Of a stretch of DNA of 64,000 nt, positions 1-64,000 are shown one piece after another. The stretch covers positions 1,618,880 through 1,682,879 of the forward strand of contig NZ_CP101655.1 in the NCBI RefSeq assembly GCF_028830055.1, given 5' to 3'. Origin of the DNA: Pseudomonas serboccidentalis. Its GTDB lineage: Bacteria > Pseudomonadota > Gammaproteobacteria > Pseudomonadales > Pseudomonadaceae. Every line of letters starts with the position of its first letter. Position 1 is the stretch's first letter. Below the pieces are notes generated by a model that ran no database searches, had not been told where the DNA came from, and worked only from the letters and a program-made list of their open reading frames with translations. A program made the position numbers and the translations under genes.

Positions 1-257
1 TCGGCCTTTGCCCGTTTCGGAAACTCGACTTTGAGTAAGCTGACTTCCCCACGCCACGCGTTGCCGCCAGTGGCCGAGACCCATTGGGAGTAACGTTCTT
101 CGATCTTTTTCTCAAGCTCATCGCGTTTGGTGGTCAGCTCGATGAATGCCTGAAAATCCTCGGTACCGGCGTACTGGTCATCGGGACTCAGCGCAAACCC
201 GGGAACTGCAATCCCGCACTCGGCAAGCTCCACGATGGCATTGATGTACTTGGACAT
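1..257 (-). CDS. Hypothetical protein, C-terminus cut by window edge
   Basis: An ATG at 257 opens a frame that runs off the left edge, leaving about 85 visible residues. It starts MSKYINAIVELAECG and contains a charged, probably helical stretch around residues 45-60 (KRDELEKKIEERY). I do not recognise the family. It is the last visible gene on the minus strand after the T6SS effector and the two DUF6708 genes, 89 bp beyond the nearer one, so it could be a further accessory or immunity gene of that module; that rests on position only. A short inverted repeat (TCAGGTC at 257-263, GACCTGA at 284-290) overlaps the start codon and could fold in the leader. Confidence 0.6.
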   Translation of the reverse strand, partial: MSKYINAIVELAECGIAVPGFALSPDDQYAGTEDFQAFIELTTKRDELEKKIEERYSQWVSATGGNAWRGEVSLLKVEFPKRAKA

Positions 258-346
258 CAGGTCTTTTGTAAAAGCTCAGACTTGACCTGACGGTTATCGG
301 GCTATCTGATTTCTGGCAACTATATAGCTCAGCTATTTGTTAATTC

Positions 347-1423
347 CTATGCGTTGCTTTCGTTTAGGTTTGCCTTGAAGTACGTCATAAAATCCTGTCC
401 TTGAGCAAAGGCTTTTTCGATTTTCGCGCTTTGCTCTTTAAGCGCCGGGCTTGGCTTGCCCCATTGTTCAGGCGGAAGAGGTTTGGACCACTCAGCAATG
501 GATTCAGGTAGAGATTTCATGCCGAAACGATGGTCCCATTCTGCTACCCAATACGGAAAACGCCACCAAGTGATCAAATGTGTCAGGTACCACCAACCAA
601 CGTCTAAAGCGGAACGTTCGTTGTGCTGGTATTCCTCGTGCATGTCTTGTCGTTTTTTATCAAAGGTGTGGCGACCCTCGTAGGGTGCCTTGCCTGGGCA
701 GAACTCTGGACCTTTTTCCATATAGATCCGTATGGCTTCCCACTTACCCAAGGCATGGGCAGGAGTCATGACCTCCTGTGTGAAAAAGTGCACCGTATCG
801 GCCTTGGGATTATCTATGGCCATGCCAAAGGTGTAGCTACTGATTACGCCTACTCCAGTGAATCCGGTGCTGACTGAGATCCACGCAACCGTGTCTTCCC
901 AAGGCTGGATCACGGCTTCGTCGGAGCCATTCGGGAAGTAACAGACCTCTCGGCGTTGACGGTTAAATCGGATGGGTCTGGCGCGGGCTTTGTTCCTTGT
1001 GGTGCTGATAATCGCGTACAGGCCAATCAGCGCTGCGCCCCCTCCACACCAGAGCGCTAGTGATATTCCGAACTCAAAAAAATCGTTGAAGTAAAACCAG
1101 AAGCTTCTGCCGAATGGGTTTATGAATGCTGCGAAGCCCATCAATGTTGGGAGAACCAATAGACAAACGATAGCTACGACTGTTGGGAGTGATACAGCTA
1201 ATCGTGCTTGGAAAGACTTGGTGAGATTGCTGCTACCCAAGTCCAGATAGGTGTCGTTGACTTCAACAAAACTTCCACCGAGATCCACTGGGATTTGCCC
1301 GGTCGGAACTGGCAGCGGTGAGAAAAATAATGCTTCACCTGTGGCAAAACGACGAGTTTCACCTGCCGTGGGGCGGTGATTTTTAAGATCAAGTTCGACT
1401 TGCTGTTCAGGTTTGGATGGCAT
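347..1423 (-). CDS. DUF6708 family protein, second tandem copy (T6SS effector neighbour)
   Basis: A 358-aa protein closely similar over its length to the product of 1547-2644. Shared signatures are an N-terminal RRFATGEALFFSP-type segment, then DLGGSFVEVND, and later RFNRQRREVCYFP and VHFFTQEVMTP. Two hydrophobic segments near residues 75-100 and 120-150 suggest an inner-membrane protein with most of its mass on one side. I recognise the pattern as DUF6708, a family often found beside VgrG and VasX-like T6SS effectors. A role as immunity or accessory protein is inferred from context. The ATG at 1423 is preferred over an upstream TTG because it matches the paralogue's N-terminus. The two copies differ most at the extreme termini. 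Confidence 0.8.
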   Translation of the reverse strand: MPSKPEQQVELDLKNHRPTAGETRRFATGEALFFSPLPVPTGQIPVDLGGSFVEVNDTYLDLGSSNLTKSFQARLAVSLPTVVAIVCLLVLPTLMGFAAFINPFGRSFWFYFNDFFEFGISLALWCGGGAALIGLYAIISTTRNKARARPIRFNRQRREVCYFPNGSDEAVIQPWEDTVAWISVSTGFTGVGVISSYTFGMAIDNPKADTVHFFTQEVMTPAHALGKWEAIRIYMEKGPEFCPGKAPYEGRHTFDKKRQDMHEEYQHNERSALDVGWWYLTHLITWWRFPYWVAEWDHRFGMKSLPESIAEWSKPLPPEQWGKPSPALKEQSAKIEKAFAQGQDFMTYFKANLNESNA

Positions 1424-1471
1424 GCAATTCAACCGAGAAAGTGTAGGCGGTTTAGGCAACTACAGCAAAGC

Positions 1472-1522
1472 AAAGGTGACAGATTTATTTTCTAAAAATA
1501 CATCTATCACCCTGTCACCTTT
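1472..1522. repeat. Inverted repeat between the two DUF6708 genes
   Basis: AAAGGTGACAG (1472-1482) is matched exactly by CTGTCACCTTT (1512-1522), with a 29-nt AT-rich spacer. It lies in the 123-bp gap between the DUF6708 copies. The long spacer and the lack of a T-run make a classical terminator unlikely; an operator or a recombination relic is possible. Confidence 0.55.
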
Positions 1523-1546
1523 TGCTCTCTTGGCTCCTACGCCTCG

Positions 1547-2644
1547 TTAATTATGCTGTGCTTCCTGTTCCGTTGATGAGCGCTCTAGATCTATTTTGAA
1601 GTAACTCATGAAATCTTGACCACGAGCAAAAGCTTTTTCGATTTTTGCTGACTGTTCTTTCAACGCTGCGCTCGGTTGTGCCCACTGTTCGGGTGGAAGC
1701 TCTTCTGACCACCTTTCAACTGACTCGGGAAATCCTTTCATGCTGTAGCGGTGATCCCATTCCGCTATCCAGTACGGAAGACGCCACAACGTAATTAAGT
1801 GAGTCAAATACCACCATGCCACACCCAGTGCAGAGCGCTCCTTGTGTTGGTATTCCTCTCGCATGTCATCGCGTTCTTTATTGAAACTATGACTGCCCTC
1901 AAAAGGGGCCTGGCCGGGGCAGAATTGAGTGCCCTTTTCCATGTAGATGCGGATGGCTTCCCATTTTCCTAAACCATGAATAGGTGTCATTACCTCTTGA
2001 TTCAGAAAGTGTACCGTATCAGCCTTGGGGTTATCGATGGCCATGCCAAAGGTATAATTTCTCATTACACCTACTCCCGTAACTCCCGTACTTATTGAAA
2101 GCCAGGCGACAGTATCTTCCCAAGGTTGGATTATCGGTTCATCAGAGCCGTCAGGAAAAAAACAGACCTCACGCCGTTGGCGATTAAATCGAATTGGACG
2201 AGCTCTTGATTTTTTGAGGGTACTGCTGATTACTACATAGCTACCGAGGATCGCCACTCCCCCAGCGCACCAGATAGATAGTCGCAAGCCAAACTCAAAA
2301 AAATCGCTAAAGTACCACCAGAAACTGCGACCAAAGGGATTATTGATTCCAGCGAGGCCTGCAAGTGTTGGAACAATTAATAAACATGAAATGAGTACGA
2401 GCATTACACTTGCGATCATCACTCTCGCTTGGAATGCCTTGTTCACATTACTACTGCCTACATCAAGAAACGTATCGTTTACTTCAATGAAGCTTCCTCC
2501 CAAATCCATGGGCGTTTGCCCCGTCGGAATTGGTTTCGGTGAGAAAAATATGGCTTCACCTGTAGCGAAGCGCCGGCGTTCTCCCGCAAAAGGTCGGTTT
2601 TGTTTGAAATCAAACTCATCGTTTTTCTTAAGGTTCGAATACAT
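1547..2644 (-). CDS. DUF6708 family protein, first tandem copy (T6SS effector neighbour)
   Basis: A 365-aa paralogue of the next gene downstream. Landmarks include RRRFATGEAIFFSP near the N-terminus, DLGGSFIEVND, RFNRQRREVCFFP and a tryptophan-rich stretch around WWYLTHLITLWR. Two hydrophobic segments lie in the first half. It begins with ATG only 4 nt after the stop of the VasX-like effector, so the two are almost certainly co-transcribed and probably translationally coupled, with AGG as a weak ribosome site. Tight coupling to a putative pore-forming effector fits an immunity or membrane-partner role, which is inference. Base composition is visibly lower in G+C than in vgrG and hcp. Confidence 0.82.
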   Translation of the reverse strand: MYSNLKKNDEFDFKQNRPFAGERRRFATGEAIFFSPKPIPTGQTPMDLGGSFIEVNDTFLDVGSSNVNKAFQARVMIASVMLVLISCLLIVPTLAGLAGINNPFGRSFWWYFSDFFEFGLRLSIWCAGGVAILGSYVVISSTLKKSRARPIRFNRQRREVCFFPDGSDEPIIQPWEDTVAWLSISTGVTGVGVMRNYTFGMAIDNPKADTVHFLNQEVMTPIHGLGKWEAIRIYMEKGTQFCPGQAPFEGSHSFNKERDDMREEYQHKERSALGVAWWYLTHLITLWRLPYWIAEWDHRYSMKGFPESVERWSEELPPEQWAQPSAALKEQSAKIEKAFARGQDFMSYFKIDLERSSTEQEAQHN

Positions 2645-2648
2645 GCTT

Positions 2649-5600
2649 TCAACCTGTCAGGTTTGGAGAACTCAAGGCTTCACTGTTGATTACTAACCAT
2701 GGAGCATCGGATGCTCGAGTTCGTAGTACTGAAACTGGTGAAAACGGCTTGCCACTTTGGGCGTTAAGCGTAACAGACTCGAAGCGCTTTTCTCGAAATA
2801 TCTCTTCGCCTGCCACAGGGTGGTAGCGCAGAGCAATACCCATGCCATGTTGCGCATTGGTTTCATTCTGAAAAATCTCAAAGCCAAGTTTGAGTGGTGC
2901 ATCCAGAGCACTCAACAGATTGAGTTGATAGAGCATCGGCTCACTCCACGGCTCCCAGTCATTGCGTTGGTGGTTAGTAAGCCAGTAGGCACTTAATCCC
3001 AAGCCCACCTCATCCAGTTCTCGAATAGTCAATCCTGGGAAATGTAATATAACCATAGGTTTGTTGTTTACTTGTTGTAGCGCTACTTGCGGCGCGGAAC
3101 TGATATCGGCTAGTAAAAGACGTTCCTCAATCATGCTGCGGTTGGCGTTATTTTTACCCCAAGGACCTTTTTGTAGCCATTTGTCCAGTTCGCTTTTATT
3201 GTTTCGGTTATATAACCACTCTCCACCAAGCTGTAAGCCAGTCAACACAAGTCCAATTAGGTTTGCTCGAGCAGCAACGCTAAGCAGCCTTCCTCCAGCT
3301 GTTACCCATGCTAAGGAACGCGCCTGATTAGTAGTGGTGACGACATCCATAAGGTGCTTGCCACTGCGAGCAAATGCCCAGCCATTGACGATCAGTTGTC
3401 CCGAGTCGCCAGCCAGAGTCATACTGGCACCGGCCAGCTTGGCTCCATCACCTGAGCGAAGAGCTTCAGTCCATCTTGCCGCAGAGCCTTTTTCGCCGTA
3501 AATACCAGTGCCAGCTGCAATAGTGCTAAAAACATATGCAAAGGGGCTTAAAGCACCTGTGATTCTACCCAGTCTAGCTGCCAGTTTTATTTTTCCAGCA
3601 GCACTGGAGTAGTTTTCTATTGCAAGAGACAGACTAGTGATAGCGATGCCTTGGACGGCAGCGAAGGTGCCTCCTGCCATAGAAAAGAAGGAATTAAATA
3701 AAGCTAATTTGTCTGAAGCGTCCGCTTCTTTTTTGAGAGAGTATTCACTAGATACTCTAACAAAGCTGATTATTTGCATCACTGCCGCTGCCGAAGCGAA
3801 CAAATCCCCGCCAGCTGACTTAAATACTTCTCGACTTAATCCTTTAAGCGGTTTTTTGAGGCGGTAGTCGTCAACCATTCGTTCGAACTCCAAGACCTGT
3901 GCATTGGTCAGGCCTTTAATCTTGAACGCTGCCTTTCCTGGTCCTTCGCCAACTGGGCTCATCGCACGGGCCACTCTGGTTTCTAATGGGCCAACCGTTT
4001 GTTGCAACGATTTTCGACGCTCTATTAGGCTCTTGTGAGTGCCTTTGGCCGTTACTCCCTTTCGCTCATTGGCAAGTGTTTGACGAATCTGATTTTTCAA
4101 TGCGCTCATCTGTCGACGCAGATCAGTCAGCTTTTCCATGTCAGCCTTAAAGGTGTCAATCTGGCTGGCGGAGGCAAACTCTAGTGTAATGCCTCCTTTG
4201 CCAAAGGCTCGCAGTACATCAACCCATGCTGAGTTGGGGATGTTGCGCAACAATTTGGCTGGATCCACAGGTTGCCCGCTTCGCAGTGCCTTGATGGATT
4301 CGTCCATTGCATCTGCTAGGCGAAGTTGCTTAGCCGGCTCATAGGCTGTATTTCGCATTTGATCAAAAGTAATACCGTTTTCACTCAAATGCATGGAGGC
4401 AGCGAGATGTTGTGTTAGCAGGTTGCCAAATTTTCCGCTGAGCTCCTGAGCACCCTCGTAATCTTTTGCCGCCATTTTAGTATCGCGTACTGACTTGATT
4501 GCCGAAGCAATTTTTGCGTCCAAGTCCTTTTGGTCGGTTAAGCTAAGAGTGAAGTAGGTCGGGACTGTGAAGCCCGGTTGTTTGTTAATAAGGTCTGCTA
4601 GTTTTTCAGTCGATTTTTCTGTGCGGCAAATGTCTTTTATACATGCGTATTCGGTTGCCAGCGAGGCTTCCAACTGTATGCCGAATTTTGGGTCGAAGTA
4701 CCAGCCTGCGCGATGGAATCGTTGCTCACTTATCAAGCCGATTCGATCATTGGTAATTAAATCTAGGCGCTTGTTCCAGCGATTGAGCTGAGCTCTTTGA
4801 TGTTTCAGGAATGACTCCATGGCGGGTCGATCAATAAGATCGTTGATTCCCTCCTGACCCATTTTGGCGCCGTTTAGTGCGTCGTCAGCATTTTCTTCGA
4901 TGGTTTCGATCAAGTCTTCATACTTTGGGTACAGAAGGCCAAGACTGGTGCGCATGCGCATTTTCGAGGCCGATATTGCTCCGCGCTGGCTGCCTGCTCC
5001 GGACCATTGAGTCTGATTTTTCGTATTGACATAGTCCACGATCGATTGGCGTTGCTCAGGACTTGTTTCATCGCTGAGTTTGCTGAAACGCGGATCCCCT
5101 TGCGCGGCGCTAATTAGCGTATCGCCCGTGACGGTGTAAAGTGTCTCGATATAGGATCCAAACACATATTTCTTTTGGTTCGTTTCAGCGTCACTCCAGT
5201 CAATGAGCCAGCCGCTGACTAAATCCTGATGCTCTGCTAAATCGCGCAACACTCCCAAGTCATCCTGCACGATCAGATACAAATGGTCGCGCTCATATTC
5301 TGCTTTGACTTGTTTCTTTACTAAGCCGAGTTGAGTTTTTTTGAAGCATGCCGTCTGCTCCCACAAGTAATCTTTACTTTCTTCAGGCTTCGCCCCTGCA
5401 ATAGCTGGATCTTTGCTCGGTTCTTCAGCAACTTCCGCAATCCATTTTTTAGCTTGGCTTTCGGTCAGTAGGTCGGTCGTACCTTTTTCGGGATCGGCGT
5501 TAGTCAGGTCAATCTTCTGCATGAAATATTCACGCTCAGATCTATGCTTAATGACCTGCGCACATTTGGCGGCAGTCCACTGCACTTCGGAATAGTTCAC

Positions 5601-5990
5601 ATAGAGTTTGCTTAAGCGTGGAAAAATCAGTGTGGCTTCGCCCACATTGCTTTCACGCTTGTTTGCGGTTATTTCGCCTTTTTCCCAGAGCAGTTGCGTC
5701 ACGATACCGTTTTGCACACGGTATTCATGAAGAACCGCTTCGGGCTTTTTTTCGGTGATAACGTAAAGCCATCCGTCGCGGATCAAACGAATACCCAGCG
5801 GGCGCGACTCCAATTTGTACGGCATAGCCAGCGCACTCGATGGATCTAGCCTTTCCACAATTCCGTAACGTAACGGAATGAGCTGGATCTTGGCTTTCAT
5901 CAGCGAACAGCCGCCCAAAGCGCATTTGCCATCGTCCCGGCTTTTTGCAGCGTTGTTCGGGTTTTTTGCTGCCGATGTTGGCGTTGTCAT
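2649..5990 (-). CDS. T6SS effector, VasX / BTH_I2691 family, putative pore-forming toxin
   Basis: A 1113-aa protein. The N-terminal portion (about 25-200) resembles the VasX N-terminal region: a cysteine pair CALGGC, then LIPLRYGIVERLD, a RPLGIRLIRDGWLYV stretch and EYRV, as in effectors that ride on VgrG through adaptor proteins. The middle is long and helical. Between roughly 700 and 930 there are several Gly/Ala-rich hydrophobic segments consistent with membrane insertion. No nuclease, lipase or peptidase motif is visible. Its ATG overlaps the TGA of the DUF4123 adaptor gene, and the DUF6708 gene follows after 4 nt. Known VasX-like proteins depolarise target membranes; that activity is inferred here. 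The gene has lower G+C than vgrG, which suggests modular acquisition. Confidence 0.85.
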   Translation of the reverse strand: MTTPTSAAKNPNNAAKSRDDGKCALGGCSLMKAKIQLIPLRYGIVERLDPSSALAMPYKLESRPLGIRLIRDGWLYVITEKKPEAVLHEYRVQNGIVTQLLWEKGEITANKRESNVGEATLIFPRLSKLYVNYSEVQWTAAKCAQVIKHRSEREYFMQKIDLTNADPEKGTTDLLTESQAKKWIAEVAEEPSKDPAIAGAKPEESKDYLWEQTACFKKTQLGLVKKQVKAEYERDHLYLIVQDDLGVLRDLAEHQDLVSGWLIDWSDAETNQKKYVFGSYIETLYTVTGDTLISAAQGDPRFSKLSDETSPEQRQSIVDYVNTKNQTQWSGAGSQRGAISASKMRMRTSLGLLYPKYEDLIETIEENADDALNGAKMGQEGINDLIDRPAMESFLKHQRAQLNRWNKRLDLITNDRIGLISEQRFHRAGWYFDPKFGIQLEASLATEYACIKDICRTEKSTEKLADLINKQPGFTVPTYFTLSLTDQKDLDAKIASAIKSVRDTKMAAKDYEGAQELSGKFGNLLTQHLAASMHLSENGITFDQMRNTAYEPAKQLRLADAMDESIKALRSGQPVDPAKLLRNIPNSAWVDVLRAFGKGGITLEFASASQIDTFKADMEKLTDLRRQMSALKNQIRQTLANERKGVTAKGTHKSLIERRKSLQQTVGPLETRVARAMSPVGEGPGKAAFKIKGLTNAQVLEFERMVDDYRLKKPLKGLSREVFKSAGGDLFASAAAVMQIISFVRVSSEYSLKKEADASDKLALFNSFFSMAGGTFAAVQGIAITSLSLAIENYSSAAGKIKLAARLGRITGALSPFAYVFSTIAAGTGIYGEKGSAARWTEALRSGDGAKLAGASMTLAGDSGQLIVNGWAFARSGKHLMDVVTTTNQARSLAWVTAGGRLLSVAARANLIGLVLTGLQLGGEWLYNRNNKSELDKWLQKGPWGKNNANRSMIEERLLLADISSAPQVALQQVNNKPMVILHFPGLTIRELDEVGLGLSAYWLTNHQRNDWEPWSEPMLYQLNLLSALDAPLKLGFEIFQNETNAQHGMGIALRYHPVAGEEIFREKRFESVTLNAQSGKPFSPVSVLRTRASDAPWLVINSEALSSPNLTG

Positions 5991-6886
5991 CCTTGGCTCC
6001 TGTTCAGGGTTGCAGCCCGTTCCTGGGCAATATCAGCGACCCTTTCGAGTCGTTGTGCAGGCGTTTGTTCCGACGGGGTTTTGAGTATGGCGTCGAGGTC
6101 TGGATGTTCTTCCAGTGCTCGCTCGCCAAGGAACCCGTGAATGTTGGCGTAGAGGGTGATATCGAGTTCGGTGTTGAAGCCGCGATCATAGGAGGTCGAC
6201 GCCAGCGCATGCAGGTGTTCCCAGCGTTGCCGTGGAGTCGACTGTGCCTGATAGCTTGGAAAATATTCTTGCATGTGTGCATCGAGACGCATCACAACAT
6301 TGCGAAAGTTCACCTCGTCCAGTTGACTGAGTTGTGCGTCGCTCAATCGATAGCGTTTGCTGTGGTCGGGGTTAGGAGCGTTGCCCGGCCTATTGTTGAT
6401 GTACCAGCAATCCAGTGCTGCATCGGCAGTAACGATTTGTTTGCAGGGGCCGAATAGGGTCGAATCCTTGATGGTTTCTGCGTGAGCGAGCAGTGCGTGG
6501 GTTACGGCCGGGTCTGCGATGCGCAACAGCACTTCCTCGCCCAGTGGGTGCATGACGCTGGTGAGCCAGCGAAAGTGTGCGACCAGTTGATCCCATGATT
6601 GATCGCTAAACACCAAGTGCCCCCATTCCTGACGCGATGCGTTCAGGAACCGGGTCAGGATCGGGTTGTTCTGTGCTTTTATTTGCACGAGGCATGGGGA
6701 GATATCGCCCAGTCCTGCCCAACGAGTCCCAAGATAAAGCGGCTCGAACTCAGGGTTTTCCGTCCACTGATACAGGTGCTGCGGAAGCTTCTCAACGCTG
6801 ACACCATCAAGCAGTAGACCTACCGTGCCATTCCATGGAAAGCCTTGGGGGAGGCCGTTTTCCAATGGAAATTCCGACTTAAGCAT
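5987..6886 (-). CDS. DUF4123 domain T6SS effector adaptor (Tap/TEC type)
   Basis: A 299-aa protein with the DUF4123 layout: an N-terminal region LLLDGVSVEKLPQHLY, then FEPLYLGTRW, PCLVQI, a WGHLVFSDQSWDQLVAHFRWL segment split by family-typical tryptophans, and HPLGEEVLLRIADP. Family members act as chaperones that load a cognate effector onto the VgrG tip. The ATG at 6886 has a strong GGAGG seven bases upstream. The gene overlaps the vgrG end by 8 nt and its own TGA overlaps the effector ATG, the expected vgrG-adaptor-effector order. An upstream in-frame start exists inside vgrG but lacks a ribosome site. Confidence 0.88.
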   Translation of the reverse strand: MLKSEFPLENGLPQGFPWNGTVGLLLDGVSVEKLPQHLYQWTENPEFEPLYLGTRWAGLGDISPCLVQIKAQNNPILTRFLNASRQEWGHLVFSDQSWDQLVAHFRWLTSVMHPLGEEVLLRIADPAVTHALLAHAETIKDSTLFGPCKQIVTADAALDCWYINNRPGNAPNPDHSKRYRLSDAQLSQLDEVNFRNVVMRLDAHMQEYFPSYQAQSTPRQRWEHLHALASTSYDRGFNTELDITLYANIHGFLGERALEEHPDLDAILKTPSEQTPAQRLERVADIAQERAATLNRSQG

Positions 6887-8921
6887 TCTGTGCCTCCAAT
6901 TTGGCTTTCTCGCACACCGCACAAATCGGCTTCTTCTGCATCAACGCTTGCCGCTGCGCCGGCACCAGCAACTGCCCAGCCTTATCGGTATCCGCCTGCT
7001 TCAACGGCCCCGGCAATAACGGCGCCGCCCCCGTGCCACTGCCCGGACTACCCCCGGAGTTCATATTGATCACCGGCCCACTCATGGTCACGCCGCCAGC
7101 GTCGATCTTGATGAAGCTGCCGCCGCCGATCAGGGTCAACTCGGCGCCGGCTTCTAGCACGACTTTCATGCCGCTGCTCAGGTGGATTTCCTGGCCGGCG
7201 TCGATGAATTGGCCGGTGCCGATCTTGATGTGTTGGTTGACGCCCACGGTCAGGTGGTCGTTGGCGCGGGCTTCGACTTTGCGGTCGGCGTAGACGGTGT
7301 GGTGTTCTTCGGCCTTGAACTCGCTGTAGCTGTTCTGCTCGACGGTGTCGTGGCGTTCGTTGCCGACACGGATTTTCTGGTCGTGCTCGATGTTCTCGTC
7401 CCAGTCGCGCTGGGCGTGGAGGTAGATCTGCTCCTGACCTTTCTTGTCTTCGATGCGCAGTTCGTTGTAACCGCCACCGCCCATCGAGCTCAGGGTCTTG
7501 AAGGTGCTGCGGGTCTTGTTCGCCGGCAGCGCGTAGGGGACGGTGTTTTCCTTGTGGTACAGGCAGCCGCTGATCAGCGGTTGATCGGGGTCGCCTTCAA
7601 GGAAGGTGACCAGCACTTCCATGCCGATGCGCGGGATGGCGATGCCGCCGTACTGGGCGCCGGCCCAGGCGGATGAGACGCGCAGCCAGCAACTGGTCTT
7701 GTCGTCGGCCTGGCCTTCGCGGTCCCAGTGGAATTGCACTTTGACGCGGCCGTACTGGTCGCAGTGGATTTCTTCGCCTTTGGGGCCGGTGACCACGGCG
7801 CTCTGGCTGCCGAGGATGCGCGGTTTCGGGTGGCGCAGCGGTGGGCGGTTCGGTACGTCCCATGGGGTCGCCTGAAAGCGGTTGCGATAGCCTTGATGGA
7901 AGTCGTCTTTGAGTGCGGTGGTGTCACTGGTCACCGATTCTTCCAGCACTTGCGGCTGTTTGCCTTCGTGCAGGACTTCGGTGAGCAGCCACAGGTCGTT
8001 CCATTTGGCCTTCGGGTGCTCGGTCAGGGCGAGGAAATGGCCGCTGACCAGCAACGGCTGATCGCTTTTGCCTTCGGCGAGCTGGAAGTCGCTGCGGTGG
8101 CGTTCGAGGGCGCGTTTGGCCAGGTGCTTGCCGCGCTCGCGGTCGATGAAGCGGCCCGGGTAGTCGTAGTCTTCGAGGTCGGGCAGGGCGTCGCCACGGT
8201 TTTCGCTTTCCAGCGTCAGGCGCGGTTTTTCGAAGTCGTAATCGCGGCGCGTGGTACGACTGGTGCGGGTTTCCAGGCGCAGGTCGAAACGCTTGATCAC
8301 CGGGTTGCTGGCGACCATGCCGGAGTCTTGCTGGTAGGCCACAGGCTTGAGTTTCGGGAACACCGTCTGGTCATCGCCGAACACCAGCTTGTGCGCCGTG
8401 GCGCTGTGCTGGAAGTGGTAATGGATACCTTCTTCCTCGCACAGGCGCTGAATGAAATGCAGGTCCGATTCATCGTATTGCACGCAGTAGATGCGCTCGG
8501 GATAGATGGAACCGGTCTTGAATTCGTAGGCGTTGCTCTGGATGCCGTGCTCTTCGAGAACCATGCCGATGATTTTCGGCACCGTGAGGTTCTGGAAGAT
8601 GCGTTGATTGACGCGATGCGCCAGGTACGACAATTGCGGGCGCAGGGTCACCGAATAGCGCGTCAGGCGCTTGCCGGAATCGCCCTGGGCGGCGCGGTAG
8701 ATCTGACCGTGAATGCCGCTGCCATCGGGCGACAGTTGCAGGAAGGCCGGTTTGTGCAGCAGGGTTTCGAGGTCCAGCGACGGCTGCTCACTGACCAGCT
8801 CCACCTCGAACACAAAAGGCTGGCTGATGGCTTCCCGGCCGGTGAGGGTAAACACCTGAAAGTCGGCGGAAAGCCCTTCGATGGTCAGGGCAAAGTGAGT
8901 TTCATTGGCCGGCGCGAACAT
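6879..8921 (-). CDS. vgrG: T6SS spike protein VgrG
   Basis: A 680-aa VgrG/TssI. The N-terminal gp27-like part includes REAISQPFVFEVELVSE and the conserved ESDLHFIQRLCEEEGIHYHF. The central gp5/OB segment carries EIHCDQYGRVKVQFHWDREG, WLRVSSAWAG and GMEVLVTFLEGDPDQP. The C-terminal part is a DUF2345-like beta-helix (KVVLEAGAELTLIGGGSFIKI). A Gly/Pro-rich linker then leads to a short tail with a C-x2-C pair (ICAVCEK) and charged residues, perhaps the docking site for the adaptor and effector. I placed the start at ATG 8921, after AGG motifs; a start further upstream would add about 15 unlikely residues. It is separated from hcp by 130 bp. Confidence 0.95.
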   Translation of the reverse strand: MFAPANETHFALTIEGLSADFQVFTLTGREAISQPFVFEVELVSEQPSLDLETLLHKPAFLQLSPDGSGIHGQIYRAAQGDSGKRLTRYSVTLRPQLSYLAHRVNQRIFQNLTVPKIIGMVLEEHGIQSNAYEFKTGSIYPERIYCVQYDESDLHFIQRLCEEEGIHYHFQHSATAHKLVFGDDQTVFPKLKPVAYQQDSGMVASNPVIKRFDLRLETRTSRTTRRDYDFEKPRLTLESENRGDALPDLEDYDYPGRFIDRERGKHLAKRALERHRSDFQLAEGKSDQPLLVSGHFLALTEHPKAKWNDLWLLTEVLHEGKQPQVLEESVTSDTTALKDDFHQGYRNRFQATPWDVPNRPPLRHPKPRILGSQSAVVTGPKGEEIHCDQYGRVKVQFHWDREGQADDKTSCWLRVSSAWAGAQYGGIAIPRIGMEVLVTFLEGDPDQPLISGCLYHKENTVPYALPANKTRSTFKTLSSMGGGGYNELRIEDKKGQEQIYLHAQRDWDENIEHDQKIRVGNERHDTVEQNSYSEFKAEEHHTVYADRKVEARANDHLTVGVNQHIKIGTGQFIDAGQEIHLSSGMKVVLEAGAELTLIGGGSFIKIDAGGVTMSGPVINMNSGGSPGSGTGAAPLLPGPLKQADTDKAGQLLVPAQRQALMQKKPICAVCEKAKLEAQNA

Positions 8922-9051
8922 CCCTTGTTCCTCGTGCTGTACAGCGGCGTACGTCGACGACCGCAAGGCGGCTCAACTTACGCGAAATTCTGGAGGGCGA
9001 AAACAACATCGACCAGCAGAGCTGGCCGATGCTTGTAACGATCAGCCGTAA

Positions 9052-9567
9052 TTAAACGACTGGAGCACGCCAGTCATCGGAACCCGAAGTACCGGATACT
9101 TCGTGGGTCCAGGTGATTTTACGGTAGGTGAACTGCACTTCTTCCAGGTGGGTGAAGTGCGAGTTGCCTGGATCCTGGCAGTTGTGCATTTTGTTGTTGA
9201 TGGCGACGATGATCGCGTCTTCCAGTTTGGTGGTGTAGTAGTGCTCTTGAGTACCTTGAGCCGAAGTACGGAACCACTGGATAACGATTTCGCTCATGCG
9301 CTCGCCGGAGGTCAGAGCGGCTTGCAGCAGAGGCGAAGCCTTGTCGTAGACCTTGGTGATCACAACTGGCTTGTGAACGCGCTGACCGGTTGGCTGACCG
9401 GATTGTGGGTCACGCGGGATGATCACGTCGTGGCTGAAAGCCTGAACCATAACCTGGTCTTCGTGGCCTTCCTGGTAGGTGTTGCCTACGGAGTCAGCAG
9501 TGAAAGCGCCTGCAGTGATCAGGCCTTGTTTTTCGCCGGTAACCGACATGTACGCTGGTGTTGCCAT
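9052..9567 (-). CDS. hcp: T6SS tube protein Hcp (HcpA/Hcp2-like)
   Basis: A 171-aa Hcp, the usual length. It starts MATPAYMSVTGEKQG and has the family core: ITAGAFTADSVGNTYQEGHED, then VMVQAFSHDVIIPRD, KPVVITKVYDKASPLL and a C-terminal FTYRKITWTHE. Hcp hexamers stack into the secreted inner tube and can carry small effectors. AGGAG precedes the ATG. It heads the minus-strand module ending in the VasX-like effector. Upstream sit a sigma-54-like promoter (9638-9653) and three inverted-repeat sites (9740-9861), indicating regulated expression, probably by a bacterial enhancer-binding protein encoded elsewhere in a T6SS main cluster. Confidence 0.96.
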   Translation of the reverse strand: MATPAYMSVTGEKQGLITAGAFTADSVGNTYQEGHEDQVMVQAFSHDVIIPRDPQSGQPTGQRVHKPVVITKVYDKASPLLQAALTSGERMSEIVIQWFRTSAQGTQEHYYTTKLEDAIIVAINNKMHNCQDPGNSHFTHLEEVQFTYRKITWTHEVSGTSGSDDWRAPVV

Positions 9568-9637
9568 GGGGTGCTCTCCTTGCGGAATAATTTAAGGTGC
9601 CCGGGAGGCGAAATCGCCCGGTGGGTGCCTGACTGTT

Positions 9638-9653
9638 ATCAAGGAGCGTGCCA
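9638..9653 (-). promoter_or_regulatory. Putative sigma-54 promoter for hcp
   Basis: Read on the minus strand the sequence is TGGCACGCTCCTTGAT. This matches TGGCAC-N5-TTGCW except at one -12 base (A instead of C). It would start transcription about 60 nt upstream of the hcp ATG. Sigma-54 control of hcp and vgrG operons is known in Vibrio (VasH) and P. aeruginosa (Sfa proteins). Confidence 0.6.
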
Positions 9654-9736
9654 GGTTTGCTGAAGGTCCCGGAATCCGGGGGGTCGACTGCTCTAACCTG
9701 CGGTTTTGCCGATGTTTTCTGCTGAATCGAGGTAGA

Positions 9737-9782
9737 AAGTGCGCAACTTCTTGCGCAGTACTGCGCAAGAAGTTGCGCACTT
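9737..9782. promoter_or_regulatory. 46-bp perfect palindrome, two enhancer-like sites head to head
   Basis: Positions 9737-9759 are the exact reverse complement of 9760-9782. Each half contains an 18-bp site (9740-9757 and 9762-9779) that is itself an inverted repeat, TGCGCAA-N4-TTGCGCA. The sites lie roughly 85-140 bp upstream of the sigma-54-like hcp promoter, the usual range for an activator site. Confidence 0.6.
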
Positions 9783-9843
9783 GGCTGCGAGCCACGCCTA
9801 TCAAGGCTTGCAGCGTGATGGGTGGTCTTTTTTGCCGGACAAG

Positions 9844-9861
9844 TGCGCAAGAAGTTGCGCA
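9844..9861. promoter_or_regulatory. Third copy of the TGCGCAA-N4-TTGCGCA site
   Basis: TGCGCAAGAAGTTGCGCA, identical to 9762-9779. Together with the palindrome at 9737-9782 it makes three copies inside the 407-bp gap between hcp and the divergent PfpI-family gene. I see no gene in this gap. Confidence 0.55.
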
Positions 9862-9974
9862 GTAAGGCCAAGTGCCATCGTCGAGTGGTTGAAACGATCC
9901 GCCCCGCACGAAGGTCAATCACTCACGACCGCGCCAAAGGCGTCTGAACATTCCCCACATCGAGTGAGAGCGAC

Positions 9975-10652
9975 ATGAAAATCCTGATGGTTTTAACGTC
10001 CCACGATCAACTGGGTGATACCGGCAAGAAAACCGGTTTCTGGCTGGAAGAATTCGCCGCGCCGTATTACGTGTTCAAGGACGCCGGCGCGCAACTGACG
10101 CTGGCCTCGCCCAAGGGCGGCCAGCCACCGCTGGACCCGAAGAGTGACGAGCCGGACGCACAGACCGCTGCAACCGAGCGCTTTCGCAAGGACTCCGCCG
10201 CCCAGTCTGCGCTGGCCTCAACGGTCAAACTGGACACGGTGAAGGCCGCGGATTTCGATGCCGTGTTCTATCCCGGCGGCCACGGCCCGCTGTGGGACCT
10301 GGCTGAAGATGGCCATTCCATTGCCTTGATCGAAGCGTTTTACAACGGTGGCAAACCGGTAGCAGCGGTATGTCATGCCCCCGGCGTGCTGCGCCATGTC
10401 AAAGGCGCGGACGGTCAGCCGCTGGTCAACGGTAAGCAGGTAACCGGTTTCACCAACACTGAAGAGGAGGCGGTAGGGCTGACCAACGTGGTGCCGTTTC
10501 TGGTGGAAGATGAACTCAAGGCCAAGGGCGGGATTTTCTCCAAAGGTGCGGACTGGTCGAGCTACACCCGTGAGGACGGGTTGCTGCTGACCGGGCAGAA
10601 TCCGGCGTCGTCGCAAGAGACGGCGTTCGCGTTGTTGTCGCGGTTGCGCTAG
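9975..10652 (+). CDS. DJ-1/PfpI family type 1 glutamine-amidotransferase-like protein
   Basis: A 225-aa cytosolic protein with the DJ-1/PfpI flavodoxin-like fold. It has MKILMVLTSHDQLG at the start, PKGGQPPLDP, a glycine-rich FYPGGHGPLWDL segment and the nucleophile elbow AAVCHAPGVL with its cysteine near residue 136. Relatives are glyoxalase III-like or stress proteins; the substrate cannot be told from the sequence. GAGAGCG precedes the ATG. It is divergent from hcp and is followed by a REP doublet that probably ends the transcript. Confidence 0.88.
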   Translation: MKILMVLTSHDQLGDTGKKTGFWLEEFAAPYYVFKDAGAQLTLASPKGGQPPLDPKSDEPDAQTAATERFRKDSAAQSALASTVKLDTVKAADFDAVFYPGGHGPLWDLAEDGHSIALIEAFYNGGKPVAAVCHAPGVLRHVKGADGQPLVNGKQVTGFTNTEEEAVGLTNVVPFLVEDELKAKGGIFSKGADWSSYTREDGLLLTGQNPASSQETAFALLSRLR

Positions 10653-10662
10653 AAGCAAAAGC

Positions 10663-10740
10663 AAAAGATCGCAGCCTGCGGCAGCTCCTACAGGGGAAAC
10701 ACAATCCATCGGTAGGAGCTGCCGCAGGCTGCGATCTTTT
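10663..10740. repeat. REP doublet (REPIN), family A
   Basis: Two exact 29-bp arms, 10663-10691 and 10712-10740, around a 20-nt spacer. The core is GTAGGAGCTGCCGCAGGC followed by TGCGATCTTTT. It sits between convergent genes. Confidence 0.9.
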
Positions 10741-10746
10741 GATCTA

Positions 10747-12126
10747 TCAGCGCGAAAGCGCTGCCAGACACTCTTCAATCGAACGCCGCTGCGTCTCGGC
10801 ATACAACTCCAGCTCATCAATGGTCGAACGCCCCAGCGCCTGTTCGAACGCCTGGCGGTTCGAGTGTTCGCCATAGTGCGTCTGCGCTGCATCCCCAAGG
10901 TTCGACTGAAAAATCCCCGCGGCGCTGACTGGCAGGAAATCTTCGTACACCAACGGTTCGGCTTTCACATGGCCGTCGCGGAGCAAATCCTCCAGTGACG
11001 CCGACGCGACGCTACCTGCTGTCAGGCCTTTTTCCGTAGCGAAGTAGCGAAAATACGCCAGCCCCTGCTCACGCATGCCTTCGACGCTGTCAGGAAATTC
11101 TCCAAAGTGTTGGGTCATCAGTGCGTTGTAGCGTGCGGCGTTGCCTTCGTTGGGGAAGTCACCGAGTTCATCGCGCGCGGCATTCAGCAAGCGGTCATAT
11201 AGCGCACGGCCCTTGGGCGTCAGCGCTGCACCGCGTTGTTCGATCTCGCCGAAACGGGCGCTGTGGCTGCCGTGGGTGTCGTGCTGGTCGGTGAACGCGA
11301 TCGGCTCGTCCAGCGCCTTGAAACTGGTCTGGCGCAGCAGGATCGGGCAGTGCCGGCGCGGCGGGCCTTCGATCACTGCTTTGGGGGTGATGCCGTGCAC
11401 CGGCATTTGCGCCTGGACGATATCGATGTCCAGCGTGCGCGGGGTCAGGTGATTGATGTGCGGGCCTTTGAACGCCACGACGTCGGCGATCAAACGGTGC
11501 TGGGCGCTGAGGGTCTGGTACTGCGCAGCGGTGACGGTTGCGCTGTGATGCCAGCGAAAGGTCTCCAGTGCCTGTAGGACGAATTCCGCCGCTTCATCTT
11601 CATTCAGGCCGCCGGCCGCCTCGGCCTGCTCGATCAACCTTAGCGCTTGCGTAGTAAAGATCGAACGTTGGTTCAACACCGATACGGCAAACGCGCGTAA
11701 CTCGGGATCCTCGATCAACTCCAGGCGCAGCAGAGAAGTGAACACCCTAAACGGACTGACTTGCAGCGCCGCTTCATGCACTGCGCGAAACGCCGTGGAG
11801 TGCACCGGCACACCCGCCGGGGTCAGGTCGTAATAGCCCACCGGTTGCATGCCCATCACCGCGAACAGGCGGGCGAGGGTTGCCAGCTCTTTGGCCGTGC
11901 CGACGCGGATGGCGCCGTGGCGCTCCATGTCCAGACGCTCGATCTCACCGGTGCTGTGCAGCTGTCGGGCGATTTGCGGTTCGCGGGCCAGCACCTCGCG
12001 GTTGGTCTGTTCCACCAGTTCCATCAGCGCGCCGTACAACGGCACTTCTTCGCGGTACATGTCGGACATCGCTTTGGAGAAGCGTTGGCGGATCAGGTCG
12101 GGACTGACGAAAGGCTGCACGGTCAT
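10747..12126 (-). CDS. hglS: 2-oxoadipate dioxygenase/decarboxylase HglS (DUF1338)
   Basis: A 459-aa DUF1338 protein. Recognisable stretches are REEVPLYGALMELV, ERHGAIRVGTAKEL, FRAVHEAALQVSPFRVFTSL, then VAFKGPHINHLTPRTLDID and RQTSFKAL, with a conserved YEDFLPVSAAGIFQSNL near the C-terminus. In P. putida this Fe(II) enzyme converts 2-oxoadipate to D-2-hydroxyglutarate during D-lysine catabolism, releasing CO2. The ATG at 12126 begins MTVQPFVSPDLIR; the 23 extra upstream codons do not look native. It lies 88 bp downstream of glcF on the same strand, possibly in the same transcript. FAD-linked oxidases such as GlcD are related to D-2-hydroxyglutarate dehydrogenases, but the full GlcDEF set argues that the neighbour is glycolate oxidase. 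Confidence 0.9.
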   Translation of the reverse strand: MTVQPFVSPDLIRQRFSKAMSDMYREEVPLYGALMELVEQTNREVLAREPQIARQLHSTGEIERLDMERHGAIRVGTAKELATLARLFAVMGMQPVGYYDLTPAGVPVHSTAFRAVHEAALQVSPFRVFTSLLRLELIEDPELRAFAVSVLNQRSIFTTQALRLIEQAEAAGGLNEDEAAEFVLQALETFRWHHSATVTAAQYQTLSAQHRLIADVVAFKGPHINHLTPRTLDIDIVQAQMPVHGITPKAVIEGPPRRHCPILLRQTSFKALDEPIAFTDQHDTHGSHSARFGEIEQRGAALTPKGRALYDRLLNAARDELGDFPNEGNAARYNALMTQHFGEFPDSVEGMREQGLAYFRYFATEKGLTAGSVASASLEDLLRDGHVKAEPLVYEDFLPVSAAGIFQSNLGDAAQTHYGEHSNRQAFEQALGRSTIDELELYAETQRRSIEECLAALSR

Positions 12127-12214
12127 GAAAAAAATTCCTGCCACGGTCACGTAAAGGATGGAGGAAAAGATCGCAGCCTTCGCCGGCGGCGACAAACGAA
12201 GAATCCTACGAACT

Positions 12215-13435
12215 TCATTCTGCCAACGACTGATCCACCAGTTCGATCCAGTGCATAACCGGTGTGCGTCCGGCGCCGGCCAGATGATTCTGGCAACCGA
12301 TGTTGGAGGTGACGATCAGCTCCGGGCGACCGCTCTCCAATGCATTTAGGCGGTTGTCGCGCAGTTGCCGGGCGAGAGTCGGTTGCGTCAGCGAATAGGT
12401 GCCCGCCGAACCGCAACACAGATGACCGTCCGGCACGGGCATGAGATTAAATCCGAGTCGGGTCAGCACCGCCTCCACCGCGCCGCCGAGTTTCAGTGCG
12501 TGTTGCAGGGTGCAGGGGCAGTGCACGGCGATCCGCCGTTGGGTGGCGGCGCACACCTGTTCCAGGGGTTCCTGCGCGAGGATCTGCACCAGATCCAGCG
12601 TCCGTTCGCTGATCTGCCGCGCCTTGTCGGCGTAGCGCGGATCCTGCGCCAGCAAATGCCCGTAATCCTTGATGAACGCGCCGCAACCGCTGGCCGTCTG
12701 CACGATGGCTTGCGCGCCGTTTTCCAGGTGTGGCCACCAGGCGTCGATGTTCTGCCGGGCGCGATCGAGGCCCTTGGCCTGGGCGTCGAGGTGATAGTCC
12801 AGCGCGCCACAGCAACCCGCCTCGGCCACCGGAGTGACGCTGATCCCCAGCCGATCGAGCACCCGCGCCGTGGCGTCGTTGGTGTTCGGCGACAGGCCCG
12901 GTTGCACGCAGCCTTCGAGCAGCAGCACCCGACGCGCATGGCGCGGAGCAGGGCGTGTGCCGGACACTGGCGCGCGTTGCGGCAATTTGCTTTCGAACAT
13001 CCGCGGTAACAGCGGCCGGAACGTTGCGCCAACCCGCAGCAATCCCTTGAACACCCCAGGATTCGGCGCCAGTGCGCGCAAGCCCTCGCGCAACAAACGC
13101 TGGGCAGCGGGGCGCGGCACGGCCTGATCGACCACCGCCCGGCCGATATCGAGCAGATTGTGATAATCGACGCCGGAAGGACAGGTGGTTTCGCAGTTGC
13201 GGCAGGACAGGCAGCGATCCAGATGCAGTTGAGTCTGCGCGGTGGCCGGTGCGCCTTCGAGCACTTGCTTGATCAGGTAGATGCGCCCGCGCGGCCCGTC
13301 GAGTTCATCGCCGAGCAACTGATAGGTCGGGCAGGTCGCGTTGCAAAACCCGCAATGCACGCAGGTCCGCAGAATTTTTTCCGCCTCGGCAGCACGCGGC
13401 AGTTGTCGGGCTTGTTCGCTGAGGGTGGTTTGCAT
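12215..13435 (-). CDS. glcF: Glycolate oxidase iron-sulfur subunit GlcF
   Basis: A 406-aa protein with two N-terminal 4Fe-4S motifs, CVHCGFCNATCP (about residue 20) and CLSCRNCETTCP (about residue 70). Two C-terminal CCG-type domains follow, with GCCGALDYH and LCCGSAGTYSL. It passes electrons from the GlcD/GlcE flavoproteins to the membrane quinone pool. The ATG at 13435 directly follows the glcE stop (13438-13440), so the genes are coupled. A longer upstream frame overlaps glcE and is not credible. The product is MQTTLSEQARQ onward, matching normal GlcF length. Confidence 0.95.
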   Translation of the reverse strand: MQTTLSEQARQLPRAAEAEKILRTCVHCGFCNATCPTYQLLGDELDGPRGRIYLIKQVLEGAPATAQTQLHLDRCLSCRNCETTCPSGVDYHNLLDIGRAVVDQAVPRPAAQRLLREGLRALAPNPGVFKGLLRVGATFRPLLPRMFESKLPQRAPVSGTRPAPRHARRVLLLEGCVQPGLSPNTNDATARVLDRLGISVTPVAEAGCCGALDYHLDAQAKGLDRARQNIDAWWPHLENGAQAIVQTASGCGAFIKDYGHLLAQDPRYADKARQISERTLDLVQILAQEPLEQVCAATQRRIAVHCPCTLQHALKLGGAVEAVLTRLGFNLMPVPDGHLCCGSAGTYSLTQPTLARQLRDNRLNALESGRPELIVTSNIGCQNHLAGAGRTPVMHWIELVDQSLAE

Positions 13436-13437
13436 GG

Positions 13438-14487
13438 CTAGAACTCCGCGTACATCCGGCCGGGGTTGAACAGCCCTTGCGGGTCGAGTTGCGCCTTGAG
13501 CTGCCGGTGGTAGCGCAGCAATGCCGGGGCCAGTGGCTGGAACGGTGTGTCGCTGGCGCCATGGGTGAAGCAGGTGGCGTGGCCGCCAAGTTCCTGGGCG
13601 AGGATCTGAATGTGTTCGTGATCGGATTTCAGCCAGCGTTGCGCGCCGGCCCAATCGATCAACTGCTGGCCGGGCCAGTCTTGCGGCCCGAGATTGTTCG
13701 GCAGCGACAGGCGCCACAGTGGCAGGCCCTCGTCAAAAAATGCCAGACGTTGCTCGTTCAACTCACGCCAGAACCCCGAGTCCAGCGGTTCGCCGCCGAG
13801 CCGTTGATGGGCGGCGGTCACCGAGCCTTCGCCGCCCTCAAGGCGCAGATACAGGCTTTGCCCGTCGTGACAGGCGCCGCTGATCGGCAAAGGTTGCTGG
13901 CCCCATTCGGCCAGCCTGGCCAGCGCCCGTGTGCAGTCGATATCGAGGCGGATGCTCAGGCATTGACGCGGTTTCGGCAGGACTTTCAATGAGACTTCGG
14001 TGAGCACGCCGAGGCAGCCGAAACTGCCGGTCAACAGGCGCGAGAGGTCGTAGCCGGCGACGTTTTTCATCACTTCGCCGCCAAAACGCAGATGCTCGCC
14101 GAGACCGGTGATCACCCGGGTGCCGAGGACAAAATCGCGCACCGAGCCGGACCATGGCCGCCGTGGCCCGGACAGTCCGGTGGCGATCATCCCGCCGACC
14201 GTGGCGCTGTCGCCGAAGGCCGGCGGCTCGCACGGCAGCATTTGCCCGGCCGCGTCGAGCGCCTCCAGCAACTCGCGCAACGGCGTACCGGCGCGCACGC
14301 TGACCACCAGCTCCGTCGGTTCGTAGCGCACGATGCCGCGATGCACGCGGGTGTCGAGCACCTCACCGGCCACCTCGCGGCCGAGGAACGCCTTGCTGTT
14401 GCCACCCTGGATTTTCAGCGGCGTGGCGTTGGCCCGGGCCTCGTTGACCTGATCGAGCAGGGCGCTGCTGGCGTCGACGTCAGCCAT
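13438..14487 (-). CDS. glcE: Glycolate oxidase FAD-binding subunit GlcE
   Basis: A 349-aa FAD-binding PCMH-type protein, shorter than GlcD as expected. It has IQGGNSKAFLGRE, the flavin-binding segment FGDSATVGGMIATGLSGPRR, and VMKNVAGYDLSRLLTGSFG. GlcE forms the glycolate oxidase complex with GlcD and GlcF and oxidises glycolate to glyoxylate. Its ATG overlaps the glcD TGA (ATGA at 14487), and its TAG sits just before the glcF start, so glcDEF is one tightly coupled operon. Confidence 0.95.
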   Translation of the reverse strand: MADVDASSALLDQVNEARANATPLKIQGGNSKAFLGREVAGEVLDTRVHRGIVRYEPTELVVSVRAGTPLRELLEALDAAGQMLPCEPPAFGDSATVGGMIATGLSGPRRPWSGSVRDFVLGTRVITGLGEHLRFGGEVMKNVAGYDLSRLLTGSFGCLGVLTEVSLKVLPKPRQCLSIRLDIDCTRALARLAEWGQQPLPISGACHDGQSLYLRLEGGEGSVTAAHQRLGGEPLDSGFWRELNEQRLAFFDEGLPLWRLSLPNNLGPQDWPGQQLIDWAGAQRWLKSDHEHIQILAQELGGHATCFTHGASDTPFQPLAPALLRYHRQLKAQLDPQGLFNPGRMYAEF

Positions 14488-15986
14488 CAGAAACGCTCCA
14501 GATCAGGGAACGGCAGTTGCCCTGCATGAATGTGCATGGCGCCGAATTCGGCGCAGCGATGCAGGGTCGGGATGTTCTTGCCGGGGTTGAGCAGGCCTCG
14601 CGGGTCGAACGCGGTTTTGACCGCGTGGAACAGGGTCAGCTCGGCGCTGTTGAATTGCGCGCACATCTGATTGATTTTCTCGCGGCCGACCCCGTGTTCG
14701 CCGGTGATGCTGCCGCCGACCTGCACGCACAGTTCCAGAATCTTTCCGCCCAACGCTTCAGCGCGATGCAGTTCGCCCGGCTGGTTGGCGTCGAACAGGA
14801 TCAACGGGTGCATGTTGCCGTCGCCGGCATGGAACACGTTGGCGACGCGCAAGCCGTATTCGGCGCCGAGGCGGGCGATGCCTTGCAGTACGCCGGGCAA
14901 TTCGCGGCGCGGGATGGTGCCGTCCATGCAGTAGTAATCCGGTGACAGGCGGCCGATGGCCGGAAAGGCGTTTTTGCGCCCGGCCCAGAAACGCACGCGC
15001 TCGGCTTCGTCACGGGCCTGACGCACCTCGCTGGCGCCTGCCTGGAGCATGACCTCGCGGACCCGCAGGCAATCATCGTGGACATCGGCTTCGACGCCAT
15101 CAAGTTCGCACAACAGGATCGCCTCGGCATCGACCGGGTAACCGGCGTGAATGAAATCTTCGGCGGCGCGGATCGCCAGGTTGTCCATCATCTCCAGGCC
15201 GCCGGGGATGATGCCTGCAGCGATGATGTCGGCCACGGCGCGGCCAGCCTTTTCCACTGAGTCGAAACTGGCCAGCAAGACCTTGGCGACTTGCGGCTTG
15301 GGCAGCAGTTTGACCGTGACTTCGGTGATGATCCCCAACAAACCTTCGGAGCCGGTGAACAGCGCCAGCAAATCAAAACCCGGCGCATCGAGGGCGTCGC
15401 TGCCCAGTGTCAGGCGTTCGCCTTCGATGCTCAGCACTTCGATCTTCAGCAGGTTGTGTACGGTCAGGCCGTACTTGAGGCAATGCACGCCCCCGGCGTT
15501 TTCCGCGACGTTGCCGCCGATCGAGCAAGCGATCTGCGACGAAGGATCCGGTGCGTAATACAGGCCGAACGGTGCGGCGGCCTGGGAAATCGCCAGATTG
15601 CGCACCCCGGGCTGAACCCGCGCGGTGCGGGCCGCCGGGTCGATGTGCAGGATGTTGTTGAACCGCGCCATCACCAGCAGGAGGCCTTTTTCCAGCGGCA
15701 GCGCGCCGCCCGACAGCCCGGTGCCTGCCCCTCGGGCAACCACCGGCACGCTGTGTTGATGGCAGAGTTTGAGCAGGGTCTGCACTTGGTCGAGTCGCCG
15801 GGGCAGCGCCACTAGCATTGGCGTGGTGCGATAGGCCGACAGCCCGTCGCACTCGTAAGGCTTGAGCTCGTCTTCGCGCCAGAGAATGTCGAGATCGGGC
15901 ACGGCGTGCTGCAAGGCCTTGAGCAGCTCGGCCTTGTTCACCTCCGGTAACGGGCCGTCGAGGCGCTCGTCGTAGAGAATGTTCAT
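14487..15986 (-). CDS. glcD: Glycolate oxidase catalytic subunit GlcD
   Basis: A 499-aa FAD-linked oxidase. The PCMH FAD-binding domain includes VVARGAGTGLSGGALP and SIGGNVAENAGGVHCLKYG. The C-terminal domain has NVFHAGDGNMHPLILFD and GSITGEHGVGREK, the histidines expected in D-2-hydroxyacid oxidases of the GlcD/LDH-D class. It catalyses glycolate to glyoxylate with electrons passed to the respiratory chain. No glcC regulator is visible next to it. The gene begins 77 bp after the alpha/beta-hydrolase stop on the same strand. Confidence 0.95.
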   Translation of the reverse strand: MNILYDERLDGPLPEVNKAELLKALQHAVPDLDILWREDELKPYECDGLSAYRTTPMLVALPRRLDQVQTLLKLCHQHSVPVVARGAGTGLSGGALPLEKGLLLVMARFNNILHIDPAARTARVQPGVRNLAISQAAAPFGLYYAPDPSSQIACSIGGNVAENAGGVHCLKYGLTVHNLLKIEVLSIEGERLTLGSDALDAPGFDLLALFTGSEGLLGIITEVTVKLLPKPQVAKVLLASFDSVEKAGRAVADIIAAGIIPGGLEMMDNLAIRAAEDFIHAGYPVDAEAILLCELDGVEADVHDDCLRVREVMLQAGASEVRQARDEAERVRFWAGRKNAFPAIGRLSPDYYCMDGTIPRRELPGVLQGIARLGAEYGLRVANVFHAGDGNMHPLILFDANQPGELHRAEALGGKILELCVQVGGSITGEHGVGREKINQMCAQFNSAELTLFHAVKTAFDPRGLLNPGKNIPTLHRCAEFGAMHIHAGQLPFPDLERF

Positions 15987-16063
15987 TGCGACCCCATCTC
16001 ACTTGGCGGATGACCTCCTCGCCACAATAAGTTTGTTCTCCGCGGGCTCAGCATGGGTCCAGG

Positions 16064-16990
16064 TCATCGCTGGTTCCCCAGAAACTCCCGATACAACCGC
16101 GCCGTGTTGGTCGGTTGTTCGACCATCGGCATGTGCCCGACGCCGTCCCACACGTCGACCCGCAGGTTGGCGATGCCCTTGCTCCAGATCGGCACGCTGC
16201 TGACGTCGATCAAGCGGTCCTTGCGTCCCCACAACAGCAGCGCCGGGCATTTGATCTCGGCCAGTTTCGGCTCCATTGGCGGGCTGGCGCGAAAATCACG
16301 GAAGATCTCTTCCAGTTCGTCGCGCTGGCGTTCGTAACGCTGGGCGATGGCGTCCAGGATCAACTTGGGCACCCACGGTGGCGAGGCCATGGTCATGGCA
16401 TACAACTGGCGGAATTCTTCCCGGGAATTGATCAGAAACGGGTTATGCCCGCGGGCCAGATGGCGCTCCATGTCGCTGGCCTCCGGTGCGGTGACGCCGG
16501 CCGGGTCGATCAGCGCTACCGAGGCAATCCGGTCCGGGTAGGTCGCCGCCAGCCACGCCGCGATGTAGCCGCCCATCGAGTTGCCTATCACGTGGACTTT
16601 CTCCACGCCGCACACGTCGAGCAGTTGGATCATGCGTTTGGCCTGCAGTGGAATGTCGTAGCCGCCACCGGCCTTGAAGCCGGTTTCACCGTGACCGGCG
16701 ATGTCCGGAATGATCACCCGGTACTGGCGGACAAAATGCCGGGCGAAGCGCAGCCACAGGTTCTTGTCGGCGCTGTAGCCGTGCAGCATGAGGATCGCGC
16801 TCGCCGCTTCATAGGGGCCGCCTTGCCACGTCGATACGCTCATTTCGGCGATTGGCACCTCGATTTTGTGCAATTTATACAGCTTGGCTTCGAGGGCCAT
16901 GCTCAGGTCGTACAGCCAATGGCCGACCGCCGGGTAACTCAACCAGCTCCAGGCCACGAAAACCGCGAGAGCGACAAACAGCAAAAGCAT
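16064..16990 (-). CDS. Membrane-anchored alpha/beta-hydrolase
   Basis: A 308-aa hydrolase. An N-terminal hydrophobic segment (residues 1-25, MLLLFVALAVFVAWSWL) looks like a membrane anchor. The fold is marked by LMLHGYSADKN (oxyanion region), the nucleophile elbow GNSMGGY, an acid in LLWGRKDRLID and the catalytic histidine in GVGHMPMVEQP. The substrate is probably an ester or lipid but is not determined. AAGGA precedes the ATG. It starts 21 bp after the flavin monooxygenase stop, so the two are probably one operon; a Baeyer-Villiger oxidation followed by ester hydrolysis would be a logical pathway, which is inference. Confidence 0.85.
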   Translation of the reverse strand: MLLLFVALAVFVAWSWLSYPAVGHWLYDLSMALEAKLYKLHKIEVPIAEMSVSTWQGGPYEAASAILMLHGYSADKNLWLRFARHFVRQYRVIIPDIAGHGETGFKAGGGYDIPLQAKRMIQLLDVCGVEKVHVIGNSMGGYIAAWLAATYPDRIASVALIDPAGVTAPEASDMERHLARGHNPFLINSREEFRQLYAMTMASPPWVPKLILDAIAQRYERQRDELEEIFRDFRASPPMEPKLAEIKCPALLLWGRKDRLIDVSSVPIWSKGIANLRVDVWDGVGHMPMVEQPTNTARLYREFLGNQR

Positions 16991-17011
16991 CGACGTCTTC
17001 CTTTTACGTGT

Positions 17012-18463
17012 TCAGGACAGAATGTGGTCAGCCGGTTTCAGCGCCCGGGTCAACCGGTAGTAGCTGAAACTGAAACCCGGAAAAATCGCGATCACATGAC
17101 CGCTCTTGCTTTGATACCAACTGTGACAGCCGCCGGACTTCCATACCGTGCGTTCCATCTCACGGTGGATCATTGCAGTGTAGGTACGTTCCGCTTCGGG
17201 ACGCACTTCAATGCTGCGCAGGCCTTTGGCCTGGAGGGTGTGGATGCAGTCGAGGATGTAATTCATCTGAGATTCGATGATGAACAGCGCCGAAGTGTGG
17301 CCAATGCCGGTGTTCGGCCCGGTGACGATAAACAGGTTGGGAAACTCCGGGAGGCTGGTGCCCAGGTAGGCGCGCGGGTACTGCGCCCAGACGTCCTTGA
17401 GCTGCACGCCATGCTTGCCGGTCACCGGATAGGACACCACGCCGTCGGTGGCGTCGTAGCCGGTCGACCAGACAATCAGGTCGACTTCGATGTGCTGGCC
17501 GTCCGTGGTGGTGATCCCGGTTTCGTCGAGCGCGGCGATGCCTTGTTCGCGGCTGTGCAGGGTGACGTTGGGCCGGGTCAGCGCCGGGTAGTAGGTGCTG
17601 GAAAGCAGGATGCGCTTGCAGCCGATGGTGAAGTCCGGGGTGAGTTTTTCGCGCAACAGCGGATCCGGCACCTGTTGCTTGAGAAAGCGCAACGCCTGGC
17701 GCTGGACCAGGTGAATCGCCGGTTTTGAATATTTGAACGCGATCACCCGGGTTTCGAATTGCCAGTAGAGCAACCAGCGCAGCAGCTTGTACGCCGGTTT
17801 CAAACCCAGCAGCCAGCGCTGAAAGCGCCCGAACGTGCGATCAGCCCGCGGCAACACCCAATGCGGTGTGCGCTGGAACACATGCAGTTGCTCGACCTCG
17901 GGCGCAATCGCTGGAATCACCTGCGCGGCACTGGCGCCGCTGCCGACGATGGCCACGCGTTTACCCCGGTAGTCGTAGCTGTGATCCCAATTGTTGGTAT
18001 GAAACGTCTTGCCCTGAAAGCGATCCAGGCCGGGGAAGGGTGGGATCACCGGTTGGCTCAGCGGGCCGCTGGCGTTGATCACGAACTGCGCATAGAAGAC
18101 GCCACGGTTGGTCTGCACTGCCCAGCGCTTTTCGGCCTCTTCCCATTCAATGCGCTCTACATTGGTCTGCAGCTCCACACGTTCGCGCAGGCCAAAATGC
18201 TCGATAACGTATTGGGTGTATTGGTGCAGTTCGGCCTGGGCGGCAAACATCTGCGTCCAGCGGTACGGCGCGAAGGACAGCGAATACAACGGCGAGGGCA
18301 CATCTACCGCCGCGCCGGGATAGGTGTTCTGGCACCAGGTGCCGCCGAAAAAGTCGCGGCGTTCCAGCAGGCGAAAATCGTCGATCCCGGCCTTGAGCAA
18401 ATTGACCGCCGCACATTGGCCGCCAAAACCGCTGCCGATGATCAACACTCGGTAGGTCTGCAT
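17012..18463 (-). CDS. Flavin-containing monooxygenase, Baeyer-Villiger type
   Basis: A 483-aa FAD- and NAD(P)H-dependent monooxygenase. The FAD Rossmann motif is IIGSGFGGQCA at the N-terminus and the second nucleotide-binding motif is VAIVGSGASAAQ. The Baeyer-Villiger fingerprint F-x-G-x3-H-x3-W is present as FQGKTFHTNNW around residue 150. C-terminal WSTGYDATDG is also typical. It should insert oxygen into a ketone or hydroxylate a heteroatom; the substrate is unknown. AGGAGG precedes the ATG. The hydrolase gene follows 21 bp downstream. The 190-bp gap to the divergent diguanylate cyclase gene must hold its promoter. Confidence 0.9.
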   Translation of the reverse strand: MQTYRVLIIGSGFGGQCAAVNLLKAGIDDFRLLERRDFFGGTWCQNTYPGAAVDVPSPLYSLSFAPYRWTQMFAAQAELHQYTQYVIEHFGLRERVELQTNVERIEWEEAEKRWAVQTNRGVFYAQFVINASGPLSQPVIPPFPGLDRFQGKTFHTNNWDHSYDYRGKRVAIVGSGASAAQVIPAIAPEVEQLHVFQRTPHWVLPRADRTFGRFQRWLLGLKPAYKLLRWLLYWQFETRVIAFKYSKPAIHLVQRQALRFLKQQVPDPLLREKLTPDFTIGCKRILLSSTYYPALTRPNVTLHSREQGIAALDETGITTTDGQHIEVDLIVWSTGYDATDGVVSYPVTGKHGVQLKDVWAQYPRAYLGTSLPEFPNLFIVTGPNTGIGHTSALFIIESQMNYILDCIHTLQAKGLRSIEVRPEAERTYTAMIHREMERTVWKSGGCHSWYQSKSGHVIAIFPGFSFSYYRLTRALKPADHILS

Positions 18464-18653
18464 GGGCCTCCTTCTTATAGTCGTTTTTCCGTTTTCTTCC
18501 TTTCAGGTATAGCTAAATATTTGCACTGTGCGCGGCGGCGATGGCCCGGTATTCAGCGGCTGGTCGGTGATGGCTATTTAACGGCTGGCTGTTAGACTTC
18601 CAGCACATCGGTCTGACGATGTGCGCAGGTTCCGTTGAGTGGTCGAGGCCCTT

Positions 18654-19727
18654 ATGCGAAACAAGGGAGGAAAGGGACTTTCACTGGCCAGGAGGCTTTA
18701 TACATCGCGAACCCTCGGGCTGGTGCTGGGGCTGTTGTGCGTGAGTGCGGCGATGTACCCGCTCGACCCGCCGCTGTGGGTCTGGGCGCTGATGCTGTTC
18801 AATGGCCTGCTCTGGCCGCATCTGGCATTTCAATGGGCCCGTCGTTCCAGCGTTCCCTATCACGCCGAACACCGCAATCTGTTGGTCGATGCGTTTATGG
18901 GCGGCTTCTGGGTCGCCGCCATGCATTTCAATCCACTGCCCAGTGCCACCACCATCTCGATGATGGCGATGAACAACGTCGCCATCGGCGGCTTGCGTTT
19001 TCTCGCCGCAGGCCTTGCGGCGCAGATCCTTGGCATCGGCGTCGGCCTGGTGGTTTTCGCCCCGGCGTTCATTCCGCAAACCTCGCCGTTGCAGCTGTAC
19101 GCGTGCCTGCCGTTGTTGATGCTGTACCCGTTGGCATTGGGCTGGATCTGCTTTCGCCAGGCCTACACGCTGGGGCTGCACAAGCGTGAGTTGCTGGCGC
19201 TGAGCCGCACCGACAGCCTCACCGGCTTGCTCAACCATGGTGCCTGGAAGGATCAGCTGGAAATCGAATTTCAACGTTGCCGCCGGCAGCAACAGGGCGC
19301 GGCGATTGCCTTGATCGACATCGATCATTTCAAGGCGATCAACGATACCTACGGTCACGTGGCCGGCGACATCGTGCTCCGTCAGTTGAGCAAGATGCTC
19401 AAGCAGAACCTGCGCGCCGCGGACGTGGCCGGGCGTTACGGCGGTGACGAGTTCTGCGTGATTCTGCCGGACCTGCCGCTGTTCAATGCCGCCCAGGCCA
19501 TGGAAGCCTTGCGCGAGCGTTTCGCCACCCTGGGTTACGAACAGAACCCGGCGCTCAAGGTCAGCCTCAGCATTGGCCTGGCCGCTTACGACCCGGCCCA
19601 TGGCGATGCGACCCGTTGGCTTAACGATGCGGATCAGGCGCTGTACGAGGCCAAGGCCAGCGGGCGCAATCGGGTGATCTGCAACAGTGATGATCGGCCG
19701 AAGCGCGAAGTGCTCGATTCGGTCTGA
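18654..19727 (+). CDS. Diguanylate cyclase with MASE2 membrane sensor (AdrA-like)
   Basis: A 357-aa protein. The N-terminal half has several membrane segments (about residues 15-175), including TLGLVLGLLCVSA and the polar PYHAEHRN, matching the MASE2 sensor of AdrA/DgcC. The C-terminal half is a GGDEF domain: SRTDSLTGLLNH, IALIDIDHFKAINDTYGH and an intact RYGGDEF active site. An RAAD inhibitory site lies five residues before GGDEF, so the enzyme should make cyclic-di-GMP from two GTP and be product-inhibited. An upstream GTG at 18639 is possible, but the ATG at 18654 follows a GAGG. It would affect biofilm or motility decisions. Confidence 0.92.
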   Translation: MRNKGGKGLSLARRLYTSRTLGLVLGLLCVSAAMYPLDPPLWVWALMLFNGLLWPHLAFQWARRSSVPYHAEHRNLLVDAFMGGFWVAAMHFNPLPSATTISMMAMNNVAIGGLRFLAAGLAAQILGIGVGLVVFAPAFIPQTSPLQLYACLPLLMLYPLALGWICFRQAYTLGLHKRELLALSRTDSLTGLLNHGAWKDQLEIEFQRCRRQQQGAAIALIDIDHFKAINDTYGHVAGDIVLRQLSKMLKQNLRAADVAGRYGGDEFCVILPDLPLFNAAQAMEALRERFATLGYEQNPALKVSLSIGLAAYDPAHGDATRWLNDADQALYEAKASGRNRVICNSDDRPKREVLDSV

Positions 19728-19748
19728 CTGCCCACAACAATTCCCTTT

Positions 19749-19836
19749 GTAGGCCTTCGCCTGCTCGCGATAGCAGTCTATCAGTAACCCGGATGTTGAC
19801 CGATATAACGCTATCGCGAGCAGGCTCACTCCTACA
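19749..19836. repeat. REP doublet (REPIN), family B, one arm diverged
   Basis: The right arm reads CGCTATCGCGAGCAGGCTCA followed by CTCCTACA; the left arm is a diverged copy (TGTAGGCCTTCGCCTGCTC and on). It lies between the diguanylate cyclase and peptidase genes. Confidence 0.75.
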
Positions 19837-19937
19837 GGTGTTCGGTGTCGGTCGGGGGAGATGTCGCATCCGGTATAGAGCCTTGCGTCGATGTCAGGTA
19901 CGGTTGAATCCCCCCGACGCGAACCAAGGATCGATTC

Positions 19938-21173
19938 ATGACGTTCTCATTTTCCCGCTCTCTGCTGGCCGCCAGCCTCGGCCTGTCTCTCGCCTTCAGC
20001 ACCGCCAGCGCCTTCGCCGAACCGCACAAGCAAGTGCTGGCCGATGCCGAACAGTATCAGCCCGAAGCCCTGAAACTGCTGGAACGGCTGGTCAACATCG
20101 ACTCCGGTTCCGGTTATGAACCGGGGTTGAAACAAGTCAGCGAGATTGCCATCGACGAGCTGAAAAAACTCGGCGCAACCATCGAGCTGGTGCCCAATAC
20201 TCCGGAAAAATCCAACCACGTGCTGGCAACGTTCAAAGGCACCGGCAAGGCAAAAATCCTCCTGATGGCGCACATGGACACGGTGTTCAAGGAAGGCTCC
20301 GCCGCCGAGCGCCCGTTCCGTATCAAGGACGGCCGCGCTTACGGGCCGGGGGTGATGGATGACAAGGGCGGCATCGTCGCAGGGATCTACGCGCTGAAAA
20401 TTCTGAAGAACCTCGACTTCAAGGACTACGCGCAAATCACCTTCCTGCTCGACGCCAGCGAAGAAACCGGCTCGGACGTCGCCACCGATCTGATCAAGAA
20501 AACCGCCAAGGCCCACGACGTGACCCTCAACCTTGAGCCGGGACGTCCGGCCGATGGTCTGGTGGTGTGGCGCAAGGGCAGCGCGACGGCGTTGGTCGAG
20601 GTCAAAGGCAAGGCTGCGCATGCCGGCGTTGCGCCGGAGCTGGGGCGTAACGCGGCGATGGAGGCCGCGCACCAGATTCTGCAACTGGGCAAACTCGGCG
20701 ACGAGGCGAAGAAAACCACCATCAACTTCACCGTGCTCCAGGCCGGCGATCGCACCAACGTGATCCCGGATCACGCGACGGCCAAGGCTGACGTGCGCGC
20801 GGCGGTGCCGGAAGAGTTCGACCGGATCGAGAAAGACCTGGCGCGGGTCTCGCAGGACAAGTTGATCGCCGAAACCGAAGTCACCACCAGCCTCAAGCGC
20901 GGCTTGCCACCCATGCCACAGACAGCGGAGTCGGATCGTTTGATGGCCATGGCCCAGGGAATTTACGGCGAGATCGGCCGCAAGCTGACTGAAGAGGGCA
21001 GCGGTGGCGCGGCGGATGCCAGCCTGTCGGCCGGGGTCGGTACACCGACGCTGGATGGTTTCGGGATTGTTGGCGGCAATATTCACACGCCGGAGGAATA
21101 CGCCGAAGTAGCGAGCGTGACGCCGCGGATTTATCTGTTGTCGCGGATGATCATGGAATTGGCCAAGCGCTGA
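19938..21173 (+). CDS. Secreted M20 peptidase, glutamate carboxypeptidase (CPG2-like)
   Basis: A 411-aa M20 family zinc peptidase with a clear signal peptide of about 27 residues (MTFSFSRSLLAASLGLSL then ASAFA). Metal and catalytic motifs are LLMAHMDTVF, GVMDDKGG and the catalytic glutamates in DASEETGS. A dimerisation domain follows, starting about KGSATALVEVKGKAAHAG. The family cleaves C-terminal glutamate from N-acyl or folyl substrates in the periplasm. AAGGA precedes the ATG. It stands alone between REP elements. Confidence 0.9.
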   Translation: MTFSFSRSLLAASLGLSLAFSTASAFAEPHKQVLADAEQYQPEALKLLERLVNIDSGSGYEPGLKQVSEIAIDELKKLGATIELVPNTPEKSNHVLATFKGTGKAKILLMAHMDTVFKEGSAAERPFRIKDGRAYGPGVMDDKGGIVAGIYALKILKNLDFKDYAQITFLLDASEETGSDVATDLIKKTAKAHDVTLNLEPGRPADGLVVWRKGSATALVEVKGKAAHAGVAPELGRNAAMEAAHQILQLGKLGDEAKKTTINFTVLQAGDRTNVIPDHATAKADVRAAVPEEFDRIEKDLARVSQDKLIAETEVTTSLKRGLPPMPQTAESDRLMAMAQGIYGEIGRKLTEEGSGGAADASLSAGVGTPTLDGFGIVGGNIHTPEEYAEVASVTPRIYLLSRMIMELAKR

Positions 21174-21207
21174 GCCGGTAGCCACAAACCGGCGGTGTTG
21201 CGGCTGA

Positions 21208-21421
21208 CGTCTTCGCGAGCAGGCTCGCTCCCACAGGGATTTGTATTCGCCGCAAGTCCAATGTGAGAGCCTGCTCGCGATGGCGTCAGCCCATTCAAAA
21301 CTCGTACTGCCTGACTCACCGCTTTCGCGAGCAAGCTCGCTCCGACATTGGAGCTGTCGAACACGAATGCGGTGTTCACTGAACATCTACTGTGGGGGCG
21401 GGCTTGCTCGCGAAGAGGTCA
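21208..21421. repeat. Cluster of family B REP sequences
   Basis: Four REP-like arms in about 210 bp: TTCGCGAGCAGGCTCGCTCC (start), GAGCCTGCTCGCGATGGCG, TTTCGCGAGCAAGCTCGCTCC and GGGCTTGCTCGCGAAGAGG. They alternate in orientation, forming two neighbouring doublets between convergent genes. Confidence 0.8.
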
Positions 21422-21435
21422 GACCAGGCTGCACC

Positions 21436-22305
21436 TTATTCCTTCACGCTCATGTATTCCTTCGCCCAGAGAATGTAATCCTCAGGCTGGGTGTAGGTGT
21501 GCGTCAGCTCGGTGGCGTTCAGGTCCGAGGCCTGGGTGAAGATCTGCCGCTGCTCGCGCAGGCTGTCATAGGTGGCCTTGATCGCGGCGAAATATGCGCC
21601 GTGACCGTCGATGGTCACGCGCACGCCCAGTTCGGCCAGACGCTTGTCGTCGCGCAGCGCCGGGTTGCCGTAGGTGACCAGCATCAGCGGCACGCTCAGG
21701 TGTTCGGCGATCTGTTCGAGCTGATCGAAGTCCTGCACCCCGACCATGCAGATGCCGTCGGCACCGGCGGCCTGGTATTGCTTGGTGCGGCTGATGATTT
21801 CCTGGTTCGGCAGGATGCCGGCGTTGGTGCGGGCGATGATCGCCATTTCCGCATCGACCCGGGCTTCCAGCGCCGCGCGGATCTTGCCGACGCCTTCGGC
21901 GACCGAGATCAGGTCAGTGGATTTGCGGCCGAATTGCGCCGGCAGCAGGGTGTCTTCGATGGTCAGGGCGGCGACGCCGGCACGTTCCAGTTCAACGATG
22001 GTACGCATCACGTTGAGGGCGTTGCCGTAGCCGTGGTCGGCGTCGGCGATCACCGGCAATTGGGCGACGCGGCCGATACGGGTGGCCTGTTCGGCGAATT
22101 CGCTGAGGGTGATCAGGGCAAAGTCGGGGGCGCCCAGCACTTGCAACGAGGCCACGGAGCCGCCGAGGATCCCCACTTCAAAACCGAGGTCGGCGGCAAT
22201 GCGCGCGGACATCGGGTCGAACACCGAGGCGGTGTGGTAGCAGGTGTCGGAAGCCAGCAATTGACGGAAGTTACGGCGCAAATCTTGATGGGAAAGCCTG
22301 GTCAT
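21436..22305 (-). CDS. Oxaloacetate decarboxylase, PEP mutase/isocitrate lyase superfamily (PA4872-like)
   Basis: A 289-aa beta-barrel enzyme. It begins [17 protein letters not shown] and contains [53 protein letters not shown] and AIIARTNAG. This closely follows the P. aeruginosa PA4872 type, which decarboxylates oxaloacetate with Mg2+ rather than acting as PEP mutase. The ATG at 22305 matches the family start; 25 upstream codons are not credible. It is the last minus-strand gene after the AstA-like pair, 121 bp away, and may or may not belong to that operon. Confidence 0.85.
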
Positions 22306-22426
22306 ACGAGTTCCACCAATACAAAGGAATGGAACGGCTTGAGCAAAGGTGTCAACGCCGAAGAATGAAAAGGCTATCACGCGAATGGGTCAAGGTTCAT
22401 GACGAATTTGCGCGGGAGAAGGGGAT

Positions 22427-23461
22427 TCAGGCCGCTACTGCCTGTTGCTGTTGCCTGGGCAGCAGCACCGCGCGCACCGAGTTGCCCGGTTGCAGCTGCA
22501 GGCGCTTGGCGGTGAGGCGGTCGACCACCAGGGTATTGCCGACCTGACGGCCGGGGGCCACGGTGATGCGGCAGTTTTCCAGGCGACGGTTGTGGATCAG
22601 CCACAACGGCGCCTGATCATCTGGTGTGCCGAGGCTCAGGGCCAGCGCGAGACTGTCGCGCACGGTACGAATGTTCGGGATCGCGGCTTCAATGACCGGG
22701 CCGCCGTCGAAGATGTCGATGTAGCCCTTATGCACAAAACCTTCTTCGCGCAGGATCTTCAGCGCCGGTTCGGTGTTGGGGTGCGGTTGGCTGATGACCG
22801 CTTGTGCCTGTTCGGTGAGCAGGCAGGTGTACAGCGGCTGGCGTGGCATCAGTTCGGCGATGAACGACTTGTTGCCCAAGCCCGACAAATGGTCGGCGTG
22901 GCTGAAATCCATCTTGAAAAAGTGCCGCCCCAGGCTGTCCCAGAACGGCGAGCAGCCGAGTTCATCGGCACTGCCGCGCAGTTCGGCGATCATCTTCTCG
23001 CCAAACAGCTGCGGAAATTCAGCCACGAACAGCAGACGTCCGAGCGACAGTAACCGACCATTGCTACCTTGGCGGTGCTGCGGATGCAGGAACAGCGAAC
23101 ACAGTTCCGACTGGCCGGTCAGCTCGTTATTGAGAAACAGGGTAGGGATCTGTCGCGAAATACCCAGATCCGGCGATGAAGTCACGGTCAACCCGACCCG
23201 GTAGTTGTACCACGGCTCACGCAGACCCACCGCCCCGGTCAGGGCGCTGACACCGACCACGCGCAGGTCGTCGTCTTCGAGCACGAACAGATAATCGGCG
23301 TCGGCTCGCTCCACTTGCTCGGCGAACGCACGCTGGGCCCAGCGTACGCGGTGGGCGAGGCGGTCTTCATTGGCCGGCAGGGTGGTGAACCCCGGGCCGG
23401 CCTGTTGCACCAAGGTCATCAGTGCTGGCAGGTCGCTGACTTTGACCGGACGGACGATCAT
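22427..23461 (-). CDS. Arginine N-succinyltransferase family protein, AruG-like paralogue
   Basis: A 344-aa protein of the AstA family. It shows IVRPVKVSDLPALM, GFTTLPANEDRL, the ELCSLFLHPQHRQGSNGRLLS-type segment, GCSPFWDSLGRHFF and YIDIFDGGPVIEA. AruF and AruG together form the arginine/ornithine N-succinyltransferase that starts the AST pathway using succinyl-CoA. Here the usual partners aruC, aruD, aruB and aruE are absent, and the gene instead follows its AruF-like partner (61 bp) and an APC permease. It may therefore acylate a different amine, or be a second copy. The start is the ATG before IVRPVK. Confidence 0.85.
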   Translation of the reverse strand: MIVRPVKVSDLPALMTLVQQAGPGFTTLPANEDRLAHRVRWAQRAFAEQVERADADYLFVLEDDDLRVVGVSALTGAVGLREPWYNYRVGLTVTSSPDLGISRQIPTLFLNNELTGQSELCSLFLHPQHRQGSNGRLLSLGRLLFVAEFPQLFGEKMIAELRGSADELGCSPFWDSLGRHFFKMDFSHADHLSGLGNKSFIAELMPRQPLYTCLLTEQAQAVISQPHPNTEPALKILREEGFVHKGYIDIFDGGPVIEAAIPNIRTVRDSLALALSLGTPDDQAPLWLIHNRRLENCRITVAPGRQVGNTLVVDRLTAKRLQLQPGNSVRAVLLPRQQQQAVAA

Positions 23462-23522
23462 GCGGTAACTCCTTGTACGCGCCTGTTCGGGCACTGTCGT
23501 TGGGTGTGCAGCCGGGCGCGGC

Positions 23523-24539
23523 TCACAGGGCTATCAGCCTGATCGTGCTGCCATCGGTGACATTCAGCGCCGCACATAACTGCGGCGTGAGGGACAGCGG
23601 TTGATCGGGTTGGTAATCCAGTTCGGCGACGATGGCCCGGAAGCCGTGCAGCGCGTCGTTGCTCAACAGATAGCGGCCCCGGGCGTCGATCTGTGCTTGC
23701 TGGCGCACGCTGGCGATCCGGCTGCGGGCAATCGAACGGATGTTCGCGGTGCGCGCATACAGGGTCGGGCCGGCGTCGAACAGATCAATGTAGCTGTTGG
23801 TTTCGAAGCCCTCACGCTCGAGGATGTCGAAGGCTTCCTGGCCGTCGGGGTGAATCCGGCCGATGCATTCCTGTGCGGCCGGGGGCAGCATCGGCACGTA
23901 AATCGGGTATTGCGGCATCAGTTCGGCGAGAAACGTGCGGCTTTGCAGGCCGCACAGACGCTCGGCCTCGACGTAGGGCAGGTCGAAGAAATGCTTGCCG
24001 AGTGCGTCCCAGAACGGCGAGTGACCGTTCTCGTCGCTGTAGCCGACGATTTCGGTGATCACCGCATCGGCGAAACGTTGCTCGTGGGCGGCGATGAACA
24101 GCAGCCGCGCCCGCGACAGCAATTCGGAAAAGGCGCTGCGCACCAGCGCGTTATCGATGTGAAAGCCGCGCAGCAGCGTGTGGTCGTTGAGGTCGTGACA
24201 CAGCGACAGCGCCGGCACCCCGTGCTCGATGTTCAATTCTCGCGAGGCGCTGGTGAAGTGCCGATTGCGCAGGCTGTAGAACGGCTCGTTGAAACCGGCA
24301 GTGGCGAGGATTTCCGAGCAGCCGACCAGCCGCTGACGGTCGAGGTCTTCCAGCACGAAGAAGTAGTTCTCCGGGCCTTGCGCCTGAATGTCGCTGTCGA
24401 ACGAGGCGCAGGAGCCGGCGATTTTTTCGCGCAGGCGCTCGCTGTCGTCCGGCAGCGACGTGACGCCGACCAGACTGTCGCGGGCCAGTTGCTGCAATTG
24501 CGGCAGGTCGGTTGGCGCGACCGGGCGTAAGACCAGCAT
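23523..24539 (-). CDS. Arginine N-succinyltransferase family protein, AruF-like paralogue
   Basis: A 338-aa AstA-family protein, homologous to the next gene. Motifs include VLRPVAPTDLPQLQ, GVTSLPDDSERLREK, LLSRARLLFIAAHEQRF, GHSPFWDALGKHFF and YIDLFDAGPTLYA. It probably forms a heteromer with the downstream AruG-like protein. GGAG lies seven bases before the ATG. A 9-bp perfect hairpin (24561-24583) sits in the leader just upstream, between it and the permease, and could set expression of the distal genes. Substrate specificity is unproven because the genomic context is not the canonical aru operon. Confidence 0.85.
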   Translation of the reverse strand: MLVLRPVAPTDLPQLQQLARDSLVGVTSLPDDSERLREKIAGSCASFDSDIQAQGPENYFFVLEDLDRQRLVGCSEILATAGFNEPFYSLRNRHFTSASRELNIEHGVPALSLCHDLNDHTLLRGFHIDNALVRSAFSELLSRARLLFIAAHEQRFADAVITEIVGYSDENGHSPFWDALGKHFFDLPYVEAERLCGLQSRTFLAELMPQYPIYVPMLPPAAQECIGRIHPDGQEAFDILEREGFETNSYIDLFDAGPTLYARTANIRSIARSRIASVRQQAQIDARGRYLLSNDALHGFRAIVAELDYQPDQPLSLTPQLCAALNVTDGSTIRLIAL

Positions 24540-24560
24540 GGATGCACTCCTGTATCAAAG

Positions 24561-24583
24561 GGTTCGGTGATCCCCACCGAACC
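24561..24583 (-). promoter_or_regulatory. Intra-operon hairpin before the AruF-like gene
   Basis: GGTTCGGTG (24561-24569) pairs exactly with CACCGAACC (24575-24583) around a 5-nt loop, 21 nt upstream of the start codon. There is no T-run after it, so an RNA-processing or stability element is more likely than a terminator. A second hairpin at 24614-24648 (AGCGGCG/CGCCGCT) follows the permease stop. Confidence 0.5.
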
Positions 24584-24658
24584 TGACTATCACTGTCGGT
24601 TGCCACGCTTTAAAGCGGCGGTCGCCTGATTTATTGTCAGACGCCGCTCTTTTTCTTG

Positions 24659-26008
24659 TCAGCCATTGCTCGGGTCAGGCAGCGCGGTGCTGGCGCCGAG
24701 CTTGTTCAGGAAGAACAGGTACACCAGGCCCAGGGCGATCCAGATCAGGCCGAGTTTCTGTGCATCGACGCCCATGTTGTACATGATGGCGGCGACGATG
24801 ATGAAGCCGATCACCGGGCAGATCAGATGGCGTACGACCTGACCGGACTTCTGCCGACGCCAGTAGTAGTTGATCACCGTCAGGTGCAGCAGCATGAAAC
24901 CGCTGAGGGCACCGAAGTTGACCAGCGAGGTCAGGGTGTCGACCGAATTGATGAACAGGTAGCAGATCACCAGCGACAGCACCGCCACCAGGTAAATGCT
25001 CAGGTACGGGGTGTTGTGTTTCGGGTGCACCTTGGCCAGCACTTTCGGCAATTTGCCGTCGCGGGCCATGCCGAACAGCAGACGCGACACGGCGGCTTGC
25101 GAGGTGATCGCCACCGCGACGCCCCAGGCCAGTGCGGTCGCCACACCGGTCAGGGTTGCCAGCCAGCTGCCGGCAGCCATTTCAGCAATTTCATAGAACG
25201 CAGTGTCGGCAGACTTGAAGCCCATGCCGGCGGCCAGATCGGTGGCGATCCAGGTCTGTACGACGAAAATCGCGCCCATCACCACCAGGGTAATCAGTGC
25301 GGCTTTGCCGACGCTTTTGCCCGGGTCGCCTTTGATTTCTTCGGCGAGGGTCGAGATCGCATCGAAGCCGAGGAACGACAGCACCGCAATCGACACAGCT
25401 TGCATCAGCAGGGCGAAGTTGAACGTTTCCGGGTGATACAGCGGCGCCAGGGTCAGTTCGCCGTTACCGCCACCGTTGTGTAGGGCATTCCAGGCGTAGA
25501 ACAGAAAAATCCCCAGCACGACAAGCTGTGCCAGCAGGAAAACGATGTTCATCCGTGCGGTGAAGGTGATGCCGCGCAGGTTGACGAAGGTCGCGCTGAC
25601 CAGGAACGCCAGAATGAAACCGACCTTCGGGATATCCGGGTACAGGTGGTTCAGAGCCATCGCCGCGTAGACGTACAGCAGCGGCGGAATCAGCAGGTAG
25701 TCGAGCAGCATCAGCCAGCCGGCGATGAAACCAACGTGCTGATTGAGGCCGCGCTGTGCGTAGGAATACACGGAACCTGCGATCGGAAACGCCCGCGCCA
25801 TGCTGCCGTAGCTCAGCGCGGTGAACAGCATCGCGACCATGCCGATGATGTAGGCCAGCGGCACCATCCCGGGCGCCTCGGCATTGACGTAGCCATACAC
25901 GCCGAAGGGGGCGATGGGGATCATGAAGATCATCCCGTACACCACCAGGTCGGTCAGTGTCAGGCTACGTTTCAACTCCTGTTTGTAGCCGAATTCTTCT
26001 ATTTCCAT
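24659..26008 (-). CDS. APC family amino acid/polyamine permease
   Basis: A 449-aa membrane protein with about 12 hydrophobic segments. The first is VVYGMIFMIPIAPFGVYG; later landmarks are AFPIAGSVYSYAQRGLN, FLGFDAISTLAEEIKGDP (APC consensus) and RLLFGMARDGKLP. It should import an amino acid or amine by proton symport. The start is ATG 26008, with AAGGAG nine bases upstream; the codon three residues earlier is TTG. It sits between the N-formylglutamate amidohydrolase and AstA-like genes, pointing to uptake of the compound degraded by this cluster. Confidence 0.9.
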   Translation of the reverse strand: MEIEEFGYKQELKRSLTLTDLVVYGMIFMIPIAPFGVYGYVNAEAPGMVPLAYIIGMVAMLFTALSYGSMARAFPIAGSVYSYAQRGLNQHVGFIAGWLMLLDYLLIPPLLYVYAAMALNHLYPDIPKVGFILAFLVSATFVNLRGITFTARMNIVFLLAQLVVLGIFLFYAWNALHNGGGNGELTLAPLYHPETFNFALLMQAVSIAVLSFLGFDAISTLAEEIKGDPGKSVGKAALITLVVMGAIFVVQTWIATDLAAGMGFKSADTAFYEIAEMAAGSWLATLTGVATALAWGVAVAITSQAAVSRLLFGMARDGKLPKVLAKVHPKHNTPYLSIYLVAVLSLVICYLFINSVDTLTSLVNFGALSGFMLLHLTVINYYWRRQKSGQVVRHLICPVIGFIIVAAIMYNMGVDAQKLGLIWIALGLVYLFFLNKLGASTALPDPSNG

Positions 26009-26096
26009 GAAGCGCAACTCCTTGTCAGCCTATCCAGCGTTATTAGTTGTTATGTCGATCCGTCGTTTATCGCGTCAGCAGTCTCTACAGCATTCG

Positions 26097-26849
26097 TTAC
26101 AACAGCGGCGCCAGGCGCTCGGCCCACAGTGATACGGCTTCGGGGCTGCGCAACAGGTCGTTGCGCACTTCGATCAGCACCGACTCCAGCCCTCGGGCAT
26201 CGCCGTGCACCGGCACGGTCATGTCGCCCAGCGGATCAATCCGGTACGGCTGGTTGCCCGCGATCTTCAGCGGGTACTGGTCGAGGCCGTCGATCACCCG
26301 TTGCGCGTAGGCGCTGGCCTGGCCGAACAGCACACCGACTTCCAGCGGGCGCGGCTGGCCGTAATACACCGGGGTAAAACTGTGAATCCCTACCACCCGC
26401 ACCGCTTGACCCTGCGCCACGCGCTCGTCGATCAGGGTCTGCAGCCGGGCGTGAAACGGTTTGAACAGGTTCTGGCGCCGGTATTCGCGTGTGGCTTCAT
26501 CCAGATCGCGGTTGCCGGGCACCTGATAAATCTCGCTCTGCGCCGGGATGCTGTCCGGGGCATGCCGGGGCCGATTGAGGTCGATCAGCAGCCGTGAATA
26601 ATTGGCGCTCAACAACGTCGCCCCGAGTGTTTCCGAGAGCTTTTCAGCCAGTTGCAGTGCGCCGATGTCCCAGGCGATGTGCTCGCGCGCGGCTGCATCG
26701 TCCAGGCCCAGATTGTTCAGGGCGTCGGGGATGTAGCGGCTGGCGTGCTCACACACCAGGATCAACGGATGCGATGAATCTTCACGGCTCAGGTTGTAGA
26801 CCGGGCGGGTGTACAACCCCAGCTCGGTGGATTCAGTACAGGCGTGCAT
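26097..26849 (-). CDS. N-formylglutamate amidohydrolase family protein
   Basis: A 250-aa protein of the N-formylglutamate amidohydrolase (HutG/FGase) family. It has ILVCEHASRYIP, IAWDIGALQLAEKLSE, ANYSRLLIDLNRPR, GIHSFTPVYYGQPRP and VLIEVRNDLL. The family hydrolyses N-formyl-L-glutamate or related N-acyl amino acids with a bound metal. No other hut genes are present, so the real substrate may be a different amide. Its start overlaps the end of the glutamine-synthetase-like gene by 17 nt when ATG 26849 is used; a GTG nine bases earlier is an alternative. Confidence 0.88.
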   Translation of the reverse strand: MHACTESTELGLYTRPVYNLSREDSSHPLILVCEHASRYIPDALNNLGLDDAAAREHIAWDIGALQLAEKLSETLGATLLSANYSRLLIDLNRPRHAPDSIPAQSEIYQVPGNRDLDEATREYRRQNLFKPFHARLQTLIDERVAQGQAVRVVGIHSFTPVYYGQPRPLEVGVLFGQASAYAQRVIDGLDQYPLKIAGNQPYRIDPLGDMTVPVHGDARGLESVLIEVRNDLLRSPEAVSLWAERLAPLL

Positions 26850-28164
26850 AGTGCTCACACAGGTCAGCGGGCGAGAGCTGTTCCGTCAGCGCCAGTTCCT
26901 CGGTTTTAAGGGCGTGGTAAGTGTCGAGCAACGGCTTGGGCAGCCATTGGTTGAAGGCTGCACTGTCACGCAGGCAATCCAGCGCCTGGGCCAGCGAGGC
27001 GGGCAGGGCTACGATGCCCCGGGCCTTGCGTTGCTCGTCGTTGAGTGAATCGGGAATTTCATCGGTGATCGCGTTCAGCGCCAGACGCTGTTCGATGCCC
27101 AGCCGTCCGGCAATCAGTAGTGCGGCCATCGCCAGGTGCGGCGAGGCGGTGGCGTCCATGGCACGGAATTCCAGGTTGTACTGCGCCGCCACGGATTTGC
27201 CGCCCAGGCTCACGGTCGGGCAGATGCGCAACGCCGCTTCGCGGTTCTGCTGCCCCAGACACGCGTAGGACGCGCTCCAGTGATGTGGCTGCAAACGCTC
27301 GTACGACACCGGCGTCGGCGCGGTGAAGGCACACAGCGCCGGCAGGTAATGCAGGATCCCGGCGGCCCAATGCTGGCCGAGGGTCGACAGACCGTTGCTG
27401 GTGCCGGCGTCGTAAAGCATCGGCAGACCTTGCAGATCGAGCAGGCTGACGTGCAGGTGCACGCCATTGCACACTGCGTCAGCCTTGGTTTTCGGCGCGA
27501 AGCTGACGTCGACGCCCATTTGCCGGGCGATTTCGCGGGTGATCTCGCGCACGTTCACCGCGCGATCCGCCGCCGCTACACCAAGGGTCGGGCGGCAGGT
27601 GATTTCGTATTGATGCTTGCCGTATTCGGGCAGGAACATTTCCGGCTCGACGCCGCCGGCGCGCAGGGCGCTGAGCAGCCAGCCGCCGAATTCGGCGCCC
27701 TGACGCTGGGCTTCAAGGGTGAACGCCAGATGCTCGGTAAAACCGGCATGCAGGTTGAATTCGTGTTCGAACGCCGCGTTGACCTGCAAGCCGAGGTCGT
27801 CGCGATAGCGTTCGATTTCATCGCGCAACAAGGTGCGCGGGCAGGCGCTCCACGGGCGGCCGTCGGTCTCGCGGATGTCGCCGTGGATGAAGTCCAGCGC
27901 CGGTGCAGCGGCGTCCGGGCCGTTGCCGACGGTGACGCGGCTGGCAAGATCAGGGATCAGCCGCAAGTCGCCATAAGCCCCCCACGGGTTGGTCGAGGCG
28001 ATGATGTCTTGCGGGGTCAACGCGCTGTTGGCCGGCACCCAGCCGCAACCGGCGGCTTGATAGTGCTCCAGCTCGTCGGTCGGAAACGAACGGCCACGGG
28101 TGATGCCGATCAGGTCGGTGGTGACGATGGTGGTCATCGGCAACGGCGTCAGGCGCTCGCTCAT
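26833..28164 (-). CDS. Glutamine synthetase family protein (gamma-glutamyl-amine ligase-like)
   Basis: A 443-aa GS-fold protein. Catalytic-domain landmarks are FEHEFNLH (metal-binding glutamates), CNGVHLHVSLLD, ATSLE-free but HHWSASYACLGQQNREAALR, and EFRAMDATASPHLAMAALL. It lacks the standard adenylylation-site context of GlnA and resembles GlnA-like enzymes that glutamylate polyamines or other amines. It would use ATP and glutamate to activate an amine. The ATG overlaps the stop of the cysteine hydrolase gene (ATGA at 28161-28164), and its end overlaps the amidohydrolase start, so translation is coupled across three genes. Confidence 0.88.
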   Translation of the reverse strand: MSERLTPLPMTTIVTTDLIGITRGRSFPTDELEHYQAAGCGWVPANSALTPQDIIASTNPWGAYGDLRLIPDLASRVTVGNGPDAAAPALDFIHGDIRETDGRPWSACPRTLLRDEIERYRDDLGLQVNAAFEHEFNLHAGFTEHLAFTLEAQRQGAEFGGWLLSALRAGGVEPEMFLPEYGKHQYEITCRPTLGVAAADRAVNVREITREIARQMGVDVSFAPKTKADAVCNGVHLHVSLLDLQGLPMLYDAGTSNGLSTLGQHWAAGILHYLPALCAFTAPTPVSYERLQPHHWSASYACLGQQNREAALRICPTVSLGGKSVAAQYNLEFRAMDATASPHLAMAALLIAGRLGIEQRLALNAITDEIPDSLNDEQRKARGIVALPASLAQALDCLRDSAAFNQWLPKPLLDTYHALKTEELALTEQLSPADLCEHYARLY

Positions 28165-28805
28165 GGGCGCATCTCCTGCAATCGGCCGAGCACGGTTTGC
28201 GTGTCGGTGATCCAGCAGTAACCCTTGATCGCATTCAGGCAGGCGTCATGCCGCGCCGGGGTGTAGGTGGCGCAGGCGTCTTCGACCAGCGTCACCAGAT
28301 AGCCGCGGTCGGCGGCGTCGCGCACGGCCATGTCGACGCACTGGTCGGTGACGATGCCGGCGATGATCAGATGGCGGGTTTCGAGGTTGCGCAGCACGTA
28401 ATCGATGTTGGTCGAGTTGAACACCCCGGACGAGGTTTTCGGCAACACGATCTCGTTTTCCACCGGGGTCAGGTCGTCGATGATGCGCGCCTGTTCACTG
28501 CCCTTGGGCAGGTGCATGTCCGACAGCTTGTGGTCCAGCGAGCGATCGCGACCGTCGGCGGTCAGGCTTTCGATAAGGGTGTGCAGCACGTTCTGCCGCG
28601 CCTGGCGAAAGGCGCTGAGCAACCGGCGCTGGTTGGGCACCACCTGCATGTGGGTGCGGGTCAGGAAATACTCGGCGTCCGGCCCGTTCAGGTGCGGGTC
28701 GTACTGCGGTTCGAGCCAGGCTCGCTGCATGTCCACCAGCAACAACGCGGTGTGATCGGTGACAAACGGCAAGTCCCGCGGCGAGCGGTGTGGAAGGCTG
28801 AACAT
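28161..28805 (-). CDS. Isochorismatase-like cysteine hydrolase
   Basis: A 214-aa protein with the isochorismatase/nicotinamidase fold. The probable catalytic triad is visible: the aspartate in LLLVDMQRAW, the lysine in VLPKTSSGVF and the cysteine in GIVTDQCVDMAVRDA. Such enzymes hydrolyse amides such as N-carbamoyl compounds, ureidoacrylate or nicotinamide. It starts 2 nt after the RpiR regulator stop and its end overlaps the GS-like start, so it is the first enzyme of the operon. The substrate is unknown; with a GS-like ligase and an N-formylglutamate amidohydrolase the theme is amide and amine chemistry. Confidence 0.88.
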   Translation of the reverse strand: MFSLPHRSPRDLPFVTDHTALLLVDMQRAWLEPQYDPHLNGPDAEYFLTRTHMQVVPNQRRLLSAFRQARQNVLHTLIESLTADGRDRSLDHKLSDMHLPKGSEQARIIDDLTPVENEIVLPKTSSGVFNSTNIDYVLRNLETRHLIIAGIVTDQCVDMAVRDAADRGYLVTLVEDACATYTPARHDACLNAIKGYCWITDTQTVLGRLQEMRP

Positions 28806-28807
28806 CC

Positions 28808-29662
28808 TTATTTATCCTCCAGCAGGTGGGTGTTGAACTCGTTGCGCATGGCGTCGATGCCTTCCAGGCGATCGGCCAGATCGGGGCTGCGCAGGGTCAG
28901 GCAGGCAATCAGCGCCTCGACCTGGGCCAGTGCCGGCACCATGGTGTCGAACGGCGAGGCCGATTCCACCGGGGCGCTGATGATCAGGTCAGCGAGTTCT
29001 CGCAGCGGCGAGGCATAGATGTCGGTGAACAACACCACCCGGGCGTTGCGGCTTTTTGCGGCACTGGCCACGCGCAGGGCCTGGGTCTGGTAGCGGCGAT
29101 AGTCGAACAGCAGCACAACGTCCTGGCGTTGCAGGTCGAACAAGCGATCGGGCAGTTGCGCGTTGTCTTCCAGGGCAAAGCAGCCGGGGCGCAGCAGGCG
29201 CAAGTGATTGAGCAGGTAATGGGCCATCAGGCTGCTGAAACGCCCGCCGAAGCAGTAGATCTGGTGCCGTGTATCAAGCAGCCAGTCCAGCAGAATGCGC
29301 ACGTCTTCAGGCTGGGTCAGAACCTGGGTTTCCACCAGCAGGCGCTGGCTGTCGGCCAGATAATGGCCCCAGGCATCGTCCTTGTTCAGGTGCGAACGCG
29401 GTTGCAACAAGGTGCTTGGCGAACGCAGGCGGTGGTCCATGTCGCTGAGCAGGGCGTCCTGAAATTCGGCATAACCGCCGAATCCGAGTTTCTTCACCAG
29501 CCGCACGATGGTCGGATCGCTGACGCCGGCGTGTTCGGCCAGACGCGCCATCGGACCCAGGCCGTTGCGTGGATACTGGTCGAGCAGGGCGCGAATCACT
29601 TTGCGCTCCGACGGCGTCAGTTCCAGGTCGGGATCGGTGATCAAGTCTCTTAGAGGGGGCAT
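28808..29662 (-). CDS. MurR/RpiR family transcriptional regulator
   Basis: A 284-aa regulator with an N-terminal HTH_6 domain (residues about 15-80, with LTPSERKVIRALL and HAGVSDPTIVRLVKKLGFGGY) and a C-terminal SIS domain (about 125-260, with IYCFGGRFSSLMAHYLL). SIS domains usually bind phosphosugars, but RpiR relatives beside amino-acid clusters bind other ligands. AGGAG precedes the ATG. It is the promoter-proximal gene of the operon, so it probably autoregulates; a perfect palindrome at 29724-29741, 62 bp upstream, is the likely operator. Confidence 0.9.
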   Translation of the reverse strand: MPPLRDLITDPDLELTPSERKVIRALLDQYPRNGLGPMARLAEHAGVSDPTIVRLVKKLGFGGYAEFQDALLSDMDHRLRSPSTLLQPRSHLNKDDAWGHYLADSQRLLVETQVLTQPEDVRILLDWLLDTRHQIYCFGGRFSSLMAHYLLNHLRLLRPGCFALEDNAQLPDRLFDLQRQDVVLLFDYRRYQTQALRVASAAKSRNARVVLFTDIYASPLRELADLIISAPVESASPFDTMVPALAQVEALIACLTLRSPDLADRLEGIDAMRNEFNTHLLEDK

Positions 29663-29723
29663 CCGGGCTCCTGCTGGATGAAGAGGTGTTGAATTCGTTT
29701 CATAATCCGTTAAAACAGTATTT

Positions 29724-29741
29724 ATGTAACTCAGGTTACAT
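29724..29741. promoter_or_regulatory. Palindromic operator candidate upstream of rpiR
   Basis: ATGTAAC, spacer TCAG, GTTACAT: a perfect 7-bp inverted repeat in the 331-bp divergent gap (29663-29993). Its position suggests binding by the RpiR regulator. Confidence 0.5.
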
Positions 29742-29800
29742 GTCTAGTGAATTTTTAGCGCTCGCGATTCAGCGTTTAAATAACGTGAGAGCCCTGTGAA

Positions 29801-29963
29801 ACAAGGGCTACACCGATGTCGCCGACCCTTGTAGTCCATTGCCCATTGGTGTGTGAGACATTGCCGTTTTTTCCCATTCAGCAGGTCGGACGTAAAGCTT
29901 GCGAGATCCCCTGAGACGCCCGGTTTGCGGCACAATTGCCGCAAGACCGGCGGTTTGCCGCCG
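29801..29963 (+). other. Intergenic stretch with three stem-loops before the phosphatase-cobF operon
   Basis: Three predicted hairpins: ACAAGGG/CCCTTGT (29801-29832); TGCGGCA-CAAT-TGCCGCA (29926-29943); and CGGCGG-TTTG-CCGCCG (29948-29963). The last two are adjacent and end about 30 nt before the chosen GTG start. I looked for cobalamin-riboswitch conserved boxes because cobF follows, but could not find them. Confidence 0.4.
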
Positions 29964-29993
29964 ATTCAACTGATGTTCATCGAGTGCAATCCT

Positions 29994-30563
29994 GTGCAGT
30001 CCACCCGTTTGACTTTGATTTGCCACGCTCGAACCGTCGCACAGAAATTGGCGTGTTTTCCTACGAACGAGCCTGTTGAAAAACAGCCATTGGCGCTCGA
30101 TGTGTTGGCGAAACAGTTGGGTAGCGCCACTCGCTTGTTGTGCGGGCCGGAATTGCGTACGTGCCAGACCGCCGAGTGGTTTGGGGCGGTGCCGCAAGTG
30201 GACGAAGCGCTGCGCGATTGCGATTGGGGGCGCTGGCACGGGCGGGCGATCAAGGATCTGCAACTGAGCGAGGCCGAGGCGTTGCAGGCGTGGATCAACG
30301 ATCCGCAGGCGGCCCCCCATGGTGGCGAATCGGTGAGGCAATTGGGCGAGCGGGTCGCCGCGTGGCTGCACACTCTGCAAACCACGCCGGGGCATATCGT
30401 AGCGATCACCCATCCGTTCGTGATGCGTGCTGCCGTGATGCAGGTGGTGCAGGGCGCCGCATTTAACGCGATGGATGTTGAACCGCTGTCAGTGGTCGAG
30501 TTGCGGTTCAACGGGATCTGGCGGCTACGCTTGCCGGGTATCGATCTTGCGGGAGCACAGTGA
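29994..30563 (+). CDS. Histidine phosphatase family protein with altered RHG motif
   Basis: A protein of about 189 aa with the phosphoglycerate-mutase-like fold. The family RHG signature is replaced by CHA in TLICHARTVAQ; the phospho-accepting histidine is kept but the usual arginine is cysteine. The second histidine is in AITHPFVMRAAV, and an LLCGPELRTCQTAEWF segment matches the usual sites for substrate-binding arginines. Its TGA overlaps the cobF ATG (TGATG), so it may serve cobalamin metabolism like CobC or be a diverged relative. The start is uncertain: GTG 29994 gives a family-like N-terminus, ATG 29973 adds seven residues, and neither has a strong ribosome site. Confidence 0.75.
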   Translation: MQSTRLTLICHARTVAQKLACFPTNEPVEKQPLALDVLAKQLGSATRLLCGPELRTCQTAEWFGAVPQVDEALRDCDWGRWHGRAIKDLQLSEAEALQAWINDPQAAPHGGESVRQLGERVAAWLHTLQTTPGHIVAITHPFVMRAAVMQVVQGAAFNAMDVEPLSVVELRFNGIWRLRLPGIDLAGAQ

Positions 30564-31318
30564 TGAAACGATTGCTGGTCATCGGCATCGGCGCCGGAAA
30601 TCCCGACTACATCACGATGCAGGCGGTGAAGGCGCTCAACCGGGTGGACGTGTTCTTTCTGATGGACAAAGGCCGGAGCAAGGACAAACTGCTCGACCTG
30701 CGTCGGGACATCTGTGAACGCTACATCACCAATCCTGCTTATCGATTTGTCGAAGCCCACAGCCCGGAGCGCGAGCGCGGCGACGTGGACTACACCCGCG
30801 CGGTCGAAGATCTGAACCGCGCGAGGCAGGAAACCTTCGTACGCCTGATCGATGAGCAACTGTCTGACGGCCAGTGCGGCGGTTTCCTCGTGTGGGGCGA
30901 CCCGGCGCTGTACGACAGCACCATCCGTATCCTGCAGGCGATTCTGGCGTCAGGCCGCTGTGCCTTCGAATACGAAGTGATCCCCGGCATCACCAGCGTT
31001 CAGGCCCTGGCTGCTCAACACAAAGTGCCGTTGAACACCATCGGCCAGCCGATTGAAATCACCACCGGCCGGCGCCTGGCGGCAGGGCAGGTGAGTGACA
31101 CCGACAGCCTGGTGGTGATGCTCGACGCCGAAGATGCCTACCGTCGTGTGGCGGATGAGGAGACCGAGATTTACTGGGGCGCCTACCTGGGCACGCCGGA
31201 TGAAATCCTGATTCGCGGCAAGCTCAAGGATGTGGCGGAGCAGATCGAGCGCACGCGCAAGGCGGCGCGGGCTGCGCATGGGTGGATCATGGATACCTAT
31301 CTATTGCGCAAGCCGTAG
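30563..31318 (+). CDS. cobF: Precorrin-6A synthase (deacetylating) CobF
   Basis: A 251-aa SAM-dependent methyltransferase of the tetrapyrrole methylase class. The N-terminal GIGAGNPDYITMQAVKAL is the P-loop-like SAM site; FFLMDKGRSKDKLLDLRR, GGFLVWGDPALYDSTIR and VIPGITSVQALAAQHKVPLN (in two runs) follow as in CobF. In aerobic cobalamin synthesis CobF methylates C1 of precorrin-5 with loss of acetate to give precorrin-6A. GGGAG precedes the ATG at 30563. No other corrin gene is in the window; a two-gene unit with the phosphatase is indicated by the TGATG overlap. Confidence 0.93.
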   Translation: MKRLLVIGIGAGNPDYITMQAVKALNRVDVFFLMDKGRSKDKLLDLRRDICERYITNPAYRFVEAHSPERERGDVDYTRAVEDLNRARQETFVRLIDEQLSDGQCGGFLVWGDPALYDSTIRILQAILASGRCAFEYEVIPGITSVQALAAQHKVPLNTIGQPIEITTGRRLAAGQVSDTDSLVVMLDAEDAYRRVADEETEIYWGAYLGTPDEILIRGKLKDVAEQIERTRKAARAAHGWIMDTYLLRKP

Positions 31319-31339
31319 GTTTTTTGTGGCTGGACTGGC

Positions 31340-31410
31340 CTCTTCGCGAGCAGGCTCGCTCCCGCAGGGGGACGCATTTCAAATGTGTGCGAGCCTGCTC
31401 GCGAAGGGGT
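31340..31410. repeat. REP doublet, family B
   Basis: Arms CTTCGCGAGCAGGCTCGCTC and GAGCCTGCTCGCGAAG in opposite orientation, between the convergent cobF and ftrA genes. Confidence 0.85.
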
Positions 31411-31423
31411 CATCACAGCCACC

Positions 31424-32398
31424 TCAGGAAATCGCTTTGACCCCACGCCCAAACCGCTCCCGATACACCGACGGCGGCACCCCGACCACGCTGCGAAACG
31501 CCACGCGAAAGCTTTCCACCGAACGGTAACCACAGCGCTGGGCAATCTGCTCGGTGTTGTGTGCGGTGCTCTCCAGCAGTTCCCGTGCCCGGGCCAGGCG
31601 TTCGTGTTGCAGCCAGGCCTTGGGCGATTGCCCGCTGGCCTCGGTGAAACGCCGCAGAAAGGTGCGCTCACTCATCGCCGCTTCGCTCGCCAGATCGCGC
31701 ACTTCCAGCGGTTGGTGCAGGCGCTCGCGAGCCCACTGCATCACCCGCGACAGATCATTGCGCGGTGTCGGGCTGACCGGCGTGGGGATGAATTGCGCCT
31801 GGCCGCCGGTGCGTTGCGGCGACATCACCAGTCGCCGCGCCACCGAATTGGCGACCTGGGTGCCGAAGTCCCGGGCCACCAGATGCAGGCAGGCATCGAT
31901 CCCGGCGGCGCTGCCCGCCGAGGTGATCAATTGGCCGGCGTCGACGTACAGCACGTCCGGATCGACCGCAATCGCCGGGAAGCGTCGCGCCAGTTCATCG
32001 CTGTAGCGCCAGTGCGTGGTCGCACCGTGGCCATCGAGCAAGCCGCTGGCGGCCAGCACGAACACCCCGGAGCAGATCGATAACAGCCGCGCACCCTGGG
32101 CGTGGGCCTGGCGCAGAGCCTCAAGCAATGCCGGTGGCACCGGAGCCTCGCGGTCACGCCAACCGGGAATGATGATGGTGCGCGCCTGCGCCAGCAGCTC
32201 CAGGCCTCCGTCGGCCAGGACGTGGATGCCGCCCATGGCGCGCATCGGCCCTGAGTCCACGGCGACGATGCGGTGCTGGTACCACGGGAACTCGAACTCC
32301 GGCCGGGCGAGGCCGAAGATCTCCACGGCAATCCCGAACTCGAAGGTACAGAGGCCGTCGTAGGCCAGAATCGCGACCAATCCAGGTGACTCAGGCAT
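31424..32398 (-). CDS. ftrA: GlxA-type transcriptional regulator FtrA
   Basis: A 324-aa protein with an N-terminal DJ-1/PfpI-like domain (VAILAYDGLCTFEFGIAVEI; ICSGVFVLAASGLLDG at the elbow) and a C-terminal AraC-type double HTH (about 215-315, with LEVRDLASEAAMSERTFLRR and IAQRCGYRSVESFRVAFRS). This matches FtrA. It is divergent from a rhodanese gene, the standard FtrA neighbour in many Pseudomonas, and probably controls it. The start is ATG 32398 (MPESPGLVAIL); an upstream extension would run into the shared promoter region. Confidence 0.88.
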   Translation of the reverse strand: MPESPGLVAILAYDGLCTFEFGIAVEIFGLARPEFEFPWYQHRIVAVDSGPMRAMGGIHVLADGGLELLAQARTIIIPGWRDREAPVPPALLEALRQAHAQGARLLSICSGVFVLAASGLLDGHGATTHWRYSDELARRFPAIAVDPDVLYVDAGQLITSAGSAAGIDACLHLVARDFGTQVANSVARRLVMSPQRTGGQAQFIPTPVSPTPRNDLSRVMQWARERLHQPLEVRDLASEAAMSERTFLRRFTEASGQSPKAWLQHERLARARELLESTAHNTEQIAQRCGYRSVESFRVAFRSVVGVPPSVYRERFGRGVKAIS

Positions 32399-32500
32399 TT
32401 GGCGGAAAACTCCCGGTGAGTGTCTTGCGCGCCACTGTAGCGTCAAGTGCCGGGCCGATAAAGTCTGTTCACACCCCAACCGATACAGGAGCTACACAGC

Positions 32501-32929
32501 ATGACCAGCCTGGTTCGCGAAATGCCTGCTGCACCGTCGGCGATTGCCCTGATGCACTTCAGCAACCGTCTGACGTTTGAAACCGATTGTTCCGATGTGT
32601 ACAGCAGCCAGGAGGCCGGTGAAGTCGATTTTGTGCTGGTCGATGTGCGCGGTCCGCTGGCGTTCGAACGTGGTCATGTGCCGGGCGCCATCAACATCCC
32701 GACCCGCTTGCTGACCGCCGAAGGCCTGGCGGATTACTCGAAGAGCACGCTGTTCGTGGTCTATTGCGCCGGCCCGCACTGCAACGGCGCCAACAAGGCA
32801 GCGGTGAAACTGGCGGCGTTGGGTTACCCGGTCAAAGAGATGATCGGCGGCGTGACCGGATGGCTGGATGAGGGCTTTACCCTGAGCGTCGTACAACCCG
32901 CCAAAACCCCCATCGCCTGCGAATGCTGA
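32501..32929 (+). CDS. Rhodanese-like domain protein
   Basis: A 142-aa single-domain rhodanese. It has VDFVLVDVRGPLAFERGHVPG (split here by the substrate-loop aspartate and arginine), INIPTRLL, and the active-site loop VVYCAGPHCNGANKAA with the catalytic cysteine. It transfers sulfane sulfur to an acceptor thiol. AGGAG precedes the ATG. It is divergently transcribed from ftrA across a 102-bp gap, so FtrA is the likely regulator. Confidence 0.9.
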   Translation: MTSLVREMPAAPSAIALMHFSNRLTFETDCSDVYSSQEAGEVDFVLVDVRGPLAFERGHVPGAINIPTRLLTAEGLADYSKSTLFVVYCAGPHCNGANKAAVKLAALGYPVKEMIGGVTGWLDEGFTLSVVQPAKTPIACEC

Positions 32930-32939
32930 AAATGCTTTT

Positions 32940-33035
32940 GTAGGAGCTGCCGCAGGCTCGGGCCGCGTTCGGACGATCTTTTGCTCTTGTTCTTAAAAAC
33001 AACGTCAAAAGATCGCAGCCTACGGCAGCTCCTAC
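32940..33035. repeat. REP doublet, family A
   Basis: Left arm begins GTAGGAGCTGCCGCAGGCTC with a CGGGCCGCGTTCGGACG insert before ATCTTTT; right arm AAAAGATCGCAGCC then TACGGCAGCTCCTAC. Confidence 0.85.
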
Positions 33036-33138
33036 ACGGTAATTTTTGTTGTTTTCAAAGATTTGTCCTACAGCCTTTGCACCATGTCGGCGCACCATTG
33101 ATCCCGGTCAACGAGTGCGCCGATGATATGTAAGTATT

Positions 33139-33154
33139 TGTCGCATAAACACAA
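33139..33154 (+). promoter_or_regulatory. ArgR half-site candidate
   Basis: TGTCGC-N8-AA is matched exactly (TGTCGCATAAACACAA). This is the half-site consensus reported for Pseudomonas ArgR. It lies 118 bp upstream of the basic-amino-acid binding protein gene. A second half-site is only weakly visible downstream. Confidence 0.5.
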
Positions 33155-33271
33155 TTTACCCTGTGCGCGCCGCCATAGACTGCCGTCCACTTCGGTTTTT
33201 GCCGTTAAATGGCCATGACCGAACGCCAATCGAAAGCTGCCAATAAAAGCCTCCGCACACAGGAGTAATAA

Positions 33272-34051
33272 ATGAAGAAGCTAGTGATGTTCGGTGCCCT
33301 GGCACTGTCGATGTTGTCCCTGACCGCTGTGGCTGCAGACGCCAAGCCGATCCGCCTCGGGATCGAAGCCGCTTACCCGCCGTTCTCGATGAAAACCGCT
33401 GACGGCAAACTCACCGGGTTTGACGTCGACATTGGCGATGCCCTGTGCAAGCAGATGGACGTCAAATGCGTGTGGGTCGAGCAGGAGTTCGATGGTCTGA
33501 TCCCGGCACTCAAAGTGAAGAAGATCGACGCGATCCTGTCCTCGATGACCATCACCGACGACCGCAAGAAGAACGTCGATTTCACCATCAAGTACTACCA
33601 CACCCCGGCGCGCTTCGTGATGAAGGAAGGCTCCGGTGTCAAAGACCCGCTGACCGAGCTCAAGGGCAAGAAAGTCGGCGTGCTGCGTGCCAGTACCCAC
33701 GACCGCTACGCCACCGACATGGCCAAGGATGCCGGGTTTGAAGTGGTGCGTTACGGCTCGCAACAGGAAGCCAACCTCGACATGAAGTCCGGCCGTCTTG
33801 ACGCGATTCTGGCCGACTCGGTCAACCTGAGCGACGGCTTCCTGAAAACCGACGCCGGCAAAGGCTTCGAATTCGTCGGCCCGACCTACGAAGACGCCAA
33901 GTACTTCGGTGGTGGTGCCGGTATTGCGGTACGCAAGGGTGATACCGAGCTGGCCGAGAAATTCAACAAGGCCATCACCGAAATCCGCGCCAATGGCGAA
34001 TACAAAAAAGTCCAGGACAAGTACTTCGACTTTGACGTGTACGGCCATTAA
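33272..34051 (+). CDS. ABC transporter periplasmic binding protein, lysine/arginine/ornithine type (AotJ-like)
   Basis: A 259-aa solute-binding protein with a signal peptide ([17 protein letters not shown], cleavage after AVAA). Family motifs are [44 protein letters not shown] and [16 protein letters not shown], as in ArgT/HisJ/AotJ. It should bind arginine, ornithine or lysine. GGAG precedes the ATG and an ArgR-like half-site is upstream. Unlike aotJQMP, no permease or ATPase genes follow; only a zinc deacylase does, after a terminator and a REP doublet. The protein must share a transporter encoded elsewhere. Confidence 0.92.
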
Positions 34052-34062
34052 TACGCCGTAGG

Positions 34063-34100
34063 AAAAAAGTGGCCCCGTGCAGACGGTGGCCACTTTTTTT
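34063..34100 (+). terminator. Rho-independent terminator after the binding protein gene
   Basis: AGTGGCC (34068-34074) pairs with GGCCACT (34088-34094), extended by A/T pairs, and is followed by a run of seven T. It begins 12 nt after the stop codon. Confidence 0.85.
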
Positions 34101-34121
34101 GTGCTCTGATTCATAGGAGAA

Positions 34122-34217
34122 CCCTGTAGGAGTGAGCCTGCTCGCGATAGCGGTTTAACATTCAGCCACTTTAGTGCCTGACAAACCGCTATCGCGAGCA
34201 GGCTCACTCCTACAGGG
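34122..34217. repeat. REP doublet (REPIN), family B, full length
   Basis: Long opposed arms: CCCTGTAGGAGTGAGCCTGC with TCGCGATAGCGGTTT on the left, exactly matched by AAACCGCTATCGCGAGCAGG with CTCACTCCTACAGGG on the right. Confidence 0.92.
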
Positions 34218-34251
34218 GATCTGCGTGATCCAGCCATTCAGGAGTTTTCTC

Positions 34252-35364
34252 ATGCAACGCATCGACCATGTTCTGCCCTGGAGCCATCTGGGTAGCGAAC
34301 GTTCCCTCAGCGTATTTCGTTACGGCGCGGGCAGCCGCAAGGTGTATATCCAGGCCAGCCTGCACGCCGACGAGCTGCCGGGCATGCGCACCGCGTGGGA
34401 ACTGAAACAGCGCCTCAACGAGCTGGAACAGCAGGGCCGTCTGCAAGGTGTGATCGAGTTGGTGCCGGTGGCCAACCCGATCGGCCTCGATCAGCACCTG
34501 CAAGGCAGCCACATGGGCCGCTTCGAACTGGGCAGCGGCAAGAATTTCAACCGCGCGTTTGTCGAACTCAGCGCACCGGTGGCGGCGCGGATCGGCGAGC
34601 GGCTGGGCAGCGAAGTCGAGGCCAACATTGCGCTGATCCGCCAGACCATGGGTCAGGTGCTTGATGAGCTGCCAGCCCCGGCCTCGCAACTCGAAGCGCT
34701 GCACCGCTTGTTGCTGCGCCACGCCTGCGATGCCGACATTACCCTCGATCTGCATTGCGATTTCGATGCGGCGATCCATCTCTACGCGCTGCCGCAACAC
34801 TGGCCGCGCTGGCAATCCTTGGCGGCGCGACTGAAGGCCGGCGTGGCGTTGCTGTGCGAAGACTCTGGCGGCAGTTCGTTCGACGAATCGTGCTCGGCAC
34901 CGTGGTTGCGTCTGGCGCGAACGTTCCCGAACGCGGCGATTCCCCCGGCCAACCTCGCCACCACTCTGGAACTGGGCAGCATGGGCGATACCCGGGTCGA
35001 TCAGGCCCAGGCCAATTGCGAAGCGATTCTCGGGTTTCTCGCCGAGCAGGGCTTCATCGGCGGCGAATGGCCGGCGGCGCCGCAGGAATGCTGTGAAGGC
35101 ATGCCGTTCGAAGGCACCGAATACCTGTTCGCACCGCACCACGGTGTGGTCAGTTTCCTGCGCAATGCCGGGGAGTGGGTCGAGCAGGGCGATGCGCTGT
35201 TCGAGGTGGTGGATCCGCTGAATGACCGCCTCACCACGGTCCGCGCCGGTACCAGTGGGGTCTTGTTTGCGATCGATCGCGGACGTTACACCCAGCCGGG
35301 AATCTGGCAGGCCAAGGTGGCGGGGCGCGAGCCGATTCGGGTGGGCAAGCTGATCAACGACTGA
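34252..35364 (+). CDS. Succinylglutamate desuccinylase/aspartoacylase family protein (PA0891-like)
   Basis: A 370-aa M14-like zinc deacylase. Zinc-binding residues are expected in SLHADELPGM (H-x2-E) and ITLDLHCDFD (H). Other motifs are ELVPVANPIGLDQ and KNFNRAFVEL. A C-terminal beta domain includes FAPHHGVVSFL. The family removes acyl groups from N-acyl amino acids. In P. aeruginosa a similar gene (PA0891) lies inside the arginine uptake aot operon, so pairing with an AotJ-like protein suggests a link to arginine metabolism. AGGAG lies nine bases before ATG 34252; a longer frame begins inside the REP element and is rejected. Confidence 0.85.
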   Translation: MQRIDHVLPWSHLGSERSLSVFRYGAGSRKVYIQASLHADELPGMRTAWELKQRLNELEQQGRLQGVIELVPVANPIGLDQHLQGSHMGRFELGSGKNFNRAFVELSAPVAARIGERLGSEVEANIALIRQTMGQVLDELPAPASQLEALHRLLLRHACDADITLDLHCDFDAAIHLYALPQHWPRWQSLAARLKAGVALLCEDSGGSSFDESCSAPWLRLARTFPNAAIPPANLATTLELGSMGDTRVDQAQANCEAILGFLAEQGFIGGEWPAAPQECCEGMPFEGTEYLFAPHHGVVSFLRNAGEWVEQGDALFEVVDPLNDRLTTVRAGTSGVLFAIDRGRYTQPGIWQAKVAGREPIRVGKLIND

Positions 35365-35391
35365 GGGATCTTCTTTGGATTTTCCGGCCTC

Positions 35392-35460
35392 ATCGCGAGC
35401 AGGCTCACTCCTACATCTGGAATGCGTACCCCTGTAGGAGTGAGCCTGCTCGCGATAGCG
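35392..35460. repeat. REP doublet, family B
   Basis: ATCGCGAGCAGGCTCACTCC and GGAGTGAGCCTGCTCGCGAT as exact opposed arms around a short spacer. Confidence 0.9.
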
Positions 35461-35534
35461 CTCTCGCCAACCCCACTATCTTCAGGCAAGTGTTAGGCTC
35501 CCCCCGAACCCGACACCCTGTGAAGGAAGGCTTT

Positions 35535-36251
35535 ATGTTGAAGGCGTTTGCCCTGTTAACCCTCCTGGCGTCCAGCGCCGTCCACGCGCAAACCACGCTG
35601 CAAAGCGACTTGCCATTGAAGTACATCGAACAGGTTCACCCGGACGCGGACGCCCGGCCGCTGGTGATTTTCCTGCACGGTTACGGCAGTAACGAAGCCG
35701 ATCTGATCGGCATGAAGTTCCAGCTCCCGGCGCAGTACAACTACCTGTCGGTGCAGGCACCGCTGGCGTTGGGCGAAGGGCGTTTCCAGTGGTTTCGCAA
35801 GAAAGGCGAAGGGGCCTACAACGGGGAGACCGATGATCTGAAGGCCAGTGGTCAGAAGTTGCGGGCGTTTGTCGCGCAGGCAGCGAAGAAATATCACACC
35901 AGCCCGGACAAGGTGTACCTGATCGGCTTCAGCCAGGGCGCGATGATGACGTACGAGCTGGGCTTGCGTCCGCCCGTGGCGGTCGGCGGCATCGCGGCGT
36001 TGAGCGGACGGCTGTTGCCGGTATTGAAAGCCGAGCTCAAGGCCGAGCAGCAACCGTTGCCGCTGAAGATCTTCATCGGCCACGGCACCGCCGATGATCG
36101 GGTGCCGTACCACGACGGCACCGAGGCCAATGCGCTGCTGCAAAAACTCGCCTACACCCCCGAGTTTCACGCCTATCCCGGCGTTGGCCACAGCATCAGC
36201 GCCGCCGAACTGCGGGACTTGAACGCCTGGCTGCAGCAGCTCAATCCGTGA
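35535..36251 (+). CDS. Secreted alpha/beta-hydrolase, carboxylesterase/phospholipase family
   Basis: A 238-aa protein with a signal peptide of about 18 residues (MLKAFALLTLLASSAVHA). It has IFLHGYGSNEADL (oxyanion region), the nucleophile elbow LIGFSQGAMM, an acid in GTADDRVPYHDG and the histidine in PGVGHSISAAE: a complete Ser-Asp-His set as in YpfH/carboxylesterase 2. It should hydrolyse small esters or lysophospholipids in the periplasm. AAGGAAGG precedes ATG 35535. Its stop is 3 bp from the convergent hypothetical gene's stop. Confidence 0.88.
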   Translation: MLKAFALLTLLASSAVHAQTTLQSDLPLKYIEQVHPDADARPLVIFLHGYGSNEADLIGMKFQLPAQYNYLSVQAPLALGEGRFQWFRKKGEGAYNGETDDLKASGQKLRAFVAQAAKKYHTSPDKVYLIGFSQGAMMTYELGLRPPVAVGGIAALSGRLLPVLKAELKAEQQPLPLKIFIGHGTADDRVPYHDGTEANALLQKLAYTPEFHAYPGVGHSISAAELRDLNAWLQQLNP

Positions 36252-36254
36252 CGA

Positions 36255-36821
36255 TCATTTGTCCTTGAGGATGGTTTTCACCAGCGCCTCGTGACCGCTC
36301 TTGTCGCTGGCCCGGGAAATCACCTGGACCAGCGCCATGCGCTTGCCGGACGCTGCGAGCAGGGTGGTGTTGAGCGTCTGACCACCGCCCTGGGTGGCGG
36401 TGCTGTCGACCTGACGCACACCGAGGCCGCTGCTTTTCTGGGTCAGGCTTTTTTCGCTGAGCTTGTTGAAGTCCGGCAGGGCCTTGCGCTGGTCATCGAT
36501 GAAACTCGCCAGACTGCCGTCGAGAAACTCATTGTCGTTGTCCTTGACGGTGGTGCCGCCGGCGATCTGATTTTCCGCCGCGATGACCACGGTCTTGGTG
36601 GCCTGATTGGTGTACATCGTGCCCTTGGCACCGGTCGGGCCGGCGGGCAACGGGTCGGCGGTGAAGCCTTTGGGCAGGACGAAGGTGAACTTGCCGTCGA
36701 GCATCGACACGCTGTTGGTCGAGGCTTTTTCCTTGGCCTTGGCCGCCTGGGCATTGATGGCGCCGAAGCCGGCGACCGCCGCCAGCAACAGGACGACGGC
36801 TTTCTTGCTGAGCAATGACAT
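36255..36821 (-). CDS. Exported hypothetical protein, possibly DcrB-like
   Basis: A 188-aa protein with a signal peptide (MSLLSKKAVVLLLAAVAGF, cleavage near INAQA). The mature part carries MLDGKFTFVLPKGF, GTMYTNQATKTVVIAAE, and MALVQVISRASDKSGHEAL. The length and order of beta-strand-like stretches recall DcrB-type periplasmic proteins of unknown function, but I cannot confirm the family. The ATG at 36821 begins the signal peptide; the upstream 15 codons are not needed. It is followed convergently by the esterase gene and preceded by a membrane-protein gene on the same strand. Confidence 0.75.
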   Translation of the reverse strand: MSLLSKKAVVLLLAAVAGFGAINAQAAKAKEKASTNSVSMLDGKFTFVLPKGFTADPLPAGPTGAKGTMYTNQATKTVVIAAENQIAGGTTVKDNDNEFLDGSLASFIDDQRKALPDFNKLSEKSLTQKSSGLGVRQVDSTATQGGGQTLNTTLLAASGKRMALVQVISRASDKSGHEALVKTILKDK

Positions 36822-36896
36822 GTGAATCTCCGAGGGATGGTCGCGCCAGGGCGGCGATGATCCCACGGAGCGTGCATGGCATTCCAGCGCGGTTTG

Positions 36897-37685
36897 TCAG
36901 GCGCTCGCGTCAGCCTTGGGGTGGCGGGCCTTTGCCGGGGCTGGCCGGGCCAGCAGTTTGCGGGTGACCCCGAGCATGGCCAGCGACACCGCCACACCGG
37001 CGATGAATCCGCTGAGACCGAGGCTTGGCAGGGTCAGCGCCGACACCAGGCAAAACGCCGAAAACGAGTACATCCCGGTGGCCGTTGCCCGCAGCAATGC
37101 TGCGGTAAATGCCGGGCCGCGTGTCTGCTGGGAGAACACCGCCATGACGCTGCCGAGCACCGGGAACACCGCGAGCAGACCGCTCCAGCGTTCGCCCACG
37201 GTACTGGCGAGCATCGTCACCAGCAGCGTCAGCGCTGCCCCGGCAATCATCCGCCAGAGCAGTTTGTCCGACTTCGGGGCCGGGCCATTCAGCACCGGTT
37301 GCACCTGGGGGAACAGGTACGGCGCCGCCAGCAGGGCCGTGGCTGCCGCCGCGACCGAGAACGGCAGCGACAGCGGAATCAGCGACAGCACCAGCGCCAG
37401 CACCGCCCACACCGCCAGGGAAATCGTCAGCGCCCACGGCCAGTTTGCCCGCTGCGCGACCTGCGCATAGGTGGCGCAGAACGCGATCATGGCGAACATC
37501 GCCGACAGCGCCGCGACCGCCGATTGCGCGGCAAACGGCGCCCCCTGTTCGATGGCGAGGAAAAACAATATCGGCCCGACCACCACCGGCAACCCCGACA
37601 ACCACCCGGCCACGCTCGGCCCCCAGCGCTTGCCGGCGAGGGAAATCAGCAGCAGAAAACCGGGGATCAGCAGCAGTTTGAGCAT
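36897..37685 (-). CDS. Polytopic membrane protein of unknown function
   Basis: A 262-aa protein with around eight hydrophobic segments: LKLLLIPGFLLLISL, then AGWLSGLPVVVGPILFFLAI, AVAALSAMFAMIAFC, WALTISLAVWAVLALVLS, FSVAAAATALLAAPYLF and others. No transporter signature is recognised. The C-terminus is short, basic and cytoplasmic-like (RKLLARPAPAKARHPKA). The ATG at 37685 is preferred to a CTG two codons earlier. The upstream gap contains the palindrome TTGTATACAA, which could be a regulator site shared with the divergent chalcone-isomerase-like gene. Confidence 0.8.
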   Translation of the reverse strand: MLKLLLIPGFLLLISLAGKRWGPSVAGWLSGLPVVVGPILFFLAIEQGAPFAAQSAVAALSAMFAMIAFCATYAQVAQRANWPWALTISLAVWAVLALVLSLIPLSLPFSVAAAATALLAAPYLFPQVQPVLNGPAPKSDKLLWRMIAGAALTLLVTMLASTVGERWSGLLAVFPVLGSVMAVFSQQTRGPAFTAALLRATATGMYSFSAFCLVSALTLPSLGLSGFIAGVAVSLAMLGVTRKLLARPAPAKARHPKADASA

Positions 37686-37766
37686 CAGCACGCGGGTGGC
37701 TCCGTCGGGTGAGAGAGGGCCACGTTAGCATTGCCGCTGGTCGATTGCTGCATTGTTCGGCATGAA

Positions 37767-37776
37767 TTGTATACAA
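37767..37776. promoter_or_regulatory. Palindrome TTGTATACAA in a divergent promoter region
   Basis: A perfect 10-bp palindrome between divergent genes (37686-37838). It resembles GntR-family operator cores but no cognate regulator is adjacent. Confidence 0.35.
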
Positions 37777-37838
37777 CGTGCTGGCGCTGATCGCCGACTA
37801 TGCTCTGAGTATCAGGGTTTACCGGAGTCGATGCCGCG

Positions 37839-38375
37839 ATGAGCAAACCATCGAAGGTGGTGCGTGGGTGTTGTGGCATCGGCTTGTGGGCGCTGTTACT
37901 GACGCCGACCTGGGCCAATTGGCAGGACGCCGTGCCCGGCGCGCAGGTCATCGGTACCGGCGATTTCAGTGTGTTCGGTTTCGACGTGTACAACGCGCGG
38001 TTGTGGAGCGCGGCACGCCCGTTGTCGACCGAACAGCCCTTTGCCCTGGAGTTGATCTATCGGCGCAAGATTTCCCGTGATGATCTGGTGCAGGCCAGCG
38101 TCGACGAAATCAAACGCCTGGCCGGCACTGGCGTCAGCCCGGCGCAACTGGCCGCGTGGCAAGTGCAGATGCAGCAGTCGTTCGTTGATGTGCAGGCTGG
38201 TACGCGAATCACTGGCGTGTACTTGCCGGGGCAGGGCGCACGGTTTTTTGTCGGTCAGCAGTTGCAGCATGAAATCGATGATCCGCAGTTTGCCCGGGCG
38301 TTTTTTGATATCTGGCTGGATCCGCGCACGCGCAGTCCCGAGTTGCGTCAGCAATTACTGGGTATGAGCCATTAA
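37839..38375 (+). CDS. Chalcone isomerase-like exported protein
   Basis: A 178-aa protein with a signal peptide ending near TPTWA. The mature part resembles the bacterial chalcone-isomerase-like family: GTGDFSVFGFDVYNARLW, FALELIYRRKISRDDLVQ and FFDIWLDPRTRSPELRQQLL. Members are periplasmic and usually lack shown isomerase activity; some bind ligands. It is monocistronic, with a REP doublet immediately after the stop. Confidence 0.82.
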   Translation: MSKPSKVVRGCCGIGLWALLLTPTWANWQDAVPGAQVIGTGDFSVFGFDVYNARLWSAARPLSTEQPFALELIYRRKISRDDLVQASVDEIKRLAGTGVSPAQLAAWQVQMQQSFVDVQAGTRITGVYLPGQGARFFVGQQLQHEIDDPQFARAFFDIWLDPRTRSPELRQQLLGMSH

Positions 38376-38377
38376 AG

Positions 38378-38456
38378 TCAAAAGATCGCAGCCTGCAGCT
38401 CCTACATTGGGATGTGTCCTCTGTAGGAGCTGCCGCAGGCGGCGATCTGTTGATCT
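38378..38456. repeat. REP doublet, family A
   Basis: TCAAAAGATCGCAGCCTGCA with GCTCCTACA, then TGTAGGAGCTGCCGCAGGC with GGCGATCTGTTGA. Arms are slightly diverged. Confidence 0.85.
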
Positions 38457-38515
38457 TCAAGGCTGGCGCTGAAACGTCTAAGCTGCGCCTTTCGAACCTG
38501 TTTCTGGATGTGTGC

Positions 38516-39835
38516 GTGAAATTCAGCTTACCCAAAATCGCCACCGCGCCGTTTTGTCCGCCGGAAGTGGCCGGCAGTGTCGCGGTTGACCCGAACGCCT
38601 CGTTCTTCAAACGCGCACTGCGCTTCGCCGGTCCAGGGTTACTGGTGTCGATCGGCTACATGGACCCGGGCAACTGGGCGACCGCCATCGAGGCCGGTTC
38701 GCGCTTTGGGTACAGCCTGCTGTTTGTGGTGCTGCTGGCGAGTCTGGCGGGGATGGTCGTGCAGTGCCTGTGTTCGCGCCTGGGCATTGCCACCGGCCGC
38801 GATCTGGCGCAACTGTCCCGCGAGCGCTACAGCACCCCGACCGCGCGCCTGCAATGGGTGCTGGCGGAAATTTCGATCATCGCCACCGATCTGGCAGAAG
38901 TGCTCGGCTGTGCCTTGGCCTTTCACTTGTTGCTCGGTTGTTCGCTGACCTTCGGCATCGCCCTGACCGCCTTCGACACACTGCTGGTGCTGGCCCTGCA
39001 GAACCGTGGTTTTCGTCGCCTGGAAGCGATCATGCTGGTGCTGGTGGCGACCATTGGCGTGTGTTTCTTCGTCGAACTGGTGCTGATCAAACCCTACTGG
39101 CCGGAGGTGTTCGCCGGCTTCAAACCATCGCTCTCGGCAATCAGTGACGCGGCACCGTTGTACTTGGCGATCGGCATCCTCGGCGCGACGGTGATGCCGC
39201 ATAACCTCTACCTGCACACCTCGATCGTGCAGACGCGGATGATCGGCAAGGACCTGGCGAGCAAGCAGGACGCGGTGAACCTGGCGCGCATCGACACCAT
39301 CGGTTCGCTGGCCCTGGCGCTGCTGGTCAACGCGGCGATCCTGATTCTGGCAGCGGCTGCCTTTCACCAGTCCGGGCATACCGACGTGGTCGATATTCAG
39401 GACGCCTATCACCTGCTCGATCCGCTGGTGGGCGGTGCGCTGGCGAGTGTGCTGTTCGGCGTGGCCCTGCTGGCGTCGGGGCAGAGCTCGACGTTCACCG
39501 GGACCATCGCCGGACAGGTGATCATGGAAGGCTATCTGAACCTGCGGATTCCCTGCTGGCAGCGGCGTTTGATCACCCGCGGGCTGGCGCTGATCCCGGC
39601 GTTTATCGGCGTGTGGCTGATGGGCGACAACGCGGTGGGCAAGCTGCTGGTGTTGAGTCAGGTGGTGTTGAGCCTGCAACTGCCGTTTGCGCTGTACCCG
39701 CTGATTCGCATGACCAGCGACAAGCAACTGATGGGGCCGTTTGTGAACCGGCTGCCGACCCGGGTGCTGGCGTGGGGCTTGTTTGCGGTGATCAGTGGGG
39801 CGAATGCGTGGCTGATTCTGCAAATGGCGGTGTGA
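38516..39835 (+). CDS. mntH: Nramp-type Mn2+/divalent metal transporter MntH
   Basis: A 439-aa protein with 11-12 membrane segments. The metal-site motifs are intact: MDPGNWATAIEAGSRFGY in TM1 and ATVMPHNLYLHTS in TM6. A transport signature is seen in GVALLASGQSSTFTGTIAGQ. It imports Mn2+ or Fe2+ with protons. The start is taken as GTG 38516 (then KFSLPKIATAP), which gives the usual Pseudomonas N-terminus; the upstream reading runs through the REP doublet. The gene stands alone between REPs, and no Mur or Fur box was recognised with certainty. Confidence 0.93.
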   Translation: MKFSLPKIATAPFCPPEVAGSVAVDPNASFFKRALRFAGPGLLVSIGYMDPGNWATAIEAGSRFGYSLLFVVLLASLAGMVVQCLCSRLGIATGRDLAQLSRERYSTPTARLQWVLAEISIIATDLAEVLGCALAFHLLLGCSLTFGIALTAFDTLLVLALQNRGFRRLEAIMLVLVATIGVCFFVELVLIKPYWPEVFAGFKPSLSAISDAAPLYLAIGILGATVMPHNLYLHTSIVQTRMIGKDLASKQDAVNLARIDTIGSLALALLVNAAILILAAAAFHQSGHTDVVDIQDAYHLLDPLVGGALASVLFGVALLASGQSSTFTGTIAGQVIMEGYLNLRIPCWQRRLITRGLALIPAFIGVWLMGDNAVGKLLVLSQVVLSLQLPFALYPLIRMTSDKQLMGPFVNRLPTRVLAWGLFAVISGANAWLILQMAV

Positions 39836-39865
39836 CTGAGGGTTTTGTGGCGTCTGAATTGGCCC

Positions 39866-39934
39866 CATCGCGAGCAGGCTCGCTCCTACATTTGGAACGC
39901 GTTTCCCTGTAGGAGTGAGCCTGCTCGCGATAGG
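39866..39934. repeat. REP doublet, family B
   Basis: ATCGCGAGCAGGCTCGCTCC and GTAGGAGTGAGCCTGCTCGC in opposite orientation, 31 bp after mntH. Confidence 0.9.
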
Positions 39935-39966
39935 GCCAGCCGATTCAAAGAAGATTTTGAATGGAC

Positions 39967-40006
39967 AAAAAAAGACCCGGTGCAACGCAAGTCGCACCGG
40001 GTTTTT
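39967..40006. terminator. Bidirectional rho-independent terminator
   Basis: ACCCGGTGC (39975-39983) pairs with GCACCGGGT (39994-40002). T-runs follow on both strands, so it can end both the atoB operon and mntH. Confidence 0.85.
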
Positions 40007-40061
40007 GTTGCCAGCGAGCAGTGGATGTCGTGGATCCGCCACCCGCCGTTGAACTCGTTGT

Positions 40062-41243
40062 TTAAGTGCGTTCCAGCGCCAGCGCCACGCCCTGACCACC
40101 GCCAATGCACAAGGTCGCCAGACCTTTTTTCGCATCACGCTTGATCATCTCGTGCAGCAGGGTCACCAGCACGCGGCAGCCCGACGCACCGATCGGGTGA
40201 CCGAGGGCGATGGCGCCGCCGTTGACGTTGACCTTGTCCAGATCCCATTGCAGATCCTTGGCCACCGCCAGCGATTGTGCGGCGAAGGCTTCGTTGGCTT
40301 CGATCAGGTCCAGTTGGCCGATGTTCCAGCCCGCCTTGTCCAGGCAGCGGCGGGTAGCGGAAACCGGGCCGATGCCCATGATCGCCGGATCAACGCCCGC
40401 ATTGGCATACGCGGCGATTTTCGCCAGCACTGGCAGGCCCAATGCTTTGGCTTTTTCTGCGCTCATCAGGATCACCGCAGCGGCGCCGTCGTTCAGCGAC
40501 GAGGCGTTGCCGGCGGTGACGCTGCCATCCTTCTTGAACGCCGGGCGCAGTTTTGCCAGGGATTCGGCGGTGGTGTCGCCACGCGGTTGTTCATCGACCT
40601 TGAACGCCACCGGGTCGCCTTTGCGCTGTGGAATCAGGATCGGGGTGATCTCATCAACGAAGCGACCCGCCTCAATCGCGGCGGCCGCTTTCTGCTGCGA
40701 GGCCGCGGCGAAGGCGTCCTGCTGCTCGCGGCTGATGTCGTACTTGTCGACCAGATTTTCTGCGGTGATGCCCATGTGGTAATCGTTGAACGCATCCCAC
40801 AGGCCATCGCTGATCATGGTGTCGACCATTTGCGCATGGCCCATGCGCAGACCGGTGCGCGCACCCGGCATGACGTAGTTGGACAGGCTCATGTTTTCCT
40901 GACCGCCGGCGATGATCACGTCAGCGTCGCCGCAACGGATCGCTTGCGCGCCCAGATGCAGGGCTTTGAGGCCCGAGCCGCAGACCTTGTTCAGGGTCAT
41001 GGCCGGAACGGCGTGGGGCAGGCCAGCTTTGATGGCGGCCTGACGCGCCGGGTTCTGGCCGGCGCCGGCGGTCAGTACCTGGCCCATGATCACTTCATCG
41101 ACCTGCGCACCGTCCAGGCCGGTCTGCTCGAGCAACTGGCGGATCACCGCCGCGCCCAGATCAACCGCGGACACGCTGGCCAGGGAACCCTGGAAACTGC
41201 CGATCGCGGTGCGCGTGGCGGCAACAATTACGACGTCTTGCAT
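40062..41243 (-). CDS. atoB: Acetyl-CoA C-acetyltransferase
   Basis: A 393-aa thiolase. The active-site cysteine is in [13 protein letters not shown] (about residue 88), and the C-terminal catalytic motifs are [18 protein letters not shown] and [13 protein letters not shown]. It cleaves acetoacetyl-CoA to two acetyl-CoA. The ATG at 41243 ([15 protein letters not shown]) is family-typical. It begins 11 bp after the dhcB stop, so it is the last gene of the dhcA-dhcB-atoB operon and completes use of the acyl-CoA made by the transferase. A terminator follows. Confidence 0.95.
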
Positions 41244-41254
41244 CTTCGAATTCC

Positions 41255-41920
41255 TCACTGGGCAGTGAACTGCATTTCCGGTACGTGATCCGGGACGATC
41301 AGTTTACCAGCGGTTTTGGCGACGATTTCCTCGACGCTGACGCCAGGTGCGCGTTCCTTGAGGACAAAAGCGCCATTTTCGATTTCCAGATAGGCGAGGT
41401 CAGTCAGCACCCGCTTGATGCACCCGGCGCCAGTCAGCGGCAGGCTGCACTTGGACAGCAGCTTGGACTCACCGTCCTTGGACGCGTGGGTCATGATCAC
41501 GATGATGTTGTCGGCGCCAGCCACCAGGTCCATGGCGCCGCCCATGCCCTTGACCAGCTTGCCGGGAATCATCCACGAGGCGATGTTGCCTTCGACGTCG
41601 ACTTCGAACGCGCCCAGCACGGTCAGGTCGACATGACCGCCACGGATCATCGCGAAGGATTCGGCGGAGTTGAAGATCGACGCGCCGATGCGTGCGGTCA
41701 CGGTTTGTTTGCCGGCGTTGATCATGTCGGCATCAATGGTTTCTTCAGTCGGAAACGGACCCATGCCGAGCAGGCCGTTTTCCGATTGCAGCATGACTTC
41801 CATGCCTTCGGGAATGTAGTTGGCGACCAGGGTCGGAATGCCGATGCCGAGGTTCACGTAAAAGCCGTCCTGCATTTCGCGGGCGACGCGCTGAGCCATT
41901 TGTTCGCGGGAAAGTGCCAT
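41255..41920 (-). CDS. dhcB: 3-oxoacid/dehydrocarnitine CoA-transferase subunit B
   Basis: A 221-aa class I CoA-transferase beta subunit. The catalytic glutamate is in [34 protein letters not shown] and [13 protein letters not shown] [16 protein letters not shown] follow the family. With subunit A it moves CoA from a donor acyl-CoA to a 3-oxo or dehydrocarnitine-type acid. In P. aeruginosa the same order, dhcA, dhcB, atoB and a divergent LysR gene, serves carnitine catabolism, which is why I prefer dhcB to scoB/atoA. The ATG at 41920 is 26 bp after dhcA. Confidence 0.88.
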
Positions 41921-41946
41921 GTTGTTGTTCTCCGTCTGGGCTTGAG

Positions 41947-42645
41947 TTATTTGCGGATGGTGCGCTGTTCGATGCGTTTTTCGAACGTGCCGCAAATGAC
42001 CCGGTCGACGTAGATGCCGGGGGTGTGGATCTGCGACGGATCCAGCTCGCCGGGTTCGACGATTTCTTCGACTTCGACCACGGTGATCTTGCCGGCGGTG
42101 GCGGCCAGCGGGTTGAAGTTCTGCGCGGTGTGACGGTAGATGACGTTGCCGAAATGGTCGGCTTTCCAGCCTTTGACGATGGCGAAGTCACCGGTGATGG
42201 ACTCTTCCATCAGGTACTTGCGCCCTTTGAACTCACGCACTTCCTTGCCTTCGGCGACCGGGGTGCCGACCCCGGTGGCGGTGAAGAACGCCGGGATGCC
42301 GGCGCCGCCTGCGCGCATTTTCTCGGCGAGTGTGCCTTGCGGGGTCAGGATGACTTCGATGTCGCCCTTGAGCAGTTGCTCTTCGAACAGTTTGTTTTCG
42401 CCAACGTAGGAGGCGATGACTTTGCTGATCTGGCGGTCGGTCAGCAGCACGCCGAGACCGAAACCGTCGACGCCACAGTTGTTGGAGACCACGGTGAGGT
42501 TGCGGGTGCCTTTGCGCTTGATCTCGGCGATCAGATTTTCCGGGATGCCGCACAGGCCGAAGCCGCCGGCGATCACGGTCATGCCGTCTTCAAGACCTGC
42601 CAAGGCTTCCTCGTAGGAATTCACGCGCTTGTCGAAACCTGCCAT
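41947..42645 (-). CDS. dhcA: 3-oxoacid/dehydrocarnitine CoA-transferase subunit A
   Basis: A 232-aa class I CoA-transferase alpha subunit. It begins [15 protein letters not shown] and has the glycine-rich CoA-site segment [32 protein letters not shown] and [25 protein letters not shown] sequence. The ATG at 42645 has AGAGG five bases upstream; a GTG two codons earlier is less likely. It is the first gene of dhcA-dhcB-atoB and is divergent from the LysR gene at 42876. The acid substrate (acetoacetate or 3-dehydrocarnitine) cannot be told from sequence alone. Confidence 0.88.
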
Positions 42646-42777
42646 ATGCACCTCTTTTATTGTTTGTCGGGCGGCTGGCTAGCCGAATGACTGGAGTGTC
42701 TCGCTGGAGGATATATTTGTTAAGTTGATTTTTAAGGTTGATTGATAGATAAAACTCAACAATAGACTCCATTACCG

Positions 42778-42854
42778 GTAGGAGCTGCCGCAGGCTGCGA
42801 TCTTTTGCTCTTGTCTTTTAAAGTCAAAAGATCGCAGCCTGCGGCAGCTCCTAC
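42778..42854. repeat. REP doublet, family A, inside the dhcA-dhcR divergent promoter region
   Basis: GTAGGAGCTGCCGCAGGCTG at the left is matched by CAGCCTGCGGCAGCTCCTAC at the right, ending 21 bp before the dhcR ATG. It occupies a third of the 230-bp gap. Confidence 0.9.
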
Positions 42855-42875
42855 AAGGATCAAGGCGTATTCAGT

Positions 42876-43751
42876 ATGACCATCAAACAGATCCGCGCCT
42901 TTCTCGCCGTGGCCCAGAGCCTGAGCTTCGCCGTGGCTTGCGAGCGTCTGCACCTGTCGCAATCGGCGCTGAGCCTGACCATCAAGGCGCTGGAAGAGGG
43001 CCTAGGCGGGCGGCTGTTCAGTCGCAATACGCGCAACGTGGCGCTGACCGCCGAGGGTGAGTCACTGCTGCCGCTGGCCCGGCGCCTGATCGCCGACTGG
43101 GACAACGCCGAAGACGAAATGCGCCAGCGCTTCAGCCTGCAACGCGGGCGGGTGACGCTGGCGGCGATGCCGTCGTTTGCCGGCAATCTGCTGCCGCCGA
43201 TCCTCAAGACCTTCCGTGCGCGCTATCCGAACGTCAACGTCACGGTCAACGACGTGATCAACGAACAAGTGCTGGAAATGGTCCGCGACCGGCAGGTGGA
43301 ACTGGGCGTGGCGTTCGAGCCGATGCAGAGTACCTCGCTGACGTTCACGCCGCTGTACATGGACCGTTTTGTCGCCGTGGTGCCGCAGGATTCGGCGCTG
43401 GCCGGGCGCAACGAAATCGACTGGCAGACCTTGCTGCAGGAACCGTTCATCACCCTGCAACGGCCGTCGACGGTGCGGGTGATGCTCGAAGAACACCTGC
43501 AGGCCCGGGGCATGAAGCTGCCGGTGGAATTCGAAAGCCATCAACTGGCAACGGTCGGGCGTATGGTCGCCAGCGGGCTGGGGGTCAGTGCGGTGCCGGC
43601 GTTGTGCGCCGAGCAGATGCTGGAGCTGGGCGCCTGTTGCCTGACTTTGAATGACTCGGTGGAGCGGGCGATTGGCGTGCTGACCGACCCGGGTAATGAC
43701 CTGTCGGCGGCGGCGCAGGCACTGTTCGACATCCTCAAGGCTGAACACTGA
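42876..43751 (+). CDS. dhcR: LysR family regulator, DhcR-like
   Basis: A 291-aa LysR-type regulator. The N-terminal winged HTH (1-60) has TIKQIRAFLAVAQSLSFAVA and LHLSQSALSLTIKALEEGLG; the C-terminal effector domain begins about residue 90 (RVTLAAMPSFAGNLLPPIL). It is divergent from dhcA, the normal geometry for a LysR activator, and the P. aeruginosa neighbour DhcR activates dhcAB in response to dehydrocarnitine. The REP doublet sits between the genes, so the operator must lie close to dhcA (42646-42777). Confidence 0.85.
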   Translation: MTIKQIRAFLAVAQSLSFAVACERLHLSQSALSLTIKALEEGLGGRLFSRNTRNVALTAEGESLLPLARRLIADWDNAEDEMRQRFSLQRGRVTLAAMPSFAGNLLPPILKTFRARYPNVNVTVNDVINEQVLEMVRDRQVELGVAFEPMQSTSLTFTPLYMDRFVAVVPQDSALAGRNEIDWQTLLQEPFITLQRPSTVRVMLEEHLQARGMKLPVEFESHQLATVGRMVASGLGVSAVPALCAEQMLELGACCLTLNDSVERAIGVLTDPGNDLSAAAQALFDILKAEH

Positions 43752-43771
43752 ACTTGAAATCATTACCCCCT

Positions 43772-43868
43772 GTAGGAGCTGCCGCAGGCTGCAATCTTTT
43801 GATCTTGCTTCTAAAAAACAACATCAAAAGATCGTCCGAACGCGGCCCGAGCCTGCGGCATCTCCTAC
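43772..43868. repeat. REP doublet, family A
   Basis: TGTAGGAGCTGCCGCAGGCT at the left and AGCCTGCGGCATCTCCTACA at the right (one base changed), with a CGTCCGAACGCGGCCCG insert in the right arm. Confidence 0.85.
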
Positions 43869-43882
43869 AGGGGAGTGCGGAT

Positions 43883-44725
43883 TCAGGTGGTCAGGTGTTG
43901 AGCCAGCAACGGCAGCAGTTGTTCGCACGACGCTTCGATCTTCAAATCCAGCAACTCATCCGCCCGGGTCTTGCCCAGATTGATCGCCATCAACGGCTTG
44001 CCCCGATCGGCGATCACCCGGCACAGGCGAAATGCCGAATACGCCATCAGCGACGAGCCCACCACCAGCAAGCCCTTGGCATCTTCCGCTGCGGCCATGG
44101 CCCGGGCCGCCGTCGGCTGCGCCACGTTCTCGCCGAAGAACACCACGTCCGGTTTCATCCGCTCGCCTGCGCAATAGGGGCATTGCGGTGTCTGAAAACG
44201 TGCTTCGAACGCCGGGTCGAGCAGGGTATCGCCGTCCGGCGCCTGCACCGCGTCGACCCCGGCCAGATACGGATTCTGTTCAACCATTCGCTGCTGAATA
44301 TCATCGCGCGCGCTGCGCTGGCCGCAATCCAGGCACAACACCCGGTGCAGGCTGCCGTGCAGTTCGATCACGTCATGACTGCCGGCCTGATCGTGCAAGG
44401 TGTCGACGTTCTGGGTGATCAAGGCGTCGATTTGCCCTTGGCGCTGCAACTCGGCCAGCGCCGAATGTGCCGCATTCGGCTGCGCCTGACGCACCCGTGG
44501 CCAGCCGAGCATGGCCCGCGCCCAGTAGCGACGGCGGGATTCGGGGGCGGCGAGAAACTCCTGGTACATCATCGGCTGCCGGCCCCGGCGCACACCTTCG
44601 CTGTCGCGGTAATCCGGGATGCCCGACGGCGTGCTGATGCCGGCGCCGGTCAGCACCACAAAGCCACCATCGGCCATGGCCTGGTGCAGGATGTCGAGGT
44701 GTTCGCGGATCGGGCTGTCGAGCAT
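43883..44725 (-). CDS. Sir2 family NAD-dependent protein deacetylase
   Basis: A 280-aa sirtuin. NAD-binding and catalytic motifs are VVLTGAGISTPSGIPDYRD, ALITQNVDTLHDQAG and VIELHGSL. The zinc site is two C-x2-C pairs, CLDCGQ and CPYCAG. A further NAD motif is VVGSSLMAYSAFRL. It removes acyl groups from lysines and produces O-acetyl-ADP-ribose. GGAG precedes the ATG at 44725. It is longer than enteric CobB and of the class common in proteobacteria. No fused macrodomain or defence-type neighbour is seen, so a housekeeping role is likely. Confidence 0.93.
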   Translation of the reverse strand: MLDSPIREHLDILHQAMADGGFVVLTGAGISTPSGIPDYRDSEGVRRGRQPMMYQEFLAAPESRRRYWARAMLGWPRVRQAQPNAAHSALAELQRQGQIDALITQNVDTLHDQAGSHDVIELHGSLHRVLCLDCGQRSARDDIQQRMVEQNPYLAGVDAVQAPDGDTLLDPAFEARFQTPQCPYCAGERMKPDVVFFGENVAQPTAARAMAAAEDAKGLLVVGSSLMAYSAFRLCRVIADRGKPLMAINLGKTRADELLDLKIEASCEQLLPLLAQHLTT

Positions 44726-44775
44726 GGTCAGCACTCCGGGGCAATTGGGGTGCCAAGCAGATTAGCACCTACCTC

Positions 44776-44869
44776 TGTGGCGAGGGGGCTTGCCCCCGTC
44801 GGGGTGCGGAGCAGCCCTCAAAAAGCGGGCCTGCTGCGCAGTCCAACGGGGGCAAGCCCCCTCGCCACG
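44776..44869. repeat. REP doublet, third family (GGCGAGGGGGCTTGCCCCC type)
   Basis: TGTGGCGAGGGGGCTTGCCC and GGGCAAGCCCCCTCGCCAC as opposed arms. This is a different REP family from A and B and is seen only once in the window. Confidence 0.88.
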
Positions 44870-44886
44870 GGTTTCAGTCCCGGTAT

Positions 44887-45933
44887 CTATTTGCGCGCCT
44901 CCAGAATCAGATTGAACGGTGTCTGCGTCGCCCGGCGAAAATGCTTGAACCCGGCCTCGGCAAACACTTTGCGCAAGCGCATTTCACCGGCCTGTGCGCC
45001 GAGGCCGAGACCGACTTCCTGTGACAGCGAGTTCGGCGTGCAAATAAAGGTCGACGCCGCATAAAACAGCCGACCGACCGGGTTGATGTTGTCGTCCAGC
45101 GTATCGTTGGCGAACGGTTCGACCAGTAGCACCGTGCCGTCGTCCTTCAGCGATTCGTAGGCATGCCGGGCCGCGCCGACCGGGTCGCCCATGTCGTGCA
45201 GGCAGTCGAAATAGCAGATCAGGTCATAGTCGCCGCCGGGATAGCTTTTGGCGGTGTTCTGGAAGAATTTCGCCCGGCTGCTGACACCCCCTTCTTCAGC
45301 GCGCTGGGTGGCGACGGTGATCGACGGCGCGTGGTAATCGAAGCCGACGAAGCGCGAGTTGGGAAACGCCTGAGCCATGATCACCGTCGAGGCGCCGTGG
45401 CCGCAGCCGATGTCGGCGACCTTGGCGCCGTCTTCGAGTTTCGCCACCACGCCGTCCAGCGCCGGCAGCCATTCAGCGATCAAGTGACCTTTGTAGCCGG
45501 GGCGGAAGAAGCGTTCGGTGCCGCTGAACATGCACGGGTGGTGGTCACCCCAGGGCAGGGCGCCGTTGCCGCGCATCGCCTTGACCAGTTTGTCCTTGTC
45601 GTGGAAAAACGATGCCACCACGCCGAGCCCGCCGGCGACGTACACCGGTGAGTCTTCGACGGCCAGTGCCAGCGCCTGTTCTTCCGGCAGGCGAAACTGG
45701 CCATCGTGATGTTCCATGTAGCCGGACGCGGCATGGGCGCTGAGCCACTCACGGACGAGTCGGGGGTTGCAGGTGGTTTTTTCGGCGAGGGCTTGCGGGG
45801 TGATCGGCTGACTGTCGGCCATTGCCCGGTACAGCCCGAGTTCTTCGCCAACGATGACGTTCGCCAGCATCGCGGCGCCGCCCATGTCGTTGACCAGTTT
45901 GCCCATGAATGCGTTGAGTCGGGCCTCGTCCAT
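44887..45933 (-). CDS. Class I SAM-dependent methyltransferase with N-terminal winged helix
   Basis: A 348-aa protein. The N-terminal part (1-90) looks like the dimerisation/winged-helix domain of small-molecule methyltransferases (LYRAMADSQPITPQALAEKT, then RLVREWLSAHAASGY). The SAM site is KVADIGCGHGASTVIMAQ, with an acidic strand end in RFVGFDYHAPS. C-terminal LLVEPFANDTLDDN matches the Rv2258c-like group. It is likely to methylate a small metabolite; the substrate is unknown. AGGAG lies nine bases before the ATG at 45933. It is a single gene, preceded by the two-component genes and a degraded REP arm near 46117-46136. Confidence 0.85.
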   Translation of the reverse strand: MDEARLNAFMGKLVNDMGGAAMLANVIVGEELGLYRAMADSQPITPQALAEKTTCNPRLVREWLSAHAASGYMEHHDGQFRLPEEQALALAVEDSPVYVAGGLGVVASFFHDKDKLVKAMRGNGALPWGDHHPCMFSGTERFFRPGYKGHLIAEWLPALDGVVAKLEDGAKVADIGCGHGASTVIMAQAFPNSRFVGFDYHAPSITVATQRAEEGGVSSRAKFFQNTAKSYPGGDYDLICYFDCLHDMGDPVGAARHAYESLKDDGTVLLVEPFANDTLDDNINPVGRLFYAASTFICTPNSLSQEVGLGLGAQAGEMRLRKVFAEAGFKHFRRATQTPFNLILEARK

Positions 45934-46149
45934 CACATGTGCTCCTGAAACAGGATCACAGTCCGGCGGCGTTGAAGGTCGAGGCATACGCCACCGGGCG
46001 GTGGTCGTGGAAACGGGCAGGGCGACGGATGCGTCCTGCAGCCCCCTCGACTGGGTCATCAGTCAGTCTAGCCGGGCTGGGGCAACCTGCAGACTTTGTG
46101 AACCCTGCGAATCCCCTTGTAGGCGTGAGCCTGCAGGGATTTGTATGGG

Positions 46150-47454
46150 TCAGGCATGCAGTGGCAATTTCAGTTCTGCACACAGCCCACCGCCCTCGCG
46201 GTTGCTCAGGGTCAGCGACCCGCCAAGGGCCATGGCCAGTTGCTGGGCGATCGCCAGGCCCAGGCCGGTGCCGCCGGTGCTGCGGTTGCGAGAGTTTTCC
46301 ACGCGGTAGAACGGCTGCATGACCTGTTGCAACTCGGCTTCGGCGATGCCCGGCCCGCGATCCATGACCTTGATCGACAGACCGTCGCCGGTGTCGACCT
46401 GCAACTGCGCCGCCCCGGCGAATTTCAGCGCGTTATCGGTCAGGTTCACCAGCACCCGGCGCAGGGCCTGGGGCCGGGTCTCGATCACCGCCGCGCTCTT
46501 GCCCTGAAGCTGCACGTCCTGGCCCATGTCCTGATAGTCGAACACCAGGCTGTCGAGGAACGAGTCGAGGTCGGTGCGCCGGCTTTCCTCGGTCGAACCG
46601 TGGATGCTGCGGGCGTACGCCACGCCTTCGCGCACCAGATGCTCCATCTCGCCGAGGTCGTTCCACAGTTTGTCTTTCTCCACCGAGTCGTCCATGAATT
46701 CTGCGCGCAGCTTCATGCGGGTGATCGGGGTTTGCAGGTCGTGGGAGATCGCCGCCAGCAGTTGCATGCGCTCTTTCAGATACGCGGCGATGCGCGCCTG
46801 CATCGCGTTGAAGGCCCGTGCGGCGTAGGCCACTTCCGTAGGGCCTCGCTCGTCGAGCATGACCGGGTGAGCGTTGGGATCGAGGGTTTCCACGGCGTTG
46901 GCGAGGCGGGCGAGGGGGCGGATGGCGATGCGCACTGCCAGCCAGGTGCAGGCGATCAGCAGCGCCAGTTGCCCGAGCAAGACCCCCGGCAGCCACGGCG
47001 ACAGCGGCGGCATGGCCGGACGCACATCGATGGTCACCGGGCTGCCGTCGCTCAGGCGCACATGGGCCTGAAAGTGTTTTTGCTCCCCGGCAAACCGAGT
47101 GAAAGTCAGTGGGTGGGCGCCGCCGATTGCGGCGCTGATCGAAGTCACGGCCACTGGCACTTCGTCGGCGTCGAGCGGGGCACCGGGATCGCCGTCGCTC
47201 AACAGATAGTCGTAGTTGGTGCGGGCCAGTTGCTTGAGCCAGGCGGGGCGTTCCTGCGCGGGCAAGCGGTCGAGGATCGCGATCGAAGTCGAGACGTCGC
47301 TTCGCATATTGCCGAGCATGGTGCTTCTGGCACTCTGGAAACGCTCGTAATACTGCGCGCCGAACGACAGTGCCTGGGCGAGGATCAGCCCGACCAGAAA
47401 GATCAGCGACAACCGCGACGCCAGGGTGCGCGGCCACTGCAACTTAAGGCTCAT
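46150..47454 (-). CDS. Sensor histidine kinase (EnvZ-like)
   Basis: A 434-aa kinase. Two membrane segments (about 12-32 and 153-172) flank a 120-aa periplasmic sensor; a HAMP domain follows. The H-box is LAAISHDLQTPITRMKL, with the phospho-accepting histidine near residue 246. ATP-binding boxes are LVNLTDNALKFA (N), VMDRGPGIAEAEL (G1) and GGTGLGLAIAQQL (G2). Its ATG overlaps the response regulator TGA, so the pair is co-translated. The signal is not evident. The H-box resembles the EnvZ-like kinases that pair with OmpR regulators. Confidence 0.92.
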   Translation of the reverse strand: MSLKLQWPRTLASRLSLIFLVGLILAQALSFGAQYYERFQSARSTMLGNMRSDVSTSIAILDRLPAQERPAWLKQLARTNYDYLLSDGDPGAPLDADEVPVAVTSISAAIGGAHPLTFTRFAGEQKHFQAHVRLSDGSPVTIDVRPAMPPLSPWLPGVLLGQLALLIACTWLAVRIAIRPLARLANAVETLDPNAHPVMLDERGPTEVAYAARAFNAMQARIAAYLKERMQLLAAISHDLQTPITRMKLRAEFMDDSVEKDKLWNDLGEMEHLVREGVAYARSIHGSTEESRRTDLDSFLDSLVFDYQDMGQDVQLQGKSAAVIETRPQALRRVLVNLTDNALKFAGAAQLQVDTGDGLSIKVMDRGPGIAEAELQQVMQPFYRVENSRNRSTGGTGLGLAIAQQLAMALGGSLTLSNREGGGLCAELKLPLHA

Positions 47455-48191
47455 GCCGAGGCTCCGAGGATCTCCACCGGCAGCGAGAACACGTAGCCCT
47501 CGCTGCGCACGGTCTTGATGCAGGCCGGTTCGCGCGCATCGTCGAGCAGACGCTGGCGCAGGCGGCTGACCAGCAGATCAATGGAACGGTCGAACAGATC
47601 AGCCTCGCGACCCTGGGTCAGGTTGAGCAACTGATCGCGGCTGAGCACCCGTTGCGGATGATCGAGGAACACTCGCAGCAAGCGGTATTCGGCACCGCTC
47701 AGCGCCACCAGTGTGCCGTCCTGGTCCAGCAGGTGGCGGGCCGAGGTGTCCAGTCGCCAACGGCCGAAGGCGAGCAGGCGACCGCTTTCGGTGACCACCA
47801 GATTCGGCGGCAGCATCCGCGTGCGCCGCAGCACGGCGTTGATCCGCGCCAGCAATTCGCGGGCGGCGAATGGCTTGGTCAGGTAATCGTCGGCGCCCAT
47901 TTCCAGACCGATGATACGGTCGGTTTCATCGTTGCGCGCCGTGAGCATCAGCACCGGCGTGGCCTTGTGTTTGCCCACGCGCAGTTCGCGGCACAGCTGC
48001 AGGCCATCGTCGCCGGGCATCATGATGTCGAGCACGATCAGGTCGACGGTGTTGGCTTCGAGGAAGCTGCGCATCTGCCGGCCATCGGCGACCACCGTGG
48101 TGCGCAGGCCGTTCTTCTTCAGGTAATTGCCGACCAGTTCGCGGATCTCGCGGTCGTCGTCGACGATGAGAATGTGATCGACATGTTCCAT
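47451..48191 (-). CDS. OmpR family response regulator
   Basis: A 246-aa regulator. The receiver domain has HILIVDDDREIRELV, the phospho-accepting aspartate in LIVLDIMMPGDDG and the lysine in DDYLTKPFAARELLAR. The C-terminal winged helix has LSGAEYRLLRVFLDHPQRVL and SIDLLVSRLRQRLLDD. The ATG at 48191 follows AGAGG. It is transcribed first and overlaps the kinase gene. Upstream (48262-48368) are two copies of a complex repeat with TGTAT half-sites ten bases apart, the layout that OmpR-type proteins bind, which suggests autoregulation and control of the divergent DUF2790 gene. Confidence 0.93.
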   Translation of the reverse strand: MEHVDHILIVDDDREIRELVGNYLKKNGLRTTVVADGRQMRSFLEANTVDLIVLDIMMPGDDGLQLCRELRVGKHKATPVLMLTARNDETDRIIGLEMGADDYLTKPFAARELLARINAVLRRTRMLPPNLVVTESGRLLAFGRWRLDTSARHLLDQDGTLVALSGAEYRLLRVFLDHPQRVLSRDQLLNLTQGREADLFDRSIDLLVSRLRQRLLDDAREPACIKTVRSEGYVFSLPVEILGASA

Positions 48192-48261
48192 CGGTGCAGA
48201 ACCTCTATCAAAGGGCAATGCCGTGCAGTCTATCGATACTCTGGCTGCTCGCCTGCCCGGG

Positions 48262-48368
48262 TTTGTATTGCAGTGTATCTGGCGCAACGCGGGATACACA
48301 CAAACGCAAAAACGCGATTTCTGCAGGGTTTTGTATCGCTGTGTATCTCCGGGCAGCGGGGATACACA
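48262..48368. promoter_or_regulatory. Two 39-bp repeats, putative response-regulator operators
   Basis: Copy 1 is 48262-48300 and copy 2 is 48330-48368. Each begins TTTGTAT(T/C)GC(A/T)GTGTATCT and ends GGATACACA, giving direct TGTAT half-sites 10 bp apart plus an inverted match. They lie between the response regulator and the divergent DUF2790 gene, in a 296-bp gap with no other gene. Confidence 0.65.
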
Positions 48369-48487
48369 GCGAGTTATAGCGGGCGTTTTCTGACACAGAC
48401 GCGATACCTCACGCGCCTCAAATAGGCTCCATCGAGGCCCACACAGCTTGCCTCGGCTCAACCCACACAAGCCTTGAGGAAATCGCC

Positions 48488-48751
48488 ATGACCCACAAAA
48501 CCGTTGTCGCCGCCTGCCTGTTCGCTGCTCTGAACATCTGCACCCTGTCGGCTCGCGCCGAAGCCGACGTCAGCCCGCACACCTACACCTACGGCACACA
48601 CCTGGACGTGCAGAAAGTGCTGTCGATGACTCAGGACACCTCGGTGAACTGCGGCATTGTCGACGCGCGCATGACCTACCTCGATTCGGCCGGCAAAACC
48701 CAGGTGCTGGATTACCGCAAATTCGCCGACGGCTGCAACAACGAAAACTGA
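48488..48751 (+). CDS. DUF2790 small exported protein
   Basis: An 87-aa protein with a signal peptide (MTHKTVVAACLFAALNI, cleavage after ARA). The mature part is HTYTYGTHLDVQKVLSM, CGIVDARMTYLDSAG and YRKFADGC, the DUF2790 pattern with two cysteines that could form a disulfide. Function is unknown; DUF2790 genes often sit beside two-component systems in Pseudomonas, and here the gene is divergent from one across the repeated operator. It is a likely output of that system. GAGG precedes the ATG. Confidence 0.88.
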   Translation: MTHKTVVAACLFAALNICTLSARAEADVSPHTYTYGTHLDVQKVLSMTQDTSVNCGIVDARMTYLDSAGKTQVLDYRKFADGCNNEN

Positions 48752-48795
48752 GTGCTCACTGGCATCCGCGGTCGCTGGCCGTTCGCATCAATGGC

Positions 48796-49257
48796 TCATA
48801 GCTCGCGCACCATGAGCCATTGCTCGTTGTCCCAGGCGTGAAAGCGCTCCAGCACTGTCCAGCCACGTTTGGCGTAGTAGTCCTGTTTGTTTTGCGTGTG
48901 CAGGTAGAACCGCGCGCAGCCACGCTGTTTCGCCGCCTGGCTGATGCCTTCGATCAAGCGTTCCGCCAGTCCCCGGCCCCGAGCCTGCGGGCTGACAAAT
49001 ACGCATGCCAGCCATGGGCCGAGATCCGGGCGCAGGTCCAGATCCGCCCGGGCCAGCGCCGCACCGCCGAGCAGTCGGTCGCCATCCAGCGCAATCAGGC
49101 ACGGCCAGTCGCCGTTGCTCTGGCCGGCAGCGAACTCGCGTTGCCATTCGGCCAAGGGTTGCCGGGCGTATTCGTAGGCGAATTGCCGGTGGATCCACTC
49201 GGCGTAAGTGTCGCTGTGTTGCAGGTGATCGACGAGCCATTCAAGGCGCAGGGACAT
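48796..49257 (-). CDS. GNAT family N-acetyltransferase
   Basis: A 153-aa GNAT. The acetyl-CoA binding motif A is ACVFVSPQARGRGLAERLI; motif B has RFYLHTQNKQDYYAKRGW. Upstream strands include CLIALDGDRLLGGAAL. The substrate is unknown. ATG 49257 starts MSLRLEWLVDHLQ; a GTG at 49281 would add eight residues. Neither has a strong ribosome site. It is convergent with the DUF2790 gene and divergent from the methyltransferase at 49476. Confidence 0.85.
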   Translation of the reverse strand: MSLRLEWLVDHLQHSDTYAEWIHRQFAYEYARQPLAEWQREFAAGQSNGDWPCLIALDGDRLLGGAALARADLDLRPDLGPWLACVFVSPQARGRGLAERLIEGISQAAKQRGCARFYLHTQNKQDYYAKRGWTVLERFHAWDNEQWLMVREL

Positions 49258-49475
49258 GACGGGAATCCATTCTCGGAACACGGGAAGGCATAAGAGCCGA
49301 TTGCCCCCGCCTGTGGCAATCCCGACAGTGTTTCGAGGGCTTTACAAAACCCCGCCATTCATCGGCCCGGCCCTTGTTTTACTGGCTCTTCGGACGATTG
49401 GCAGGGACGCCGACGACCCTCGGCGCGATAGTGAGTGAGTGGGTCAGTTCTGCAACCTGCTGTGGAGCACGATTG

Positions 49476-50288
49476 ATGAGTACACCCATTGATCTGGCGG
49501 GCCTGAAAGAACGCCAGAAAGTCGCCTGGGCCAGCGGCGATTACGCGCTGATCGGTACCACCTTGCAGATCGTCGGCGAGAACCTTGCCGAGGCCTGCGA
49601 CCTGCGCTGCGATGAACAGGTGCTGGATGTCGCGGCCGGCAATGGCAATGCCACTTTGGCGGCGGCGCGACGTGGTTGTCAGGTGACTTCCACCGACTAC
49701 GTGGCGGCGCTGCTGGAACGTGGCCAGGACCGGGCGCGGGCCGAGCATCTGGACGTGATCTTTCAAGTCGCTGATGCCGAAGCGTTGCCGTTCGCCGATG
49801 AGAGTTACGACGCGGTGCTCTCGACGTTCGGCGTGATGTTTGCCCCGGATCAGGCCACAGCCGCTGCGGAACTGGCGCGGGTCTGCCGGCGGGGCGGGCG
49901 GATCGGCCTGGCGAACTGGACGCCGGAAGGGTTCGTCGGCCAGATGTTCAAGGTGCTGGGTCGCCACGTACCGCCGCCCGCCGTGGCGCAACCGCCGTCG
50001 AACTGGGGCACCGAAGCGTGGTTGCACAGCCACTTCGGCGAACGTGAATTCCTGCTGCAGGTGACGCGCCGCACGTTCAACTTCCGCTATCGCTCGGCGG
50101 CGCATTTCATCGACATTTTCCGCCACTGGTACGGGCCGGTGCACAAGGCATTCGCGGCGCTGCCGCCGGAAAGCGGGCAGGCGCTGGAGAGTGATCTGGC
50201 GGATCTGCTGAACCGGTCGAACCGGGCGGGGGAGGGATCGCTGGTGGTACCGAGCGAGTATCTGGAGGTGGTCATCACCAAGCGCTGA
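49476..50288 (+). CDS. Class I SAM-dependent methyltransferase (Methyltransf_11 type)
   Basis: A 270-aa cytosolic methyltransferase. SAM motif I is EQVLDVAAGNGNATLAAA, motif II QVADAEALPFADESYDAVLS, and a post-motif RGGRIGLANWTPEGFVG follows. The pattern fits UbiE/Coq5-like or natural-product methyltransferases; the substrate cannot be assigned. GGAG lies nine bases before the ATG at 49476; the longer upstream reading is not supported. It is monocistronic and ends before a REP doublet. Confidence 0.85.
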   Translation: MSTPIDLAGLKERQKVAWASGDYALIGTTLQIVGENLAEACDLRCDEQVLDVAAGNGNATLAAARRGCQVTSTDYVAALLERGQDRARAEHLDVIFQVADAEALPFADESYDAVLSTFGVMFAPDQATAAAELARVCRRGGRIGLANWTPEGFVGQMFKVLGRHVPPPAVAQPPSNWGTEAWLHSHFGEREFLLQVTRRTFNFRYRSAAHFIDIFRHWYGPVHKAFAALPPESGQALESDLADLLNRSNRAGEGSLVVPSEYLEVVITKR

Positions 50289-50312
50289 ACGTCCGGAAAG
50301 ATGCAAAACCGT

Positions 50313-50394
50313 TGTGGGAGCCTGCTCGCGAAGGCGGTGTGTCAGTGGAAAAATATCCGACTGACGCACCGCGATCGCGAGCAGGCTCGCTCTT
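50313..50394. repeat. REP doublet, family B, diverged
   Basis: GTGGGAGCCTGCTCGCGAAG and GATCGCGAGCAGGCTCGCTC, with an internal GGTGTGTCAGT/ACTGACGCACC pairing. Confidence 0.8.
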
Positions 50395-50406
50395 TCAGAA
50401 AACGTT

Positions 50407-51024
50407 TCAGTCGTTGATTTCGGACACTACGCCTCGACCGACTGTTCGGCTGTCTTCACGGATATCGAAATGCTGACCTGGCTCCATTGCGATTGATTTG
50501 GACAGTTCAACTTTGAGTTCCACGGTGTCCCCCGGCATTACCGTTTCAACGCCACTTGGCAATTCGATCGCTCCGGTCACGTCAGACTTATGGAAGTAGA
50601 ACTGGGGTCGGAACTCCCTGGAAAACGCGGTATGACGTCCGCCTTCTTCCTTCGACAATACATAGATACTGGCGGTAAATTTTTTGTGAGGTTTGATTGA
50701 TCCTGGTTTGGCCACAACCTGGCCAAGTTCAATGTCTTGAGGCTGGAGCCCGGCCAGCAACAGGCCGATATTTTCCCCTGCGTGGCCCTCATCCGGCATT
50801 TTGTTGGACGTTGCGACGCCAGTGCAGGTGGTTTTTCTTGTGTCACGTCTACCGACTAATTCCACTTCGTCGCCAACCTTGATAACACCTCGCTCAATGC
50901 GCCCCGTTACCACAGTACCGCGACCTTTGAGCGTGAAAACTTCCTGCACAGGCATCAGAAAAGCCCCAGCTTCAGCCGGGGGAGTAGGACGGGGGTCATC
51001 GAAAACATCTACCGGGCCGCTCAT
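50407..51024 (-). CDS. EF-Tu-like protein lacking the GTPase domain (domains 2 and 3 only)
   Basis: A 205-aa protein that aligns by eye with EF-Tu domains 2 and 3: [95 protein letters not shown] and [13 protein letters not shown]. No G domain (no GHVDHGKT, DCPGH or NKCD) is encoded in front of it. The frame is intact and clearly diverged from a housekeeping tuf gene. Its ATG overlaps the TGA of a 41-codon upstream ORF, suggesting coupled translation. It could be a decayed tuf copy or a domesticated protein, for example a decoy for EF-Tu-targeting factors; that is speculation. Confidence 0.7.
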
Positions 51025-51146
51025 GGCAATGACGCCCCCGAATGTGACGCCTCCGTATGATCCGGATAGTCCAAATGCTCGAAGTCGAGACCTTTTTGTC
51101 CGAGGGTACCGACGTAGATGATGGGTTTGTCAGTGTTGGCGACCAT
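51021..51146 (-). CDS. 41-aa ORF coupled to the EF-Tu-like gene
   Basis: An ATG at 51146 with GGGAG about ten bases upstream opens a 41-codon frame ([19 protein letters not shown] onward). Its TGA overlaps the next gene's [16 protein letters not shown] faintly recalls the N-terminus of EF-Tu (KPHVNVGTIGHVDHG) after decay of the P-loop, so this may be the remnant of the lost GTPase domain, or a leader peptide. It is too short for a confident call. Confidence 0.4.
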
Positions 51147-51218
51147 GATGATGAGCTCCCGTGAGTAGCGGCGAATCGTGTTTTCGATTTCACGGTAGCG
51201 AGTTCAGAGTAAAGGCGG

Positions 51219-51240
51219 CAACTGTCAAAGCTGACAGTTG
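51219..51240. promoter_or_regulatory. Perfect palindromic operator candidate upstream of the EF-Tu-like locus
   Basis: CAACTGTCA, spacer AAGC, TGACAGTTG, located 73 bp upstream of the 41-codon ORF. It has the size and symmetry of a dimeric repressor site. Confidence 0.5.
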
Positions 51241-51393
51241 ACGGGCATTCAAAGATTCACTAAGAGAGCTGCTGAACACCAAGAAATCGGCTGTTTTAAT
51301 AGCCTTGAACGCTAAAAAGAGAGTGTTAGTAGTGAATAGATCTAGAGGCAGGAGATTGTGGTCACCCAGCGTTGATTCAGCATCATGAAGATC

Positions 51394-51431
51394 CCCTCTA
51401 GACCTTCGCTTGCTCGCGAAGGCCTAGAGGG
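51394..51431. repeat. REP-like stem-loop after pcs
   Basis: CCCTCTAG and CCTTCGC pair with GCGAAGG and CTAGAGGG around a TTGCTC loop, with one mismatch. It resembles a single REP with extra flanking complementarity, 26 bp beyond the pcs stop. Confidence 0.65.
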
Positions 51432-51456
51432 AGATGGTGTTTGGCGGGGCTGGCAG

Positions 51457-52179
51457 CTATTTCAAGTGCGGCCGATCAAACCACTCCAGCGCCGTGCGCC
51501 AGATGCAGATTCCCAGAAAGTACGCCGACATCAGCAGCCACAAAGCCATCACCAGCGGATTGAGCGCTGGGTGGTTGAGCACCAGCGACAGGCTGCACAG
51601 CAGCCAGATCGCCGTCACCGCGATGTTGATCGGCATGAACCGGCGCACGCGGAACGGGTGGAGGAATTTCATCCGGGTGACGGTCAGCAGGGCCAGGCCG
51701 ATCACCGTCAAAAAGGTGATCCACGGCCCCGGGCCGATGATGTACAGGCACAGGGCAACCACGTTCCACGCGGCCGGGAAGCCGACGAAATAGTTGTCCT
51801 TGCTCTTCATGTTGACGTTGCAGAAGCAGAACAGCGACGACACCAGAATCAGCGACACGGTCAGCAGCAGGGTGTAGTCGGGCAGGGGAATGTAGCGGTA
51901 GATGAACAGTGCCGGGATGAACACGTAGGTGAGGTAGTCGATTACCAGATCGAGGATCGAACCGTCGAAACTCGGCAACACCGATTGCACATTGACCTTG
52001 CGTGCCAGCGCGCCGTCGAGACCATCGACGATCAACGCCACGCCCAGCCACATCAGGCAATGGGTCGGCTGGTTTTCCAGCAGCGCGAGGGTTGCCAGAA
52101 AGGCAGTGACCACGCCGGTCGCGGTAAAACCATGGGCGCCCCATGCTTTGAGCCTGGCGATGTGTACGGTCGATATCAC
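51457..52179 (-). CDS. pcs: Phosphatidylcholine synthase Pcs
   Basis: A 240-aa integral membrane enzyme with about eight hydrophobic segments. The CDP-alcohol phosphotransferase motif is present as DGLDGALAR, then FDGSILDLVIDY (DG-x2-DG-x2-AR-x8-DG-x3-D-x3-D). The alternation with YLTYVFIPALFIYRYIPLP matches bacterial Pcs, which joins choline directly to CDP-diacylglycerol. The start is GTG 52179, with GGAG nine bases upstream. The gene is isolated. It implies phosphatidylcholine in the membrane when choline is available. Confidence 0.92.
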   Translation of the reverse strand: MISTVHIARLKAWGAHGFTATGVVTAFLATLALLENQPTHCLMWLGVALIVDGLDGALARKVNVQSVLPSFDGSILDLVIDYLTYVFIPALFIYRYIPLPDYTLLLTVSLILVSSLFCFCNVNMKSKDNYFVGFPAAWNVVALCLYIIGPGPWITFLTVIGLALLTVTRMKFLHPFRVRRFMPINIAVTAIWLLCSLSLVLNHPALNPLVMALWLLMSAYFLGICIWRTALEWFDRPHLK

Positions 52180-52439
52180 AGGGGCGTTCTCCAGAAAAAT
52201 GAAGCAAGCCGGGTATCACCCTTGGGCACAGGGCGCCGGCAAACCGGGTCGGGGTTGCAGCTATCGACCGGTTCGGCCGGGATAAGGTTCACCACCTTTG
52301 AATCTTAGCTGGCCGCACAAAAAATACCTCGGCGAAATCCGCCGGTGGCGCCAGGCGTCAGCTAAATGGTGTTGGCGCGATGGCTGCGGCAGTCTATCGT
52401 TGCCTGACGCAATTAATGCCAATGCCTGAGGACGACATC

Positions 52440-53207
52440 ATGAACACCAGCGATTTGCTCGAACAACTGCTGCGGGGCCAGGCCTCGGCAGGACAACAAA
52501 GTGGTGCCTCGGCCGGTGGTGGTCTGGATGGGTTGGGCGGCTTGCTCGGCGGCCTGTTGGGCGGCGGTGCGAGCGCTGGCGGCAGTGGGGCGCAGTCCGG
52601 TGGGCTGGGTGGTCTGGGCGGCTTGCTCGGTGGCCTGCTCGGCGGTGGCAGCGGCGGTGGTTTGGGCGGCGCGCTCGGCGGAGCACTGGGCGGCGGCGGT
52701 ACGCAAAGCCGCTCCGGCGGCACCAATTATGCGGCGCTGGCCTCGCTGGGGATGATGGCGTTCCAGGCGTATCAGGCCTGGCAACGCAGTCAGGCCTCGG
52801 CCGCACCACAACAGATCCCGCAAACGGCGAATCTGCTGGCCGGGCCCGAGGTCGAGGAACACAGTCACGCGGTGCTGCGGGCGCTGATCGCGGCAGCCAA
52901 GGCTGACGGTGAGATCGATGAACGTGAACAACAGATGATCAACGGTGAAATCAGCAAGCACACCGACGATCCGCAATTGCAGCAGTGGTTTGAAAGCGAA
53001 GTCGCCAAACCGCTGGATGCGAACGAAGTCGCGCAGGCGGCCAACGGCGATCCGGCCATGGCCGCTGAGATGTATCTGGTCAGTGTGATCCTGGTGGACG
53101 ACCAGCAGGATGCCGAGCGCAACTACCTGGATGAACTGGCAGCGGCGCTGCAGATCGATCCGCAATTGCAGGTGCATCTGGAACAACAGGCCAAGGGTAC
53201 GGCTTAA
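52440..53207 (+). CDS. DUF533 family protein with TerB-like domain
   Basis: A 255-aa protein. Residues about 20-90 are extremely Gly/Leu-rich with repeated GGLLGGLLGGG-type units; a hydrophobic helix near AALASLGMMAFQAYQAW follows. The C-terminal domain (about 135-250) is TerB/DUF533-like: HAVLRALIAAAKADGEIDE, QQMINGEISKH and YLVSVILVDDQQDAERNYL. E. coli YebE is a membrane-stress-induced relative. Function is not established. GAGG precedes the ATG at 52440; a longer upstream frame is unlikely. Confidence 0.88.
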   Translation: MNTSDLLEQLLRGQASAGQQSGASAGGGLDGLGGLLGGLLGGGASAGGSGAQSGGLGGLGGLLGGLLGGGSGGGLGGALGGALGGGGTQSRSGGTNYAALASLGMMAFQAYQAWQRSQASAAPQQIPQTANLLAGPEVEEHSHAVLRALIAAAKADGEIDEREQQMINGEISKHTDDPQLQQWFESEVAKPLDANEVAQAANGDPAMAAEMYLVSVILVDDQQDAERNYLDELAAALQIDPQLQVHLEQQAKGTA

Positions 53208-53214
53208 GGCAAAG

Positions 53215-53320
53215 TCAAAAGATTGTCCGCACGCGGCCCGAACCTTCGGCAGCTCCTACAGAGGATTGGCGGTGTACTCCAGATACCTGTAGGAGCTGCC
53301 GAAGGCTGCGATCTTTTGAT
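53215..53320. repeat. REP doublet downstream of RAYT (CTTCGG variant of family A)
   Basis: The left arm has GTCCGCACGCGGCCCGAACC then TTCGGCAGCTCCTACA; the right arm has TGTAGGAGCTGCCGAAGGCT then GCGATCTTTTGATC. Unlike other family A copies (CCGCAGG), both arms carry the CCGAAGG variant. The element ends 2 bp from the transposase stop. Confidence 0.88.
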
Positions 53321-53322
53321 CT

Positions 53323-53781
53323 TCAGAGCCAGATTGCGTCCCACAACGGATAATCACCCAAGCGCTGCACCAGTCCGGCTCGCAATGGGTTCATGACGAT
53401 ATAACGGGCTGCCGCTTTAAGATCTTCATCGCGACGCAAGGCCCGGTCGTAATAGCCGCGTTGCCATAGACCTCCCTGGCTGCCAGACATCAGGTTTACC
53501 GACCGACAACTGCGCGACTTGACGCGGCACATCAACTGCGCCAAGGAACCTTGTTGCAACTCAACCAGCCAGTGCAGGTGGTCCGGCATGACCACCCAAG
53601 CCAAAGATTCAATCAATCCTGCCTCATCGGCCGCGCGCATCTGTTCAACCAATAATCGTCCCGTTCTCCAGTCGGAAAAAACCGGTCGACGCGCCTCAAC
53701 CACCGCCGTCAGCAAATAGACACGCCCAACCTCCGAATATCGCCCCTTGCGCAAACCACATGCTCTTGCAGCTTCAGGCAT
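53323..53781 (-). CDS. REP-associated tyrosine transposase (RAYT)
   Basis: A 152-aa Y1 (HUH) transposase of the TnpA_REP group. The metal-binding HUH motif is VVMPDHLHWLVE and the C-terminal helix holds GYYDRALRRDEDLKAAARYI, with the nucleophile tyrosine in RYIVMNPLRAG or in the GYYDR segment. RAYTs cut single-stranded REP DNA and are domesticated, single-copy enzymes. GGAGGG about eight bases before ATG 53781 favours this start; ATG 53802 adds seven residues. The gene is bracketed by REP doublets of one sequence variant, the classical RAYT arrangement. Confidence 0.92.
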   Translation of the reverse strand: MPEAARACGLRKGRYSEVGRVYLLTAVVEARRPVFSDWRTGRLLVEQMRAADEAGLIESLAWVVMPDHLHWLVELQQGSLAQLMCRVKSRSCRSVNLMSGSQGGLWQRGYYDRALRRDEDLKAAARYIVMNPLRAGLVQRLGDYPLWDAIWL

Positions 53782-53864
53782 TCCATTGCCCTCCGTGACC
53801 ATCGTCTTGGAACACTAGCGTTTCCGAGGCCAATCGCGAATCCAGCTCATTACACGATGTAAAT

Positions 53865-53964
53865 GTAGGAGCTGCCGAAGGTTCGGGCCGCGTGCGGACG
53901 ATCTTTTGATCTTCAAAAATCAAAAGATCGTCCGCACGCGGCCCGAACCTTCGGCAGCTCCTAC
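53865..53964. repeat. REPIN with perfect 46-bp arms upstream of RAYT
   Basis: Positions 53865-53910 are the exact reverse complement of 53919-53964, separated by an 8-nt loop (CTTCAAAA). The arms start GTAGGAGCTGCCGAAGGTTC, the same CCGAAGG variant as the element on the other side of the transposase gene. Confidence 0.95.
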
Positions 53965-53966
53965 AG

Positions 53967-54046
53967 TGATCAAGTGATCAAGTGATCAAGTGATCAAGTG
54001 ATCAAGTGATCGAGTGATCAAGTGATCGAGTGATCAAGTGATCGAG
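53967..54046. repeat. Ten tandem copies of an 8-bp repeat TGATCRAG
   Basis: Five TGATCAAG units are followed by an alternating G, A, G, A, G variant series (TGATCGAG/TGATCAAG). The array directly follows the REPIN and each unit holds one GATC. It lies in the 389-bp gap 53782-54170, which has no gene. Length variation by slippage is likely. Confidence 0.95.
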
Positions 54047-54170
54047 GGTTGATCGGGCCGTCCGTCAGGGCGATTTTCATGTCGATTGAATTTTTCTCCG
54101 TAGCGGTTGCTCTGCTGCTGTAGAGGCGTGAAGCAACGCCCTGACAGGCCAACCGACCGAGAACATTGAC

Positions 54171-55550
54171 ATGACTGCCCTGACTTCCCTGCAAGCGCCG
54201 AGCGCGCAGCAACAGCCGATCATTGCCGACGGTGATCTGCGGCGCATTTATGAGGCACTGCTGCTCGAGGATTCGCCTGAAACCCTCGCGCAGGATTTTC
54301 TCGATGAACAATTGCTGCGTGCCTCGCAGTTACCCGAAGCGCTGCCGCAGGATCCGTCTGCCTGGCAGGCCTGGGTCGCTCAACGCTGCACCGAGGTTGC
54401 CCGGCAGTATGCCGAGTACCTGCAACAGCGCCAGGCCGGCGGGCCGCGCCAGTTCTTCAGCAACAAGGCTCACGCGCTGTACTTTCTGCAAGCCGTGGCG
54501 CCGACCAAACTGGTCGATGGCGCGTGGCTGTACGGATTGTTGCCGCAATGGCGCGACCCGCGTTTTGACGGCTTGCTGTGCACCTATCTGGAAGAACTCG
54601 GCGACGGCAATCCTGCGCAAAACCATGTGGTGATCTACCGCAAACTGCTCGCCGAACATGGCTTGCAGGACGCCAGCGCCATCACGGATGAGCGCTACCT
54701 GCAAGGCGCGCTGCAACTGGCACTCGGTGCCTGTGGCGAGAACGTTCTGCCGGAGGTCATCGGCTACAACCTGGGCTATGAACAACTGCCGCTGCACTTG
54801 CTGATCAGTGCCTATGAACTCAGCGAGTTGGGCATCGATCCGTACTACTTCACGCTGCACGTGACCATCGATAACGCCAGCACCGGCCATGCGCAAAAAG
54901 CCGTGCAGTCGGTGCTCGACCTGCTGCCACTGGAAGCCGATCGCGGCGAATTCCTGCGCCGGGTGTCGCTGGGTTATCGACTCAACGATCTGGGGCAGGG
55001 CAGCCGCGCGATCATCGAGAGCTTTGACCTGGAACACGAAGTGCTGGCGATGCTCGAACGCAAGCGTCCGTTCGGCCAGCACATGCATTCGGACTACTGC
55101 CGCTTCGAAGGCAAAACCGTCAATCAGTGGCTGGCCACGCCCGAGCAACTGCCCGGATTTTTGCAGGCGATGCAGGACAAAGGCTGGATCAAACGCAACC
55201 AAGACCCACAGGCCAGTCGCTTCTGGCAGTTGATCGACGGTGACGGTGCGGCAATGTTCGGCGTGTTCAGCCCGTATGAAAAACAGCTGCTGCACGACTG
55301 GATTGCCGGTGACTGGACGCCACCCGACCCACGCAAGGTGCCACGACGCAGCCGTCAGGTCGCGACTCCCGACGCCGCCGTGCCCGAACACGATCCCGAT
55401 GTGCAACGCCTGACCGCCGCCCTGCAAGGCCAGGACGGTCACGGGCAAATGGCAACGCTGATCCCGTGGCTGGCGCCAGCCCGTCACGCCCACCCGGCGG
55501 GGCTGTTGGCGACGCGTCGTTTCATCGAACTCAAATCCAGCCTGCGCTAA
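54171..55550 (+). CDS. Iron-containing redox enzyme family protein (heme-oxygenase-like fold)
   Basis: A 459-aa protein. The central part (about 95-320) matches the heme-oxygenase-like diiron family: RQFFSNKAHALYFLQAVAP, TYLEELGDGNPAQNHVVIY (Glu and His ligands), YNLGYEQLPLHLLISAYE and YYFTLHVTIDNASTGHAQKA, with the H-x3-D/N-x3-H layout expected for iron. Such enzymes carry out N-oxygenation, desaturation or C-C cleavage. The C-terminal 100 residues are an unassigned tail. Only 10 bp separate it from a methyltransferase gene, which points to a shared product. The ribosome site is weak. Confidence 0.85.
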   Translation: MTALTSLQAPSAQQQPIIADGDLRRIYEALLLEDSPETLAQDFLDEQLLRASQLPEALPQDPSAWQAWVAQRCTEVARQYAEYLQQRQAGGPRQFFSNKAHALYFLQAVAPTKLVDGAWLYGLLPQWRDPRFDGLLCTYLEELGDGNPAQNHVVIYRKLLAEHGLQDASAITDERYLQGALQLALGACGENVLPEVIGYNLGYEQLPLHLLISAYELSELGIDPYYFTLHVTIDNASTGHAQKAVQSVLDLLPLEADRGEFLRRVSLGYRLNDLGQGSRAIIESFDLEHEVLAMLERKRPFGQHMHSDYCRFEGKTVNQWLATPEQLPGFLQAMQDKGWIKRNQDPQASRFWQLIDGDGAAMFGVFSPYEKQLLHDWIAGDWTPPDPRKVPRRSRQVATPDAAVPEHDPDVQRLTAALQGQDGHGQMATLIPWLAPARHAHPAGLLATRRFIELKSSLR

Positions 55551-55560
55551 GGAAATCCCC

Positions 55561-56514
55561 ATGAATCAGGAAGAACAACTGTCCGCCAACGACCTCACGC
55601 TGCTGCAACTCGGCCGACGCTTGCAGGCCGACGGCTACCGTTTCATCACGCCGACGCCCTTGACCCATCAACGCGTCAACCAGCGAGATGAGGGGCAGGC
55701 CGCCGAGACCCTGCGCGACGTCTTCGGCTGGTCGCGTCCGTTCGAGCCGGGGTTGTTGTCTGCTGACGAACAGCGGCAATTGCAGGAGGCGCAAGTGATC
55801 GATGTCTACGACGGCCGCTTGAAAAGCCGGGTGCGCTGGTCGAGTCTGGATGACTTGCTCTTCGTCCACTCGGGGTTTCCCACCGACGCCGCCGACTCGG
55901 TGTTTTTCGGCCCGGACACCTACCGTTTCGCACAGCTGATTCACGCGCACCTGCAACAGAACTTCGCGCCGATTCAGCGCGCCGTGGACATCGGCTGCGG
56001 TGCCGGCGTCGGTGCGATCCTGATTGCCCGCGCGCGACGTGAAGCCGAAGTGCTGGCGGTGGACATCAATCCCGCCGCGCTGCGCCTGACCGCAATCAAC
56101 GCGGCATTGGCCGAGGTTGCCAATGTCGAGTTGCAGGCCAGCGATGTGCTGCAGGGCATTGACGGCAGCTTCGACCTGATTGTCGCCAACCCGCCGTACA
56201 TGGCCGACCCGGCCGGACGTGCCTACCGGCATGGCGGTGGCTCACTCGGTGCCGGGTTGTCGCTGCGCATCGTCGAGCAGGCCCTCAATCGACTGGCGCC
56301 CGGTGGTTCGTTGCTGCTGTACACCGGCGTGGCGATGGTCGACGGTCGCGACCCGTTTTTCGACACCGTGGTGCCACGGCTGGACTCGACGCGATTCGGC
56401 TGGACCTATCGTGAACTGGACCCCGACGTGTTCGGTGAAGAGTTGTTGAACCCCGGTTACCAGCGTGTGGACCGGATCGCCGTGGTCGCGCTGACCGTGA
56501 CCCGCATGGGCTGA
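55561..56514 (+). CDS. Class I SAM methyltransferase with NPPY motif (PrmC/HemK-like)
   Basis: A 317-aa protein. Its C-terminal two thirds form the methyltransferase: AVDIGCGAGVGAILIAR (motif I), VLAVDINPAALRLTAINAAL and the catalytic LIVANPPYMADPAG (NPPY), typical of enzymes that methylate nitrogen in glutamine, adenine or related groups. The N-terminal 110 residues are separate and include YRFITPTPLTHQRVN and LFVHSGFPTDAADSVFFGP. Translation release factors or a small molecule could be the target. It lies 10 bp after the heme-oxygenase-like gene and 17 bp before ligD. AAGGAAAT precedes the ATG. Confidence 0.85.
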   Translation: MNQEEQLSANDLTLLQLGRRLQADGYRFITPTPLTHQRVNQRDEGQAAETLRDVFGWSRPFEPGLLSADEQRQLQEAQVIDVYDGRLKSRVRWSSLDDLLFVHSGFPTDAADSVFFGPDTYRFAQLIHAHLQQNFAPIQRAVDIGCGAGVGAILIARARREAEVLAVDINPAALRLTAINAALAEVANVELQASDVLQGIDGSFDLIVANPPYMADPAGRAYRHGGGSLGAGLSLRIVEQALNRLAPGGSLLLYTGVAMVDGRDPFFDTVVPRLDSTRFGWTYRELDPDVFGEELLNPGYQRVDRIAVVALTVTRMG

Positions 56515-56531
56515 AACAAGGCAGGTGCGCC

Positions 56532-59132
56532 ATGAACCGGAACCTCGACGACTACAACCGCATGCGCGATTTCTCGGCGACCTCAGAGCCCGCCGCCGTC
56601 AAGCGCCGTGCCCGCAGCAAGGCCACCGAGCATGCGCTGCAGTTCTGCATCCAGAAGCACGACGCGTCGCATCTGCATTACGACTTTCGCCTGGAACTCG
56701 ATGGCGCACTCAAGAGCTGGGCAGTGCCCAAGGGGCCGTCGCTCGACCCCAAGGTCAAGCGCCTGGCCGTGCATGTCGAAGACCATCCGCTGGATTACGC
56801 CACGTTCGAGGGCAGCATTCCCGAAGGGCATTACGGCGCCGGCGATGTGATCGTCTGGGATCGTGGCGTGTGGATCCCGCTGGAAGACCCGGCCAAGGCC
56901 TACGCCAAGGGCAAACTCAAGTTCGAGCTGCAGGGCGAGAAGCTGTCCGGCCTCTGGAACCTGGTGCGCACGCACATGCCGGGCAAGAAGGAAAACTGGT
57001 TCCTGATCAAGCATCAGGACAGCGCCGCCCGCCCGCAAGACGACTACGATGTGCTCAGCGCGGAGCCGAACAGCGTGCTCAGCGAGCGAACCCTGATCAG
57101 CAAACCGAGGCTCGCCGCCGAGCAAGCCAAACCCGTGAAAAAGGCCCCGGCCAAACCGCGCAAAGCCGCGTCCGGGACGCTCACCGGTGCGCGCAAGGCC
57201 AAGCTCCCGGCGCAACTCAAACCGGAGCTGGCGACCCTGGTCGACAGCGCACCCGAAGGGCAGTGGAGTTACGAGATCAAGTTCGACGGCTACCGGATCA
57301 TGGCGCGCATCGATCACGGCGAGGTGCAACTGTTTACCCGCAACGGTCACGACTGGACGCACAAACTGCCGCAACAGGCGCAAGCACTGGCCACGTTGGG
57401 GCTGGAATCGGCTTGGCTGGACGGTGAAATGGTGGTGGCCAACGAGCAAGGCGTGCCGGATTTTCAGGCGCTGCAAAACGCCTTCGAAGCCGGGCGCAGC
57501 GGCAACATCGTCTATTACCTGTTCGACTTGCCGTACCTCAACGGCGTGGACCTGCGTGAAGTGCCGGTCGAGGAGCGCCGCGCGGCACTGTCCACGGTGC
57601 TCGGTGGGCATGAGCAGCCCTTGCTGCGCTTCTCCGAAGCCTTTGACGAAGCCCCGGACGCGCTGCTCAACAGCGCCTGCCAGATGCAGATGGAAGGGCT
57701 GATCGGCAAACGCCTTGGCTCACCCTACGTGTCGCGGCGCAGCAGCGACTGGATCAAGCTCAAATGCAAGCATCGGCAGGAATTCGTGATTGTCGGCTAC
57801 ACCGATCCGCAAGGCGCGCGCAGTGCCTTCGGTGCCTTGCTGTTGGGCCTGCATGATCGTGACAGCGGCGAGCTGCGCTACGCCGGCAAGGTCGGCACCG
57901 GGTTCAACGAAGCGACGCTGAAAAGCATCCTCGCCCAACTCAAGCCGTTGCAGGTGAAGAAGGCCACGGTGGTCAATCCGCCAAGTGGCTTCGACGCCAA
58001 AGGCGTGCACTGGCTCAAGCCGAGCCTGTTGGCAGAAGTGGCGTTCGCCGAAATGACCAAGGACGGCTCGGTGCGTCACGCCGTGTTCCATGGTTTGCGC
58101 AATGACAAACCGGCCAGGGCCATTACCGAGGAGCGAGCGAAAACCGTGAAGACGTCAGCCAAAGCCAGCCCATCGAAAAAGGCACCTTCAGCAAAAAAAA
58201 CCACCCCTTCGAAGACCAGCGAACCGGCACCGTCGCAGCTTGGCCTCGCCAGCGGCAAGGTGCGCATCACCCACCCCGATCGGGTGATCGATGCAGTCAG
58301 TGGCACCACCAAGATGCAACTGGCCGAGTATTACGCCAGTGTTGCCGAATGGATTCTGCCGCAACTCAAGGATCGCCCGGTGGCGCTGGTGCGGGCGCCG
58401 GACGGTATTGCCGGCGAACTGTTCTTCCAGAAAAACGCCGAGCGCCTGGCGATTCCCGGCATCACCACGCTGGACAAAGACGTCATCGGCCAACCGGTGA
58501 TGCTGATCAACAACGCCGAAGCGCTGATTGGTGCGGTGCAGATGAGCACGGTCGAGTTGCACACCTGGAACGCCACCACGGTCGATCTGGACAAGCCTGA
58601 TCGATTCGTCCTCGATCTCGACCCGGACCCCGCGCTGCCGTGGAAAAGCATGGTCGAAGCCACCGCGTTGACCCTGACCGTGCTCGATGAACTGGGACTC
58701 AAGGCGTTCCTCAAGACCAGTGGCGGCAAGGGTATTCACCTGGTGGTGCCGTTGACCCGCAAACATGGCTGGGACGAGGTCAAGGATTTCAGCCACGCGA
58801 TCGTCAGCCATATGGCGAACCTCTTGCCGGAGCGGTTTTCAGCGGTGTCCGGGCCGAAAAACCGTGTCGGGCGGATCTTCATCGATTACCTGCGCAACGG
58901 TCTGGGTGCCACCACCATTTGTGCCTACGCGGCGCGCACCCGCGAAGGGTTACCGGTGTCGGTGCCGCTGTTTCGTGACGAGGTGGCGGAGATCAAGGGC
59001 GGCAATCAGTGGAACATCAGCAATGTCCATGAGCGTCTGAACGAGGTCGGCGATGAGCCGTGGGCCGAGATGAAGAAAACCCGCCAGAGCATCACGGCCG
59101 AGATGCGCAAGCGGGTTGGCATGAAAAAGTGA
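56532..59132 (+). CDS. ligD: Multifunctional DNA ligase D (NHEJ)
   Basis: An 866-aa LigD in the Pseudomonas order phosphoesterase, ligase, polymerase. The 3'-phosphoesterase (about 30-190) has HLHYDFRLELDG and GSIPEGHYGAGDV. The ATP-dependent ligase (about 220-535) has the adenylated lysine in EIKFDGYR (K250), with LDGEMVV and EGLIGKRLGSPY. After a Lys/Ser/Pro-rich linker (about 535-570) the primase-polymerase domain follows, with metal aspartates in FVLDLDPDPALPW and KTSGGKGIHLVVPL. It repairs double-strand breaks with Ku; no ku gene is in this window. It follows the methyltransferase by 17 bp. Confidence 0.96.
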   Translation: MNRNLDDYNRMRDFSATSEPAAVKRRARSKATEHALQFCIQKHDASHLHYDFRLELDGALKSWAVPKGPSLDPKVKRLAVHVEDHPLDYATFEGSIPEGHYGAGDVIVWDRGVWIPLEDPAKAYAKGKLKFELQGEKLSGLWNLVRTHMPGKKENWFLIKHQDSAARPQDDYDVLSAEPNSVLSERTLISKPRLAAEQAKPVKKAPAKPRKAASGTLTGARKAKLPAQLKPELATLVDSAPEGQWSYEIKFDGYRIMARIDHGEVQLFTRNGHDWTHKLPQQAQALATLGLESAWLDGEMVVANEQGVPDFQALQNAFEAGRSGNIVYYLFDLPYLNGVDLREVPVEERRAALSTVLGGHEQPLLRFSEAFDEAPDALLNSACQMQMEGLIGKRLGSPYVSRRSSDWIKLKCKHRQEFVIVGYTDPQGARSAFGALLLGLHDRDSGELRYAGKVGTGFNEATLKSILAQLKPLQVKKATVVNPPSGFDAKGVHWLKPSLLAEVAFAEMTKDGSVRHAVFHGLRNDKPARAITEERAKTVKTSAKASPSKKAPSAKKTTPSKTSEPAPSQLGLASGKVRITHPDRVIDAVSGTTKMQLAEYYASVAEWILPQLKDRPVALVRAPDGIAGELFFQKNAERLAIPGITTLDKDVIGQPVMLINNAEALIGAVQMSTVELHTWNATTVDLDKPDRFVLDLDPDPALPWKSMVEATALTLTVLDELGLKAFLKTSGGKGIHLVVPLTRKHGWDEVKDFSHAIVSHMANLLPERFSAVSGPKNRVGRIFIDYLRNGLGATTICAYAARTREGLPVSVPLFRDEVAEIKGGNQWNISNVHERLNEVGDEPWAEMKKTRQSITAEMRKRVGMKK

Positions 59133-59543
59133 TCAGGTGTCGCGCAGCAAGTCGTGGGCGTTGAGCAGTTCGAAGGCGATTTCGGGGTGGTTGTTCAGGC
59201 CCCGACGAATCGCTGCGGGGATCGATTTGCGCGTCTTGCGACACATCCCCGGCAGCTCCGCGATCTGAATGTCGATGCCAAGCATGGTGCGCACTTCATG
59301 AAATCCCGGGGCGACTTCCACACGTACGCCCAACTGCTCGTACATACGGTTCTGCAGGTGCCGCAGGTCGGCGAGGTCCTTTAGTTGTTCCAGGCGCGCG
59401 AGAAGGATTTTTTCCTGCTCGCGCGTGAGACGAAGGATGCGCAGATCCGTGCCGGGCGTCTCCAGCAACGATTCGCGCCCGCAATCGCAGGCGCCGGGCG
59501 GGCAGGGTGAGCGCAAAGGCGCAAGGGGCGCAAGAGTCGTCAT
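59133..59543 (-). CDS. Hypothetical protein with N-terminal cysteine cluster
   Basis: A protein of about 136 aa. Near the N-terminus, CPPGACDCGRESLL places three cysteines in ten residues, possibly a metal site; a charged helix ILRLTREQEKILLARLEQL follows. Later, GFHEVRTMLGIDIQIAELPG and RKSIPAAIRRGLNNHPEIAF suggest a compact helical domain. I do not recognise the family. The stop abuts the ligD stop with no gap, so the genes converge. The start is uncertain between ATG 59543 (GGAGG very close) and ATG 59555. Confidence 0.7.
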   Translation of the reverse strand: MTTLAPLAPLRSPCPPGACDCGRESLLETPGTDLRILRLTREQEKILLARLEQLKDLADLRHLQNRMYEQLGVRVEVAPGFHEVRTMLGIDIQIAELPGMCRKTRKSIPAAIRRGLNNHPEIAFELLNAHDLLRDT

Positions 59544-59623
59544 GGCCTCCATCATAGAGGCCGTCGGACCGTTTTGCCTATGCGCCTTCAGCTGCCGTCC
59601 ATCGGCCGCCGCATCCGTGACAG

Positions 59624-59938
59624 CTACTGATTCAGGCCTTCGTAATGCACCAGAATCGCGTTGGCGAGGTCCTCATCGCTGGCGTTCAGACCGGGGTTGT
59701 CGTGGCGCACCTGTTGCAGTACCGACTCAAGATAAACGCCACGGATGGCCCCGCCGCTGGCGACAAATGCGGACAAGTCGTCGCGTGCCGGGATCACCAT
59801 TTTGTGATCCTTGAAGGTCGAGTACAGCGAGGCGGACACACCCGCCGAAGTGGCGACGTCTCCGGCATCGACACGAGCCAGAGCCGAGCCGACAGGGAGG
59901 CACAGCAGGAGAGAAGAAATGAGCACTAACTTGCGCAT
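59624..59938 (-). CDS. DUF2388 small exported protein
   Basis: A 104-aa protein with a signal peptide (MRKLVLISSLLLCLPVG, cleavage after ALA). The mature part carries DVATSAGVSASLYSTFKDHK, DDLSAFVASGGAIRGVYLES and ANAILVHYE, the DUF2388 pattern common in Pseudomonas, often as several small paralogues per genome. Function is unknown; it should be periplasmic. GAGGAAC precedes ATG 59938; a frame starting six codons earlier is less likely. Confidence 0.88.
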   Translation of the reverse strand: MRKLVLISSLLLCLPVGSALARVDAGDVATSAGVSASLYSTFKDHKMVIPARDDLSAFVASGGAIRGVYLESVLQQVRHDNPGLNASDEDLANAILVHYEGLNQ

Positions 59939-60126
59939 GACGGTGTTCCTCCACAAGCGCGAAGCAAAAAGGAAGGACTACATAATCTCAGAGGGGCGCC
60001 GCTTGCCGGAGTTCCATTCGAGCGCAAGGATACTTGCTGAAACGCTCTGGGGCGGCGCATTTGCCCAAATAGGCTTAACTGAAACCCTGACAGGTGCATT
60101 CCAGCGAGCCTCAGGAGGAACCCACG

Positions 60127-61740
60127 GTGTCGATCAAATTGCGTTTGCTGTTGCTGATTGCAACCAGCCTGCTGACGGCGCTGATCGTGAGTCTGGTCAG
60201 CTATGTGGGGAATACGCGGATGTCCGGCGCGGTGAACGACAACGCGGTGAGCATGACCGCGCTGCGCAATCATATGGAAGCCGACATGATGCACGATGCG
60301 CTGCGTGCCGATGTGTACTCGGCGATGCTGGTGGGCCTGGGCAAAAGCACCGGCACGGCGGCCGAGGTGCGGGAGTCGATCAACGAGCACGCGACGCACT
60401 TTCGCGAAGTGCTGGATGAAAACCTCAAACTGCCGGTCAACCCGACGCTCAAGGCTGCGCTGGAACAGATCAAGCCCAGCCTGGACACCTACATCGAGGC
60501 GGCCGAGCGCATTGTCGGCCTGGCACTGGACAACCCGGACAGTGCCCAGCGGGAACTGGGTACGTTCAACGCGGCGTTCAGTCACCTCGAAGAGCAGATG
60601 GCCGCGCTCAGCGAACTGATCGAAAGCAATACCCGCGACACCAGTCAGGCCACCGAAAGCGCCATCCGCAGTGCCAACATCGCCCTCGGTGCGGTGTTGC
60701 TCGCCAGCCTGTTGCTGTTATTGGCGCAAGGGCGCTGGGTGACCCGCAGCATCATGGGGCCGCTGAAGTCCGCCAACCACATCGCCCAAAGCATCGCCCA
60801 CGGCAACCTCAGCGAGCCGATCAGCGAACCGACCGGCAAGGACGAAGCCAGCACTTTGATTCGCAGCCTGGCGACCATGCAGCGCGATCTGCGCAACATG
60901 ATCGATGCGGTGCGACGCAACGCCCATGGCGTCAGCGGCATGAGCGAGCAACTGAGTCAGGGCTGCCATCAGGTGGCCGACAGCAGTCAGCAGCAAAGCG
61001 CCGCCGCCGGCACTATGGCCGCCGCTGCCAGCCAGATGACTGCCAGCATCGAGGAGATCACCCGTCACGCCGAACGTGCGCTGGGCATGGCCAATCAGGC
61101 TGAGTCTCTGGCCAAGAGCGGCGGGCAGGTGATCCATCAGGTGGTCAGCGACATGGACGACATCGCCCGCTCGGCGCAGCAGTCGGCGCAGGTGATCCGT
61201 ACGCTGGATCAGGAATCCGAAGGCATCTTCAACATCATTCAAGTGATCAAGAGCATTGCCGACCAGACCAACCTGCTGGCGCTCAACGCGGCCATCGAAG
61301 CAGCGCGAGCCGGCGAGCAGGGCCGGGGCTTTGCGGTGGTCGCCGACGAAGTGCGCAGTCTGGCCGCACGCACCAGTGCCTCAACCCAGGAAATCGCCGC
61401 CATGGTCGCGCGCATCCAGCACAGCACCCGCGAGGCGGTCAGCAGCATGGAGGCCGGTGTGGCCCAGGTCGACAAGGGCATGGCGGTCACGGCCGAAGTC
61501 GAACGGGCGATCCGCGAGATCCTCGACGCCACCCTCAGCACCACACAACTGGTCAACGACATCACCCGCACCATCGGCGAGCAGAGCCAGGCCAGCAACG
61601 AAATTGCCCATCAGGTGGAAATGATCGCCGGCATGTCCGAGGGCAACAGCAAGGTGATCGGGCAGACGGCCAATACCACGGATGAATTGTCGAGTCTGGC
61701 GGGGGCGTTGGCGCTGTCGGTGGATCGGTTTCGGTTGTGA
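60127..61740 (+). CDS. Methyl-accepting chemotaxis protein
   Basis: A 537-aa chemoreceptor. TM1 is about residues 5-30 ([19 protein letters not shown]), the periplasmic helical sensor about 31-185 and TM2 about 186-206 ([17 protein letters not shown]). HAMP follows to about 260. The cytoplasmic signalling hairpin has the invariant tip with [20 protein letters not shown] and [18 protein letters not shown]. The start is GTG 60127, with AGGAGG eight bases upstream. The sensor looks like an all-helical four-helix bundle; the ligand is unknown. No C-terminal CheR-binding pentapeptide is seen. Confidence 0.93.
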
Positions 61741-61782
61741 GGCGAATGTGGATGTTTGCTCACGACGAACTGAGCATATCGA

Positions 61783-62289
61783 TCACTGATCCGCCTTTCG
61801 CCGGACCTTTATGGCGGCCTCAATCTTCAGCCTGAAATTGTATTTCGAGAAAAGATTCTTCGCGTTGAATTCTGGTTTAACGAAGGGGGCTTTTTTGTTG
61901 CAGACGTACGCTATTTTGGGATGGTAGCTAGCCAAGAATTGCTCGCCGTGTGCTGCAATCAAAAATTTAATAGTCGACTCTAATTGTTTTATTCCTTGGC
62001 TTTGCCAGCCACTTCCAGCTCGATCCTTGAGCTCCACCAAGTACAAGGCGTCTTCGGTATTCAGCATGCAGTCACAGCGCTCCCGGCCTTTTTCCTCTCC
62101 GTCTTTGATCACGCATTTGTCAATCGCGGTAAATACAACCGATCTTTGGAGGGGATTTACTACGGACGCTACCCATGTTGCCCGGTTTCCGGCGTCAACA
62201 TAGGCTACGGGAAACTCTTGATCGTCACGTATTCCAAATTCGGCATCAGTAAACGGGCCTGTCTGGCAGCGAGTATCAAGAAAATTCAC
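61783..62289 (-). CDS. Small PD-(D/E)xK nuclease-like protein of a two-gene ATPase cassette
   Basis: A 168-aa protein. RCDCMLNTEDALYLVELKDR contains an acidic residue (D73), a 13-residue spacing and ELK (E86, K88): the core of PD-(D/E)xK nucleases such as restriction enzymes and Holliday resolvases. The following GWQSQGIKQLESTIKFLI fits the conserved helix with glutamines. Cysteines C72 and C74 are nearby. It starts at GTG 62289, overlapping the ATPase TGA, with a very strong GAGGAGGAG upstream, so the two are made together. Nuclease activity is inferred. G+C is visibly lower than in flanking genes. No T-run terminator is clear after the stop. Confidence 0.7.
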   Translation of the reverse strand: MNFLDTRCQTGPFTDAEFGIRDDQEFPVAYVDAGNRATWVASVVNPLQRSVVFTAIDKCVIKDGEEKGRERCDCMLNTEDALYLVELKDRAGSGWQSQGIKQLESTIKFLIAAHGEQFLASYHPKIAYVCNKKAPFVKPEFNAKNLFSKYNFRLKIEAAIKVRRKADQ

Positions 62290-63524
62290 CCTTTCAGCTC
62301 CTCCTCAATATCGAGGAGTGCGTCAAATAGATCATTGCCTTCTTGCAAGGATCTGTTCAGAAAGTTGTCATCGGAAGGGATGCCATCAACTATCGGCAGC
62401 GTCTTGATTGATCCGTTTTTTTCATCTGCTTGGTAAATTGCCAACTCATTGATGTCCACCAAAGCGTGTAAAGGGATAACCGTGGCAAGTTTAGGGAGGA
62501 GGTCCTTATCGCGTTTTTTCTTGTGAATGCTGTCCTGCAGATGTTTGCCTTGTACGGCAATCGTCAAGTAATTAACCACATAGGGGCTATGGGTTGTCAT
62601 CACTAGACGGTTGTTCTCTCCCTGATTATTGAACTGCAGAAGACTCTGCAAAACGCTCCATTGCGACTGCGGATAAAGATTTTGTTCCGGCTCTTCCACT
62701 ATATTGATAAACGCTGACTTGTTGAATCTGGACGAGAGGGCGGAGAGAGCGATACGCCGCTGTTCCTCCGTCAGAGAATCGATAGAAAATATTTGTACGA
62801 CCTCCTTTCTGAAGCGATCCAGTTCTTCGGCGCTCATGTTCTCCTGTCGCTCTTCACTGTGTACTTGAACAGCATTGGCCAGGTAATGGCTTACTAAATG
62901 CAATGGCACAGCAGATTGAAATCCACTGGAGGCGTCGGCCAATCTGAGCTTGTAATCGGAGTCACGAATATTGAGGAGGTCGTTCAGTTTGTCGTATTCG
63001 AGTTCTGCCTGGTTGATAGGCAATAACAGAGTGCCCTTCATATTGGCTTTGGCTGCATCGAACTCAGTCAGAAATTCCTTAAGCGAGTCAGAGGATAATT
63101 TCAGCTCGCGAGGGTGTCTGACGTACGAGATGAAGTTGCGCTCAGCAGGCACATACATAATCTGAGGCAGATGGTAATTTCCGCCCTTCGAAGCAGTGAT
63201 ATGTAGCTGGCCCCGCAGGTAGCGAATGGAAAAGGCCTCACCTTCGTATTCGATCTCTGAGGAGTCAGAGATGTAGTGTTCTAGCCTGTGATAAGTCAAA
63301 AAGGGTTTGATGAATTTATTCTTTCGTTCAAACCATTTTTGTTCGTAATCCCCGCGCACCAAAGCCTTTTCTATCCACGAAAAGGTTGAGTACAGCTTGG
63401 CCAGCGTGCTTTTCCCGGAGCCCTGATTGCCCACGAATACGGTCACGCGTTTGAACTCTATCCAACCGTCATTCTCAACTCCATCGCGGATAGGGCCAAA
63501 ATGCTTGACGCGTAGTCGGGTCAT
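62286..63524 (-). CDS. ABC/SMC-type AAA ATPase (AAA_15/AAA_21-like), putative defence component
   Basis: A 412-aa ATPase of the OLD/RecF-like class without a TOPRIM or other fused nuclease domain. It starts MTRLRVKHFGPIRDG, with Walker A GNQGSGKST (residues 32-40), a signature-like ASSGFQSAVPLH, Walker B INIVEEPEQ (about 273-281) and the switch histidine MTTHSPYVVN (about 312). ATPases of this type partner with small effectors in retron, Septu, PARIS and similar anti-phage systems. Here the partner is a PD-(D/E)xK-like protein whose start overlaps the stop. GGAG precedes ATG 63524. The cassette is AT-richer than its surroundings, consistent with horizontal transfer. Confidence 0.85.
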   Translation of the reverse strand: MTRLRVKHFGPIRDGVENDGWIEFKRVTVFVGNQGSGKSTLAKLYSTFSWIEKALVRGDYEQKWFERKNKFIKPFLTYHRLEHYISDSSEIEYEGEAFSIRYLRGQLHITASKGGNYHLPQIMYVPAERNFISYVRHPRELKLSSDSLKEFLTEFDAAKANMKGTLLLPINQAELEYDKLNDLLNIRDSDYKLRLADASSGFQSAVPLHLVSHYLANAVQVHSEERQENMSAEELDRFRKEVVQIFSIDSLTEEQRRIALSALSSRFNKSAFINIVEEPEQNLYPQSQWSVLQSLLQFNNQGENNRLVMTTHSPYVVNYLTIAVQGKHLQDSIHKKKRDKDLLPKLATVIPLHALVDINELAIYQADEKNGSIKTLPIVDGIPSDDNFLNRSLQEGNDLFDALLDIEEELKG

Positions 63525-63648
63525 TGAACACTCCATGAGAAATAGCTTGGCAGGTACAGCTGTGCAGCATATCAGGGCGTTAAGCAAACGGGAGGGGCAA
63601 ATGCGTGAAGCTTGCCGGCGGAACGTGCTTTTCTCCTAAGAATAAAAG

Positions 63649-63672
63649 CTCCGCCAATTCAAATCGGCGGAG
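63649..63672 (-). terminator. Rho-independent terminator of the NTF2-like gene
   Basis: CTCCGCC (63649-63655) pairs with GGCGGAG (63666-63672). On the minus strand the stem is followed by CTTTTATTCTT. It lies 14 bp beyond the gene's stop codon. Confidence 0.82.
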
Positions 63673-63685
63673 TGCTACACATCAG

Positions 63686-64000
63686 TCAGAATTTGTACGC
63701 CTGTCTCCCGACCAGCAACCACGTTCCTTGCTGCTTCTGCCAGATCTGGAAATTCTCGATCTCCGTCGGTACCACCTCCGTGCCTTTCAGTGCCTGCGCC
63801 GAAAAATGATGACGCACCAGTGCGGTGTCACCAGAAAGGGTGATGGTCTGGTTCTGCATTTCAAGTGTCTTGAATGCACTTTTGCCTGTTTCGATGTCGG
63901 CGATGAACGCTTTTTTGTCCTGGATCTTGCCGTTGGAGTGGCCGTAGGTCAGGTTGTCGGCCGTCAGGGCGTTCAACTCGGGGATGTTTTTGTGCAGCAT
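63686..64000 (-). CDS. NTF2-like/SnoaL-like fold protein, N-terminus cut by window edge
   Basis: At least 104 residues are visible. ADNLTYGHSNGKIQDKKAF, TLSGDTALVRHHFSAQAL and ENFQIWQKQQGTWLLVGRQA match DUF4440/SnoaL-type NTF2-like proteins, small alpha+beta barrels with ketosteroid-isomerase topology. Function is not predictable. The ATG at the very edge (64000) may be internal, since family members usually begin 20-30 residues earlier. A terminator follows the stop, separating it from the ATPase cassette. Confidence 0.8.
   Translation of the reverse strand: MLHKNIPELNALTADNLTYGHSNGKIQDKKAFIADIETGKSAFKTLEMQNQTITLSGDTALVRHHFSAQALKGTEVVPTEIENFQIWQKQQGTWLLVGRQAYKF

Follow-up and report, generated by a model that had tools for sequence, protein, structure and literature searches.

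Organization of the locus

Two overlapping genes, here called A and B, are encoded on the minus strand of the window, the whole 64,000-nucleotide stretch of DNA that was analyzed and within which all coordinates are given. They are flanked by genes for a chemoreceptor and an NTF2-like protein, names that come from an earlier reading of the sequence alone. Gene A starts with ATG at 63524 and stops at 62286, and gene B starts with GTG at 62289 and stops at 61783. The locus includes the following features:

62286..63524, minus strand: gene A, OLD/PtuA-type ABC ATPase (PDC-M29A), 412 aa (frame, Pfam, PADLOC, alignment, fold)
61783..62289, minus strand: gene B, small PD-(D/E)xK-like protein (PDC-M29B), 168 aa, GTG start (frame, PADLOC, alignment)
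62286..62289, minus strand: 4-base overlap GTGA, in which the GTG of B overlaps the TGA of A
62296..62305, minus strand: AGGAGGAGCT, ribosome-site-like stretch 5' of B, within the EEEL codons of A (shuffle count)
63531..63534, minus strand: GGAG, ribosome-site-like stretch of A (alignment of Pseudomonas loci)
63566..63577, minus strand: CCCTGATATGCT, extended -10-like element 5' of A (alignment of Pseudomonas loci)
63649..63672, minus strand: terminator-like hairpin after the NTF2-like gene, parting that gene from the pair (1 found in the region against 2.4 expected in shuffles)

Both frames lie where the sequence-only reading had placed them, and the tight operon that it proposed is borne out by the 4-base overlap. 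The pair is also AT-richer than its neighbors, as had been claimed, with G+C contents of 47.5% (A) and 48.1% (B) against 63.4% for the chemoreceptor gene, 53.3% for the part of the NTF2-like gene that was counted, and 60.0% for the window. No Rfam families or tRNA genes were found near the pair.

The earlier reading also claimed a very strong internal ribosome site. The AGGAGGAGCT stretch is present before B, as a single copy in the window against 0.10 expected, but it is not strongly beyond chance, since 10 of 100 shuffles contain a copy; it doubles as coding sequence for the conserved EEEL end of A. The CCCTGATATGCT element is unchanged in 9 of 9 aligned Pseudomonas loci despite wide divergence of the genes themselves, and is a putative promoter of A, though not among the matches of a promoter consensus scan.

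The ATPase and its small partner

The motifs and conserved residues of the two proteins map as follows:

63408..63431, minus strand: Walker A, GNQGSGKS, residues 32-39 of A (alignment)
62685..62705, minus strand: Walker B, NIVEEPE, residues 274-280 of A (alignment)
62580..62597, minus strand: H-switch, TTHSPY, residues 310-315 of A (alignment)
62119..62121, minus strand: D57 of B (invariant, 65 rows)
62071..62073, minus strand: D73 of B (at least 90%, 65 rows)
62026..62034, minus strand: E86-L87-K88 of B (invariant, 65 rows)

Alignment, family and fold searches support the assignment of A to the OLD/PtuA-like ABC ATPases. Among 46 aligned A proteins (the window copy, 35 loci and 10 of 120 listed proteins), G32, Q34, G35, G37, K38, and S39 of Walker A are invariant, as are E277-E278 of Walker B and H312. 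Pfam returned AAA_15/AAA_21 and other NTPase families only, with no nuclease domain fused within the 412 residues, so that the proposed OLD-like ATPase with intact motifs and no fused nuclease is upheld. The nearest solved folds are PtuA and Rad50 (the Rad50/SMC head fold); viral models searched with Foldseek contained no match at E 0.001.

B had been described as a partner with an ELK catalytic-type core. The motif is well conserved: D57, E86, L87, K88, and Q102 are invariant and D73 is conserved at 90% or more in 65 aligned rows, comprising 40 from the window and fetched loci and 25 of 29 further proteins, and leaving out near-duplicates, L047 (stop inside the B frame), L049 (cut), and L050 (no start). 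Two of the three residues singled out beforehand, E86 and K88, are thus invariant, and D73 is nearly so. A PD-(D/E)xK fold is weakly supported; the fold matches are weak, and mostly to apparent DNases. No Pfam family matches B at E up to 1, DNA-binding families included, and the only PADLOC matches at that threshold are two PDC-M29B models.

Occurrence and pairing

Gene A is present in 3 of 144 relatives (cut-off 1e-40), 6 of 398 genus genomes (cut-off 1e-60), and 1 of 274 class genomes (cut-off 1e-40), the source genome being counted each time. This occurrence rules out a core gene and agrees with the earlier description of the pair as accessory. All six genus copies of A adjoin a B. When genomes of named species were scanned with the B alignment, 43 loci were found, in Pseudomonadota, Bacteroidota, Thermodesulfobacteriota, and one spirochaete. 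The pairing is not chance, because every one of the 43 fetched B loci has A immediately upstream; the spacings tabulated for L016 and L025, and probably L029, are distorted where the alignment ran through the stop of A. A DNA-level search of 5,426 E. coli genomes found no copies. A quick tree of A mixes phyla; a copy from Parabeggiatoa, for instance, falls among those of sulfate reducers. The L047 copy has a stop inside the B frame.

Relatives on plasmids and in phages are few. Plasmid records contain A in three cases and B in one; the sole plasmid B is carried by a Persicobacter plasmid (L099, around 6001-7750), where it is paired with a PDC-M29 A. No B was found in phage records at E 1e-5. 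The Microcystis phage Mic1 carries a full-length A (L098:5001-6239; PDC-M29A 1.8e-187, 42% identical) adjoining a gene annotated as an RNA ligase, and a profile search of its 92.6 kb for B gave nothing convincing (best E 0.4). The Mic1 ATPase, whose position in the quick tree joins long branches, may be a decoy or may have a phage function of its own. Viral contigs yielded three distant loci with A (best 27% identical), and none with B or with the A of Mic1. On a 45.6-kb viral contig (L095:5950-7690) a distant A overlaps a 159-aa ELK protein, which matched itself alone among viral contigs, and on a Bacteroides finegoldii plasmid (L100:4139-5702) a distant A overlaps a 166-aa ELK protein among glycosyltransferase genes. 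Both small proteins have the same CD..VELK..Q core as B, and their profile comparison with B gave E 0.0003 at a probability of just 40%. In L096:1860-3744 the protein encoded after a distant A is 200 aa long and matches the ELK core very weakly (E 0.023, probability 2%).

Genes adjoining the pair in other genomes

The neighbor scan took in 33 of 37 loci and 147 of the 168 called frames, skipping those longer than 900 aa. Scanned neighbors matched 293 PADLOC families at 1e-10, each by at most 6 proteins, against two families for 52 control proteins around the window copy, of which 49 come from the 54 window frames and 3 from beyond the window. Single loci weigh more than this count, because many overlapping type I models inflate it and the control is one genome. 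Type I hsdR lies directly after B in five loci (L015, L016, L017, L018, and L022), with hsdS directly before A in three of them (L015, L017, and L018); HsdS is also nearby in L032. In L020:3770-6823 two ATPase-led candidate pairs stand in tandem, PDC-M07AB directly before PDC-M29A. Twenty neighbors, chosen by size and place, were scanned singly; six had no match and two more had partial or weak matches only. A neighbor in L034 matching RTasRmuC was not counted as defense, as it may be an ordinary RmuC.

OLD-ABC modules, some with PD-(D/E)xK partners, have been proposed to back up BREX against phage counter-defense (PMC12839542). The type I loci beside PDC-M29 would fit a similar idea by analogy, and with copies next to hsdR a possible back-up role to restriction could be put to a direct test.

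A chromosomal site with mosaic alleles

In nine of ten distinct Pseudomonas loci (the window, G029, G084, and L008-L013) the pair is flanked by the same chemoreceptor and NTF2-like genes; the one exception, from P. typographi (L014 = L007 = L054), is at a different site. In L008:8181-8602 the match to the NTF2-like gene is spread over two frames, suggesting a frameshift in that strain. Of 119 genomes searched, 51 others had the NTF2-like gene and 40 of these were fetched. The chemoreceptor and NTF2-like genes are adjacent in 14 of the 40, and in 26 the chemoreceptor gene is not beside the NTF2-like gene. Among the 14, whose frames were read by eye, 10 have 40-178 bp between the flanking genes and lack the pair. 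Inverted repeats resembling REP elements occur in 8 of these 10 gaps (L056-L060, L062, L069, and L073). In two more (L055 and L071) the gap holds only the chemoreceptor end, the frame looking broken with its C-terminal part separate, and in the last two (L076 and L077) an unrelated 240-aa frame, which to us resembles a polysaccharide lyase, lies between the flanking genes. The exchange with other defense cassettes for which the sequence-only reading had proposed a synteny check was not seen at this site in the 40 fetched relatives, including the 14 with adjacent flanks.

What does vary at this site is the pair itself. Strains B20 and P. parakoreensis are 95% identical in A and 59% identical in B. 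Their synonymous difference is 0.23, 0.19, and 0.09 in A columns 1-120, 121-240, and 241-320, rises to 0.43 and 0.40 in columns 321-370 and 371-416, and reaches 0.74 in B; the flanking genes differ by 0.44 and 0.61 (the chemoreceptor being represented by its first 150 codons). A 1-320 is thus nearer than the flanks and B further than the flanks. The natural reading would be an exchange between strains with a breakpoint near codon 320 of A, because rapid protein evolution by itself would not divide synonymous sites like this. The pattern is clear in this one strain pair. B20 and RIT288 form another mosaic, with synonymous differences of 0.52-0.88, then 0.28-0.32, then 0.86 in B. The window copy and AKS31 were not used as proof of exchange, because in this comparison A too is almost saturated at synonymous sites (0.58-0.89). 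The two halves of the pair thus look as if they had been reshuffled between strains at one chromosomal spot.

A related signal appears in pairwise distances. Across 39 loci, A 321-412 follows B at 0.48 and A 1-320 at 0.31, with partial values of 0.39 and 0.09; the difference is stronger in the 30 non-Pseudomonas loci (0.62 and 0.14). Within the nine Pseudomonas loci the C-terminal part tracks B no better than the rest (partial 0.17 and 0.30), and over the whole set of 39 the N-terminal 60 residues of A track B as well as the C-terminal part does (0.48). Duplicates and cut copies (L001, L013, L014, L022, L024, L033, L047, L049, L050, L005, and L006) are excluded from these values, L005 and L006 being treated as duplicates of L012 and L013 on the basis of equal identities. 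Docking of B on the C-terminal part of A is suggested by this covariation, a signal that closeness on DNA could equally produce. WonB, the nuclease of the comparable WonAB system, is likewise predicted to bind C-terminal extensions of WonA (PMC12137116).

Proposed function and alternatives

A defense role, as originally proposed, is likely. With good though not full confidence, we regard the pair as a two-gene accessory defense module of the PDC-M29 family, a WonAB-like ATPase-controlled nuclease that ends phage production. The starting points are observed: two genes, their motifs, their pairing, an accessory spread, and defense neighbors in part of the family. From these we infer a dimer, docking, activation, a substrate, and a phage trigger. 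A would dimerize like other OLD/PtuA/Rad50-type ATPases and sense some sign of infection. B, as a PD-(D/E)xK nuclease, would be held by A, probably by its C-terminal part, until ATP turnover by A frees or activates it; B would then cut nucleic acid, and phage production in the infected cell would cease. The analogy with WonB would make cleavage of tRNA or rRNA and an arrest of translation more likely than restriction of incoming DNA.

Such direct restriction is the strongest alternative, though we consider it rather unlikely. A would recognize foreign DNA by its ends, modification, or topology and B would cut it, in a Septu- or Rad50-like manner and with no cell death, perhaps acting on plasmids too. 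The nearest solved folds of A, the weak resemblance of B to presumed DNases, and the five loci adjoining type I hsdR are in keeping with this idea. Against it, the Pfam search found no DNA-binding family in B, and the identically arranged WonAB halts translation while genomic DNA stays intact (PMC12137116).

Considerably less probable is a selfish or addiction module, in which B would be a toxin restrained by A and kept for itself rather than for defense. The overlapping two-gene operon and its rare, scattered occurrence would suit such a module. Usual toxin-antitoxin pairs, however, are unlike an operon led by a 412-aa ATPase, and the defense neighbors in part of the family also count against it, as does the exclusion of a simple sequestration model for WonAB (PMC12137116). 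Housekeeping DNA repair of a RecF/Rad50-like kind with a nuclease subunit, which the Rad50/SMC head fold of A might suggest, is barely credible for genes found in only 6 of 398 genus genomes, lower in G+C than their surroundings and with defense neighbors elsewhere.

The WonAB-like defense module can be extended into a broader and much more speculative picture, which as a whole we think doubtful, of a sensor with an exchangeable weapon. Pseudomonas strains at one site would recombine the ATPase core against the nuclease together with the C-terminal docking part of A, re-pairing the effector, and perhaps its target, with the sensor. Elsewhere the pair would serve as a back-up inside type I restriction operons, firing when restriction is blocked, and the lone ATPase of Mic1 might be a decoy that poisons the sensor while the RNA ligase mends cut RNA. 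The Pseudomonas loci are natural chimeras, with the same ATPase core and a different nuclease, through which the sensing part and the killing part might be told apart, a question that also concerns the OLD-ABC ATPase systems WonAB, PARIS, and Septu. The lone phage ATPase likewise offers a direct test of how sensor-nuclease pairs work.

Comparison with known systems

The pair is a member of the catalogued candidate PDC-M29 (PADLOC-DB 2.0.0). A matches the PDC-M29A model at E 2.7e-192 over residues 1-409 of 412, and B matches PDC-M29B at E 3.4e-54 over residues 1-162 of 168; the candidate comprises the same two adjacent genes, and nothing was found to set this copy apart. Profile searches thus place A in ATPase families (Pfam) and both proteins in PDC-M29 (PADLOC), B being without a Pfam match. 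PDC-M29 was not found by name in 5.39 million papers, most subscription papers and all preprints lying outside that search, nor did any account of an experimental test of the family come to light. The sequence-only reading had taken the system to be undescribed, a view that is rejected because of the full-length PDC-M29 matches of both proteins and because two-gene systems of an OLD-ABC ATPase and a PD-(D/E)xK protein are on record (PMC12137116; PMC12839542). A match to a named system was among the outcomes that the sequence-only reading had said would refute it, and it applies here weakly, PDC-M29 being a catalogued candidate.

WonAB, from the WASA-1 prophage of V. cholerae, comprises an OLD-type ABC ATPase without a fused nuclease followed by a small PD-(D/E)xK protein; it is assigned to a broader family in which ABC-ATPase sensors act with nuclease effectors, requires both genes and their catalytic residues, and aborts infection (PMC12137116). 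The present pair resembles it in layout and occupies a chromosomal intergenic site rather than a prophage; that it works like WonAB is proposed by analogy. PD-T4-4 is also an ATPase and nuclease operon, and operons of this type are described as having other inserts, C-terminal extensions, and sometimes another nuclease (PMC12137116). A matches PD-T4-4_A weakly (2e-6), and at E up to 1 none of the PD-T4-4 models matches B; PD-T4-4_A had no match in 149 genus genomes, yet control genomes gave none either.

The partner in Septu (PtuAB) and, judging by entry titles, in retron PtuA is an HNH nuclease, whereas B has an ExK core and no such match in Pfam or PADLOC at E up to 1. In PARIS (AriAB) the OLD-ABC ATPase and the nuclease are also separate genes, and A matches an AriA model at 4.5e-16, but AriB is a tRNA-cutting TOPRIM nuclease (PMC12839542) and B has no TOPRIM match at E up to 1 (Pfam and PADLOC). 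Gabija and OLD carry a TOPRIM nuclease fused to the ATPase, a fusion absent from A (412 aa, NTPase families only). As a discovery claim the pair is ordinary, because its family, a widespread catalogued candidate, is on record and its kind is known; it is useful as a case because mosaic Pseudomonas alleles, restriction-adjacent copies, and a lone phage ATPase offer direct tests.
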